The notes under the pieces: generated by a model
Databases searched by the model: none
What the model was told of the DNA's origin: nothing
What the model saw: only the letters and a program-made list of their open reading frames with translations
Part shown: piece after piece, positions 1-64,000 of the stretch
Layout of the letters: each line of letters starts with the position of its first letter
How positions within the stretch are numbered: position 1 is the stretch's first letter
Made by a program: the position numbers and the translations under genes
Origin: Pagrus major
Lineage: Eukaryota; Chordata; Actinopteri; Spariformes; Sparidae
DNA: 64,000 nucleotides
Assembly (NCBI RefSeq): GCF_040436345.1
Contig: NC_133233.1
Location: 11,179,381-11,243,380, forward strand
Direction: 5' to 3'

Positions 1-599
1 AATTGCAGATGGATAAACAGCTGCAAAATCGAGACCGCACCACATCAATCTCTTGTCACCAGATTATTTACATTGCATTAGGCTGAACACATGCAGGTGT
101 GGAATCTCCTGGCCCATTAAAAGGAAGTTGTGGCGTAGCAACATTAGCATAAACGTAGCAGATGAGCTGAGGTCACTTTACAGTATAGCATCCACCCACG
201 TAAAGACCACAGGGATCATCAGTCATCCAGATGTGCTTTGTGTCTCCGATCTTCGTGTAGGGTCTTTAAAAATAGTTTTCATGTGAAACGTACGGCCATA
301 AATAAAATTCACAATTTCACAAAACAATAGGAAAGTCTTTAAATGAATAGTCAGAGAGGTTGGGAAAGAGGCTTATTTGCTTTCATGCCATGAATCAGCT
401 GAAAACATCAATACTATCGAATTATTGGAGCGACTGCCAGAGCGTCCTGTCACTTAACTGGAACCGGTGTTTTCCATGGTAACAGGATGCTAATCATCTT
501 CCTTAGAGCGACTGATGCAGCGTATCATTCATTCATACAGATCTGGGTTAGCAACTTTATCGAGCGAATACTACTAACACTATCAGTATTGCTCAGCCC

Positions 600-1055
600 A
601 CCGTGGCTCACAGCAGTCAGTCAGCTTAGCGTAGCATAAAGACTGGAAACAGGGGGAAACGGCTAGCCTGGCTGAGTCTAAATGCAACAGAGCTCACAGA
701 TTAACAGGTTATGTCTCATTTGTTTCATTCATGAAATAGCAGCAATTTGTAATTTTACAGGGGATTATGTGTGGGCCTATTTCCTGGCTGGGAAGCTTAT
801 GTCGATGTAAGGTTGCCGAGCAACTAGACTCAAATATTGCGTGTTAATTAGCAGGCCTAAGCATTAGAAGTGTTGTTGGGTGTGTTTTGTTATATTTAAC
901 AGATCCAAGAAGCTATTTCTACCTTCTTCAAATCTTTATGCTACACTGAGCTAACCGGCAGAAGCTTCACATCACCACAGAAATATAACAGAGAAGTAAA
1001 AATCTCATCTAACTGCTGGCAAGAAGGGAAATAAGCATATTTCCCAAAACAGCAA
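600..1055. repeat. Interspersed repeat, TTAGC-type family (copy 1)
   Basis: It contains the phrase CAGCTTAGCGTAGCATAAAG followed by ACTGGAAACAGGGGGAAAC, and ends near AATAAGCATATTTCCCAAAA. Related sequence recurs at 3710-4000 and 34560-34960 and, in opposite orientation and broken, at 10835-10998 and 11425-11500. The family is non-coding. Confidence 0.6.
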
Positions 1056-1324
1056 TTAGGATTAGTTTTGAAATGAGCATACATCCATTTTTAGATCTGA
1101 AAATGCATCTTAGCTTAATTCACTTTCAGCTGTTTTTAAATATAAACTGCTTTATTTATTCCTAAGGTTTCATTATTCTACTTATTTGGCTTTTTATTAT
1201 TTTTTTTATCATTTCTATCACCATTTTTATCCAGGCTCTCCTGTTTGTGTTTCTTGCTGTCTAGGATCTTTTCCTGTCTTCTTATACTTCTACCTGAATG
1301 TATCTCTGACTTAAAAATAACTGT

Positions 1325-1362
1325 TGAATGAATGAATGAATGAATGAATGAATGAATGAATG
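1325..1362. repeat. (TGAA)n microsatellite
   Basis: About nine perfect copies of TGAA in vav3 intron 2. Confidence 0.95.
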
Positions 1363-1754
1363 GACGGATTGTGCATTTATTAGGTCAGAAACAGTTTCAC
1401 ACTGTTTGAGGTGAGAATGCGTGGTCCAGTGAGATCCCCCGTCACCATCATTTAATGGGTCAGTCCATGACTCTCATTTTTTCCAAGTACTGAGCAACTG
1501 TCCGTCATGTGACTGTGAGGATGGAAAGCTCCTGTCAGCACATTGATGCTATTTTGAAACAAGCTGATAAAAGACGACTGGAGTTAGCAGTAAAATAGAA
1601 GTGAGACAGTTAGTCATCCACTCCCATGATGATGGCAGCTTTTCAGGACACATTTTCACACTGGATCAGAGGGTACCGGGGTTATGTCAGCAGAGCTATA
1701 TACTCCTTTCACTTCAGTCAAACTAGTTTTATACTTGGTCTCAACCATCAAACC

Positions 1755-2062
1755 AGGGCTGCAGCTAACAGTTACTTTCACTGTTGATTAATCTGTCGAT
1801 TGTTTTCTCGATTAATTGGTTAGTTGTGTGGTCGAAAAGTGTAAGAAAATGTTGCTCAATGTTTTCCAAAGCCGAGATGACGCCCTCAAATGTCTTGTGT
1901 TGTCCACAACAGAGAGATTTTCAGATTACTCTCCTAGAGGATAAGAGAAACCAGAAAATGTTCACATTTCACATGGTCATTTTTAGGTTCATACATGTAT
2001 TTTGGGTTACTACACAATTGATTTAATATATGACAATAAATCAATAAATGGTTGCAGCTCTA
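1755..2062. mobile_element. MITE-like element with GGCTGCA termini
   Basis: It starts AGGGCTGCAGCTAAC and ends with GGTTGCAGCTCTAC, which read as imperfect inverted ends. Internally it carries TGATTAATCTGTCGATTG and CAAATGTCTTGTGTTGTCC, phrases typical of a very common non-coding teleost element. Partial relatives occur near 9440-9535 and 47015-47065. Confidence 0.65.
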
Positions 2063-3709
2063 CATCAAAATCCGACTAAAAGCCTTCACAGACAAAAATA
2101 AGACAGCAAGAGGATATTGTAGCTATCAATATCGTGGTGCTCTCTCACCCTTCCTCTCTCTGCCAGGTGTGTATCAGTGTGTGTGCACAGCCAACTTTCT
2201 CTTCTCCCTACAGACCCCACAACCCTGTGTGTCTACAAGGCAGATGTGCAAACCAGATGTTCCTGCACTGAGGGGAAAGAGCTACAGACAGACCTGCCGT
2301 ACTTATCTGTTTTCCTGGTTTTGCAGTGTTGCACGGCCACAGTTTGAAAGTCAAAGGCTGTAGTCAGACATATCAGCATTATGAAAAAATGCTAAATACA
2401 CAACCTTTCACATCTCCTTTTGAGTCTGGTCATGTTTTCTAAGACCGGAATCTCATCAGGGACCTTTGCTGCTGGATTCCTTCCCAGCTTTTAAAATAGA
2501 GGAGTGAAGAGGAATTTTCAGGCTGTATGGCAAAGGTTGTCTCATGTGAGTTCAGCTCAAAACATGTCTGCTGTGACAGCACGTTTCCTCACACATACTC
2601 TATCAAGATTAGCACACAAGCTTTAAAATAAACGGGCCCGGTTAATGTTTTATTCAGCAGCGGTCCGGCAGCTATTTTTAAAACAAACAGAAAAAAAGAT
2701 CCTGGAACTGCAGGTGAGTGGCAGCTTCGCCCATTCCCCTCCTCTCCTCACTCCATTAGCCTCTGCAGAGCCAGCCAACCGAGGATTAAGGGGCCGGCTT
2801 GCTGTCTAATTTCAGAGATGTTGAATTCACTCTGGGCAATGTGGTATTCGTTCAAGAGAGTCATCAAAGTGTTGTGCTTGAACAAACTGAAATCACTGAG
2901 GGGAAGAGGATGAAATCGGTTGTCGTAAAAAAGCTGAGAAGGAGGCTGTGCTTGAAAGGAGTTTATCAACTCATCTCAGAGAGGAACCAAAAACCTAATT
3001 GGACAGAGAAATTCATAGGGCTGTCCCGAATACCAGTTGGGGGTCTTTGAAGCTTCAACGAGAATTACCTGCAAATATCTGAAGCTTCAAAGGGGGGGGA
3101 ATCAGCAGGGAAATATAATGACATCATATCGCCACCATGATATGAGACTATATATGATATTAGATTTTGGATATCATACCTGCCTGCCTCCACGCAGCCT
3201 GCCCTTTGCACTCATTATGCACGACCCGAGTCTTCCACAGGGCTAGGTGGATGTACTGCTACAGCTATTAGCAAGCTAGTGGCACAAGAATGGCTGAGAA
3301 AGTGCATGTTTGTCGTTTACGTTCATTATGATCGTGTTGGGTATGTTTAACGTTGACAACGATGTGCTGCACTCACAGTGCACAGCCAATAAGTCTGTTT
3401 TCTCAGTAGCACAAAGCACACAGGCCCTGACCCAAAGAAGCAAAGTGAAAGACAGTCATTCAGCTGCTTAATGATTACCACAAAGCACACAGCCCCCGAG
3501 CCCAATAAAGGAGCCACTGCAGCAGCAAAACACACAATGTAGCTGCTACTGTTAGCATGAGGCACACAGCCCCTGAGCCGGACAGCGCTGCGACGGCTCA
3601 ACAGCCTCCTTTCGGCGGCTAACGTTAGCATAAAGCACACAGCCCCTGAGCTGAACCGAGCTGCAACAGCTCAACATTTGAGAAATACACTTCGCTTTCG
3701 TGCTGACTC

Positions 3710-4000
3710 AGCCTCAACCAAATCCACCAACCAGTACCTCTAGTTCACTTAATGAACACACTATATTCTATTTGTATAATCGGTAAAAAATAAAACAAAC
3801 AAAATATAAAAAACCTCCCAGCCAAAACAATAGTCTCACAGGAACCACATGTAAAGCCACAAATTGCTGTTTATACCCCGAGCTAAGCTAACCAGCTTCC
3901 TGCTCTAGCTTCATATTTAGAGCACAGACATGAGAGCTGTCGACCTTCTCATCTTACTCTCTGCTTAAAAGTGAATAGACATATTTCCACAAAAGTCGAG
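3710..4000. repeat. Interspersed repeat, TTAGC-type family (copy 2)
   Basis: It shares GAGCTAAGCTAACCAGCTTC, then TAGCTTCATATTTAGAGCAC and a terminal ATATTTCCAC region with the copies near 0.6, 11.4 and 34.9 kb. Confidence 0.55.
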
Positions 4001-4827
4001 CATGAAAACAACAAACCAAAGGCTGCCATATGTGCACCCCCTCCTGTCTAAAATCCATGTTCTTGTTAATTAAATCGGCCGATGAGACACGGTGTACGTT
4101 TTCATATAACCCCATAAAACCTCCTGTTCTTGTGAATGTTTATTTAAAATTCATACAGGGTCTGAAATCTGAAAAGAAAAGCACATCAATGCAGAATCAC
4201 AAGGATGACTCCATCTACAAAGCCCCTCACAGCAACGTTTCAGGAGTAAGAATAAAGATGTGTATTTGCATGTCCTAATTCACTGAGCCATTGTTGGTTC
4301 TTCTGTGGATTTTCAGTGAAAATATTTCTGCACAAGGCTGAAGAAAGCAACTTGCCAGCGGTCTAGATGTGTTTTAATTAAAGCTGGCTTAGTGACTAGA
4401 TGACTTAATTTTCCACTGCTACTTAATTCAGCTCAGCACAGCAAAAATGAACATTCAAGTGTGAATAAGAAGCTGCTGTTGACCATATCTGAAACCTTCT
4501 CTTTCCTTAGAGGTATTTTCATAAGATCTGGGGTGCATTGTACTGCTGGTGGCTCTTTGTTTCATACACATTGCCTCAGTGTAGCTGAGAGACTGTATTA
4601 ACATATCTTTTGCAAGTCAAAGCTTTAATTAAGTGAATATTTTGGTGGATATTGGCTAATTAGTCATCTTACATTTTCAGTTATGAAAGCACAAACGCTT
4701 AAAATTATCGAGGGCCAACGTCTGCAGGGAACACAGATAATTCTAGCCAATTATGTTCTTATCAATAAACAGATAAGTTAAAATGGTCAGCCAACGAGCA
4801 GATGGTTTGTTTTGTAAAGATGGAATT

Positions 4828-5310
4828 AAAGGGTAACTCCACCAATTTCACACATTAACGTGTGTTTACTGGTCTTGAGGAGTACTAACAGAATATGAGG
4901 AAAAAAAGGTAGAATAAAGCCTTTTGTGGCTCCAGAGACAGCTGCATGTAATCTGATAAATGTCCTCTAATGATATCATTGCTAAGTTGCATTGTGGGTA
5001 ATGTAGCCACCAGGTTCGATAAAGGAAGAAGAATGTGTGGCAAAAATAGGGGATATCTCTGGTTCTGCTGAATTGATTTTGATCATTTGTTTTGCAGCTG
5101 TCCATAATGAATCCAACAGGGTTTGGCTAACCTGCTTACTACATTTCCCACAATGCAACTTAGCTACTGAGTCAGATCACTAGAGGCAGTTTATAAGATT
5201 ACATGTAGCTTCCTCTGGAGACACAAAAGGCTTTAAACTACTTTTTACATATGCAGTAGTAGTCTGCTGGACTTGGAACACACTTGAATGTGTAAAATTG
5301 GCATAGTTAA
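4828..5310. mobile_element. Foldback / MITE element with long inverted arms
   Basis: The left arm (about 4828-5010) and right arm (about 5138-5310) are inverted copies of each other. CCTTTTGTGGCTCCAGAGAC on the left matches GTCTCCAGAGGAAGC in the complement of the right, and GTTGCATTGTGGGTAATGTA matches TTGCATTGTGGGAAATGTAG. The outer ends share CCAATTTCACACATT / AATGTGTAAAATTGG. No transposase is present. Confidence 0.8.
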
Positions 5311-6512
5311 CAAATGTTAACGGAGTTAACACATTCAATTAAAGTTTGAAACTGTCACAAATTGATACTTTTTGGAAACTTTTACTGTTGCTGCCTGAAG
5401 AGTGTGTTTGGCCCCAAAAGGGAAGTTAAAAATGACAAATGTTTCTAAGTATTTTTCCACTCGTCATAAAAAAGACCAGACTGACTTTATCTTGAGTAAT
5501 GATTATTAGAACAATGTCATTTTTTTTTTTCAGATGACAAGGCGCCAAAACAGGAACCAAATAAGTGAACTGTTCCTTTTTATTAGAAATCAGCTTGTCT
5601 ATGTCTGTTTCACTTCTTATACAATGGATATGATACTATTCATTTGCGTTATCATCAAGCTGAAATCTATACTGTGTACGGGATGTGTTTTTTATGTCAG
5701 CTGACTATATTGTTGGCGGCACTGTATGATAAACAGAAGATGATAACAGCTCATCAATCATTATGTCTGTGTGTCTTCCAGTGTTCGTCCAGCTGACACA
5801 TATACACACATTTGAAGCCCGTGAACGTCTGACATCACGTGCACTGAGGTTCAGCAGCAGCACCCGCTCTCGACTCAAGGCTGCGACTTCTAATTAAACC
5901 TCCTGGGGACTTCAGGAGGACTGTCAAAGAGCCGCACACAGTTTCACTACGAGCAGCGACTGAGAGTATCAAAGTAATGAACCCGAGGCCAGACTTTTAA
6001 CCCCTAGTAAAAGCCTGCATGCTGAGGCGTTTTCACTCTAATGAGGGGAAGTGATTAAACTGCTGGGTCATGTTGCTGACTCCAGCTTTAGCTTCGGGTT
6101 TTGCAGTGTGAGGAAAGCTGCAATATGGCGTGATACTTTATCAGCACCTGTAATGCCATCAACTAATTGATCTACTAATCGTCACTGAAATTGTTGCTAC
6201 AATGAGAGGATGAACTAAACAGAGATTAATCCAAAAGCTGGCTGGAATATGAAAGTCCAGGCTTGTGTAAATCTTTGCAAAAAAGGAGGACAGACACTGC
6301 ATGAATATCCCAAAAGCTTCATTACATTTTAAAATCCAAGTCCAAGATAAAGGAGGTCTTTCACTTATAAATAATTTTGACTAAGCTCCATAATTTCCAC
6401 ACAAAGTAAGCATAGGAGCAATTCAGTTCAGTCCGTGGGGACAGCTGGCGAACACAGTGAGGGCTGTTGTTGCCTCCGTCTCATTCTGTGTCACTGAGCA
6501 ATGCTGTCTTAC

Positions 6513-6629
6513 CTTTCCAAAATTCCTGACGTCGAAAAGGTCAAAGGCCTCGAACAGCTCGCTTTTCTTCATGCCGAATATCTCACTGCACGCTGCCAGG
6601 AAAGTCCTAATATTCTTCAGGCACAGGAA
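6513..6629 (-). CDS. vav3: vav3 coding exon 2
   Basis: The exon is 117 bp, 39 codons, phase 0 at both ends, with acceptor ..CACACAG before it and donor GTAAGA after it. It encodes [20 protein letters not shown] (first 20 residues), continues through [14 protein letters not shown] and ends NFGK. This is the second half of the Vav calponin-homology domain. Plus-strand open frames over the same bases are antisense shadows. Confidence 0.9.
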
Positions 6630-9600
6630 CTGTGTGGGGAAGACAGGAAGGGTTCAACTGTAAGTGAGGCGCCAAGAAATGTACAGGCGTCATGACATGC
6701 ACAAATCACGTGTTATTATCTTTCATTTCATTTTCAAAGAGCTATGCTTTGATTTTTTTTTTTTAATGTCACTGAATGGGCTCAGATGCTTCTGCTTTTC
6801 CATTCGGCCTCACTCTGGCTGTCTAATGAGGACGTGCAGCTGAGGACCTGCTAGACACAATGGAGGACCGCGGCTCTAAAAGATAGATGAATCAGTGTTT
6901 ATAGGCGCCATGAGAGCATCTTGTTTCATTAATATGATGTATTTCCTGTTGAAATGGGACAGTGGAGTGGTGCATAATTAGAAAGAGATAATTCAACCAT
7001 GCAGGGAGAGAGAGGCAGAGATCTTATTTACTCCTGCTGGTACAGTATGATGTTACCACTTACAGTAGACATTGTACAACAAGACAAATCAAATATCTGC
7101 TTTTCATCTTACATTATTTTGTCCACAATTTTAAATTCGAGAGCTAAATGATCCGGTCTTTAGATTTTATGTTGATTTACTTTGACTTTCTGTAGGCGTA
7201 ACTCTTATTTGCTCGTTCAGCCATGTGAGATACCACTGCTCGTTCCTGCTGAACAGTTGTTAGCTTGTTCCCGCTGTCATTATGAGCATGTTAGCATATT
7301 GACTTTTAGCATTTGGCGCAAAAAGCATCACTGCACCGCTAGCATGAACTTTCACTATGCTGTGCAGTCTGCCACCGGGCTGGATTTTTTTCCGGCAAAA
7401 TGAAAGAAAAATGATGGCCCAAAGGAAACGTGTCTGCCATTGTGCAACCAAAACAGGAAGAGGCACTGTTTACCCCGGTCACTATCCCCAAGTAACGGTG
7501 AAACAACTGGAATATCTGTGGTAACTCTACACTGCAAAAGAAAATTAATAATGCAAAGAAGGCGAGGATAGAGAGTGATAAAGATTGAGGTAAAACAAGA
7601 TTAAAACAGACGGGCATTCACTCAATGGAGAGCGCTCCGATGCTGCGTCAAAGACTGTTCCCAAACTGATGTGTGTTCCTCCTTACCAACGGGACTTGAG
7701 AGGGTTCAAATCCGGCATTTTTTTCTACTAGATCAGTAAGTGACAAAACCTGCCTACTTATTAATACAACCGATTGTTTAACTCTGCCTTTTCATGGAAC
7801 TAAGATCAGGGTTTCTCGGTCATATTACTAACTGTAGCCATGTTGCTAACGCTGTCTTGGCAACGGGGGGCGACACCCGTTCCGAAGGTCCGCCATTCCG
7901 ACCGGGTTATGGCTAAGGTTAGGGTTTCAGGTTCGGAATGGCGACCTTTTTTCAAAAAGAATTAAGGGCCGGCATTCCGAAACATGAAAGTGAACGTTTA
8001 GAATGGCGGCCCTTCGGAATGCCGCCCTGGACCCCTTGGCAACAGCAGCACCAACAGCAACTAACTTTGCTTTTAATCCTAACAAACAGAAAATATATGA
8101 GGCTACTTCTGATGCGTCAGACTATTGTTTTCCATAAAATACCAAAGCTACCAAATTAAAACTGCAAATGTAAAAGCTTTCATAAAAAACAGAGAAAATT
8201 CTGTTGTCTGCTGTGGTAAATTATGTGTCTGAATTCAATTTAATGTTGTGTGAGGCAGAGGCTAACAAGGTTGTTGCCAACAATAAAGTAACATAACAAA
8301 AGGTCAGGAAACTCTCATTTTTATTCACTGCGAGCTTAATTACAGCCGAGGGTGCACCTTGACCCGAGGAAATTGAATCAAACAATCAATAAGTTACTGC
8401 TCTAATAAACAAGGTCATTTACTGAGGATGCAAGTGTTTTCTGCCTAGTCTGCAAACTAAATCTTTCACTAATGATGTTAATGGGGCTTCATCCAGAAAC
8501 GATTTATCCAAATTATGCAGCAGTTAGCCCTGAACACTGCCGAGAACGCCAATAAAACTGAGAGAACTGAGGGGGGAAAGCCAGAGTACAAGAGTTTTCT
8601 GGTGGTTTTCTCTCTTTATGAAGATTGAAAAGTGACAGTGAGTGAAGGTGGGAGTGTCAACATGATGACGTAACGCCCATTGACCTTCCTGTAGCTGATA
8701 CGGGATGGAACAAAAACGGACGCTGGTGAATCAGATGTTTATGTGGCACATCATTTTTTCACTACAGTACTGGGATTAGGTTCAACAGATGACCTCATCT
8801 GTAAATGAGCATCATACTGTATTAATGTTACACTGAAAACTGCCATTGTTGAGCATTGTTGTATATCTTTCTTCAGTACTTGTTTCACCCCGACATGCAA
8901 ATATTTTCAATAGTTAATGTTCATTTTCACAAGCAGATCATCACATATGGCATGGGTAATGTGGACTTCATGCAAAGTTATGCACACACGGTGGAACGGG
9001 TACGGAGTTACATCAGTGTCAATATTGACAGGCAGGCTGCAAAGACAACAAAATCTCAGAGCCAACACAGAGGCACAGTACAAGATCAACTGTCTGGGTT
9101 TGGCTTGTGCGTTTGAGCAGCGAGGCGTTATGGCTGCACCAGTACAATGGACCAGCATCCAAAATGAACAACTGAAAACACTGGAATGTCGTACATACAC
9201 AGATGGATTTAATAACCACAACAGTGAAGAGAAAGAAAGAAAAAAGGACCCGGAGCATCAAAGTGGCAGCGAAATTGGCAGCTGAACAGCCACGTTGCCC
9301 TAATTTGAATGCTTATCAGCGTTAAGTGTCAGCTTTGAAAAATGTCATAATATTACTTGAATTAGAAGAAAATGTCTCGTCTTTTGGTTGCAATGCAGCT
9401 TTTAAAACGCTCCTTTGATGGTGTTTGGAGTTTTTAATTTGACATTTTTGCTTGAAAAATGCTGATTATCAAAATAGTTCATTTTCTTTCAATCAGCTAA
9501 TCATTTAATGGACCAATCACTGCAGCTCTATTAGAGCATCACACATAAGCTTTCATGTAACATTGCCTCTTAATCGTCATGATGTACCATGATGTTTAAA

Positions 9601-12600
9601 AAAAGCATAACCCTGTGTCATGCTGTCAATTTATAGACTGTGATCATGTTTGACAGCCTTTGAGAAAACAATCCAGCATCATCTTGAGAAACATAAGAGC
9701 TCGGGAGTAAAGGCAAGGCAGTCGGATTTATTGTGTTATTCACAGCACACCTCCGCCCTTGTGGTACAAAGCGATATCAGATTTGTCTGTAAGGCGCATG
9801 TCCGTGCATCAAATATGAAATGCCTCTCCACTCCAATTGAATTAGGCTTTACAGATGGCTTGAGAAGAGAGAGAAAAGCCCCCAGCCAGTGAGCTCCAGA
9901 TAAGAGGCAGCATAAGGCAGCGAGCGAGCAGTGAGTGAATAATATTGAATGTTTACACTTGTACACATCACTTTCTTTTATCAGACAAGCACATCTTGTC
10001 TGCCTGGAGTCTCTAGAGAGTCCCAAAGGACCTCGGTATATTATCTAAGGGAAGCAGATTCACAGAGCGCGTACGAAAGACAGTGTCTCCGCTGCACTGA
10101 GCTGAAGACGGCAGAGGGGGAATTGTATTAACAAGAGTGTAGCAGCGTGAGGCAACTAGTAACTGTTCCACTGGCAGCTTTTCTTCTGCATTAGTAACTC
10201 TCTGGGGCTCAGGAAGTGAATGGCCTAATTTGAGTGCAAGCATGTGTGAGTGTGTGTGCACATCTGTATGCATGCGTTGCAGTGTAAGCTGATGTCATTA
10301 TAGCAAACTAAAATTAAATTAAAATGTCTATTTAAGTGTTTTTGTCATTTGATTCACATTCAAAGCTCATTAAAAATAATGAATTTTGAAAGAAATACTA
10401 AGTAAATTGTGATGTGCTTTGTAAATTACCAGTTGCTTGTTACTATACAGCTTTTTAACACACAGTGTGTAATTTCTGCTATTATGGGTCTAAATCAAAT
10501 GAAAATATGTAAGTTCTGTGGGATCATGGGAGTTTTTCATTGTTAAACAACCAGCACCTGATGAAAATGATTACGTGAAAAGGCATAAATGTTAGCAGAT
10601 GAGATTATTTAAAGTTTTATCCAGACTATGTAAAGTCACATTCACAGAGTTCATTCTTCGCTCTCTTCCTGACTCTCTCCCAGAAGTTACACCAACAGGC
10701 GACCAAATTAAACGCATCATTACCTTGAATAAAATGATGGATTTCTCTGTGTTATTAATATAGTCTGAAACATTTGGGATAATGTAAGTAGCTACACTTC
10801 TCAACCAAATATAAAATAAAGGTCTTCAAAGGTTATTTCACCATTATGTGAAAAACACTTATTTGCTTTCTGGTCACTAGTTAGACGAGCACTCTCATGT
10901 CTGTATGGTAAATATAAAGCAACCACCAGCAGCCAGTTAGCTTAGCTTAGCTAACTAGCCAGCTAAACTAGCTGTTTCCCTTGGTTTCCAGTCTTCATGG
11001 TAGGCTTGTCATGGTCCTGTCATTTCACTTTCATTTTATGTGTTCTATGTGTTTCCTGGTGTCTTTTGCTTTGTTTCCCTCATGTGTTTTTGTCTGCTTT
11101 CCCTCCAGACCTGCGCTACATCGTCTATATTAGCCCATCCCTGTTCCTAGTGTTTTTCCAGCCTATCAGCTCTTTCGATGTTCCTGGTGTTTTTCCACCT
11201 CACTTGTGTTTCTCTGCCTCACTCCCCCTGCACCTCATCCCATCGATAGTTTTGTTTGTATTTAACTCCAGTCTTCAGTTCAGTCTTTGTCGAGTCATCT
11301 GTTGTGACTCCCTGATGTTCTGTTGTGTTTGCCTGTTCCTTGTGTTCTGTGATCCTTTATAAAACTTCATCCACTGCACTTCCTGCCTGCCGTCTCCTGC
11401 ATTTGGTTCCACCTTATCTTGTCTAGTGTGAGAACGTTAAGCTAACTGGCTGCTGGCTGTAGCTTCATATTTAGTGTACAGACAGCAGAGTGGTATCTAC
11501 CCAAGCTAATCCTTCAGAGCTAAAATAAAACATGAAAGCATTGAAAGACAAAAGACAAAAAAGGGCATACCATGTAATGCAGTTGAAAGGCCTGGGAAAA
11601 GCCAGTAGGTGGGCTTTTTAGTGAAAACATTCAAAAACATTACATGGACTGAGTGCAAGATTCTTTCAACTTTATATACCAATATCAGAACCAGCTTCAA
11701 CAAATGGTACTGGCTGGGTTCTAATCATAATCCCGGTATTCATACATTTTGTGAAACGGTATCAAATCCAAGGCAAATATAACCGGCAATGTTAGTTTAC
11801 CTATTTCTGCATTTCAAAGAGACCTGCAAATAACCTCATTGTGCAGAATAAGGAATTAAGAGCAGATTATGCAGCAACATCTCAGCGGGAAGCTCCAAAC
11901 ACACGTTGACTCACTTCAGATGAAAATGCATAGCTTATACAAGACCAATGTATGGAGGGCTTAAAACCCCGCCGATGCATTTCATGTCTAAGACCAACCA
12001 TCTGGAATATAAGGGGAAAAAAATATTCCTGTAACACAAGCCATCTCGCCGCTGTGGTTTTGATATGAGCTGGCCCGTGCTCTGTATCCACAATAAGCAT
12101 CCAGTTTCTGCTTATGTATTCCTTGGTTCAAGTCAAAGCTCCATAGCAACAAGCTGGAGCCTTTTATGGCCCCTGTGCGTATTGTGGAGCTTAATGAAAT
12201 CCTGTTCTTGTTCTCTCATAGATCTACACAATGAAAGACAGCCAGAGTTGGGCCATCTTGCTGCTTAAACCTTGTTGAGCATCAATTAATGGCAATCAAA
12301 TGGATGAGTCTTTTGCAGAGGGAATCGAGACCTGTGCAAAGAATCTAATTTGATACTGAAAAAGCTCTTCCTCTGTCTGACTGATATGTTTAGCGATAGC
12401 AGTGTGGGAAAGGAAAGAGAGAACCATGCTTAAAAAGGAAAAAAATGGCAATAAGACACATGTCTGTCACTTCAAACCCCTGCTGGATTACGTAGCCAAG
12501 ATATTGTGTCCGGAGTGTATGACATAATGTGCACAGGCTCGGTCTGTGGAGCTCTTTTCAAGACTCATAACCAGCGGGTGACATATCACAATCCAAGCGA

Positions 12601-15600
12601 TCAGGTCACATCCATGTCATGTTGGAGCTTTTGTCAGCTGCATAGCCAGGAAATGGGAGGGGGGACGTAGGCGAAGCTCTGAGGTTAGGGTCATCACAGC
12701 AGACGGTCCGGCCAGACACCCGTCAGCTTACTTTATCTTAATGGAATACTGTCAACATAAAGCCGTGGTCAGCAGCTTTTCATTCCAGCAAAATGGTGTA
12801 GTAATGGATTCCATAGGTCTTCCTCTCTGGTTTAAGGTGTGCTAAGCTGTGAAATGAGCTGTTTGTTCGGCTAAAGCGAAAAACCCACAGATTCCTGGTT
12901 CACAGCGGCACGTGACTGAGAAACACTGACGTACGCTGATGGTCTTTCCAGTCAGTTTTTCCAGTTGCTTTCATGACTCTGAATATCCCCTGCTAGTTCG
13001 TGACAGTCTCTTTATCACCTCTCTACCGTATCACATTTCCGGTAAGGGACTATTCTGTTTTTTCAGGAGTTTGGCTCAATGGTCACCTCCCTCTTTATGT
13101 GAAGGGAGGATTGGCATGAAAACCATCTGCACTTCAACTAAACTCGATGTGGTGCTCCTGCAAATCTGTTTTCAGGTTTCAGTGCCTGTGGGTGACAAGT
13201 TTTATCTAATAAGAAACTTGTAGCTTTTGGCTAAATGTTAAAACTGCTCTGATAAAAATGTTGAAATAAAATCAACAATGGATTACATGACTATGAATAA
13301 TGTGAAAGGGGTCATTCATGGTGACAAACCCACAGACAATTATCAATTGATGTGCAGCTCCCTTCAGCTCTATGGAGCTTTTTAGCACCTTTCAGCTCAC
13401 TGTTTTGGTTTTGCAGCTTTCAGCAAAAATGCCCTGATAAACACACTACATGGTACTTATCCTGCAGCAAACAGCAGACAAAGTTAGCAACTGTCTTGTG
13501 AACATAGCATTTAGCATCTAACCGCTATGGAGCAACAAGTTCGCCATATCAACTTAAGGTGATAATGTGTTAAAGGTGCCATGTGGAGATTTCATTAGGT
13601 GTTACTCCTGAAGCGCTAACAAAACAACAGCAAAGATTAAAGAGTATTTTATGCCCAGTTTTGTCTGTTTATTTTGCTAGCAGTCTTCTTCTTCTGCTTC
13701 TCCACGGGTGCATTGATGCATGTCTTGGTATGTTATCACCACTCGTAGATCAGTGGAACAGTACATCCTTGTGAACATGCGTGAGGCAACCTAAACAGGG
13801 AACAGCTCCATGGTCAGGTTGGCGGGGTCTGCCAAATGTAAACAAAGTAAAACCGTATGAAATTGTGTTGTTTGTTTATTCAGTTTATTCAGTCATGAAA
13901 ACAAAGAGTTTGTTTATTTAGTTTGTTCTTTCTCTTCTGATTACATTTCCCCGCAAAGCTACATAGTGAACCTTTTTAACGTTGTGTTTACAAGTTGCTA
14001 ATGCAGGTTCTGATTTCAGAAGTTTTCTCTTGCAACAACAACTACAAGCAGGACTAGCTTTCTTAAGGTGCATGAAGATAGTAGACTCAGGGACATCACA
14101 AATGGAGAACAATGCAGTTGTTCCTCAAAAAACAAAACAAAAAAGAAAAACTCCAGAGCAATCTTGGATACAAACAGTTTGATGCCTGTAAATTGCATCA
14201 ATCTGATTGCCAATGAAATGACTCCTGTCACTGAGCCAAAATCCAAAAAGGATCATTTTATTGGCTGGGGCCATTTGCTAGCACACACAGCTCCCCTGCA
14301 AGTAATTTTTTTTTTACACCTACAGATTTTATATGAAATAAACGAGATACAACCTGTTAATTTGTAGCCTTTAGAGTTTGGTCAATTTTGTTACTGTTGC
14401 ACAGAGATAGCTTGGCTTATTCCCCATTTCGAAGATGCTCCAAGCAACTAGGATAGGCCAGTACCAAAAAAATTGAATATTTCAAGGCAATCTTCTCCCC
14501 AACTTTATCATGTTTCCCAATCACGTTTTAAAAAGGTAACTGTTCACACTGAAACACCAGCAGGTAAACCACCAAACCTCTTCCTCAGCTTTTGCTTTGG
14601 CAAACAGCGAACACTGCTTGATCTCAGCAGGTGAAACTGTCTATGTGTCACCTCCTGCCCCTCCTCATCAGTGTTAAAATATAGCCAAACATACAATGAA
14701 CGTGTTGTCACTGACATTTCAATAATTACTGTGCTGCAGCTTTATGTTCTCAAAGTCGCCTGACAACATTAACATAAATAAAGGTTAATGGTACCAAAAC
14801 TGCGTGATCAGCTATTGTGACATTTACAACGAGCAATCACAGAAAGAATTAAAGATGACAGACAAGTGGCCTCCTGACATTTCTGCTGCACGGCACGCGA
14901 CCATGTTTGAGCAGGTTTTCGGGGAAAAGCTTTGATTTCCCAGGTCACACCACAGGACCAGCATTTACGCTCTGAAGATGACAGACAAAGACATACAGTT
15001 CCCCAGATTCAGATTCTTTCATGTAATGACAATGAGGCAACAAGGGAAAACTCTCTCCAACCCCCACACTTCCACCTCTTTACCTCCCCCACAACACCAA
15101 TAAGTGTCTCAGTAGCCATTTTCCATTAAATCCTGGTTTTAACCCTGTGACCCCCACATACACACAAAGCTGTCTCCATCCCCCCAGTAGATAAGGGAAT
15201 TGAATTACAGCGCGACATTATGAACCCTTTTGGCTACATGCATCGCAGGTCAAGTAGTTTTAGCTCAACTGAGAAGGTTTATAAAGAATAAGCATGGTGG
15301 AGATTAGAGTATCGAATGTGATATAAACTGCAACACACTAAATAAAATGTTCTCACTGAATGCACAAACATCGAAGCGTGAACGGTGAGCAGACAGCATC
15401 CCTCCTCCTCATCCTCCTCGTCCTCCTCCTTCCACTCCCCCTGATTTTCTTCCTCTTGGAAGATTGTGTTAAAAATGTGTGAATAATGCTCTGCTGTGCT
15501 GTTTGACAGAGCCTGGTCAACTGCTGTCTGACCTGTGTGTGTGTTTGTGCTCATTCAGGTGTGCTGCTTTGACCGATATGGGTTTGTGAAGGATGATACA

Positions 15601-18600
15601 GGATCAGAGCTGATGGTTTTTTTAGATTTAAGCTGCTAGAAATCAAATGTTTGAGCAAATTTGTCCATTTTCTTGCCAAAAGTTTACATTGTTTACACAG
15701 ATTTTTATTCCTGGCAAGCTCAAGCCTCCAAGGAAACTGTCATACAATCATATATAATAACAATAACATATAGACTCGTACATGGGCCTATCCCTTTTCT
15801 TTACCCCTAGTGAGTTGTTTCATACATGTATGGAGACACTACTATTCCTATCCTGTTGCACTCTTTCCCTCTCCATCTCCATTACAGAAATACGGACGCT
15901 CCCATTTCCAATTGACATCAGTCGTCCATCACTTCCACCCTGAGTCGCTAAAAGCAGGACGCCCTATACATTACTGTCGCTGCTGCAGAACACTTCTGCA
16001 GCAGGTGTTATCCATACCCATACTGTGTCCACATACCTGCACATACAGCAGCTGCATATATGCTATGCTTACAAAAGGTATACACAGGTGCATTAAAGGT
16101 GCAAGATCAAAGAACTGGCCATCTGTTGACTTCACACTCAAGGGGCAGCACATCACCAGAGTAAACGTATACTGTTTTAGCTAAAGTTACTAAAATCATT
16201 GTCGTCGTTTTTAGCTAACTTCCACCGCACTTGCACGTCTCCTTTCTTTTTTGTTTCGAGGAAGCTGTCGTTGCCTCTTTCTTCTCTTCAGCCATTTTTC
16301 TTCACTCGGCCTGCTTGGTAGTATAAGCCGTCACCGAGAGCGATGGAACTGGTAGCTTTCCATGGTACCCCATTGCCAGCGTGGGTGCCAGAACAGGATT
16401 TAATGTTTCAATTAAAATTCTTTCATATTGCACCTTTAGTGTCTGTTTTGGCACTATACACGGAGGGTTTGGAGTCTCAAGTCATGATACAATACTCTCC
16501 ACCTCACCTGGCTCCAGGTTTCCACTACAGTGAACCTGACACACCGCTGCTGGCTATGACCGCGGTCGGTATCATCTGGATCTACGATTCCTGACTGCTC
16601 ACTGTCATCCAGATAGCATCTTGACATTTCCATCGAGCTTAAAAAAAGGCTCTTATCCTTTTGTTAATGTTACTACGTAAGTCTTCCTGATTCTTGAGAG
16701 GTCGTCTCTGATGTGAGTAAGCCCCTGACTACACTTAAAATGTCACTCATGATGATGATTGTTTGCCAGTAAAGACAAAAGACAGTATTGACTTTCTCGA
16801 GAGCTTTCAGAGCACTCAACAGTGATTAACCGAACCATCCACGTCAGAATTGAGTAACATAATAATCATTGATTGCAGGTACATTCTCCACCACTGAATA
16901 CCTCCTAATAAAATCAGCATATACACTATCCATACTTCAATGTGCACAAGAGAATAGCCTTCACTGGTTGGCTGTCGGGCAGGCTTGTTACCTTGGTGAT
17001 GGAATGAAAGGTCAGTTTGCTCTGTGCACGTGTACGCGCACATGCGAGGTGCAACATAATCGTGTCTTTGCAAATATCCGCGTCCATGTCACCGTACATA
17101 AAGCAGCACATGAATATGCACGTCATCGTGATGACACGGTGGAACAAACCAGTATGAATGCATTACGCTGCGCTGGAATTGTAAACGGGAGGCTGCGGTG
17201 CCTCATTCCGACGCGGCACGCTTGGCTGCAGTAATGTGGTGTTTACACACTGACAGGTGCAATCCTTTCTTCAACGTGAACCAACGAGGGCAGCCGAGCC
17301 ACAGTAACTCAGGGGTAGTCATCAAGGGATTCACAGGCTGAGTCCGAGTGATCTCACGCTGCATACTAATAGCACGCTATCTGTAGTATGCAGATTCCGT
17401 CAGATAATGGTATGCATACGATACAGATGAGAACGTTAAGCATGAGGAATGGTCATGATGATTCTTATTACGCCATACTGCTCCCATAGAAACAAACCAT
17501 ATGAGGGCATTTAAATCTACACAGGGTGACGATCAACGAAGAGGATCACACTGATGAACACCTGGAACACTGATGTGCGGTAAAAAACTTTAACTGAAGA
17601 TATCAAGGTGTTGAAAACAGTGTCAAGAGTGTGTACATGAAGTAGCGAGAGGGAGAGGGAGAGTGTGTGTGTCATAGTAACATACAGCAATGCATTAACT
17701 ATTAATAACCTCTTTAACACTTCACTTCACCACATCACTTCTCGTGGTTACACCTCACTTGTCTGAGACCCTATTCTGGTTGTTACCGAGCAACTACATT
17801 CTAGTTACATGACCGCCCCACATTTAGGACATCTCATTCTAAGTTTTTACACTGAATCACACTGTGTTTATGTTGCTGCAAGTTTCAGGATATTCTCATG
17901 CTCATTCTGCAGGATAATGAAGACATCCTCTCTCAGTCTTGCTCATTCTCCCACGCTATCTCTCTCTCTCTCTAACTTTTTTGTCTTCGCGAGTGAAGAG
18001 CGAGCCTCGGAGCCTTTGAAGCCTGCTGTTTGGTAGCGCTCGCTGTGTGAAGACCGGCTTTTCTCTTCATTGTCTGACATCACAGAATTTTGGTCTCAGC
18101 TTGATAAAATATACATACATACCATGTATAATGTATACTCATATTCTCCAGGCGTGCTGTATGTACAGAAGTAATACGGCTGAAGAGTTTCTCCGTGAGT
18201 CGTATTCACACACCTGCTGCATGTACGTGCCCGAAAACATGGTGTTACATAATAATGTATATGTGTGTACAGTATGCTCAAGCTATGGCTGCTAACTGGC
18301 TAACTGTAGGGCTAACATTACTGTATTCTGCAATACATTAAAATAAACTGATGAATGTGTTAATTAAGTCTTCGTGCCATCTCTACGTTGCTCTTTAGTG
18401 AGATACATGATGTGTTTTCTCTCATTTTTCTCTGTAATGATGTCCTTTGTCGTTCTGCGAAACACTTTGTGCCACTTGTTAAAATTAGACCTGACTCTTA
18501 CTCATGCTTTCTTCTCTCTCACTTTCACTTTTTCCGAAAGCGAAGAACGGGCCTTGATTTCTTTGAAGGCGGCTCCATGAAGAGTAAAGTGGGTTTTTTC

Positions 18601-21600
18601 TCTCTTGCTGTGTGAAGCGAGAGCGAGAGAGGCGTCTTTTCTCCTCATTGTGTCTGACATCTCGGTGCTTTGGTGTGAGCTCAATCGAGGGCATGCTTAG
18701 TTTCACTTCCTTCCTCTATTCCATTTCCTGGTTTCCTGTGCTTGTTGAGGGCTCACGGCTGGTCTGCGTGAGAGGCTTTTGGCCGCTGGTGCGCTCGCAA
18801 TGACTTCTCTTACAATGAATCTGCAGTTTATAATCCTGTGTCATGGGAAAACAAGGTAACAGTAGGCTTAAAGAGTTGGGGTAGTCTGGGGAAATTTCAA
18901 GATTAAAATTTCAATAATATGATAATCTTACAGATATTTGAACTCCAACACAAGCCCATTTTTATGTATTTAAAGGGACAGTACACCCAAAAATCAAAAT
19001 GCATATTTTTCTTCTTACATTGGAGTGCTATTCATCCATCTAGATTGTTTTGGCGTGTGTTGCCGAGTTTCGGACATACAGATCTCTGCCTTCTCTAGAA
19101 TATAATGAAACTAGATGGCACTCGACTTGTGGCGCTCAAAGCTCCATAAAAATACATTTGAAAAACTTAAAAGCAACATCTCTCTTTATGTAGGATAAGA
19201 GGGTCATACTTGTGACAGCACAGGATGTAAACATTAATGGCGTCCCCCTCGGCTGAGGTGGAACGTTACAAGCTTAGTTAGCTGGCCTCTAGTCCGTGAG
19301 TTATAGGGTGTGCTTCCCTATGCCTGGTGACCCGGAGAGAAAGTAGTTCCTACATGAAACCGCTCACAACAAATTCTGTGGATCATCAGAGAGCATCTCC
19401 AAAAACCTGTCAACACACAAAAACCATCTACAAAGATAAAAAGCTCTACATGTAAAAGGAAAAATATGTATTTTTACTTTGGGTGAAATGTTTCTTTAAG
19501 TTGCTAAATGCGTAAAGGGTTGCAAAACAGGGACCCATACACAGAGGTTAATGTCCTCCGACCAACTTCCACAAGCGTTCGGAGAATATTTGCAGTCTTC
19601 TCTGTGTGAACCGAGCATTCGGCAGAGGGCCGGCCCAAATGTTTCAAGAAACAGGAGGACGGAAAGACTGCATGCTGCTTGTTTGACCACATGGCCGGTT
19701 TGTTGCAATCCATAGTTCCTCTTTTGCACTAAACCACTGATTTTCACAGAGAAAGACAAAAAACAACTACTGATTATGTGGCGTTTTCTCTGGTAGGAAA
19801 GCAAAATGCAGCAGCCGCTGTGGTTGAGCTGTGTCTAGACTATGTAATTGTTCCATTACAGTCCTGTAAAACAGTGATCAAAGAGGGTGAAAATGTTCCT
19901 TTTACACTGACCTCCTGCCCTTAACTGCAACTTCGAGGTCTTCGTTTTAAACTTTTGTAGGAAACCTTGTAAAATGCACAAATGAATGCACCATGCATCA
20001 TTCTTCATCTTCTATCATAAGAGAGGCTTCAATACACATCAACTCATTTAGTCAGTAAATAGACTGATCCCGCTGATCCCACTTTGTTTTCCTGTTTTCA
20101 AGTGGTTTGCTGGTTATTTCTTGCCCTTACATAAGTAGATCTGACGCTTTTTAAAGCTCATACAAAGCCCGGAAAACACAATTAATGTTGCAGAATAAGA
20201 AGCAGCCCGCCCTGATGCTAACACCACACACGTCAGCCCTCCAGAGCTTCTCCTGCATTGTACCTTAATAACACAGCAAACACCACCGCAGCGGGCTAAC
20301 CCTTCAGGGCCCTTTATCTGCTCAGAGATGCGTCTATGGGGGCCAGACAGGGTCTTTGTAGCCCTGTCCCTTCACTGCCTTTGTCTTTCCATCTCATGGG
20401 TCCCATGGGTGAGGCCGCAGTGGCGTCCCATGTGTTATTACTAACCAATGATAAAGTAGCTGCCACGGTCCTCATGAATTATGCAGGCAGAAAGGGAAGC
20501 AACTCCACCCTCAGTTATGTAAATTTAACTTTGAGGAGACGGAGGGAGGAAAGTTGCTTGGGGGGGGGTGTTGACATTCAATTTGGGAGGGAGGGAGTTG
20601 GTATCCAGCATCACGTGGCGTGAATGTGTGTGAAAGGGGAGGCCAGAGTCATGATCTACTGACACACTTATGAAGGAGTGAATCCCAGAACAGATATTCA
20701 ACGTTTACAGGAACCATTTGCAAAATGTCTAAATGTACATTTTGCCATTATTTATCACAGCCGATAGGTCATGAGAGTGTCTGCGGTTATATTCAGTGTT
20801 TTTCCAACTGCATGTAAGCTCACCTACAGTGAACAGGAAGTGATGCACTTTACATATCAGGGTTGTTTCTGCAATCAACACAAAAGACGAACTACAGTCG
20901 GTGGTTTTCATGAGCACTTTTAACCACAGCAGTTGATTTGGCGGAGAAATGAGCACCACCAAAAAACAAACAACAAGCCATTAGCACCAAAAGTAGCACA
21001 TGTGTACATTGCTCACGTATGTGTGAACTTGCACATGCGCTTTGGAGATGATAGTGCCTGAGCCTACTACGACCGTGGAGCCTCATCACTGCCTTGGTGT
21101 GAGTAAGCCATCCAGCCATGCATAAAACAAACTCTGCCTATAAATAACCCAGTCTGGGCCACGCCAGGCAAGGCCAGGCACAAGTGTGGTTCACGCATGG
21201 CAGCTCCACCGTATGTCATTATGTCATGAGTGACAGCAAACACTGACCTATCGATGCCCGTCTATTAGTAATTGTATTGGCTCTAGCATAACCTCTAACA
21301 GCAAATGGGCCGATCAGCTTCTCCTCTTACGCTCCCAAATCTAGTTTCCTCTGAAATCTCTGTGTAAACAGAACCCTAAACATCTGCCATTGATGACATT
21401 AAAATCCTCTTTTTTTAAATCATCCACTTCACCTGTGCGCCTGTACGCTGAACAGCAGATACCCAATTAGATTGTGAAAGAGCCATAACTGCATATCATA
21501 TTGACCGTCCCGCTGTGACATTGAGTTTGGAGTGCTTATTTTCCAGGAAACAAGCCTAATCCCCCCGCCCATCACCATCAGTTGTGCAGTACACCCATAA

Positions 21601-23121
21601 TACTGGTTTTCAGACCTTAATCACCTGTTTTGCATCGGATGAGAGTGTTAGGGCATCCATTATAGAGTAATATACTGCAGTCTGTGTGTGTTACTGGTAC
21701 AGTGTAATATTTCAACAGCAGGTCTGCAGGCTCAGTAGGTGAGTGTCTACCTCACTGTTCGTTGTCACCGAGCCAGACACCCGGATTCACTGTTATGAAG
21801 GCGAATATTAATCTGGTCCTGGCTCCGGCTGTCCTGTTATTGAAGCAGATGGTATCTGACAAACAGGAGCCACGTGGACACAGCTCCCTATCTGCCTATC
21901 TGTCTATCGACTGATTGTAAGCAGCACTGGCAGTAAAGACTGGGACTTGTTAGTTAGTTATTTTAGTGATATTGCTACTTATACAAAATAAAAAGCAAAT
22001 AACCAAAACAACCAATCAGGATTTAATGGCCTTTGTTCCCTCATATCATCATGTAAGCCAAACAAATCCCGCTTATTGTTTTCAAAATTAAAAGTTATTG
22101 AAATAATTTGCCAGATTATTTATTTATGTTGTTAATCCTGAGATATCAATCAACATCTGTGATTGGGATAGTCCACAACAAAGCCTCATCACCACTTAAC
22201 CTTTATCCCCTGTGTGTGTGCATCACCTATAGAGGGCAGATTGAGGAGCTGTGTGTGTGTGTGTGTGTGTGTACATAACGGTTCAGTGTTGACCAACATT
22301 GTAAGTAACTAAAAGTAACTTATACTACAAAGTGAAGTAAAAGAATCAAAGAGAGCTGTGTTTTTGTCCATTTCGACTTTTATACAGCATCAATTTGGTC
22401 CAAAAAGATGGCTACCAAATTCCGTCCAATTCTTTGGCAATTTAGTGTTTCTTCACTCACTGTAAAATAGATTGAAGTCGTAAAGCAACAATTAACAGCT
22501 CCTCACAGTGGCAAAGATCACCTTTGTTCTTCGGCATATGTTCCACATACAAATATGGACTAGTGGGAGTAAAATTCCAACTAATTTAGTTCACTGACTT
22601 CTTATTTCTACTGCTTTCCGCCATCAAAATAAATGCTGGGAGCGGCAGCGAGCGGCGTAGCCAAGATTTAAAAAGTTGACATTTTCTTAAAACAAAGTGC
22701 TTATTTGTGGGTTATATCATGCCGAACTTTATCTATAGCTATTACCATTTGTAATATGCCTAAATCATGTTCTAGCCGATATCCCGTTTCGGCCGAGAAG
22801 CAAGGAACCTTAAAACTAACATAATTCTTAGGAAGTCTGGTTGCGCCCTCTCCAGCGGACCTAAGTAAGCAGTTTGGCGACGCAGCGAAGAGCAGGCAAA
22901 CAGTCGTTTGTTACCTGTGACATTTGCGGCCGGAGGTTGATCTCCTTCAGGTTGATGGACTGGGGTCTCAGGTTGTTGAGCAGATGGCAGAGGAGGACTC
23001 CATCCCGGAGGGTCTGAGCCAAGTCGAATACCTGCGCTGACTCCCACGTAACCCGGTGGTTAGCTGGAAGCACCTTGCAGTTAATTAACCACAGCGCGCA
23101 TTGCCTCCAGTACTCCATCAT
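6513..23121 (-). CDS. vav3: vav3, 5' part only (coding exons 1 and 2)
   Basis: This is the 5' end of a Vav-family guanine nucleotide exchange factor, which couples tyrosine-kinase receptors to Rho/Rac GTPases at the cytoplasmic face of the membrane. Coding exon 1 is 22915-23121 and exon 2 is 6513-6629, both on the minus strand. Joined in phase 0 they give about 108 residues, most of the N-terminal calponin-homology domain, with the invariant Vav stretches [26 protein letters not shown] and FEAFDLFDV. Residues such as [17 protein letters not shown] and [14 protein letters not shown] fit Vav3 better than Vav1 or Vav2. The acidic, DH, PH, C1, SH3 and SH2 domains must lie left of base 1. I could not tell whether this is a teleost a or b paralogue. 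Confidence 0.88.
7865..8030. repeat. CATTCCGAA/TTCGGAATG palindromic block
   Basis: CATTCCGA and its complement TCGGAATG recur several times with CCGCC/GGCGG spacers (GTCCGCCATTCCGACC, GGTTCGGAATGGCGACC, CCTTCGGAATGCCGCC). It can fold into stems and resembles a small dispersed repeat. Confidence 0.6.
10835..11500. repeat. TTAGC-type repeat interrupted by a T-rich insertion
   Basis: The two ends (10835-10998 and 11425-11500) look like halves of the family seen at 600-1055. The intervening 11000-11420 segment is CT-rich and ends near CTGCATTTGGTTCCACC, which resembles tails of fish retroelements. An open frame of 121 codons in it is low-complexity and not a gene. The insertion model is an inference. 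Confidence 0.35.
16094..16438. mobile_element. MITE with TTAAAGGTGCAA-type inverted ends
   Basis: The left end TAAAGGTGCAAGATCAAAGAA and the complement of the right end TAAAGGTGCAATATGAAAGAA match at 19 of 21 positions. The 345 bp element lies in vav3 intron 1 with no coding capacity. Confidence 0.75.
17890..18690. repeat. Diverged local direct duplication
   Basis: Segments at about 17920-18110 and 18500-18690 share, in order, a CT-rich stretch, a GCGA(G/A)-GAA-AGCG-like block, GCTGTGTGAAG, TCTTTTCTC(T/C)TCATTGT, GTCTGACATC and TTGGT(C/G)T(C/G)AGCT. The copies are about 580 bp apart and too diverged for a recent event. Confidence 0.6.
18970..19499. mobile_element. MITE with TTAAAGGGACAG-type ends
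   Basis: The left end TTAAAGGGACAGTACACCCA is followed by AAAATGCATATTTTTC. The right end, read on the other strand, is TTAAAGAAACATTTCACCCA and then AAAATACATATTTTTC. It is about 530 bp, non-autonomous, in vav3 intron 1. Confidence 0.75.
22251..22271. repeat. (GT)n microsatellite
   Basis: A pure GT run in vav3 intron 1. Confidence 0.95.
22915..23121 (-). CDS. vav3: vav3 coding exon 1
   Basis: The exon encodes 69 residues from the first of two adjacent ATGs (23121 and 23118). The family pattern M-E-x-W-x-Q-C aligns with the second, so initiation at 23118 (68 residues) is equally possible. The open frame runs upstream to 23175 through [10 protein letters not shown], which has no family similarity and is probably 5' UTR. 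The exon ends in SQ followed by the donor GTAAC (22914 downwards), exactly where other Vav genes break. A long GA-rich tract, read as CT on the plus strand at 23351-23398, lies about 230 bp upstream, in the likely promoter or leader. Confidence 0.88.
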
Positions 23122-23348
23122 TATTCTGACTTGTAGCCGGACGAGCTTTGAGAGAACGTGTTGTTTTTGAAGCAAGTGAAACTGCTGACGGCTCGGTGGT
23201 GCGCCTTAAATCGTGCCCATGCTAACATCCGCCAAACTGTGAAACCCCGCTGAAAACGGAACAGAGAGCTGGTGGAGATGCAGGGAGCCGCTCCAGAGAT
23301 GACAGTCCGGTGTACTGAGGCTGTGGATGGAGCGCACCCTGCACTCTT

Positions 23349-23350
<2 letters not shown>

Positions 23351-23388
<38 letters not shown>

Positions 23389-23398
23389 TCTCTCTCTA
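23351..23398. repeat. (CT)n microsatellite upstream of vav3
   Basis: A near-perfect CT/TC run, GA on the vav3 strand, about 230 bp upstream of the vav3 start. GA tracts occur near promoters, but any function here is unproven. Confidence 0.9.
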
Positions 23399-24602
23399 TG
23401 TCTCTCTTCCCTCCCCCTCACCCAGCTCTTCACCTCTTCCGCTTGCCACCCATAGGTTCGTTGTGCGCCGCATGAAATTACAGCAACAGATACAACCCAG
23501 GCTGTGAAGGAAAAAGACATGCATTCATCAAATCATGTTAGTTAACTTTGCCTTCGCACAGCCAGTATATTCATACATCATGCCCAAGTTCCTCTCTGTA
23601 TGCAAACACTCCAGCTGCACACAGAGTGGGACCACAGTTCTGCCCAATTAATGATTAAACCAACCAAATGAGTCCATCTTTCTGAGATAAGGACCCACCC
23701 TTCTTCATCAAGGCACTATTATATTCTACTTTCAAAAATACATGGTGACATGTAAACTGTGCGGCCATGGTTTATGACTCATTAACCCACTGAAACTCTG
23801 ACTGTACCTTCTTTTGACATTAGTAAAAGTGAAATAGACTCATTAATACCTTATGGTTTAGGCTGAGTAAATAAATATGACCTGTATAAGTTTACACATC
23901 CTCTGGGATATCTAGTATAAGTAATGCTCTTAATATAATACAGTATCAGTGCGATGTGAGACCCTTTGTAATATCTACAGTATTTGCTTTTCTATTTTTA
24001 TGTGTTCAGTGATGCATCTTGTATTTGTTTGCTCTTACCAGAATTCTGAACCTTTCATTTGCATGTGTGAATCATTAGGTTCTGTGGAAGTGTGGCAAAA
24101 AGCACATGTGTTGTTATCACATTCATGGTGGAAGATTCTCAAGAGGTTTCATGGCGGAGTAGCAAGTTAACGTGTCTGTGGAGTTGTGTTCAAAAAAAAA
24201 AACGTGACCACCGTACAGCTGTAACTCTTTTCCTGTCCCGTCAACAATAAGAGTCATGTCCTCTGGTGTGCCTCTTTGTTTAGTTCTCGTTTTGGTTTGT
24301 GGTATTCAAAGTCGGTGGAACGGAATTTGCTCTTATTTTGAAAAAAAAAAAAAAAAAAAAGGGGATGTTGCAAAAATCAGTCTGGGTGGGAAAGCAGTTT
24401 ATAATTCCATTTACGGACTGGATTTTTTTTTTCAGTTAACTTACACAGTGACACTGATCCGTTGAGTATTCCTCAGGATTCACAACAGAGTAGACCATAT
24501 TCACACGGCGGCCATTTTCCTCCGACGTCACCCTCAGGGTGGGAAGCTCGAATGTCCTTTTGCTGTCTTCCAGGTAAGAATAAAGTTAAGGAATCTTACA
24601 AA

Positions 24603-25028
24603 TCATTATCGTTTCACCACTTCCTGACTGACCAGCAACCGAAAAGACAATGGATAGTGGATAACAGGCCACATTTTAAGGTAAAACAACATATTTGATA
24701 ACCCATCTGCTAACGTTAGCATACAACCACTTCCTAGCTAACATTAGCATTTGATTACAACCAGTGTGCTGCTTTACTTTCAAGATGTTCATTGATATTT
24801 AAGAATATTTTTACGCCTTTCCTGTCCATATTCCATGTCCTGTTCCATATTGTGTAACACTAACGATAAGTACTGTTAGCTAGGAAGTGGTTGAATGCTA
24901 ACGTTAGCTAATGGGTATTCAAATATGTTGTTTGACCTTGAAATGTGGCCCAACGTCCCTCAGAATTTTCACCATCCATTGTCTTTTCGGTTGCTAATCA
25001 GTCAGGAAGGGGTGAAATGATAACAACA
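24603..25028. repeat. Long inverted repeat (foldback element)
   Basis: The left arm (24603-24745) is repeated in inverse at 24873-25028. GCAACCGAAAAGACAATGGA occurs on the left and, as its complement, on the right; so do CCACTTCCTAGCTAACATTA / CTGTTAGCTAGGAAGTGG. The spacer is about 125 bp. It lies in the vav3-selenoprotein J intergenic region. Confidence 0.8.
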
Positions 25029-25944
25029 AGTCATAATTCCCGACATAGACACTGGTCTTTGTTTGCTAATTTTAACACTCACCTGTCCAAAACTGTATAT
25101 GTGCATCCAGTATAGTGAAATGCAAGACCTCAGAAACGAGTTAGTCCCATTTAGCTGCTTCTTTATCACTTTGTGCAATTGAAGTCCAAATAGTTCTCTT
25201 TCCTCCATCTAATAAATTCATTTCCAGTTTAGAATAATTTCCCCATGACATTATTTTATTGTTTTGCAGCTACTAAACAACAACTTCTCCTTTTACTTCT
25301 TCAATGCATATCACAAATGTGACATTCAGAGCACGGAGGGCTAATAAAGAGGCAATACATCACCATGCCTTTTATTGGAATAGTAAGTAATGTACTCTAA
25401 TAATGATGATGTGTTTGCCTTTGTGGTTTGAAAACAAAGCTTTATTGTTTATGGCATGTACAGTAGAACTGCCCCAAGAAAGAGGCACATACGTGTTAAA
25501 ACATACTGTGTCTAAAAATGGAAACACATTTCCAACATATTCATCCTGTAAATGCATAACTTACCATCTCACTAAGAGCATGATTGGCATGACTGAGCCG
25601 ATATATATGGTCCAACTGAAGCTGGGTTTATCTTTTATTGCTTCTGTGTGAATAAAATGAGGAAACTCTCCAGTCCTCAGTCTCTGCTACAGACTGGCTG
25701 CTCTGACTTAAAAGCATCAAATTAAAGGTTTTAAATTCCTCGGTAATGGGACCAGAAAGGATGCTGGGTATTACAGTATGCAAGTAGGCAAGCTGCCTTT
25801 GCTTCATCATTGTAAGTGCCAGTATATCATGTGGCCTCACAGTTTGTGCCCAAACGTGCAAGACTGCCTGAGAGAATTTGACCAAGTGTGTGAAACAGCA
25901 ACTTTCAGTCCCTATTTTACTTCACTTTTTTAGGGGAATAATGC

Positions 25945-26015
25945 CCCGATTTTCCATCGGCATGAGGCGCAGTAGACTGAATTTTCTTTTTTTTTTCATG
26001 AACTTATCCTTTAAG
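25945..26015. repeat. Dispersed element terminus (copy 1 of 3)
   Basis: It shares CCGA(C/T)TTTCCATCG, AGTAGA(C/T) and a terminal GAACT(T/G)(A/T)TCCTTTA with 41688-41753 and 51009-51074, all in the same orientation. It is the end of a non-coding element family. Confidence 0.6.
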
Positions 26016-28259
26016 CTCCTTCTGATCTAGCTGCCAAATAAGAGTAGAAGATGTAGTAAGTGGCCTCCAGGCATGAGTGTGAAGCAAATGAGTGCACCTG
26101 CAATACAATTCACATTAATACAAGTTTGTATTGATCCCTGCTGAGCTATTAGCACAACATAAAGCAATACGCTACATAGAGGCTGTAGAACAAATGGGAT
26201 TAAATAAACATCTGAATCAGGGTGTGCAAAAAAGTGATGCAACATAACCTCACAGAAAGACATGATAAAAGTAGAGCAATCAAAATGTATTACATAACAA
26301 AGACAGGCATGTTAGAGGATAAGAAATCCAATATGTGAAAAGAAACTCTATATAGCACAGGGTGTGCAGAAATGTGCCGGTAATCACATTAACAGCACTA
26401 CATGAGGTCGCTCTTATGGTACGCACAGGAACAACTGAAGATAAGAAGAGAGGAACGACACACCTACAGGATTAATTTCCTTTTGCAGATAAAAATATGA
26501 TACTCAGAGACATTTAGATCTGCAGAGGAAGGAACATTCAGAAAGATGCTGCTATGCAAAGAATGTATGTTGCAGGATCGTACCGATACATTTACATACA
26601 AAGACGGAGCACAGGCCCGTGCAAACAATGCTGTGGAGATTAGTCTTCGGCATCTGCAGCTGTAAACACGTCTGTGATCTAGAATTCCTCACTCTGCATC
26701 TCCACTTCTTCGTATTTGTGCAGATGACTTGGATGAACGTCAAAGGAGAAAAAAAAATGGCCAATGAAACTCTTTTGTTTATCCACATTGTATTCAAATC
26801 AAGACTGATTGAGAGTGGAGGGAGTTCATGTGGCTGAGCTGCGAGCATCCAGCTTTTTGTCTTCCACTGGCCGCGCACGGGATGCCATGGCTGGCATAGC
26901 ACGGATGACAGGAGAGGTGGCTAGTGGCCGGATGCTGGTGCACCTCTCAGCACCCTTCTCCTGTTTCAGCTTCCTCTCTGAGACTAGAAGGACAGCCATG
27001 TGGCCAGGCAATTATCAGCATTCTTCTGATTAATACTGCGCCGGGACTGAGGGTAGACACACAAACACAAAAGTGTACCATCACGTGTATGGCTCTTTCG
27101 AGGATAACACTGGTTTTAAGAATGCATTCACACAAAATTGCCATAACAAATAACCCCAGCAGTGTATGATGTTTATTGTAGCACTGCATCAAAACATGTT
27201 ATTGCTGCCTTTTGAATTTTACATCACACACAGATGAACGAATTGCCTATTTCACCTGGAAAATGACCAGAATTAGAAGATAATGACGAACAATGTGAGC
27301 TTCCAAGAAACAGCATGATTATGTCTGGGCACATATGGCAGATGTGGTGTGGCTGCCAGGGCTTTGTTTTCACTGCCACGGCACATAATTAAAGTGCTTT
27401 AACAATCAAATAAGTGATCATATGTTCACTGAGTCGGTGAAGATGAGCAAAAACAAGAAGACAGCACACGATGAGAGGGTTTAGGATGTAACAGAAGATG
27501 TCAGAAGATGTTAAACTGAAATATAAGGGAAGTCTAAAGCCTAGCAGCTCTTTGATGCTAACATGCTCAAAATTACAATGCTAACACGCTGTTTTTAGTG
27601 TGTTCACATGCTAACAAGTACAGTCAGAAGTCAGTAGGACCCCTCCTCTGGAGACCATGAATGTCTTTACCAGGCAATCCATCTAATCACTGTTTAAACT
27701 TTCTCTGAATAGTATAAACAGCTACTTGAAAATGAAGAAATAATTGATTACACTAGCTCAAGATTTATAAATGACTTTATAATTCAGATTCATATGTAGA
27801 CAATGAGAAGTTATCAAATATGATAGCTCATTACAGACCAGTAATCCAACAAATTAGTCAAATCTGTGAGATTTTCCTAAAACTTACAGCAACTATGGTT
27901 TTACAGCAACATCACAACAGGAAAATACTGTATCACAAGCAGAAATGGATAGAGTTAAACAGCAAACAACTACTTATAGAAACTTTACTCAGGTTTTTCT
28001 TTAAACTTTACTAACTTCATATGGATCAGGTGTCTACATCTACAGTGTAAATAACATCCACCAATCATGGCCCCGTATTGGTTAGATCACAACATGTAAA
28101 ATGGGGTTACAACCGCGAGTGAGGGCTCGTTTTTGATCTTAAGAATTAGTTATTGATTTGATTGACAAATTGGTGCTAAATCAGTTCACATGCAAGCCTT
28201 ACTAAAACAGTGGGAATAACACTGCTGTTTCCCTGGGATTGGTCGAATGGTGCAGCTAA

Positions 28260-28700
28260 CATTGTGTACAGACAATCATGGCCACCAGATGATGAATCCT
28301 GATGACTTCAATGACTTATCTTTGCCACAGCTGATTAAATAATTCTAGTAACTATCTCAACATCTATTTGATGGATTACCCCAAATTCTTGTTCAGGCAT
28401 TCATGGTCCCCAGTGGCTAAAGACTGCTCACTTGTGATCCTGGCTTTTAACATTAGATTAAAATGTGAATGTTTCCAATACTTGCAGGTATTTTTGGCCA
28501 GATACCTGCAAAGCTAATGACGTTGCCATCAGCCATAGCCATACATTGTGTTTAGTGCTAACTGGTAAATGTTAGTAGGCTAGCATGCTAAATGGTGAAC
28601 ATGGTAAACATAATACCTGCCTAACATCACCATATTAGCTTTGTCATAGTGAGCATGTTCGCAAACTGACGTTAGCATTTAGTGCAAAGCACCACCGTGC
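28260..28700. repeat. SINE/MITE-like repeat, GCTAACATGCTAA family
   Basis: It carries GATGAATCCTGATGACTTCA, then GGCTAGCATGCTAAATGG, then GTTAGCATTTAGTGCAAAGC. The same order is seen at 52440-52720 (GATGAATCCTACTGACTTTG, TGTTAGCATGCTCC), with shorter pieces near 7255-7345, 27550-27620 and 30285-30425. Confidence 0.6.
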
Positions 28701-30009
28701 TTTATGCGTGCATTGCTAATAAAATACTTAAAAGTATATTTAAGTAGTTTATTTAGCTGGTTCCCAAGATGGAGCCTGAAAAAGGAAAGGAAAGATGGAA
28801 AAAAGATGAAAAATATAGGACGAAGAAAAAGTGTTCCAGTGCAGGCCATTAAATTAACCATAGCACTGCTTCCAGATTAACATACATACCCTCCATGTTG
28901 AGCATTGTTATTTGATGCCAAAACCTGCCAAGTAACAGAGTGGCATCCCCTCCACTCCCCACTGTCCTGCCAGATGATCAAAGCCCCAAAGCTCTGCAGC
29001 CCCTCGAACATGAGGGCACTGCCACATTGTCGGCACTCCATCTATATCTTCTTGCAGTCCTGCCAGGCTGCAATTCAGAAAGCTTCGCCCTGCGCATTGT
29101 GTCACTTGATCTGGTGACAGTGGCTGATCTATTTGTGCAGCTCTTTTATCCCCTCTGTGAAGGGCATGTTATCTCCCGGCCAGAGAAAGCTAATGCTCTC
29201 CATTTCCTGCAGATTTGCTCTATGAAGATCATCTGTATCTTGAGACTGTGTTTAAATACATATTAATGTAATGGGTTTTTTTCATTAAGGGACCCTTATT
29301 GAACTCTGTCCTTTCATACTCCTGTCAATTTTTCTTCTATTAATGCAACATTTCAGGAAGAAAGTTTAAACATACAGTGGCATGAATACCTTCAGTTTTC
29401 TTCCAGAATGACATCCTCAACCATAACTCAGGGGTAACACCATAGTGGCGTTTATTCATTGTTTTCTAACTGCTATTGATTGTCTGACCCACTCCCATAG
29501 CACTCTATTTTGCTGGTTTAGGAGGCCAGAGGAGAAATCAATTGGCTGGGATACCCATGAGAGGCCAAGGATAAGTGGAGCCAGGCCAGGCCTTGCAGGG
29601 TTTCATCAGAGTTGGAACAGTGGAGGGGATCAGCTGGGGAACCATCAGGATGGAGGCAATGGAGTGGAAGATGCACAGAGAGAGCGTGTGATGAATTAAA
29701 ATGACAAAGAGAGTCTTTAACAGCTTTTTCAACGTATAGTAGTTTGCCCTTGGGTGTTCGTTAAGTGCAAATTAACTCATGAATGAAGAGTTAAATGATG
29801 TCACAGTGGATCAAACAGTGCAACTGTGATGTCACAGTGGAACAATCATAACCAACTTTTGGGGAATGGAATGAAAAAGTGAATTGTTTTATTAAAACCG
29901 TCTTGAGTTTAGACACAGGTATAGATGCAGAAACAGTCCACATGGTCTGAGCCAGGTAGTCAAATACCAACAGCTTCTTGTGAGCCAAAGTCAGAAAGCC
30001 ACATGGCTA

Positions 30010-30190
30010 ACACATAAGGGCAGTTTGGATGGGTTTAGGCACTAAAACTTCATGGTTAGGTTTAGGAAAAGGTCATTGATGTTTGGGTTTCACATGGGAC
30101 ATGAACCCCAGTCTCCTGGGTGATTGTCTGGTGTGTGACTCTTGACTCAACCCTGACCTCCACCCTCCAGCCCTCTTGGGACTTGACTGT
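30010..30190. repeat. GGTTAGGTTTAGG-type dispersed repeat
   Basis: GGGTTTAGGCACTAAAACTT, GGTTAGGTTTAGGAAAAGG and GAACCCCAGTCTCCTGGGTG follow in order, a phrase set common to a teleost SINE-like repeat. It has no coding capacity. Confidence 0.5.
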
Positions 30191-30553
30191 TCTGTATACT
30201 AAGTCAAGTGAAGCAGATGCTCTGATATTCTCATACTACCACAGATAGCTTTATATTGGAGTAACTTTACAGCCCAGTGCAACTCATATGCTAAATGCTA
30301 AATGGCACTATTAGTGTTAGTCTTTGGCAGGTAAATTAGGTCTTCGGTCAAATATTCAAAACTAATGAAAAAAGCTTTACTTTTTATTTAATGCTAATCA
30401 GCCAAATGCTAACACCTTGTACTAAAATGGTAAACGTCACTTTCTAAACATCCATGTTTTAACTTTATAGCAGCATTTTAACACACTGACATCTGCATTT
30501 AGGTACTGTAAGAGCAAAGCTGTGTTTGATCATGGCCTCACAGAGCCACCAGC

Positions 30554-30583
30554 ATGGCTGCAGACGCTTACCTGGGTGCTGCT
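30554..30583 (+). CDS. selenoj: Possible alternative first coding exon of selenoprotein J
   Basis: An ATG in strong Kozak context (A at -3, G at +4) opens MAADAYLGAA and is followed by a perfect donor GTAAGT at 30584. About 1.1 kb downstream the bases just before the ATG at 31704 form a plausible acceptor (TCTGAGAGCAG). Splicing the two gives an in-frame join, LGAA-MASTVADRA. This would add ten residues ahead of the usual start, or show that exon 1 begins exactly at 31704. It is supported only by splice signals and frame. Confidence 0.4.
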
Positions 30584-31703
30584 GTAAGTAAAGATTATGA
30601 TTCAGCCACATTTTGTACTCAGGATTATGCTCAAGTGGCCAAAACAGCTAGTAGGCTACAGTAGGCTATTTAACCACTACCTGATAAATACTGTAAGTTC
30701 CCAAAGTCAAAGTTTTAACAGCTACAACTTTGAACCTAACAAAACCATAGCATGAAATTAAAAGGCAGCACAGTGTTACATTCTGAATATAAAACGTTAT
30801 AAAGTATCTCTTGACTAGAATAAAGAGCAACTGAGTACCGTTCATACTATATGCTGCACAAAACCTGCTTACTGTATACTATTGACACTTCTTTGATAAG
30901 GCTGAGATCTATAAACCTTACATAAGAACTCTAGTCCAATGTGTTACCTCCATTGTAACCACCTCCTTGGCCTCCTTCCAGTACAATACAATCTTCTGCC
31001 AACCCAAACTTTCATGGGTTGCCATTGGTGTATGCTTATCACTGGGCTGATGGGACCCTCCCCTTATCAGAAAACTGTCAGTGAGACAGTTTTACACCAC
31101 TTCAGATGAAGACGAGGCTCTAAGGTAAGGACGAACAAGTTTGTAGTTGTTGCCGTCAGATAGAACTCAGCACTTCCTTACGATGCACCGTCTTGTTTCA
31201 AGGACGTCTGCGGTTATTAAATGAAATGACAGACACATTGATATTCTCAGCACATTACAAGACGACTGAACATAATTACAAAGTGTGTTCTCTCTAAGAG
31301 GGTGGATAAGAATGATTCTGTCATCTTTTTACCAGATGTTATGTAATCAAACTTAATTCTGTCCACTGTGGCTGTGTTGCATAACATTTTGTTCTATCAA
31401 AAAAAAAAAAATCGTAGACAACTACATGAAAACAAGCTGTGTTTGAGAATTTCTTTTAAAGACACAATATGACTTCTGGTTCTTGGTTTACTGGACTCAT
31501 CAAGGAAAACGCTACATTAAAACTCAATGTGTAAAAAGTATTTTAGTTACTTGCAATTACTTTAGACCCTTGTCATCAATAACGGTGTGTTTCCATTTCA
31601 TTGATACAGATTACAGGCGTTCATTTCAAGGTTATCTTTTTAAATATCTGAACCAAAACCTCACATTATTTCTTGTTTATACTCCACTTGTGTCTGAGAG
31701 CAG

Positions 31704-34700
31704 ATGGCCTCGACTGTGGCAGACCGAGCCATTGGGGCCATAATTGGGGCAGCGGTGGCAGATGCAGCAGGTAAGATAAACTGTGATACTGATGTTGGGA
31801 CTGAGTTAATTACAGCAACAGGGCTTTACATGTTTAAAATCAAATCTGCCTCCTTCTGCTCCCCTATCCCAACAATTCATAGGCCTATTGCATGTTTTAA
31901 TGCTTTCCTACTTTTTCATGTTAAGTACATGTTTATCTCTCGCAATGCAAATGTGATACATAAGCGTTTATCCGTCATACTTGTTTGATCGGAGTTCAAC
32001 TATTCCCCATTGGTGATTAAATATCTGTAAAGCGTGCCCGTGCTCGTAAGGTGTTATACAATATGGCATTTCAAACAGTGTTTCATTGTTTTTGTAAGTG
32101 TCACACAGAAGCATTATCAGTAGCATTCATAAGCAACATCTGGACATGCTGATAAGCACAGGGTTGGTTCCATAACTTGTTAGTCATGCTGACTTTACAT
32201 GTGATGTTACAAAAGTTCTGTAACAGTTGACTGATAAACCTAAACCAGACGAAATTATCATCGCATTTCATTCTCAACACACTGTTTTGGTGATTGATTA
32301 ACATTTAGTTCTTGTTTAGATTCAGGATCCTCTCGCTCCAATATCACACAGCTACTTCCCTTCGCATGCTATCTAGTATCGACAGACTGTATGTATAGTA
32401 GTTCATGTCAAACACAAAAACAAAACTAGTGAATGTGTGTGTGTGTGTGTGTGTGTGTGTGATCCCCACCCATACAGCCCAGCCCATGCACTGGATCTAC
32501 AGTCAAGACAAGCTCAAAGAAATTCTCTCTGATCTCGAGCCCTGTCCTGAGTTTCGACCTCAGTCAGCGAATCCTTTCTACCTCCGGAAGACGGGTGAGC
32601 AGACCTGCTATGGAGACCAAGCGTATGTTCTGCTGGAGTCACTGAGCGAGTGTGGAGGTACTGAAATACACCCAAACAGGCAGCGACTATCAGTGAAAAT
32701 CTTAAACTTTTCCTTAAGTAGTCAACGTGCCACCCAATCCTTTAAACAGATATTTGCATATGAACGCTGAATCTGTAGACATGGGGCAAGAGTTGGGATT
32801 CTGATGCATTCTGGCTTGTAGTCCAAGTAGTATAGACCAATCACTTTGAGCGGGTTTTGGTTGCTTGAAGTCCATGTGGAGAGCAAAAGAAGCAGAACGC
32901 CCAAATGCAATTCTTGGAACCCATCAGCTATCGTATGATAGCTATTTATATTTTTTTTAGCTTTTATATATTTTTTTGCATTCATATGCAAATACATTAA
33001 GGGGCATTTCTCAACTCCAACTACATTCCCCTGTTTAAAGTTGCTAATAGCACTGCTGACCAGCGCATGGAAGTCTTAGCTTGGACATCTGTTATTTGGC
33101 TACACCGGAAGCCGCCAAGACGTTGTCCGTTGTCCCCAAAGTCTGAATTGTCATCAGACGACAGTTGATGGGTTCCGAAAACTGCACATCACCTTTAGAG
33201 ATCATTTACTTGTACAGTGTTTGATAGTGAACAAACAAAAAGACAAGAGTGATGTATTTCTCTTTAGATCATAAAGGTAATATAAATGTAAATGTGTTGC
33301 AAGATGTGAACGAGGAAGACCTGACCAAGCGCATCTACAAGTTCTTTGGCCCAGGAACCGTGTACGACCTGCCTCTCAATGACCCTTACAGGAAGAAAGG
33401 AGGTACTGTACCTGTTTTGTTTAACTGTCCATTTCACCAAACAACATGCCAATTCTGTGATGCCCATATACTGTATATTAATCATCAACTTAACAGGACT
33501 AAAAGGATGTGAGAGCCTCTGTTACTCTCTGATAACACTGTACAGAATGTTTTTCCTCATAGCCATGGGGAAATCCCTTTCCATGAAAATATTCCATACA
33601 GACAGACTTCCCTGTTCTCTGTGTCCAGAGTTTGGATATTTACTGTCAGGATATCATATAAATACAGTGCTGCTGTAAATCAACACAGCGGCACAGTGCA
33701 CCGTTGGGTACAGTGAACTGCAGGCGGCTTTATGTCTCAGAATAACATAAGCAGAGCTGTGTCATCATCATGGGCAGTGATAACCACCATGACTGAAGAG
33801 ACAGAGAAAAGAGCTCCACCTACAGAAACTTTAACAGAAGGTTGAAGGAAATGTTTCTTGTCCTCTCTCGCTTGTTTTTTCCCTCAGTCATAATTCTCTT
33901 ATTCTGTCTGTGCCATTTGTCTTCTAGTGAGGATGAAACTGTCAAATAACAGGGTATTAATTTGTATCATTAGGTCCAAAAGCCATTCTCCCCATCGATG
34001 GCCCCTGGAGAAACGGGAGCCTGAAAGCTTTCATGAGGAATGTGGACGCCGGCAAGGAAGAAACTGGTAAAGATCTCAAATCATAGGTACACCAAGACCT
34101 CCCCGGGCCCTTTTGGTTGTTCTAATCTCTCTGTGCGTGTATGTGTTTCCAAGGCTGTGATGTGGACTGTCAGATGGACGGCGTCACTAAGCTGGCTCCG
34201 GTGGTGGCCATGTATGCTGGCCGACCTGAGATGCTGGAGAAAGTGGAGAAAGCCATACGGGTGACCCAGAACAACGACATGTGTGTGGCTGAGACGCTGG
34301 CTGCAGCGCGGTAAGAGACGGTTCTGAAGACGATGATAACAGTTTGGTCAGGGACAGTCATACCATTATTTATATGGGAGTATTCACCATTCTTCTTCTG
34401 TCTTTGTTAGGTTTTTGGAGCATTTCATTCTGAATGGTCCAGATCCCAATGTTCTGAATGCAGTACTGGCTCAGATGAATGACCCAAAGAGACAGAACCC
34501 TCAAGAGCTGGACCGGGCTGTCATTGGTAAGGCTACATGTGTCTTTAAAGCTTCATTCAATTTGAGTTTCAAAGGAATAATTTGACATTAATCAATTTAA
34601 TTTGACAGAATATAATAACTGTTTGTGAAATATGAAGCTATACCCAGGAGTTGTTAAGCTTAGCTTAGCATAAAGACAGGAAGTAGGGGGAATTAAGTAG

Positions 34701-35239
34701 TTTGTCTAGTATCAAAGTTAAAAAAAATCAACCTGCCAGCATTTTTAAACCCGAAAAAGTTTTCGTTTTTACATTTCACTTTTTGTACAGATGGAAAAAA
34801 CATCATATAATGTGTTTTTCCCCTTTGCTTCACGCCTTTATGCTAAGTTTAGCTAATCAGCTCCTGACTTGGGCTTCATATTAAGTGGATAAGAGTGGTA
34901 ACAACATTCTCGTCTTATGCTGCAAGAAAGCAATTAAGAATATTCCCTAAATTATCGAACTATCTTTCAGCACAATTTATCTGAAAAAATGGCTCTAAAA
35001 GTTCGATTGAACTAACTGACTCCGGGCTGTAGCCATATACACACACACTGATCTTCTCATCTAGCTCTCGCCGAAAGGTGAAAACAGATGAGTTAAAAAA
35101 AGAAAAGCTATCTATTCAGTTGTAATTTGTGCGAGCAAACAATTTTTCTAAAGAAGACCTGGAGCTGCTGAGCAGATGGACTTGGTTGATGGTTCAATAA
35201 AAGGAACATTCGCTCTAATTTTTTTCTCATCCTTTAAAC

Positions 35240-35286
<47 letters not shown>

Positions 35287-37343
35287 GGGGAGACAAAACA
35301 GAACACAGAAACCAGCCGTTCTTGAGGGAAATGTGGTCAAAATACATGATACACAAAATGCTACATGCAGTAACATGATCATGATCAAGAAACTATAGCA
35401 ACTGTGTTTCAAAATCAAAATATAATTTCAAGTTTCAACATATATGTGTATGGTACACAATGTTAGTTGTGACTGACAGCCAAAAATAGATTTTTTTTTT
35501 AAATGTTCAAACTCTCAACTATGCATGTTATCTCTCTTCCTGTATCCCTGCTGAAGCACATATCAACCAGGTGAAGGACAACCTAGCCAAGACGTCCCAG
35601 CAGCTCATACCTGCTGTGTTCACAGACACATGAGGTAAGCCAGTCGGCGGCAGCAGGATCCAGGTCTGTTGACTTGGCACGGCTTGCGCGCCCTCCCCGT
35701 CAGTATATCCGCTGGTGGGTCCTCCAGCCTTTGATCTCCTGACTCATGGTGTCCGTCCTCCTTCCTTTTCATTTTCCCCTTCCCGCTGAGTTGAGTGTCT
35801 CAGGTTTTACAGGGCTGAAAGGTTGAGATGCTTAAAGTGCATGTAAAGAGTTCTGCGTGGCAGATCTGTTCAAGTGCCTCCTTTAATTGTAGGATAATGA
35901 TGTTGCAAAAGTAAAACAACGTGTGATGTTTTTCAAGGCACAATGAACAAGAATAATCCTATATATTCAATTGATGTTTCATTACTGTATGATTTGCCGT
36001 GTTTCATGTATCTGCTGCTAAGTCTGAGTTTGTGTCTAGCTTTGCCTGGTGCGTTCCAAGGAGCGCTGCATGGAGTCCTGAAGCTGAACCAGCTGGATGA
36101 AGCCGTCAGGGACACCATGCGCCGCGGGGGATGCACCGCCAGCCGATCCTCCTTCATTGGAGCCTGTTTTGGGGCACAGGTACTGTAAGAAAAAGGTTCT
36201 CAGGCACATAAACAATCTTTTGTCACTGATACTGTTAAAGACTGTTTAAAGGGGTCATATTAGCCTTTTTAGGGTTTTTGCCTTTCCTTTTTTGTGTTGT
36301 GTAGCATTTTTGTGGCAGGCGTTATACAATTATATATTTTTTATATATTTATTATAAAATATACACACTCCAGTCTGTCTTTAAATCCCCCTTCAGTGTA
36401 GCTTCTCATATACTTTTGTCTTTTAAAGGTAGAGACATAATCTGCTGCTTTCAGCCAGTAAAGGGGCACTACGTAGTTTTGGGGAAGAAATTTTAATCGG
36501 AAGAGAAAGATTTTCATTGACTTACTTTTTTATGCTTTAACAAACTTAATTAACAAACTGACCTTAAAGGATAACACAGTGTCATACTGTTATACTGATG
36601 TTTGTATTATTACCTCATTCATATTGTAAATATTAAAAAACTGAGTTTGAATCTCGTCTCCAAAACTACACAGCACCCCTTTAAGTATTATTTTTACAGT
36701 CTGATAATATTTTGATATCAACAACGGATAAACAGACTATGTTTGTGATAGGGGTCGTTATTATAATGATGAACTTAAGGAGAGTTATCACCTGGCTCAG
36801 CTCTGCACAGTTTTTTAGTGTTTTTCAGCAGATTGTTTAGGTTTTCCTGCCAGCGACTTTACTGCTTTGGTTCACGCTCACGGCTCTTATCAGCATTGTT
36901 TCCAGTCATAGCAGACAGCTGTTTCCAGCGAAAAAAGAAAAAAAAAGCCCAAATCCAATGCACACTGCCCAGCATCCAACAGAAAAAGAGTTAGCAACTA
37001 GATGAGAGTTTACAGCTGTCAAACTAAAAGCAAAGTGATGAACTGAAGCTTACTTACATTTCAGGTCAAGCCCTGCAGTATTTACAGCGTCAGACAGACA
37101 GCAGCAGCATATGGAAATATATCATTCTGGATGTTGTTGTCTCTTAACTCTTTTGATGAGTTTGACAGTCAGCTCAGATATTCTGAAAGCTTTGTGCTTC
37201 CTCTGATGCTTTCAGCTGTCATCTTGATGTGTTTTCAGACTGGTCTCCAGGGAATCCCTGAGTCTTGGAGGAAGAGGACGTTCAGATATCCCCTGCTGTT
37301 GGAGCTTGCCGAAAACGTGATCCAAAAGAGTCAGCAAATGTAG
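31704..37343 (+). CDS. selenoj: Selenoprotein J (ADP-ribosylglycohydrolase / J1-crystallin-like, in-frame TGA = Sec263)
   Basis: There are nine coding exons: 31704-31770, 32478-32657, 33304-33402, 33974-34066, 34154-34310, 34411-34526, 35557-35634, 36040-36179 and 37239-37343. All junctions are GT-AG and in frame. The product is 344 residues, starting MASTVADRAIGAIIGAAVAD and ending ENVIQKSQQM, and has the ADP-ribosylglycohydrolase fold shared with jellyfish J1 crystallins. The only in-frame TGA is codon 263, at the end of exon 7. Past it, 81 conserved-looking residues continue (ALPGAFQGALHGVLKLNQLD and onward), so it reads as selenocysteine. Selenoprotein J is a known family largely confined to ray-finned fishes; its biochemical role is unsettled and a lens structural role has been proposed. 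Canonical metal-binding acids look replaced (YGDQ at 67-70, GGCTAS at 293-298). A TGA stop-only reading would give 262 residues and lose the C-terminal part of the fold. Confidence 0.93.
32434..32461 (+). repeat. selenoj: (GT)n microsatellite at selenoprotein J exon 2 acceptor
   Basis: A pure GT run ends 16 bases before exon 2, so only ATCCCCACCCATACAG separates it from the exon. It takes the place where the polypyrimidine tract would normally extend. Confidence 0.95.
34560..34960. repeat. Interspersed repeat, TTAGC-type family (copy in selenoprotein J intron 6)
   Basis: It contains GCTTAGCTTAGCATAAAGAC then AGGAAGTAGGGGG, and later GCTTCATATTAAGTGG, in the same order as the copy at 600-1055. 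It lies wholly inside the intron before the Sec exon. Confidence 0.6.
35241..35286. repeat. (GAAA)n microsatellite
   Basis: About eleven AGAA/GAAA units in selenoprotein J intron 6, 270 bp upstream of the Sec exon. Confidence 0.95.
35557..35634 (+). CDS. selenoj: selenoprotein J exon 7, carries the Sec TGA (35631-35633)
   Basis: The exon encodes HINQVKDNLAKTSQQLIPAV (20 residues), then FTDT, then TGA. One base (G, 35634) remains before the donor GTAAGC. It joins exon 8 at 36040 to make GCT (Ala264), followed by LPGAFQGALHG. The reading frame agrees on both sides of the TGA with the upstream phase (cumulative 790 nt to the exon end) and with the downstream exons, which argues against a chance stop. 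Confidence 0.9.
36051..36066 (+). promoter_or_regulatory. selenoj: Candidate stem-loop downstream of the Sec codon (SRE-like)
   Basis: In the spliced mRNA, 12 nt after the TGA, GCGTTC (36051-36056) can pair with GAGCGC (36061-36066) around a CAAG loop. This gives six base pairs including one T-G wobble. Stem-loops just 3' of UGA promote recoding in some selenoprotein mRNAs, for example SELENON. This one forms only after intron 7 is removed. It lies in coding sequence, so the pairing may be fortuitous. Confidence 0.4.
36459..36684. mobile_element. Short MITE in selenoprotein J intron 8
   Basis: The left end AAAGGGGCACTACGTAGTTTTGG and the complement of the right end AAAGGGGTGCTGTGTAGTTTTGG form terminal inverted repeats, flanked by TA on both sides. 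The element is 226 bp with no coding capacity, lying between the last two coding exons. Confidence 0.75.
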
Positions 37344-37435
37344 TTCAGCTTTGATTTTGCCCTAAATGCGCCTGTTGTAATTGCTTTTTCAAAGCTATAT
37401 TAGATTTTAGGAGGCTTTCACATGTTGCAGATGCA

Positions 37436-37497
37436 CTTTGACACGATGATCCATGACAGTTACATTCGAAAAGTCTCGCACTGGATGAAACTCGAAG
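37436..37497 (+). promoter_or_regulatory. selenoj: Candidate SECIS element in selenoprotein J 3' UTR
   Basis: A eukaryotic selenoprotein needs a SECIS in its 3' UTR, here limited to about 250 nt between the stop and the AATAAA. The best candidate by eye has helix 1 as CTTTGA (37436-37441) with TCGAAG (37492-37497), and a core ATGA (37446-37449) opposite TGA (37486-37488). TCCA pairs with TGGA above the core, and an AAAA run (37469-37472) sits in the apical part. The upper helix is weak and the 19 nt from ATGA to the A run is longer than usual. The exact boundaries are therefore doubtful and another fold in the same UTR is possible. Confidence 0.35.
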
Positions 37498-37589
37498 CCA
37501 TTTGCTCCGTCAAAGCTGTATCGTGCAAGAAAGTGAAAGTCTGCAAGTTCGTACCGAGGACATGCAGGTGCGTTGTAACAACAGTCTCA

Positions 37590-37595
37590 AATAAA
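37590..37595 (+). terminator. selenoj: selenoprotein J polyadenylation signal AATAAA
   Basis: A canonical AATAAA lies 247 bases after the TAG stop, followed by a T-rich stretch (ACTTTTATGTC and onward). It is the first such signal after the stop and implies a short 3' UTR. Confidence 0.65.
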
Positions 37596-39607
37596 GAAAC
37601 TTTTATGTCACAAACACGTCTTGTTCCATTATCTTTTTTATGTTCTCTGCTGCAAAGTGGCCTGTTGGGATTAACCTGAGGAAAGCTGCTTTGCCTTGAT
37701 GAGAAAGTCATTTTGCTGAAGTTAAATTTCTCCTCCCTTGAGTACTTTCTGTTATTGTGAAGAGAAAGAACAGATAGACACAGATTTACTACTGGAACAA
37801 CCCGACAGCAACCTATTCCTCCCTCGAAGGAGCTGTTCTGCCGGCCCAAAAGTGCTGACTTCCATATTCACGTTTTTTAAAGCAGCCGCCCCAACAACTC
37901 TGAAAGTTAGCCAAGCATTTAGCAAAGCCAAAGCCTTAATATCTTTGACATAGTGTGGTTATAAAAAAATGCACTGCGTAGGCTACTGCTGCAGTCCATT
38001 AGCTGTTTTACAGCTTATACTTGATAAATGATAAATAGTTTGACCTTGTTTGAATCTGGAACATTTCAATGTTAACACTGTAAATCACTACCTTTAATGT
38101 AAACTTGTGTTACATGTCATCTTGGCAGCGCAACAAGAAACTACTTTATGTGCGTTGTCAGTCGTGCAGACTGAATGCAACATAGGAACTATTAAACGTG
38201 TGGTTGCACAAACCTTCGAGCCATCGTTTAGCTGAGTAAAGGGCTTCTAGCTGACGGTGTGTTGGTAGCCTACAGAGGGGAAGTCATTTGATTTCTCTCT
38301 CTGCCTGACTTCCTCCCACACAGCAGGTAGCAGCCTTCGTCTGGCATAATTACATCCAGACCTGAAGGGTGTTTTTGTTTTCCTAAAATCTGCCAAATTC
38401 CGTTTCCTCGAGACATTTTTGGAGAAAGACAAGAGGGTTGCAGAGGATATCATGTTGTAGAAATGTTATCCACAGTGTGTCAGTATTACTCATACACAGC
38501 AAGCCAAATGATATTACATGTCAAGTCGAATTTATTGCAGCTTCATGAAGATAACAGTTATGGGAAATGTATTAACTCTCGCACAAGCAGCACTGGACTG
38601 TGTGGAGGTTTTACACCTGAGCAAATAACCTGCTTGCACTCAACCTGCGTCACGATGGTACGAAGCAGACATTTGTCTAAAGGGGAAGATCTAAGCAGTA
38701 TCCCCCTGTCTCCCATAACACCAATCTGTGATTTAATTTAATTAGAAGTTTGGAGTCCAGCCATGACTGCTGCTTATAAAAAAAGACGCAGTGCTCATGG
38801 GGACAGATGAGCCCCTTTCTCTCCCACTCCTCCTCCTCCTCCTCTGCACAGAAGCATCTTGTGATGCTCCTTATGGTGGGAAACACCCACGCACACATGG
38901 TGCCTCGAGGTGTCCTTTTGGTTTCCCTTTAATTTCCTTTAAATGTCTTACTTGTATATCTGACTGTAGTTTATTCTGGCTGGGCTTGATAACCGTAAGT
39001 GGCCTTTTGAAAATAGCATAACTACTGTATTAAATTGTTTTTAGTCATTTCTTGACTTTAATCGCTGTATTCGTATTATGTGTTGTTGAGACATTGAATG
39101 CAACATTCAGATTATGGTAGAGAAGGTGGTTTTCCTTCCATTTTGAACTAATGCCACCTGCTTCTCCACTCCCATATATCAGTAAAATTGTGTTGTGTGT
39201 CTTGCATTATGGAGATAAAAGCCCAGAGTTCAGTAGTAGTAATATATAAAATATATAAATATAAATATATAAATCTACTAGTGTAGTTTCACTTCCTATA
39301 CCTTGTACAAAAACATGAAACAACATTGTGTAAAAAAAACAAATCTTAAAGAAATATTCATTAAAAACATTGGAAACTCCATCCACGCATGCGCGACATT
39401 TTCTCACAGCTGTCAGACCAGACCAGGCCGTCGGTGTGAACCATCTTGTACGTATACTATCTTTGTCTGGATCAACAGCTGGGTGGAACTGCGACTAAGA
39501 AAAAAAAAAAAAAAAAAGTTGCCTCAATGACATTTTCTACAGGGATGGCAGTTTGACTGTGCGAGCAGCTAGCTGTTGTGTGAAGTGTTTATTTCCGCCG
39601 CCGTGCC
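37596..39607 (+). other. Spacer between selenoprotein J and sh3glb1
   Basis: About 2 kb separates the selenoprotein J polyadenylation signal from the sh3glb1 start codon. No exon is recognised. The last few dozen bases before 39608 are GC-richer (GCCGCCGTGCC) and probably form the sh3glb1 leader. An 18-base A run lies at 39500-39517. The sh3glb1 promoter must lie here or overlap the selenoprotein J terminator region. Confidence 0.6.
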
Positions 39608-42600
39608 ATGGATTTTAATGTTAAGCGGTTAGCCGCAGACGCCGGCACCTTCCTGAGCCGCGCGGTACAAGTAAGTTTGACCGTTCAGTTCGTGGAAGTT
39701 GTTGCTAACCAACGTTTAGCTGCTAGCTTAACCAGCCAGTTAGCGTTAGCTCGCCTGCTAAACAGCTAACGCCACTTAGCATGTAGCTAAGTAGCCCGTT
39801 ATCGTCTCAGAGGAAAAATCCATAACGTTATTCTGGAAAGTTGGCTGCAGTTACACTATTTGAGTGTTTTTTAAACGGAACCTCCGACATTTCAGTGTCT
39901 ATTATAGCCAGGCAGTTCAACATAACTATCAAAGCAGGCCTCAGAAACCATTTGATAGAGCTATCAACATTTACCAGACCGATAACCGTTTATATGTGTC
40001 AGATATCCGTCCAGCTTGTGAACATTAGATTAAAACTTCCATTAAACACGCCTTGTATGACACCTCGGGCCCGCACTATTTATACTATAATGTATCACTT
40101 TCCAGGTTATGGTTATGTGCTCATTATAACCGGATACTTTTGTTTTTGTTTTTGTTTCAGTTCACAGAAGAGAAATTTGGCCAGGCTGAAAAGACAGAGT
40201 TGGACGCCCATTTGGAGAACCTGTTGGTCAGAGCTGAGAACACCAAACAATGGACAGAGAGGATTATGAAGCAGACAGAAGTCTTACTACAGCCCAACCC
40301 AAGTAAGACCACGATTTTGTGTCTGTGATGAACTTGACTCATCTGACAAACAAAATGCTGACATACGGGACCCCTTTTCAGGGCAGTGTATGCTCCCCAC
40401 AATGAGGGAGAACGGCACCAAACCCCATTTATAAATCTGTCAACTAAATGCCACTCACTTTGCTCATCAATGCACTTTTAGGTTTCTTAACTCATGACAT
40501 ACAGACACTAATTCCTAATCTTAGAGTTAGATTCGTTATGATGCTTATCATCCAAAAGGCCTGCATCCCAGTGTTGATCTAAAAGGGGTCACATAAAAAA
40601 GGGCAAACATCTCTGAGATGTTGTTTGACACACATCAGTTGATAGGGCGTCTGTGAAGTCTGTAAGCTCAGCTGTGCATCCTCCTCTGCTCACACCACGG
40701 CGCCATGTTGCTGTATCACAACCACAGCACAGGCACAACAAACACAAGACGGACCAGCTGCTGCTTACAGTCATGTGTAACAGTCTTGGATATGGTAAAC
40801 TGGATTTGTTCTACTTACATACCACAGATATGTCGGCTGTGATTGTCAGTGTACATGCATATGATGTACATGTAATGTCATGGTTGTCATTATGAAAGCT
40901 TCTTTGTAACAAATGTAAGTCAGGCTGTTTTTGGACTCGCTGTCCTAAATTCACTGCCTGCGTTTGGCTGCCTCACTGTAGTCTTATGACTTTGTAATTG
41001 AGTTTTCTCGTCGCTATCTGCAGATGTCCGGCTAGAAGAATTTGTGTACGAGAAACTGGAGAAAAAAGCCCCTACACGAATGAACAACCATGAGCTGCTG
41101 GGCCAGTCCATGATCGAGTCAGGAAATGAATTTGGTCCTGGAACTGCCTATGGTGAGTGATACACTGACATGCTGGGACTTAAATGAACATAACTCCTTC
41201 TGAATCCTGCTCAACCTTGGCTGTGGCTCATACTGTTTTTATTTATGGAGTTTATTTGTCTTATTCCTGCCGCTGGTTGACAAACACAATCATCCCCTGC
41301 AGATTCCTCAATTTATGGAACAAACAAAATTGATGCAAGTTTCTTTACTGTCGTGTGTAGATGTGTAAAATTGAGTGAAGGCTTTTCGACACTTCCTGGA
41401 AAACATTTGAGCACCACTACATTTTGAACATCTGTATCATCCTTTGCCACGACTTTCATTGTCACAAACACTTTTAGCTTACCGGCTTAAAGTATAGATT
41501 TTGTTTTAAAAAAGGGTGAAAATATCATCTTTTAAAATCAATTCAGGAACTTGGGCCTTCTGGAGGCTTCGATTATGCTGGACAAGCTGTACAGTGCGAT
41601 TTAAGATGTTCTCTCAGTCGTCTGAGAATGATGCAACGCTGTTTTGCTTTAAAGCTCCGGAAATATTTTGTCGACTATGAAACGTCACCCGACTTTCCAT
41701 CGGTGTTGCGATGAGAAGATAATGAAGTTTTTTTTGCATGAACTGATCCTTTAATGTAAGGCGGTAACATGTTTTCCAAATTAGTTCTGATGAAGCGAAT
41801 ATGTAAAACATGTGACTAATCTGTTTTTTTCCACTTTGAGAGAAGAAGAAAGAGAGGCTGTGTCCGTTGTCTGCCCAGATACTCCCATAAGATTCCCAGA
41901 TTCTTTCGTAGACGGCCTGTGTGACCTGTTTGGTTTCTTCTTCTTTGAGGTTTATTGGCATTTGGCAAACAACTGATTTTATTTCCAGTTCATAACCTCT
42001 ACTTCTTCTACATCTTTTCACTCATTTCATAACAGTCTACATTGCCATCTTCTGATGAAAACATGTGTTGCCTGGAAAAGTGCCTACTTTGCATTTTCTT
42101 TTATTTGTTTTTTGGTCATTTATTTGACATTTCAAAAATTTGCTTCAAATTTGCTTGAAAATTATATTGAAACACAGCCAAGGCCTCGGCTTGTTAGCAC
42201 CTTTGAACAACAGCGCTTTCTTTGTAACCACAGGCCTCTGCGTCTGCTCAGTATTGAAGTACTTAGGCTTAAGTTGAGACTGTTGTGCCACATTGTACAT
42301 TTGTACCGCTGTCCTGTGTTGTATTCAGAGTGAAACTATGCTTATGCTGCTGACCATTACAGGGAACGCTCTGACAAAATGTGGCGAGACGGAGAAACAG
42401 ATCGGTGGAGCAGAGCGGGAGTTAATCCAAAGTGCTGCCATCAACTTCCTGACACCTTTCAGAAACTTTCTTGAAGGAGACTTCAAAACCATCCTGGTGA
42501 GTTTGACTGCTGGATCACTTTCACTTTTCACTGAACTTTCAACCTTTGTCCTGAACCGACACCTCAAACTATAGAGTGGTGCCGGGATGACGTATTTTTG

Positions 42601-44017
42601 TAGGCAAACCAGGACGCGAGCATCGCTCTGGTTCCCTCAGTAAAAAAGCCTATTGGATTTTTTTAATGGATTCTGGATAATCACAGAAAATAACCTCTGT
42701 GGCAAACACAAGTTTATATACTTACATGCTTTGTTCAGCAAGATAATCTTCACAGATGAACATCACTTTTATCATTTTTGAAGCCCAAGTTTTCGACGTC
42801 AGCACCACTAGGTGCTCTACTACGCTATAGTATACACACATTACTATAGTTTGACTGATCTATACCTTGTTAGAGTAGTTTGCACCTAAAGTCCACCTGT
42901 AAAGACGGACTAGTGACAACAACTCCTGACAACTTCTGCAGTCTCTTGTAAACACTTGTTAGTAACCACCATTTTTAAGACGTGTAAAAAAAATGTAATT
43001 CAAACATGGGTATTTACTGATGTGTTTATGTCATGGAACAACACGTGAAAAGATCTTCAGCTTGTGTTAAACACAGACCTCATTTCATTTAAGCAAAAAA
43101 CCCATAAAAAAAATAAATAAATAAAATGCTAATGAAGTTCAAATAGGAATTGGGCTCATATCAGGCACTTTTTAAAAGAAAACATAGAACCTGACCCAAA
43201 CAGTACAATGCTAGGGTTTCTTTCAACTGGTAATCACCCTACTGTGGAGTTTAGGCCACCAACATCACTTTAATCCTTTAATCTGTGCTGTTTTCTTATC
43301 AGCCATATTTAAATCTGCTGTTAAGTTTAGTTTAAAAGCAGACAAAACACTTCCTGTCGTTCCTTCAGAATTAAAGCTTTTCTCTGGCTTGACCAGTGAG
43401 GCTTTTAAAGTAAAGCAATTGCAGTTGTCAAAAGTCGACATGAAGTTAGCAACCGCTAATTCATTCAGTGAGTGCAAATGGGCTACTGAAGCTCCTGATC
43501 TGGACATTCAGATGCTTTTTTGTTACCAGATTTGTTCTGAACATTTCTGGAAGGAATGGTAAAGTAGGAAACAGCAACAATGAAGTGCTTCTCATGGAAG
43601 AACACTTGTGAGATGTCCACATCACAGACCCTAATCACTGTTCTTCATGGTCCTCCAACTGTAAATTGTAATTATAGATAGAAAAGAGTGTGATCTTCTG
43701 CTCTTGAACCAGAGTTTGTTACTAATGTAACTTGCAGCTTTATATCAAATGCCCCCAAATATCCTGCACACCAAACATGTGGTTCTACAAAGAATCCCAA
43801 TATTATTGCGGCGGCATCAGTGAGTGATTACAGCTAATGCAAACCACTAATCTCATCTGCAAGAAAATCTTGACTAAGAATCTCTTTTTTGAGTGTTGTG
43901 TTGTGTTTTGTGTCCAGAAAGAACGGAAGCTACTGCAGGTCAAACGTTTGGATTTGGATGCAGCCAAAACCAGGCTAAAGAAAGCCAGGATGGCTGATGC
44001 AAGAGCTGCAGTAAGTA

Positions 44018-44057
<40 letters not shown>

Positions 44058-45502
44058 GGTCAATGCAACACTGTCAGTTTTTCTCATCTGGATGTTTTTT
44101 TGAGACGCCGATTAATGAACAGTGTGAGTGAATTCTGCTTTCTGTAAAATCATTAGCCAGTCTCCTTTTAGAAGAGGAAAAGCTGTTAGGGCGTTTTCTA
44201 CTGTCCCTTCATCTGAAGTCACACAAGTCATGACTAACACACAACATTACACAACATGAAGTTGACCATTTTATCTCTTGTGACTTGCGAACAGTCACAT
44301 GAGCAGCTCTGGGAAGTATAGACTTCCCTTTTCTGGATAGTTGTTTTCTTGCTCTGATGTCCTCTTTCTTTTGACATCTGGACTGATTTTCACTGAAACT
44401 TTATCTTTATCATACCAAAACTCCACACTTACATTTATTTAAGGTGCACTAGTGTCATTGAATGAAACAAATTTAGGGAAGCACAAGAGAATAAAGGGGA
44501 ACATTAACATCAAGACGCAGGGGGAAAATCTCTTTTCAAGGAGATTACTAAAGAATTTTTGAAACAAAAGACAGAGACGCATCCTGCAGCATACTTAGGA
44601 CTGATTATACTTATCACCAGGTGAGGGCTTTAACCCTTTAAATATCTTGAATACAGTTGAATACAGCATTTTCTGACTGAGGTCTCTGTAATCTTGCTGC
44701 ACAGTTTGCTACTAACACATTTTACATCTCATTGTAACTGTAAAAGCTTCAGATAGTCTGAGACGGTCTTCCAGTCAGCAATGTCTGAAGATGATATCTC
44801 TAATGACCTCAGTTCTGAGCCAAGATTCGGCCAAATCCTTTCGGAAAATTATCCGCCACCACCACCCACCCCCCTGTCTGCATCAAGACAGGATCACGAT
44901 GGGTGTGCCAGTAAGAAAAAAGATTAGACGAGTACTCAACAAAGCTGCTGACAACTAGAAGCCCTATCACAAAATGGTTCAATGAATGTCAGAGTCACGG
45001 ATGGACATTAAAACACTGGGCAGCGTCCCAGCAAAGCTTTTTGGCTGCAGTTTTCAGAGCATCTAAAGTAAATTTTGGATCACAATTTTCCACCAATGCA
45101 GGCAGAAACAACCAAGCTGAGACCCAGTGAGCTTAATTCCCTTTAAAAACTACTATATTACTCCCTCTGGTTTATTCAGAGCCAAGTTATTTCTGCGGCT
45201 TGTCAGCATGCTCATTTCATTTAGATTTACCAAACAGCAGGATTGACAGTCAAATAGTGTGTTAAATCTGTGCAAACAAACGTGTGTACTGTCAACAATA
45301 TCTGAGTGAGGTTGTCCACTCATTAAAGAGAAGAGTGTCACCTAAATACCTGGAGGGTAAATAATGGTTTCTGCAGGCTAACACCAGCTCTCCTTTAATC
45401 TTTGTGTGACGGTGTCTGAGGTGGTTTGGTATTTATGCAATATTTATGTGCTACATTGTCACAGTGCTGCCACCATCCACCAAGTGTGGTTTTGTGCAGC
45501 CG

Positions 45503-45550
<48 letters not shown>

Positions 45551-48500
45551 AGAGTGTAAGGATGTGTGGTGTTGGCTGTGGGTGTGCAGCAGCTGTAGCT
45601 CTAACTACTGTGTCACTGTTTTCAAAACGCAAAGCAGCAGATGTGAACGGAGGAAGTGACAGAGGTGAGTGGAATGTTGGAGCCATCTTTGAATCACACA
45701 CACACACCAAACCCCCTGGTAGCAGCGTCAACAGCTGCCGTCTATCCCTTTCTCCATCTCCTCCATGACACACACTGTGGTACCTCCTGGAAAACCTTGA
45801 ATCCCTGTCGACGAGTCGTGCAAGAACCAAACACTGTGTCCACTCTCCCTTCCTCCTCTGTGGCTCTAATGTAAGCTGTAGAGAGTTCGGGACAGTAAGG
45901 GCCATTGTCCCTGTCAGTCTCAGCTCCAGACCATATGTTTATCAGACTTTATAGCAAGTCTCAACAAGCCATTGTTCCACCTTTTGGCTCAATGTGAGGA
46001 AAAGGAAACATTTCCCTCAGGACAGAAACATCATGTTCAGTTGTGTAGTTTCTGTGTCCGTTTCCCTGTCTTTCCTTCGTGTCCCATCTTTACAAATCTG
46101 TCCAGTTATTCTCCTCACATCTCTTTTTTGTTTGTTCTGCTGACTCTGATTTTCCCTCATCTTGACCCACTGAAGCAATATAATGTGATATGCACATATA
46201 CAGTCTCTGTTATACAGATACAGATAATGCTGTATATCAGAGATGGCAATCTTTTTAAAAAGAGGATGATATCTGCAAACCAATTTTTTAGTCCTGAGAC
46301 TTTTCATTCACTCTTGTTTTTAAACCATGTTTGTCTTGTAGTCATATATCATAAAAGCATAAGTTGGATGTGATTTTGCTCGCGTTGATCATTGTCATTC
46401 CTCAAACCTAAACGCGTGTGTGGTGATGGTATTCTATAAGAATCTGTTCTTGTTTCTTCATCCTCAGGCAGAGCAAGAGTTGAGGATGACCCAGAGTGAG
46501 TTCGACCGTCAGGCAGAGATCACCCGACTGCTGCTAGAAGGTGTCAGCAGCACCCACGTACGTTACCCAGCTCAGCCCAGCTTCTGCTGCAGTCAGCATT
46601 CAATCTTCTTCTTCTTCTTCAGTTCTTATTTCTTATTCTTCTTAGTATTAGTTTTAGTATTCCATTAAAAAAAGAGAAGGGTTAATGCAGCAGCCACTAA
46701 GATATCCTGACTCTAAGTCCTTAGTACAGTTCAACCTCAAAAACCCTGGATCCAATCCTATCCTTCCCATAATGCAGCTCAACATAATATTTTACACTCC
46801 CTACTCAGTTGACACACGTCTTCAGACTCCGTATATTCAGTTTGTAACGCATACTCATACAAGTGTATTGCGTAGTTGAGGTAACCTGATGACATCACTG
46901 GGTTTTTTTTTTCTTCTTCGACTTCACAAAGCTCCTCCAGAGCCGCAGAAGACTTGCAGCTGTTCACAGAATGAGATGTATTGCTCTTGCCCCAAAAGGG
47001 CACAAAGCTATCAGCTATTAGTTGGCGATTAATTTGATAGTTGATAAATTGTTGCAGCTTCAGTATTGAAAGACTTCTGAGTCTTGCAAATCAAGTTTAA
47101 CATGTGGAACAAACCATTCAAACATTTTTAATCTTTCATCTCCCCTTGTGCATTCTCAGGCACACCACCTACGCTGTTTGAACGACTTTGTGGAGGCCCA
47201 GACTACGTACTACGCACAGTGTTACCAGTACATGGTGGACCTTCAAAAGCAGCTGGGCAGGTGAAACACCACTGTCAGCTTTCATTCCTTTTGTCATGAA
47301 CAGCTCAATAGAACTGTCAGTTCTGTCTCCGGCATCATGCTGCAACCTCTGGCAGCTTTTCCAGGCAGTTTACAAAGCAGTTGAAAGTCACAGAGAGAGG
47401 CTGCACTGGAGCAGCAGGGAGACACTAGTATTAATATACTCTCACTGTAGTGAGCAGTAACTCATGACAGTCCTTGCTCTGTTGTTTCTATCTTAAATGG
47501 GTAAAAAAAAACAAAAAAAACATCCTGTGTTACTTTTAGAAATTTAGAAAAAACAAAATGATTGATGTTGAAGGTCTTGTCAACCTTATGTGTGATAAAA
47601 TCAATCAAAGTTCATGTTTCGTAAAGTTTTGCCCTTTAAAGTAGAAAGTAGAAAGTGGAAAATGACTAATACTGAGGAAAAATTAATCAGCATTGAGGTC
47701 ACAGAAAGTATCAGCTTTATCTGATATTTACAGGGAGAGAAGACATATGACCAACTGTAGCATTGCATTGAAGAATTCTTCCCTCCCACCAGTTTCCCCT
47801 CGTCATTTTCCAACAACAACCAATCGTCTGTGTCAGGCGGGGCCAGCATCTCTGTGCCCACCATCCCGGTGACGGCCTCTCTGCCCAGCGTGTCTGCGGG
47901 CCACGGCAGCTCGACGGCATCGGGAGGATTCAGCGAACTGCGTAGCTCCAACGGCAGCCGCAAAGCCCGGGTGCTTTACGACTACGATGCTGCTAGCAGC
48001 AGTGAGCTGTCCCTGCTGGCTGATGAGGTGAGCATGGAATAGTCACTTCAGTATATCTACTTATTGTTCACTTCTCTGCCTTTTATCTAAAAGTGTCTTT
48101 TAGTATGAGAATCAGCATGTTACAAAATCAGAAAGCCTAGTCTGACCCCAAACTGAAATAAATTTTTTTGTGTTAACCACATCATGCCCTGCAAGTGCAG
48201 TGGAGCATTTCCTGTGCAACAGCCTGAGTTCAGTGGAACATACGCCCCTCCTCTTCCTGTAAAAGCACTGAAGTGTCCATTACATGCCTGTAGTTGACTA
48301 ACAATGAACCAACATGACCTCATTCGTTCTAATACCCCCATTCAGAAAAAATGTTCCAGTCTGTCCTTGAATTTGGTGAGCCAACTGTGTGGCATGAACT
48401 CCCTTTGGTAATAACAGGATTCATAACCAGGCATTTCTTACATTTGGTGTCTCAGAAACCGATGATGAATGCAACATAATGGACTCACGTGTTTCCCTGA

Positions 48501-48723
48501 TTTGCCGTGATAAATAAATGTTACGCTGACTTTGATAATCGATGGTAATGTATCTTTTTAAATAGAAACTCAGACTTGATAAGTGAATAAACTAAACACT
48601 GTATCGATCCCCCAGGTGATCACAGTCAGCAGCGTCCCAGGCATGGACTCAGACTGGCTGATGGGTGAGCGAGGCAACCAGAAGGGCAAAGTGCCAATCA
48701 CTTATCTGGAGCTGCTTAACTGA
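39608..48723 (+). CDS. sh3glb1: Endophilin-B1 (SH3-domain GRB2-like B1)
   Basis: There are nine coding exons: 39608-39670, 40161-40302, 41024-41152, 42363-42496, 43918-44010, 46468-46557, 47160-47260, 47793-48027 and 48616-48723. All junctions are GT-AG and in frame, giving 364 residues. The N-terminal amphipathic segment (MDFNVKRLAADAGTFLSRAV) and the BAR region (EKTELDAHLENLL, FGPGTAYGNALTKCGE, TQSEFDRQAEITRLLLEG) match endophilin B1. A Ser/Asn-rich linker follows, then an SH3 domain at about residues 305-364 with ALYDY-type VLYDYDA, the DSDWLMGE tryptophan region and terminal VPITYLELLN. The family bends and tubulates membranes and takes part in mitochondrial dynamics, autophagy (via Beclin 1/UVRAG) and Bax activation. 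The 2.5 kb intron between exons 5 and 6 sits where mammals insert alternative tissue-specific exons; I could not identify such exons here. Confidence 0.95.
41688..41753. repeat. sh3glb1: Dispersed element terminus (copy 2 of 3)
   Basis: CCCGACTTTCCATCGGTG to GAACTGATCCTTTAA inside sh3glb1 intron 3. It is related to the stretches at 25945 and 51009. Confidence 0.6.
44019..44055. repeat. sh3glb1: (CA)n microsatellite at sh3glb1 exon 5 donor
   Basis: A CA run starting 8 bases after the exon 5 donor GTAAGT. Confidence 0.95.
45506..45551. repeat. sh3glb1: (CA)n microsatellite
   Basis: A CA run with one interruption in sh3glb1 intron 5. Confidence 0.95.
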
Positions 48724-49986
48724 GACCCACAAACAAACCCACTCCCCCCCCCCCCCCCCCCCCATCTAGCACCTCTGTAACCAGCTGTGATCTCATATTT
48801 ATATTGTGTTGCAGGGACAGGCCTCTCTTCCATTCAGTCATTTTCAGAATGAGTTTTATTTCTATGAAAAGGAGTCTCGGTTTTAGCAGACTCGAGCTGG
48901 AATGAATACATTTGAGCGAAGGGGGAAAGGACCCGATCCCTAGATGTGTTTGTACGCGCCCGCAGTACATTTTCCAAACCCTGCTTCCATTGCCTTTGTG
49001 TTTGATGCCATGCAATCTGCAATATGTGCCAGAACATCTCCCGAACTTCAACTTTTGTTCAAAAAATGTTTGTTTTTGTTTACGACATGTATCTCAGATG
49101 GTGACCGAAATGCTTTCGACGTGAGGTTTCTGATCCTCCTCCCTCACTGCTAAAACACGTTTTTTCTCTTTTTTAATTGCACTTCATTTGAAGTGAAGAG
49201 CAATGCTGATTATTTTAAAGTCTTATTTTATAACTGATAATCTTATGGTGCAGCAGCTGTTACGGTTACCATCAGTATGCAGTGTTTTTTGTTTAACAGT
49301 ATCACATGTATTGTGTGTCAGCTTTATTCACATGGAGCCTTTTACTCGAGTGGACAGTGAGTTCAACACATTGTGCCGGGACAGTTTGTAACCTGCTTAC
49401 AGCGATCATTAAGTGCCTGTCAGTGAATCGGCCTTTCTAAGAACATTTGCCTTTTCTGCAGCTACACCAGCAGTATTGAGATTGTTAAATCAGTCTCTCC
49501 TCTTTGTATTGATTCCTAATATTTCTAAGTTATTAGAAATAGAAAACCAGCTGATGTTTTCCAACCAGAAGACAGCTTTTATCTCCAATTAAATTATTAA
49601 TTTGTTTACTGTGAGTTGATACACATTTTATTGTCTCTGGTTGATTTGATTGACTTGAAAACTACTTTGAAAAAATTCCTTAAAGACATATACCTTTTTT
49701 CTTATTTACTTCAAAGACACTTACTTATTTTTTACCTTAAAGTAAATACATTTACTTTATTTTTACTTTTAAAAAGAAAAAAACCCACATACTATTATGA
49801 CATTACCAACATTTCTCATCAGTTTTCCCCTAATCCTGCATTTCAACTCATTTTTTTCACATTGGAAAAAAAGTCTTGTTCTGGGAGATTAAAGTATATT
49901 ATTACATGGCTGCTTTTTGTTCTCTGTGTAACTGATAAAAAAAATAGCATACAATTGTAAAATAAATATACAGTATGATAAATAAA
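48724..49986 (+). other. sh3glb1: sh3glb1 3' UTR with two polyadenylation signals
   Basis: The region after the TGA stop has no coding content. It begins with a 20-base C run (48744-48763) and ends with AATAAA at 49961-49966 and a second at 49981-49986. The 3' UTR is inferred to run about 1.25 kb; earlier, shorter forms cannot be excluded. Open frames in this stretch are chance. Confidence 0.6.
48744..48763 (+). repeat. sh3glb1: Poly-C run in sh3glb1 3' UTR
   Basis: Twenty consecutive C, 20 bases past the stop codon. The length may be unreliable in an assembly. Confidence 0.9.
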
Positions 49987-50873
49987 ATATCACATGTGAT
50001 GTTGACTGTTTGCTATGTTGTTTATTTTTCAAGATTCCTGGTGGAGCCACTAGAGGGCAGAACAGACAACATGATCAATCTGTGTGTAGTGAAATGTAAC
50101 TGGTTGCTCTTTTAGCACATGATACTGAAGAAATGTTTCGACCATCTAGTCTCCAGTGAGATTGAAACACCACAACACTGAGCTAGAGAAATTGAACCTG
50201 TCACAGAAAAGTTGCTAATGTTGCCTGTTGAAACACATTTGAGAGCTTCCATTTTTAGACCAATGGAGCTTTTTCTTTTTCTTTCGTTATTAGTGCTGAG
50301 CGAAAATGGAATATACACAATAGACTTACTACTAAATTTACTAGAACAGAACTAACAACACTGGGCGGGGCTGTCACATGACTTGAGACAGACATTACCG
50401 GAAATCATGCCCACCCTGCACTAAACCATTCTGATATAGATAACACTAATAAAAAATGAAAGCTCATTGTTCTGAAACATAGCTTTCGGGGCTGTTTTTG
50501 TTGTGTGATATCTTTTATTAACTGGAATGTGTTCCTTGGCCCTCAGACTGGTCTCCAATCTTGATTTTTTTTCTTTTCCTCCACTTCAGGATGAGTTCCT
50601 TTTTAAAGCACTTCCTGAGACATGTTCTTGATGTTGACAAAGACATTTGTGAGCACAGACAAAGAATACATCCACTTACCCTGCTGTTATTTTGGGCTCT
50701 CTCCTGACCCGGGAGTTGTGGAGGCCACTGGGGGCTTCCACCAGTCCCGGTGCTGCAGAGCTAGCAGCTGTGCACCAGGAACATACAAATCCCCAGAAAA
50801 TAACTCATAACACTGACCCAGTTTGATAAAATGTCTATATTTGAAGAAGATTTAAAGGGTAGAGTCTATAGCA

Positions 50874-50915
50874 GGGGTGCCCAAACTTTTTCCTTTGGAG
50901 GGCCAAAACTACAAC
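50874..50915. mobile_element. hAT-like element terminus
   Basis: GCAGGGGTGCCCAAACTTTT followed by TCCTTTGGAGGGCCAAAA is the characteristic end of a common non-autonomous teleost hAT-type element. The partner end is not clear; nearby sequence is mixed with another element. Confidence 0.5.
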
Positions 50916-51008
50916 TTAATGAAAAGACATTACGTTTTTAGCTCAGCAGCTACATTGAAGATTTCAGCCTTAAAAAAACATGTAAATAACGTCTATTCAA
51001 ATTACATA

Positions 51009-51074
51009 ACCCGACTTTCCATCGCCATGGGGTTGAGTAGATAATGACAGAATTGTGGGCGAACTGTTCCTTTA
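51009..51074. repeat. Dispersed element terminus (copy 3 of 3)
   Basis: CCCGACTTTCCATCGCCATG to GAACTGTTCCTTTA, lying just downstream of a GGGGTGCCCAAACTTTTT element end at about 50874. Confidence 0.6.
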
Positions 51075-52439
51075 GTGAGCATTTTAACCTCACAAAAAAT
51101 TAAACAGCGTAACACTGATTTACATCATGGTATTTTTAATCAGTTTATTTTTTCTCAATACAAAAATCTGGTGTGCCTAAGTCAACCTCTTCTGGCAGCC
51201 CTGGTCTATGTAGTAATACTGGCCGTAGCCTTACTTGACCTCATGTATCAGGGGGCTCCTCTCTGACCACAGCTACATTAAATTAGCCTGTAAATTGTAC
51301 GTGTTATAGTTTGCATTCAAGTTCTGACATTCACTTTTGGCAGTCTGAAGGCAGCCACACAGATAACCACTGATATGAAGCGCTTCCTGGCTAAAAAAAG
51401 CACAAAACACGTCCAGTTCTAAATCACCCCACCCTCGCCTGTCACAAGAGCAGGAAGGGTTAAGAGGAAGTGGAGTTTCGCAAACAGCCTGTTGACTTCC
51501 TAAGTGGCTGCCTGTACGTCAGCTTACATGGGACGGTATTTTTGTCGTCCAGCACGCACCCATCAACGAAACCAGAGACATTAACCGCTAACCTTTGACC
51601 TTAGAAACCTGTGTTACCGTTTACTGAAAGACATTTTCTGAGTGTGATATTAAATGTAAAGCCCCAAAAGCCCTAAATATGTTTAAAAAGATGTTTTAGA
51701 ACAAAGGCTTTTGGTACAAATGGTCACCAAACTAAATCACGACCACAGAGCTGACTGAGGAATCAAATACTTGAGGCTAATGTCGGTCGTCATAAAACCA
51801 CAGCTGTGAGTGTAACTTTTCCGTTGAGCAGTTCTCTCCGCTCTGAAACTTGTCACTTTTTCTTTAACTTTCACATCTTTAGCTCTCTAAAAATAACCCC
51901 AGCAGGTTTGATAAAGTAAGCTTTAACTGATTCACACGTCAGCTGAGCGGTAGCATGCCTGAGGAAAAACACTTCCTCTTTTTATCAGCTCTTATTCTCT
52001 CATATGTTGAACAGAAAATACTTGTTGACATCTGCCATTTTAAGCCTCCTTTAAGTTCACTTTATGTTCAGGGATTTGCAAAATAAAAGCAAAGTGTTAC
52101 CTTTTTTTTTGTTGCCAGGAATCTTGAACGAGGCTTTTCATGTCACTGCATCAGAGGATGCTGATACAAAATAATACACGATACATCAGGCTCTCTGACA
52201 GTCACCAAGAAAGTGACAAACATTAGTTTGTTGGGTGCAAGATTAAGGTGATGTTGTCAGGGGAGTCAGAAAACAACAGAGTGAAAACAGAAGATGGCTT
52301 TAAGATACGTGCTGCTGCTCTTCAGACGAATAAGCTGGTTCACATGGGGATTGGGTAACAGAAAGCCACTATGTTATCACTGTTTATCTGAGTCACTACT
52401 AACACAAGCGTGTATTTTTTAGCCATGCTAGCAGCTTGG

Positions 52440-52720
52440 CTGTACGGCTACAGGTGGTTGATCGGTCAGTGCGAAAGTTTTGTTCCATCTAAAAATGTGT
52501 CCAGACGTGAACTTCTGTTCATGATCCCCTGAGGATGAATCCTACTGACTTTGATCATCTTCTGAATTTTCCTGTAGCACCACCAACAGGTTTGTGGTTT
52601 TGAGTGAAATGCCTCACCTCTTGGATGTGTATTGTGATTAGCTAATGTTAGCATGCTCCACAAAAATGATGAAAAACAAAGTATACCTGCTTAACATCAA
52701 CATGCAGACAGGACGTAGCC
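52440..52720. repeat. SINE/MITE-like repeat, GCTAACATGCTAA family (second copy)
   Basis: It matches the organisation of 28260-28700, with the GAGGATGAATCCTACTGACT segment followed by ATGTTAGCATGCTCCAC and ACCTGCTTAACATCAACATG. Confidence 0.6.
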
Positions 52721-52946
52721 TTACAGAATCAGCCTTAGAAACTTTTTGTCCGCTATTTGCTATTAGATCTTCTGCAGACCACACACAACCTGCCTGATCA
52801 ACTCAATCAAGGTGTTTCACAGATTTATAATCATAATATACAATTCATAGTCAACCCTATAGTCATTTCACTGATACATTTACACTCACGTTATACACCC
52901 GGCCACTTCTGGTATAATGTATCCAGAAATGCTTTATCGAAATTGC

Positions 52947-52947
<1 letters not shown>

Positions 52948-53036
<89 letters not shown>

Positions 53037-53038
53037 GT
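52948..53038. repeat. (TATATG)n / (TA)n array
   Basis: About eight TATATG hexamers pass into pure TA stretches. Open frames of Tyr-Val or Tyr-Ile through it are artefacts. Confidence 0.95.
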
Positions 53039-54666
53039 AACTTATTTTAGATGTACCACAGTCAGAATGCAACTCAAGCAAATCCCATTTGACCACTTAA
53101 AGTCAAATGTCACATCTCTGTTCTCATTTGCATTTATCTGTGAGAAACTGTGACCACTACTTGAAAGAAAAACAACAACACAGCTTGCAAAGAGTACTGT
53201 GGTGTATATTCGGCAACTCACCTCAAGTATGGACTCAATAACCACAGCTGGGCTGTTTTGCAAAAACAAATTAGCTGCATTGTTGCTTGCAATATGCACA
53301 CTGCAAACTTGACTTACTAATTCATACTCTCTTATCCCTTAACACCACTAAATATGACGTGTGCAGTTACATTAAGTGCACTTATCCACCATTTGAAGTT
53401 AGCTAGGAAGTTATCAATGTTTGGCTGCCATGTTGCGTGCGTGCCCTCTAACCTATTTCATACAGGCTATAGTTGTCTTCTGACTCCTGACCTGATCGCT
53501 GAGTAACCAAGTTGAACTGCTCTTGGTCAACAATCTGTGATCAGTGACAAAGTGCGTTCCGCAAAAAGGATGATTTCTTGACTGCAAGTCTTTCCCAATT
53601 CTTTCTCAATGTGATTACACACTCTTGGGCCATTTTTATTAGAATGGTAGCAGCACTTACCACTGCGAGTTTCACGCCTTGCTTCCATTAAGTTACACAG
53701 ATATCTCTCTTTTTACTTTGCCTGCTGTTCATTTCATGACAGGAAGTGAAAACTGAAAAATTTTGCAACCCCCCTAAAAACGATATTTGCCAGTAGTTTT
53801 GCCTCAAAGTAGACTTCCACTGGTTTCAAGTTGCCAATTAAAATGTATTGAGAAGTGAAGGATGAGTCATATTAATCATTGAAAACCTTATGGTGGTTAA
53901 AGATATTCAAATCCGAAACCCTCAAGTCTCAAGCTTATTTCTCTATCTCCAGTAACTGCTACCCTGAGTCGACTGCATGTCCTTATCTTTCTTATTTTGA
54001 CCCATTTGTATGCATTGAACTTTAAAAACTAGAGCAATACAAAACCTTTGACTCCAGCTGACTGGAGACTGCTCTGGTGACTTTATGTTGTAAAAGCTAT
54101 GAACAAATTACTGTTTAGAGGCTTTCACGACACTTCACTCCGGTTTCTCTTTTTTATGTTCCAACCACCATGACCCTGAGCATCACCACAGCGGTATTTT
54201 GGTTTCTTTCTGGTTAGGACTCATGCAAGCTGCACAGCTACACACTGATCTGCCAACCTTTTCACTCCTGATGCACATGCACACAAAGGTAGAGAAACGC
54301 CTTGTCACTGCCCTCTGTCCTGTACAATGTGAATGCCGTCCCTTATTCGATCGTGTAATGGTTGTGATAATACCTGTACAAGTTTACTTAAGTTCAGTTG
54401 GCCTGCCTCTGTTTTGCTGCCAAGTGCACAGCCGAATAGATGATCGAGTTTTCAAATACGTGTCCAAACCAAGTGCTCATGAGACACACTGGAATTTCAT
54501 GTCAATGTTGCATCTATGTCTCACTGATGGGAAGGAAACCTCAAACCCCTCCTCTTTGAGATACGGAACTGGGCAGTTGCTGCACATCTCAGCAAAACAG
54601 GAAATTTCATGTTTCCTTTGCTGCTTATAGCAACAGCTTGCATCACACTACTTCTGCATATGTTCA

Positions 54667-54667
<1 letters not shown>

Positions 54668-54705
<38 letters not shown>

Positions 54706-54714
54706 AAACATACA
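54668..54714. repeat. (CA)n microsatellite downstream of nrros
   Basis: A CA run with AAACACAC interruptions. Confidence 0.95.
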
Positions 54715-54884
54715 CCAAGTGCCACAAGAAGGCAGCCACATTTTTACATCAGGGTACATCAGGGATTAGGGTCTGGTTTTGAACCGCAATCCAAAAGCAC
54801 AGCAATGTGAAATATGATTACCCTGTTTTTTTTTAATACATGCTTCCTCCAAACATACTTAGTCATTTTTTACCATTCACTGAA

Positions 54885-54890
54885 TTTATT
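54885..54890 (-). terminator. nrros: Candidate nrros polyadenylation signal
   Basis: TTTATT on the plus strand is AATAAA on the minus strand, 73 bases past the nrros stop. It would give an unusually short 3' UTR. Further signals may exist downstream toward the CA array. Confidence 0.4.
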
Positions 54891-54962
54891 TCCATGCATT
54901 TAGTTACATTTTTTCGGTAGCACAACGTACAAAAAGTGGTTTTGTTTAGGGTTTATAAAGTA

Positions 54963-56918
54963 TCAGTAAGACGTAGGCTTCAAACACTTCTTTTTGATTG
55001 ACTTTTGTAGCATTTGGGGCTTGAAGGTGAGGGGGACAATAATGGCAATGCCCACAAAAAAAAGGCAAACAGGTAAAATAAGCAGAATGTACCAGAGTAT
55101 AGATTCCCCACCCTCCCCCGGACACAAATATGACTCGAAGCGGTCCAATCTTTTCGTCTCACGGAAGGTATCCTCACATTCAATGTCTGATCGTCCGACC
55201 ATATGGATTGTCTTTGTTGTTTCAAATGTCGTGAACCATTCTGTTTGGCAGCAGTTGAACGGATTTCCTGTCAGGAAGACAGTGTGCAGTTTTGGGGCTA
55301 ATGCATGAGCTTGACCCGAGGGAATAGTGGACAGTTTGTTGTCCCTCAAATCGAGCACTTTCAGGTCGAGATTCAGAAGTGAAGGGGGAAGATGGGTAAG
55401 AGAGTTCCTTGAAATGTTTAAAGATATTAAACTTTTGAAATGGGAGAAGTCAAAGTCTTGGATGCGAGTGTTTCCTAAACCTAGATGTTGCAACGTCCTG
55501 CTAAGACTTTGTATTGATCTTTCGACAATGAGTTCACGGTTGTCTGACAATTCCAAGTGCGTTAGAGACAACCCAGCGAATGCAGACAATGGGATTTTGC
55601 GAAGGTTGCATCCCTTAAGGTAAAGCTGCCTTAGGGATACAATGTTTTTCCAATCCACACAAGCTGACATACTCTCTGTGCTGGTCTCAGCTTCCTCAGG
55701 AAGGCAAATGCTAATGTCGTTATAACTGAGATCCACTGACCTGAGGCTCGGCAATGAGGAAAATAATCCTGAGGGTAACGACTCAAGAACATTCAGGCTC
55801 AGGTTGAGGTACGTCAGATTGCCAAAAGCCGCCATTGTACCTTCATCTGCTACAATCTGGTTCAGCCTGTTGTTGCTGACGTCCAACTCGTACAGACTGC
55901 TAGAGAGCTGTTCTGATGTCAGATTTAAGGTTTCCAGACAGTTTGTGCACATTTGAAGTCTGGACAGGACAGGCATTCTCTGGATGAACCCTCGAGGGAA
56001 ATACCCCAACTGGTTTGCTCTTAGATCCAAAATCTCAAGAGAGGAAATGTCACCGTGAAGGCTGTCGTCCCATAGCTCAGCCGTCACGTTGCCCATGTAC
56101 TTCTTCATATTGTAGAATTCAACAGTTGTAGTCGAGTTCAGGGCTGTGCCGTTGTCTACCAAGTGTTCGTAAAAACTAATACTGTTGTGGGATAGGTAAA
56201 GATTCCGCAAGTGGCTGTGGCTGGGCAAGAAAGGAAAGAAGAGCAGTTTGTTGTTTGATAGATCAAGTGTCTCTAGCTTGAAAGTGTCGTTAAGGTCTTG
56301 TATAGAGATGAACCACTCGATGAAGTTGTGGCTGGCGTTGAGGACCACCAGCTGGGTCATGTTGAAGTCCATCAGGCAAGGCAGATAGTTGAAGGCCAAG
56401 TTGAGCCGCTGGAGCTTGGGATTGTTGTTGAAGGCGCCATCGAGCTCGAACATGATGTTTCTCTGCAGGTCGAGTTCTTTGAGTTGCCAAAGATCCGCGA
56501 ACGAGGTCTCATCCAGTCTCCGCAGGAGGTTTCCAGAAAGATTGAGATATTCCAGGGATGTCAGATTTTGGAGAAGAGTGGCGACCATGTCGTCATCAAG
56601 ATTATTCTCAGAGAGATCCAGAACTCTAAGCCTGGGTAGAGTCTTTAATGCCTGACTGGTTTCTTGGTAGTAAGCCTTAAGATTGTTATTTGCTAAATTG
56701 AGGCTTTCTAACAATTTTAAGTCTTGAAACGTGTTCGATTCAATTTTTTCCAAACTATTACAAGCTAAGCTCAGGGTCTTTAATGAGGGGTAACGGAGAG
56801 TGTTGTCCTGTAGTGTTTGAATGTGATTGTAGTTGAGCTGAAGCTCCTCTATGTTGTCCGGCAGCCCTGCAGGCACAAAGGTGAGCTCGGCATTGTTGCA
56901 GATGGCCGTTCTTTGTTT
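54963..56918 (-). CDS. nrros: nrros main coding exon (LRRs, transmembrane segment, tail)
   Basis: The exon is 651 codons plus stop, starting KQRTAICNNAELTFVPAGLP after the acceptor TCTCTGCAG. An apparent open frame from a GTG at 56876 is simply this exon read from within; the Val is internal. Packing almost the whole ectodomain into one exon is typical of the LRRC32/NRROS family. Many N-glycosylation sequons are visible in the repeats (NLTS, NMTQ, NASH, NDTF, NVTA, NLTY). Confidence 0.9.
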   Translation of the reverse strand, partial: KQRTAICNNAELTFVPAGLPDNIEELQLNYNHIQTLQDNTLRYPSLKTLSLACNSLEKIESNTFQDLKLLESLNLANNNLKAYYQETSQALKTLPRLRVLDLSENNLDDDMVATLLQNLTSLEYLNLSGNLLRRLDETSFADLWQLKELDLQRNIMFELDGAFNNNPKLQRLNLAFNYLPCLMDFNMTQLVVLNASHNFIEWFISIQDLNDTFKLETLDLSNNKLLFFPFLPSHSHLRNLYLSHNSISFYEHLVDNGTALNSTTTVEFYNMKKYMGNVTAELWDDSLHGDISSLEILDLRANQLGYFPRGFIQRMPVLSRLQMCTNCLETLNLTSEQLSSSLYELDVSNNRLNQIVADEGTMAAFGNLTYLNLSLNVLESLPSGLFSSLPSLRSVDLSYNDISICLPEEAETSTESMSACVDWKNIVSLRQLYLKGCNLRKIPLSAFAGLSLTHLELSDNRELIVERSIQSLSRTLQHLGLGNTRIQDFDFSHFKSLISLNISRNSLTHLPPSLLNLDLKVLDLRDNKLSTIPSGQAHALAPKLHTVFLTGNPFNCCQTEWFTTFETTKTIHMVGRSDIECEDTFRETKRLDRFESYLCPGEGGESILWYILLILPVCLFFVGIAIIVPLTFKPQMLQKSIKKKCLKPTSY

Positions 56919-59057
56919 CTGCAGAGAAAAGAAGACAACATAACTTTAGTTTGCATGTTAGTGTATTGTACGTCTCGTGATGGGGGTGACATGCTTACGC
57001 TTTTTAAAAAATCCTACAGAAACTGGATTTACTTTAGAAACTGAACTCACAAACTCTTTCAAAGGGACAGATCTGCACTAGCCTTTAGTCCACATACACT
57101 GTTTTTTGGACCAGGGCACTTTTATCCCTAAAACATTTGTTTGTTTGTTTGTTTGTTTGTTTTGTGAGGTTGAGGAACAAAAATCACTTAATTTACAACT
57201 TTGTGGGTTTATACTAGACAGCTTTCTTTTGGGAGGCAATTTTTAATCCTTTCTTATCACTGCATCTAGCATCATAATCTTAACATACCTCTATTTTCAA
57301 GCAATGCTATAGCTGCATGACTTTAGGGGAGGAAGTGCCTCAGCTGGTCCACCATTTTGACCCAGAGTGAAATATATCAACTGCAGTTAGATGAGCTGCT
57401 GTGAAATTTTCTTAACATATCTGAGGTCCATAGAGTAATAGAATTAGTTTTGCCTGAACATTGATATTTAATGCACCTGGTCCACACATTAACACACAGT
57501 AGTCTCACATCACAGCTGATTATACTGTTGCTGCCCAACAGTTGCACTCAGGTCCCATCAGAAAAAGTGAAGAATTTGCTTTTACTGCTTCATTTTTTAG
57601 GTGTTTTTGACATAAACCATCACTTAAACCATTTACATTTTAACTCAAAGCAACAATCTGCTGCTTTATCACCCTTTTCTCAGATGATCAGATGAACGTT
57701 TAACACTTTCTACTAAAGCATACTTTATTAAGTTTATGTAGGTTGTAACAGCTGTCTTTATTAGTGTTTAGTAAGTGAGTAATTACTACTTAATTTATCA
57801 GTAATAAATCAATAATAAGAACAATGTTGGGGTTTTCAGGTTGTGATCATTTTATTTTGCTTTGTTGCTTTTTGAGCTCGAAGCATCAGGATGACTGTCG
57901 ACCACTTACAACAGTTACCTTCTTGAGAACAGCTCCAGAGCCTCCAGACCAAACCCTTATTATTAAGAACTCATAAACTGTCACAAATGCTGCGTTCATG
58001 GCTTTTTAAAGTGTGCAAGTCACTAATAAAGGGTACTTCCACTATGATGATATGGTCATGAATGTATTTGCTCTGGATGGGTCTTAGTGATAAATTGTAA
58101 CCTCATGCTACATGAAACTACCATTTTGACGTTGATTCTGGCAGCCACTGTGAACAAAAGATGATGATGGTGAAACAACTTTGTCAGAGTGCTGTACTGC
58201 CTGACTAGAGACCCTTCAATTCATCATCAGCACTCTACCATGAAGACAGTTTGCATTTTATGGCTTATCCAACCTGGGTAAGTCAGAAAATCACCAGGTA
58301 ACTCTATAGAAATAGGCAATCTGTGTAGAGTATTAAATTGAGACTGTTTCACCAGTTTAAAGTTCCTTGTACTCCGTTTAAAAGATAAACCCTACAGTAA
58401 ACACGGTATGTCTAATTAGAGAGTGGATCGTTTTAGCGTGAAAAATGACACACTGGATTATCATCTTCATAAATGAATCACTTCCCACTTTTCTTCCTGA
58501 TGTGGCAAAGTGGGAAATACCAGAGCGCACAAAAATGTCCCACAAAATATGTAATTTCCTGCAGGATGTTCGTATGAATATTTTTATGAACATTGTCTGC
58601 CAGGGGCACTTTGCTTCCTTAAACTAGATTAACTGCCGTAAGTACACTGCCTTTTAAATCAGATACACTGTATGTATCCACCTACGCTCCTGAGGCCTTA
58701 CTCAGTTCATTTCAAGATGTAAAAGGTTCAAAGGTTCTTTATCTGTCAGTGTGTGAGTGAAATGCACTTTAGGCCCTTCAGAGATTAGCTCATGGCTGGT
58801 AATAGAAAAAGAAAACAGAGGAAAGGAAAATAGTAATAAGATATAGAGATGAAAAGACACAAATAAAACATTATATTACATATACATGTGTACACATTAT
58901 ACTACATACATAACATATAACATTTTTGAATTTTTGTAAAAGAGAGAAATCTCACCAGCATGCATTTGCTGTGTTGTGGATGACTGAGGACCGGCGTCAG
59001 TATTCTCCACATGGATAACAAGCAGAGCAGGATGGGGGTGAGCCCGTGTGCTGGCAT
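54963..59057 (-). CDS. nrros: Negative regulator of reactive oxygen species / LRRC33 (LRR membrane protein)
   Basis: Two coding exons are on the minus strand: 58956-59057 (34 codons) and 54963-56918, joined in phase 0 to give 685 residues, close to the mammalian length of about 690. The protein has an N-terminal signal peptide, a Cys-containing cap (KCMLKQRTAICNNAELTFVP), about twenty leucine-rich repeats, a C-terminal cap (NPFNCCQTEW, ending SYLCPGE), one transmembrane segment at about 640-666 and a short basic tail ending KPTSY. LNLAFNYLPC, LETLDLSNNKLLFFPFLP and the transmembrane/tail end match NRROS more closely than its relative LRRC32 (GARP). NRROS holds latent TGF-beta on macrophages and microglia and restrains NADPH oxidase. 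The cysteines near residue 215 (YLPCLMDF) and 361 (TNCLETL) are candidates for the disulfide link to the latent ligand. There is no TIR domain, as expected. Confidence 0.9.
56919..58955 (-). other. nrros: nrros intron between signal-peptide and main exons
   Basis: This 2.0 kb intron has no recognised exon. It contains a GTTT tetranucleotide run at 57136-57163 and is otherwise unremarkable AT-rich sequence. Confidence 0.7.
57136..57163. repeat. nrros: (GTTT)n microsatellite
   Basis: Six to seven GTTT units in the nrros intron. Confidence 0.9.
58956..59057 (-). CDS. nrros: nrros coding exon 1 (signal peptide)
   Basis: The ATG at 59057 begins MPAHGLTPILLCLLSMWRIL, a typical short polar N-region and hydrophobic core. 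The exon ends at KCML with donor GTGAGA. An acceptor-like TTTGTCCACAG lies about 14 bases upstream of the ATG, so the exon probably starts in the 5' UTR near 59070 and a non-coding first exon lies further upstream. Phase 0 agrees with the next exon. Confidence 0.75.
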
Positions 59058-62000
59058 CTTAACATCCTCACTGTGGACAAAGTGATAAAGGACAGAGTGA
59101 ATACCTGCGTTAGCCTTGCTCTTCTACAGTTTAAAACCATAGTTATAATACTTCTGTTCACCACTGATGTGTATCGCTTTTTTGTGACTGAATATTGACT
59201 TTTAGCTCTTCTTCCTATCGGCCATTATTTGAGTAAGCTTGTCTAATTATGACAGCTGTGTTTGCCCTGTTGCTCTTACTGTTTTGTGTTATATGTGAAC
59301 TCTTCAAGTGGCAGAACTAACACGCCATGTGACCTACACACCAGTTTTATATTGAGGACCTGCCCTCGTTTTGACTTTGATCTGATGAAAACACTCACAG
59401 AGTTGAAGCGTGTAGGTTTCATTTCGATTTTAAAAAGGATTTGTAGAAAAAAAACAGCGTATCTCAGACTGCCAAGCTTTAACGTGGACTTCTGTTATAG
59501 GTTAGTTAACATGATTTGCATGCAGCCTGGTATCATGGCACTTGATGGCAAATGAGCACCGTAAAATGCAAATATGTACTAAGTGTGTGAAATATTGAGT
59601 AAATCCAGTTTTTCCACCATAAACGGATTATCAAACTGGGAGAACGAGACTGCAGCTTGAAATGAAAGTGTTGAAGCAGTGTGGAGGTCAGAGAAGCAGA
59701 CGGGCAGATACATTTACATTCAGCTCTGACAGCCGGGGTTCGGTCACCTACTCTTTCAGATTCTCACTCAACTTTTCGGCGTACTTTTCATTATTTTACG
59801 TGTTGTTTCCTGATCTTACATGGTCGTTAGAAATATGACTGGACATGAGAGTGGTGTGTCCTGTTCCTTTGCCTTTATGACGGAGGAATGTATTTTTTGT
59901 GTTATGTTATGTCCACAACATGTTATCTTTGTTTTCTGTTGTGCGTGGTTGATCCTACACAATATACACATTAGAGCAAAGTTGGAGATAAATAATATAC
60001 AAATGTTATATACTTTGGCTTGACATCCTGTTCTATCCTGAACAGCTGCTGGACACTGGTAAAATTTCACCTATTTCACTGAAAACTAGTGTGACGCATA
60101 CCGGCTTAGACAAATTTTTAATTTTCAACTGAATTTTCATTTTAGTGGCGAGGTAAATATGTTGTTTTGGAGGGTGTTATTAATATTATTAACTGTTTTT
60201 TTTTCTGTCATATGAACAGTTTTCTCTCTTTTTTTATCACTTATCACTTCACTCTCACTACGTTGCTGTGTACAACACTGGCAACAACACTACTCAGTCC
60301 TTAAACTATATTATGTCTCACGTCCGAGAGTTGCTCAGGGCGAGAGACCGTCACACGTGTGTTCTGTGTCAGAGTCGCCACAAAGGAAAAGACATTTTGC
60401 CGAATATTACTTTGTCTTCTCTAGGTGTCACTGGACATGAATCGGCTGGCTTGTGAGAAAACAACTCAGCGTATAGAAATGACATAAACATAAACCACAC
60501 ATACAGTGTGTTGCATAGGGATTGCACAACATATGGTTCCATTCATCAGAATAATCAGAATATAAACATGTGAGCATTATGAAATTTTAATAATTTTAAA
60601 TTAAATTGTTTTTCAAACTTTGGTTTTCCACCGTGGGTTATTTGTACGTGACATTATTCAAATGCAATGGTAACATTAATAATAAATCATAATGCAACAT
60701 GTGTTTCAATAGTATGTGATGCAATTAACTAGATCTACATGCAATTAAATGCTGTGCAAGAATTGCTATAAACATTGTGAAAACTGGAATCAATACACTG
60801 TGATCAATACCATATCTTGCTCAAACGCACCAAACACAAAATATGTATGAATCCAACAAAGCATGCAGTTTGCTTCTCTCAGCAGTAAGAGTATATGTGC
60901 ACACTGCAGTAATGCATTAGCGCACAGTGCATGTACTTACACTGGTGGTTAGGTGTGGATTTCCCAAGCCACTGACGGTTGATCCCCTGACCATATCGCT
61001 GGTTGATTCGCTGTTGCAGAGTGTGCTCTCTCATGTGTCAAGTTCAGCTGCCTTCCTCTGCTCTCACCGAAGCACTGATGCCTCTTTTTACTATTCACGG
61101 AAGCAGGCAGGCAACGGAAACCAGGTCACATGGACAAGCTGCAATCAGAAAGAGGTTCTCAAGCCCGGGGCCACAGGAAGAGTGTGCAGGCTCAACAGCT
61201 CTCAACCAGCACAGCAAAAGTTTTTTTTTTTTTTCTCCTCCCTCTCGATGCTGTGACAGTAGTGTTGTTGTACAGGCAACGGAGGTCGGTAGAAACTGTT
61301 ACCACAAAAACCTAGCGAGAACACACCCTTCACACCCTCGGCTCGTTCTGATCAGCCAACCTTCTAGAAAGGAAACCACTCAACACACACACCCTTCCTG
61401 CCTGATTCTCGGCCTGTCACTTCAGCAGCCATCACAGAACACAGACATTCACATAGACAGGCAATCAAATCTGTGACTATGTATAAGTATTGAAGAGTCA
61501 CAACACGACTTCATGACATAGTTTAGGGAGTCAGAAGATGATGGATGACACAAAACCCTTAGTAATGCAACAAACTCTGTAATAAATCCTTTAATGTTTA
61601 ACTATTAATACATATAAGTTTACAACATGGCAACTTTAAGAAATCGAGTACCTTCCATAAACACTGTATGTGTTTCGTGCTCTCTTTCTTGACGTCCAGC
61701 CGCTAAATGAGCTCTCTTTAGTCTCTTGTTTAAGTCCAGCTGTTAACGTCTTTCTCGTCAGTAGTCCCCCTTGGGTGCAAGAATAGGGAATTAGGAATCA
61801 GGAAGTGATGGCGCTGTCCTTCAAGAGTTGATTCGTTAGTGATTCCTTCCTGTTTTCACATGGGACATCTCGAGCTCTCACTTCTGGCTCTAATGTTAGC
61901 TTGACAAAGATTTTCCGATCCTCGACTTCATGTTGAGGTTGACTCACTTGGTTAGTCTTAAATAAAACTAACACTTAAAGTGTCAAGTGGTTACAGAAAA

Positions 62001-64000
62001 ATAAAAAGATGTTATAATTGAACTGACCTGCTCATGACCCTACTGTTTGCATGCACATATACAGCAAATCTTATTTAGAAATTTAGTAGATTTAAGAAAG
62101 AGTATTGCAAACATGAGGTTCACTGCGGCCCACTGGAAGATCTGCACACTAATATAAAGTTTTATACATACACTTTGGCCCTGGTTGGTGTTATCATCAA
62201 TCCTGAATTATCCAATCACACGTGGTCACTTGAAACACATGGTGATAGGCATGTTAATGCCAGGTGTGAACCGACTGACTTAGAGCTGTCAGCTTGTGAC
62301 CTTTGTCTCCACCATCTCTTGCATTTTCTCCACTGACCAGGAGAGGCAGCACCACTGCATCACAGTGGCAAACACCACAGAGAAAGAACGTTCTGGACGC
62401 CGTGGTGACCATAAACCACAATGTCTGTGGTTTGCGTCCGGTCAGGGACCCGTGTGCTAATTAGCAATAGCTGCGACCACGTACAGTAAACACACCAGGC
62501 AGTCACGCATTCACAGACACACAACCCAACAAACACTCGACCTCCGTGGCTAATTTCAGCCTCATAGATAGTAAGTTGCAGTTAAACAGGATAGGGTGTG
62601 CACAACTTTGTAGACCAATGATCTGACTGTCCAACAGAATAAGATACAGAGCTGAAAATGTTACACTTCCCTTACACACTTACACACACGTCAGATTTTA
62701 ATTTTTGCTGTGGCAAAATACCTTGCCTCCTGTGGCGGGGCGTGCTGGTGGCAGCTGAAAATTGTACTAAGGCTTTTCTTAAAGGTTCCCTGTGGAGCTT
62801 TTGACCACTAGTAGCGCTGTGGAGCGATGTTTTTATAAGTGGGTCCTCGCTTTTCAATTCTGGTATGCAGGTGTATGTATGTGACACCTCGCTGTTGTCT
62901 TCATCCTGTAACTTCAACATCCTCCCTGCACTCAGCACAGACAGACTGTCTCCAAACACTCTTGATATACGTCATACTGTGATGAATTGACAGAGCAGCC
63001 CTCTATTTGTCCATTTTAATATCATGCTATTCATCACTTCTTCAACAATTTCAAACAAACAACATGTGTGAGGAGTATTATGGGTGAGTGAACCCATGTA
63101 CAGTGAGAAAAAAGTGCTTAAAAATGAGCCTGTTAATTACCATTGAGGGAAATGTAATAATGTGACAGATTAAAATTAGGATTAAAGGTAACAGATGTGA
63201 GTTTTGATTGTGTGACACAAAGGGTGGATACCAGAATTAGCTGGTGCTAGACAAGTCCAGGAGCTGCTGGAAGTCAGAGATACAGTCTGAGGCTTTCACT
63301 GAGCGTCCGTCTCTCCGGTCAATAGACGTGGTGATGGTGTCTGACCACACTCAGTATAATTGAACTGTAACTCCACCACTGAATGTGGACTTTAAACCGA
63401 GGCCAACCACGTTGTCTGGATGTATCATTTTGGTTATTTCCCTGGAGGTCTGCTCTCTTCAAAGTAAGCTTAATATTATTAAATTATTAACAACCGTATC
63501 GTTATCACAGGAGAGAATTCAACTGGATTACACTATGGTGGAGATAAATCAATGTGTTTAAATTGCTACTGCAAATGAAATAATGAGCTCTGAGGATTTT
63601 TCTGTCAGAAATAGTCTGTGTGGGCAGTAAGAGACTGATAGAGGAGTGTTCTACCTTCATGTCAGATGAGTGAGCAGCCTGACGATGGGAAATCAAAGAG
63701 AAAGTTGTGGCTTATGAACACAGTCCAGATAGACAACCAAAAAATCAGAACCTCACCGGCCTCAGTTCATGACTACAGGGTGTTCAGGCATTAAAGGAAG
63801 GAGATCTTAGTATCAAGCTACTGATCATTTCTACAATACACATGCACGTGTATGATACACAGTCCTTTTAATGGTTTCCACTGCTTGACAGATGGTGGTA
63901 ACGCACTAACTAATGCTGCAATGCACCAGCAAAGGGACGGGAAGAAGGTGACAGCTGGCAATTTGAAATCAATGTCATCAATGCTCAAGCTTTCAAGAAG
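59058..64000. other. Upstream flank of nrros
   Basis: No protein-coding exon is recognised on either strand. A non-coding nrros leader exon and its promoter are expected somewhere here because coding exon 1 has an acceptor just before the ATG. I could not fix their position. A T run lies near 61220-61234. Confidence 0.5.

Follow-up and report, generated by a model that had tools for sequence, protein, structure and literature searches.

The window, by which we mean the whole stretch of 64,000 nucleotides of DNA analysed here, very probably carries the selenoprotein J (SelJ) gene of a fish in which the UGA at codon 263 is read as selenocysteine (Sec), and this reading has all the support that sequence by itself can give. 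We propose that nine coding exons would be spliced into an mRNA carrying UGA at codon 263, which would be decoded as Sec with a SECIS element in the 3'-UTR and the tRNA-Sec to give a protein of 344 residues. The gene itself is an ordinary member of the published fish SelJ/SelJ2 family. More tentatively, the comparison with bacterial relatives points to SelJ as a member of an ancient lineage with the ADP-ribosylhydrolase fold, one that may have abandoned its metal site and may carry a single thiol (in bacteria) or selenol (in fish) at the former substrate entry.

SelJ is akin to the ADP-ribosylglycohydrolase family, and work by Castellano in 2005 reportedly linked it to the jellyfish J1-crystallins. 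In the excerpts of the literature used here and below, SelJ is found among vertebrates only in fish, of which medaka and stickleback possess a duplicate, SelJ2 (PMC3316567), and is tabled in one of six invertebrates, Bf (PMC3473315), which we take as amphioxus. The gene in the window resembles these fish genes in its Sec-encoding TGA and in having a SelJ2 duplicate, and its membership in the ADP-ribosylglycohydrolase family is given here by Pfam. The algal SELENOJ, which we liken to the SelJ of the window by family name, has both Sec and Cys members (PMC7539508). Mass spectrometry of zebrafish larvae detects Selenoj together with other selenoproteins, and its level is lowered in sbp2 mutants (PMC8881744). 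A role in stress resistance in tilapia appears in the table of one review (PMC10169727).

Results and Discussion

The features of the locus are given below; all lie on the forward strand of the window.

31704 to 31770, + strand: coding exon 1, starting with the ATG at 31704; an AG stands directly before the ATG, likewise in the paralogue
32478 to 32657, + strand: coding exon 2, with TCYGDQ, the altered N-terminal metal motif
33304 to 33402, + strand: coding exon 3, 99 nt, the same as exon 3 of the paralogue
33974 to 34066, + strand: coding exon 4
34154 to 34310, + strand: coding exon 5
34411 to 34526, + strand: coding exon 6
35557 to 35634, + strand: coding exon 7, 78 nt, phase 1-1, ending in TGA-G before gtaagc
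35631 to 35633, + strand: TGA, codon 263, very probably read as Sec; the aligned codon is also TGA in the paralogue, with Cys (29/32) or Ser (3/32) in the bacterial relatives
36040 to 36179, + strand: coding exon 8, ALPGAFQGALHG, with GGCTAS, the altered C-terminal metal motif; same residue as the paralogue in 32 of 46 codons
37239 to 37343, + strand: coding exon 9, ending with the TAG at 37341 to 37343; same residue as the paralogue in 15 of 33 compared codons
37445 to 37505, + strand: SECIS-like element (RF00031, 24.8 bits, under the 35-bit cut-off)
37590 to 37595, + strand: AATAAA poly(A) signal, downstream of the SECIS-like element, which itself follows the stop codon

Spliced together, the nine coding exons give 344 codons before the TAG, with all introns of the GT...AG type and only one TGA in frame, at codon 263. 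The preliminary description had placed this TGA one base before a splice donor, and that proved exact to the base: positions 35628-35640 read ACA-TGA-G followed by gtaagc, with the G at 35634 and the donor at 35635-35640. Its further account of the frame held as well. The frame of the six upstream exons enters exon 7, meets the TGA and then stays open for 81 codons through exons 8 and 9 up to the TAG, and the ADP-ribosylglycohydrolase-like character that had been ascribed to the part after the TGA is confirmed by a match to Pfam PF03747 (ADP_ribosyl_GH; E 2.4e-38) over residues 11-318. Two points of the model leave room for variation. The AG that abuts the ATG, found also in the paralogue, makes a non-coding first exon upstream of 31704 likely. 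For exon 3 the frame also permits an acceptor at 33268, whose pyrimidine tract is better than that of the one at 33304; use of 33268 would add 12 codons, giving 356 codons in total with the TGA as codon 275. We kept the 344-codon model with the acceptor at 33304 because exon 3 of the paralogue is also 99 nt long, and regard the 12-codon splice variant as possible. By eye, we also saw an AAAG microsatellite in intron 6 (35241-35285) and, a short way before exon 2, a run of GT in intron 1 (32434-32460). The next downstream gene on the same strand (39608-40302) shows the first exons of an endophilin-B1 (SH3GLB1-like), with a BAR domain match at E 2.1e-14 and a match to PDB 6up6 at E 5.5e-34.

The source genome, 786 Mb in 25 contigs, contains a second SelJ copy on another contig, which we call SelJ2 (G000:C21:9482924-9485722, that is L021:1924-4722). 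It has nine exons and 341 codons, with a TGA at codon 262 that is again followed by a single G and then the donor (TGA-G-gt). Seven of the nine exons are identical in length between the two genes, exons 2 and 9 of SelJ2 being shorter by 3 and 6 nt, and all exon phases agree. Upstream of the TGA the synonymous sites have diverged widely (pS 0.69), and despite this the layout and the TGA-G-gt arrangement are common to both genes, which is more than chance would be expected to leave in two such sequences. We restricted the comparison to SelJ2 and left out the other PF03747 matches of the same genome. That the gene comes from a fish is concluded from the two SelJ copies, the neighbouring endophilin-B1 gene and the distribution of SelJ in the literature.

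If the TGA were an ordinary stop, which is what a TGA means by default, the gene would make a truncated protein of 262 residues and the downstream exons would be relics. The divergence of exon 9 (15/33) and the sub-threshold scores of the SECIS matches would fit such a decay. The codon comparison speaks a different language. The two paralogues have the same residue in 231 of 341 aligned codons, with the TGA pair counted as one; 183 of the 261 codons before the TGA are the same (dN/dS 0.10), and after it 47 of 79 comparable codons are identical with a dN/dS of 0.34 and a bootstrap pN/pS of 0.34-0.68 (95%). The other two frames of the post-TGA DNA, stop codons omitted, gave 1.0 and 1.7. With 47/79 codons identical, a dN/dS of 0.34 and these values for the other frames, the post-TGA frame appears to have been used as protein since SelJ and SelJ2 split, and the conservation beyond the TGA whose absence would have spoken against the preliminary description is thus present. 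The constraint is looser after the TGA than before it (0.34 vs 0.10) and loosest in exon 9, indicating that the end of the post-TGA protein is under a looser constraint. Besides the 79 codons with a pN/pS below 1, a TGA kept in both paralogues in the face of the diverged upstream synonymous sites argues against a stop, as does the Pfam match, about the last fifth of which (residues 264-318 of 11-318) lies beyond the TGA. Moreover, a stop 141 nt short of the junction of exons 8 and 9 would be expected to make the mRNA prone to nonsense-mediated decay. We therefore give an ordinary stop almost no credence.

Skipping of exon 7 has to be considered in the same context. The exon is 78 nt long and of phase 1-1, so its removal is frame-neutral: it deletes the TGA and leaves an open frame of 318 residues, which would correspond to a normal protein without Sec and 26 codons. 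Exon 7, however, evolves as a coding exon, with the same residue in 15 of 25 codons of SelJ and SelJ2 (pN 0.17, pS 0.76); its length is unchanged in SelJ2, and its end aligns with an FGxxC stretch of the bacterial relatives. Skipping of this kind is furthermore a known class of annotation error for selenoproteins (PMC12822975, in the part available), and we consider a genuinely skipped exon 7 highly improbable. The preliminary description had also called the locus easily misannotated. The frame-neutral skip and the known error class bear this out in part; against it, selenoproteins have a pipeline of their own in RefSeq, where the annotation is good for 77% of the vertebrate selenoprotein genes and no poorer for fish-specific families (PMC12822975, same excerpt).

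Sec insertion calls for a SECIS element, and the preliminary description had proposed to search the 3'-UTR for one. The search gave a divided answer. Scanning the whole window against Rfam at the gathering threshold returned no match, but cmscan with an E-value threshold placed SECIS_1 (RF00031) at 37445-37505, so that a SECIS-like element is present, although its 24.8 bits stay under the cut-off of 35. Its E-value of 0.052 over 4227 families corresponds by division to about 1.2e-5 for one family. The SECIS-like core consists of ATGA (37453-37456), AAAA (37469-37472) and GA (37494-37495), and helix II, in which 37458-37467 pairs with 37483-37492, holds an A-A mismatch. SelJ2 has a comparable element at L021:4804-4864 (18.9 bits against the same cut-off of 35; E 2.5, by division about 6e-4 for a single family). 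In both genes the element follows the stop and precedes the first AATAAA, which is at 37590 in SelJ and L021:4908 in SelJ2, and both elements show the same order of ATGA, a ten-position helix, unpaired A's and GA on the 3' side. Across the two genes 19 of 20 cells of helix II are paired with 3 two-sided changes, and sliding the partner reduces the pairing to 30-50%; as the helix was drawn from the same two sequences, the shuffle control is weak, with the covariation reached in 67 and the pairing in 37 of 500 shuffles. The folding energy separates the two elements: the SelJ2 element is clearly folded (z -2.47), whereas that of SelJ (z +1.21) is equalled by 183 of 200 shuffles and has no SECIS shape by energy alone. 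The case for a SECIS in the SelJ 3'-UTR is hence carried by the core motif, the position before the AATAAA and the pairing common to SelJ2, not by the scores or the folding energy of the window element, and we speak of a putative element for this reason. A hairpin at 38172 that a pattern scan ranked higher by energy was discarded; it lies past the first AATAAA (37590), and cmscan gave no SECIS match for it.

Elsewhere in the genome at least four SECIS elements score above the cut-off among 150 scored of 18245 candidates. This genome-wide search listed neither SelJ element, an absence that is uninformative with 150 of 18245 candidates scored. In the control genomes the same search gave matches in 4 of 14 and none above the cut-off. 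The best tRNA-Sec match of the genome reaches 77.6 bits and the next best 47.2; given that the model matches all 14 control genomes, 5 of them above the cut-off, only this gap in score counts. Taken together, the TGA of the paralogue, the constraint after the TGA, the sub-threshold SECIS-like elements and the tRNA-Sec match support the central proposal of the preliminary description, that the TGA encodes Sec in a selenoprotein J.

Relatives of SelJ outside the fish were sought with the 148-residue middle part of SelJ and SelJ2 in GTDB contigs. The first scan of genome contigs confirmed none among 594 stretches, and viral contigs searched for SelJ relatives gave none; the second pass of the GTDB scan furnished four relatives (L030-L033), all in records titled Deltaproteobacteria. 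In 395 genomes from the phylum of one of these four (G004), where at most 5 candidates were scored in most genomes, we then count at least 47 matches in 43 genomes with E 1e-20 or better, and a repeat of this search yielded no gene from any new genome. We read 32 genes, namely L030-L033 and L040-L067, the latter coming from 28 genomes and being 28 of the best 30 of the 47 matches (two repeated L033 and L030). The counts below refer to these 32; the 17 further matches and four additional genes (G416-G419) stand outside the count of the Sec column, and a TGA is listed for two of them, G148 (partial, with TGA and TAG) and G418.

At the column of the Sec residue, 29 of the 32 bacterial relatives have Cys and three (L044, L045 and L046) have Ser, and none of the 32 genes contains an in-frame TGA, so that the bacterial proteins differ from SelJ in having Cys or Ser at this column. 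It is the only column with at least 10 Cys among the 32. Because Cys had been written for the TGA residue, we masked the residue in turn as X, A, S and G, aligned each version in four modes, and found the column unmoved in all 16 realignments; aligning the bacterial profile to masked SelJ and SelJ2 placed Sec at the same column. The relatives are remote, with identities to L033 of 28% for SelJ and 26% for SelJ2, and all 32 share the motif [TS]-x-Y-G-D-Q. In the surroundings of 17 of the 32 loci, which we inspected by eye, the gene downstream in L031, L033 and L041 codes for a similar efflux-type transporter, and enoyl-CoA hydratase-like genes lie near the SelJ-like gene in L030, L042 and L045; the neighbours are otherwise varied, and we draw no operon logic from them. 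In the accessible portions of the open-licence literature searched, we did not find bacterial Cys relatives of SelJ described, and the text returned by a term search of PMC13188914 leaves SelJ unmentioned.

A PDB search with SelJ returned no close chain, the best being MJ1187 (1t5j) at E 2.8e-8. The aspartates of the TDD and GGDxD motifs are the metal ligands of the ADP-ribosylhydrolases. TDD and GGDTDS of MJ1187 become TCY and GGCTAS in SelJ and SCY and GGCTCS in SelJ2, so that SelJ lacks the aspartate ligands in both motifs that characterise a Mg-dependent hydrolase of the ARH/DraG type. ARH3, the DraG-type ADP-ribosylhydrolases and MJ1187 thus belong to the same family as SelJ by sequence, but retain the metal aspartates that SelJ is without. 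The bacterial relatives have THY or SHY and GGD-x-[AS] at these motifs. In all 32, H-Y replaces the D-D of MJ1187 and D-[SN]-[AS] its D-T-D, where SelJ has C-Y and C-T-A; three metal-site aspartates are accordingly missing in every bacterial sequence, as in SelJ, which is without all four, and one Asp survives in their GGD, which in SelJ is GGC. That the N-terminal aspartates are lost is read from the alignments to MJ1187, 2cwc and 2woe; in the alignment to ARH3, which contains an insertion at this place, the position of TDD over YGDQ differs by one step. An altered metal motif (GGPVCQR) also occurs in chain FP of PDB 6sga, which matches the C-terminal part of SelJ; this chain is mt-SAF23, which we take to be a trypanosome mitoribosome assembly factor. 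That SelJ is still a metal-dependent ADP-ribosylhydrolase could be argued from its Pfam family membership and its sequence matches to solved hydrolases, but with TDD and GGDTDS replaced in both paralogues we regard this as improbable.

The column that holds Sec in SelJ and mostly Cys in the bacteria aligns with a Val in MJ1187 and, in the 347-residue ARH3 chain 2g4k, with residue 255, which is an Ile. We assume that this chain starts at residue 17, which makes residue 255 Ile271 of ARH3. According to the excerpt of PMC8319183, Asn269, Gly270 and Ile271 of ARH3 lie along the peptide channel and their mutation left the activity unchanged. Since mutating Ile271 had no effect on ARH3 activity, the position need not be catalytic.

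From these data we propose that SelJ would be an ADP-ribosylhydrolase fold minus its metal site and would not act as a Mg-dependent ADP-ribosylhydrolase. Its selenol, which stands where the bacterial relatives mostly have Cys and where ARH3 has Ile271, would be the functional group within what was the substrate cleft, serving redox or covalent chemistry. This functional part of our explanation is drawn from alignments, and we hold it with a confidence slightly short of even. Alternatively, SelJ could be a true selenoprotein in which Sec is a structural residue, or the protein a lens crystallin, with no chemistry involved. The lost metal-site aspartates and the reported link of SelJ to the J1-crystallins of jellyfish would suit such a role, but the Sec column is the sole Cys-rich column in 32 relatives from bacteria, which have no lens. 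We find a structural or crystallin role less likely and favour redox or covalent chemistry in the old cleft.

Conclusion

In summary, the gene in the window is one more fish SelJ; it will not surprise a specialist, and its main use is as an example of a locus where ordinary annotation can go wrong. The part that deserves a second look is the bacterial Cys column. Together with the lost metal site and the match to the peptide channel of ARH3, the Cys found in 29 of 32 relatives provides a testable idea of what selenium does in SelJ. If this idea is true, the bacterial proteins would be the non-eukaryotic counterparts of SelJ with Cys in place of Sec, and the function of SelJ could be studied in bacteria.
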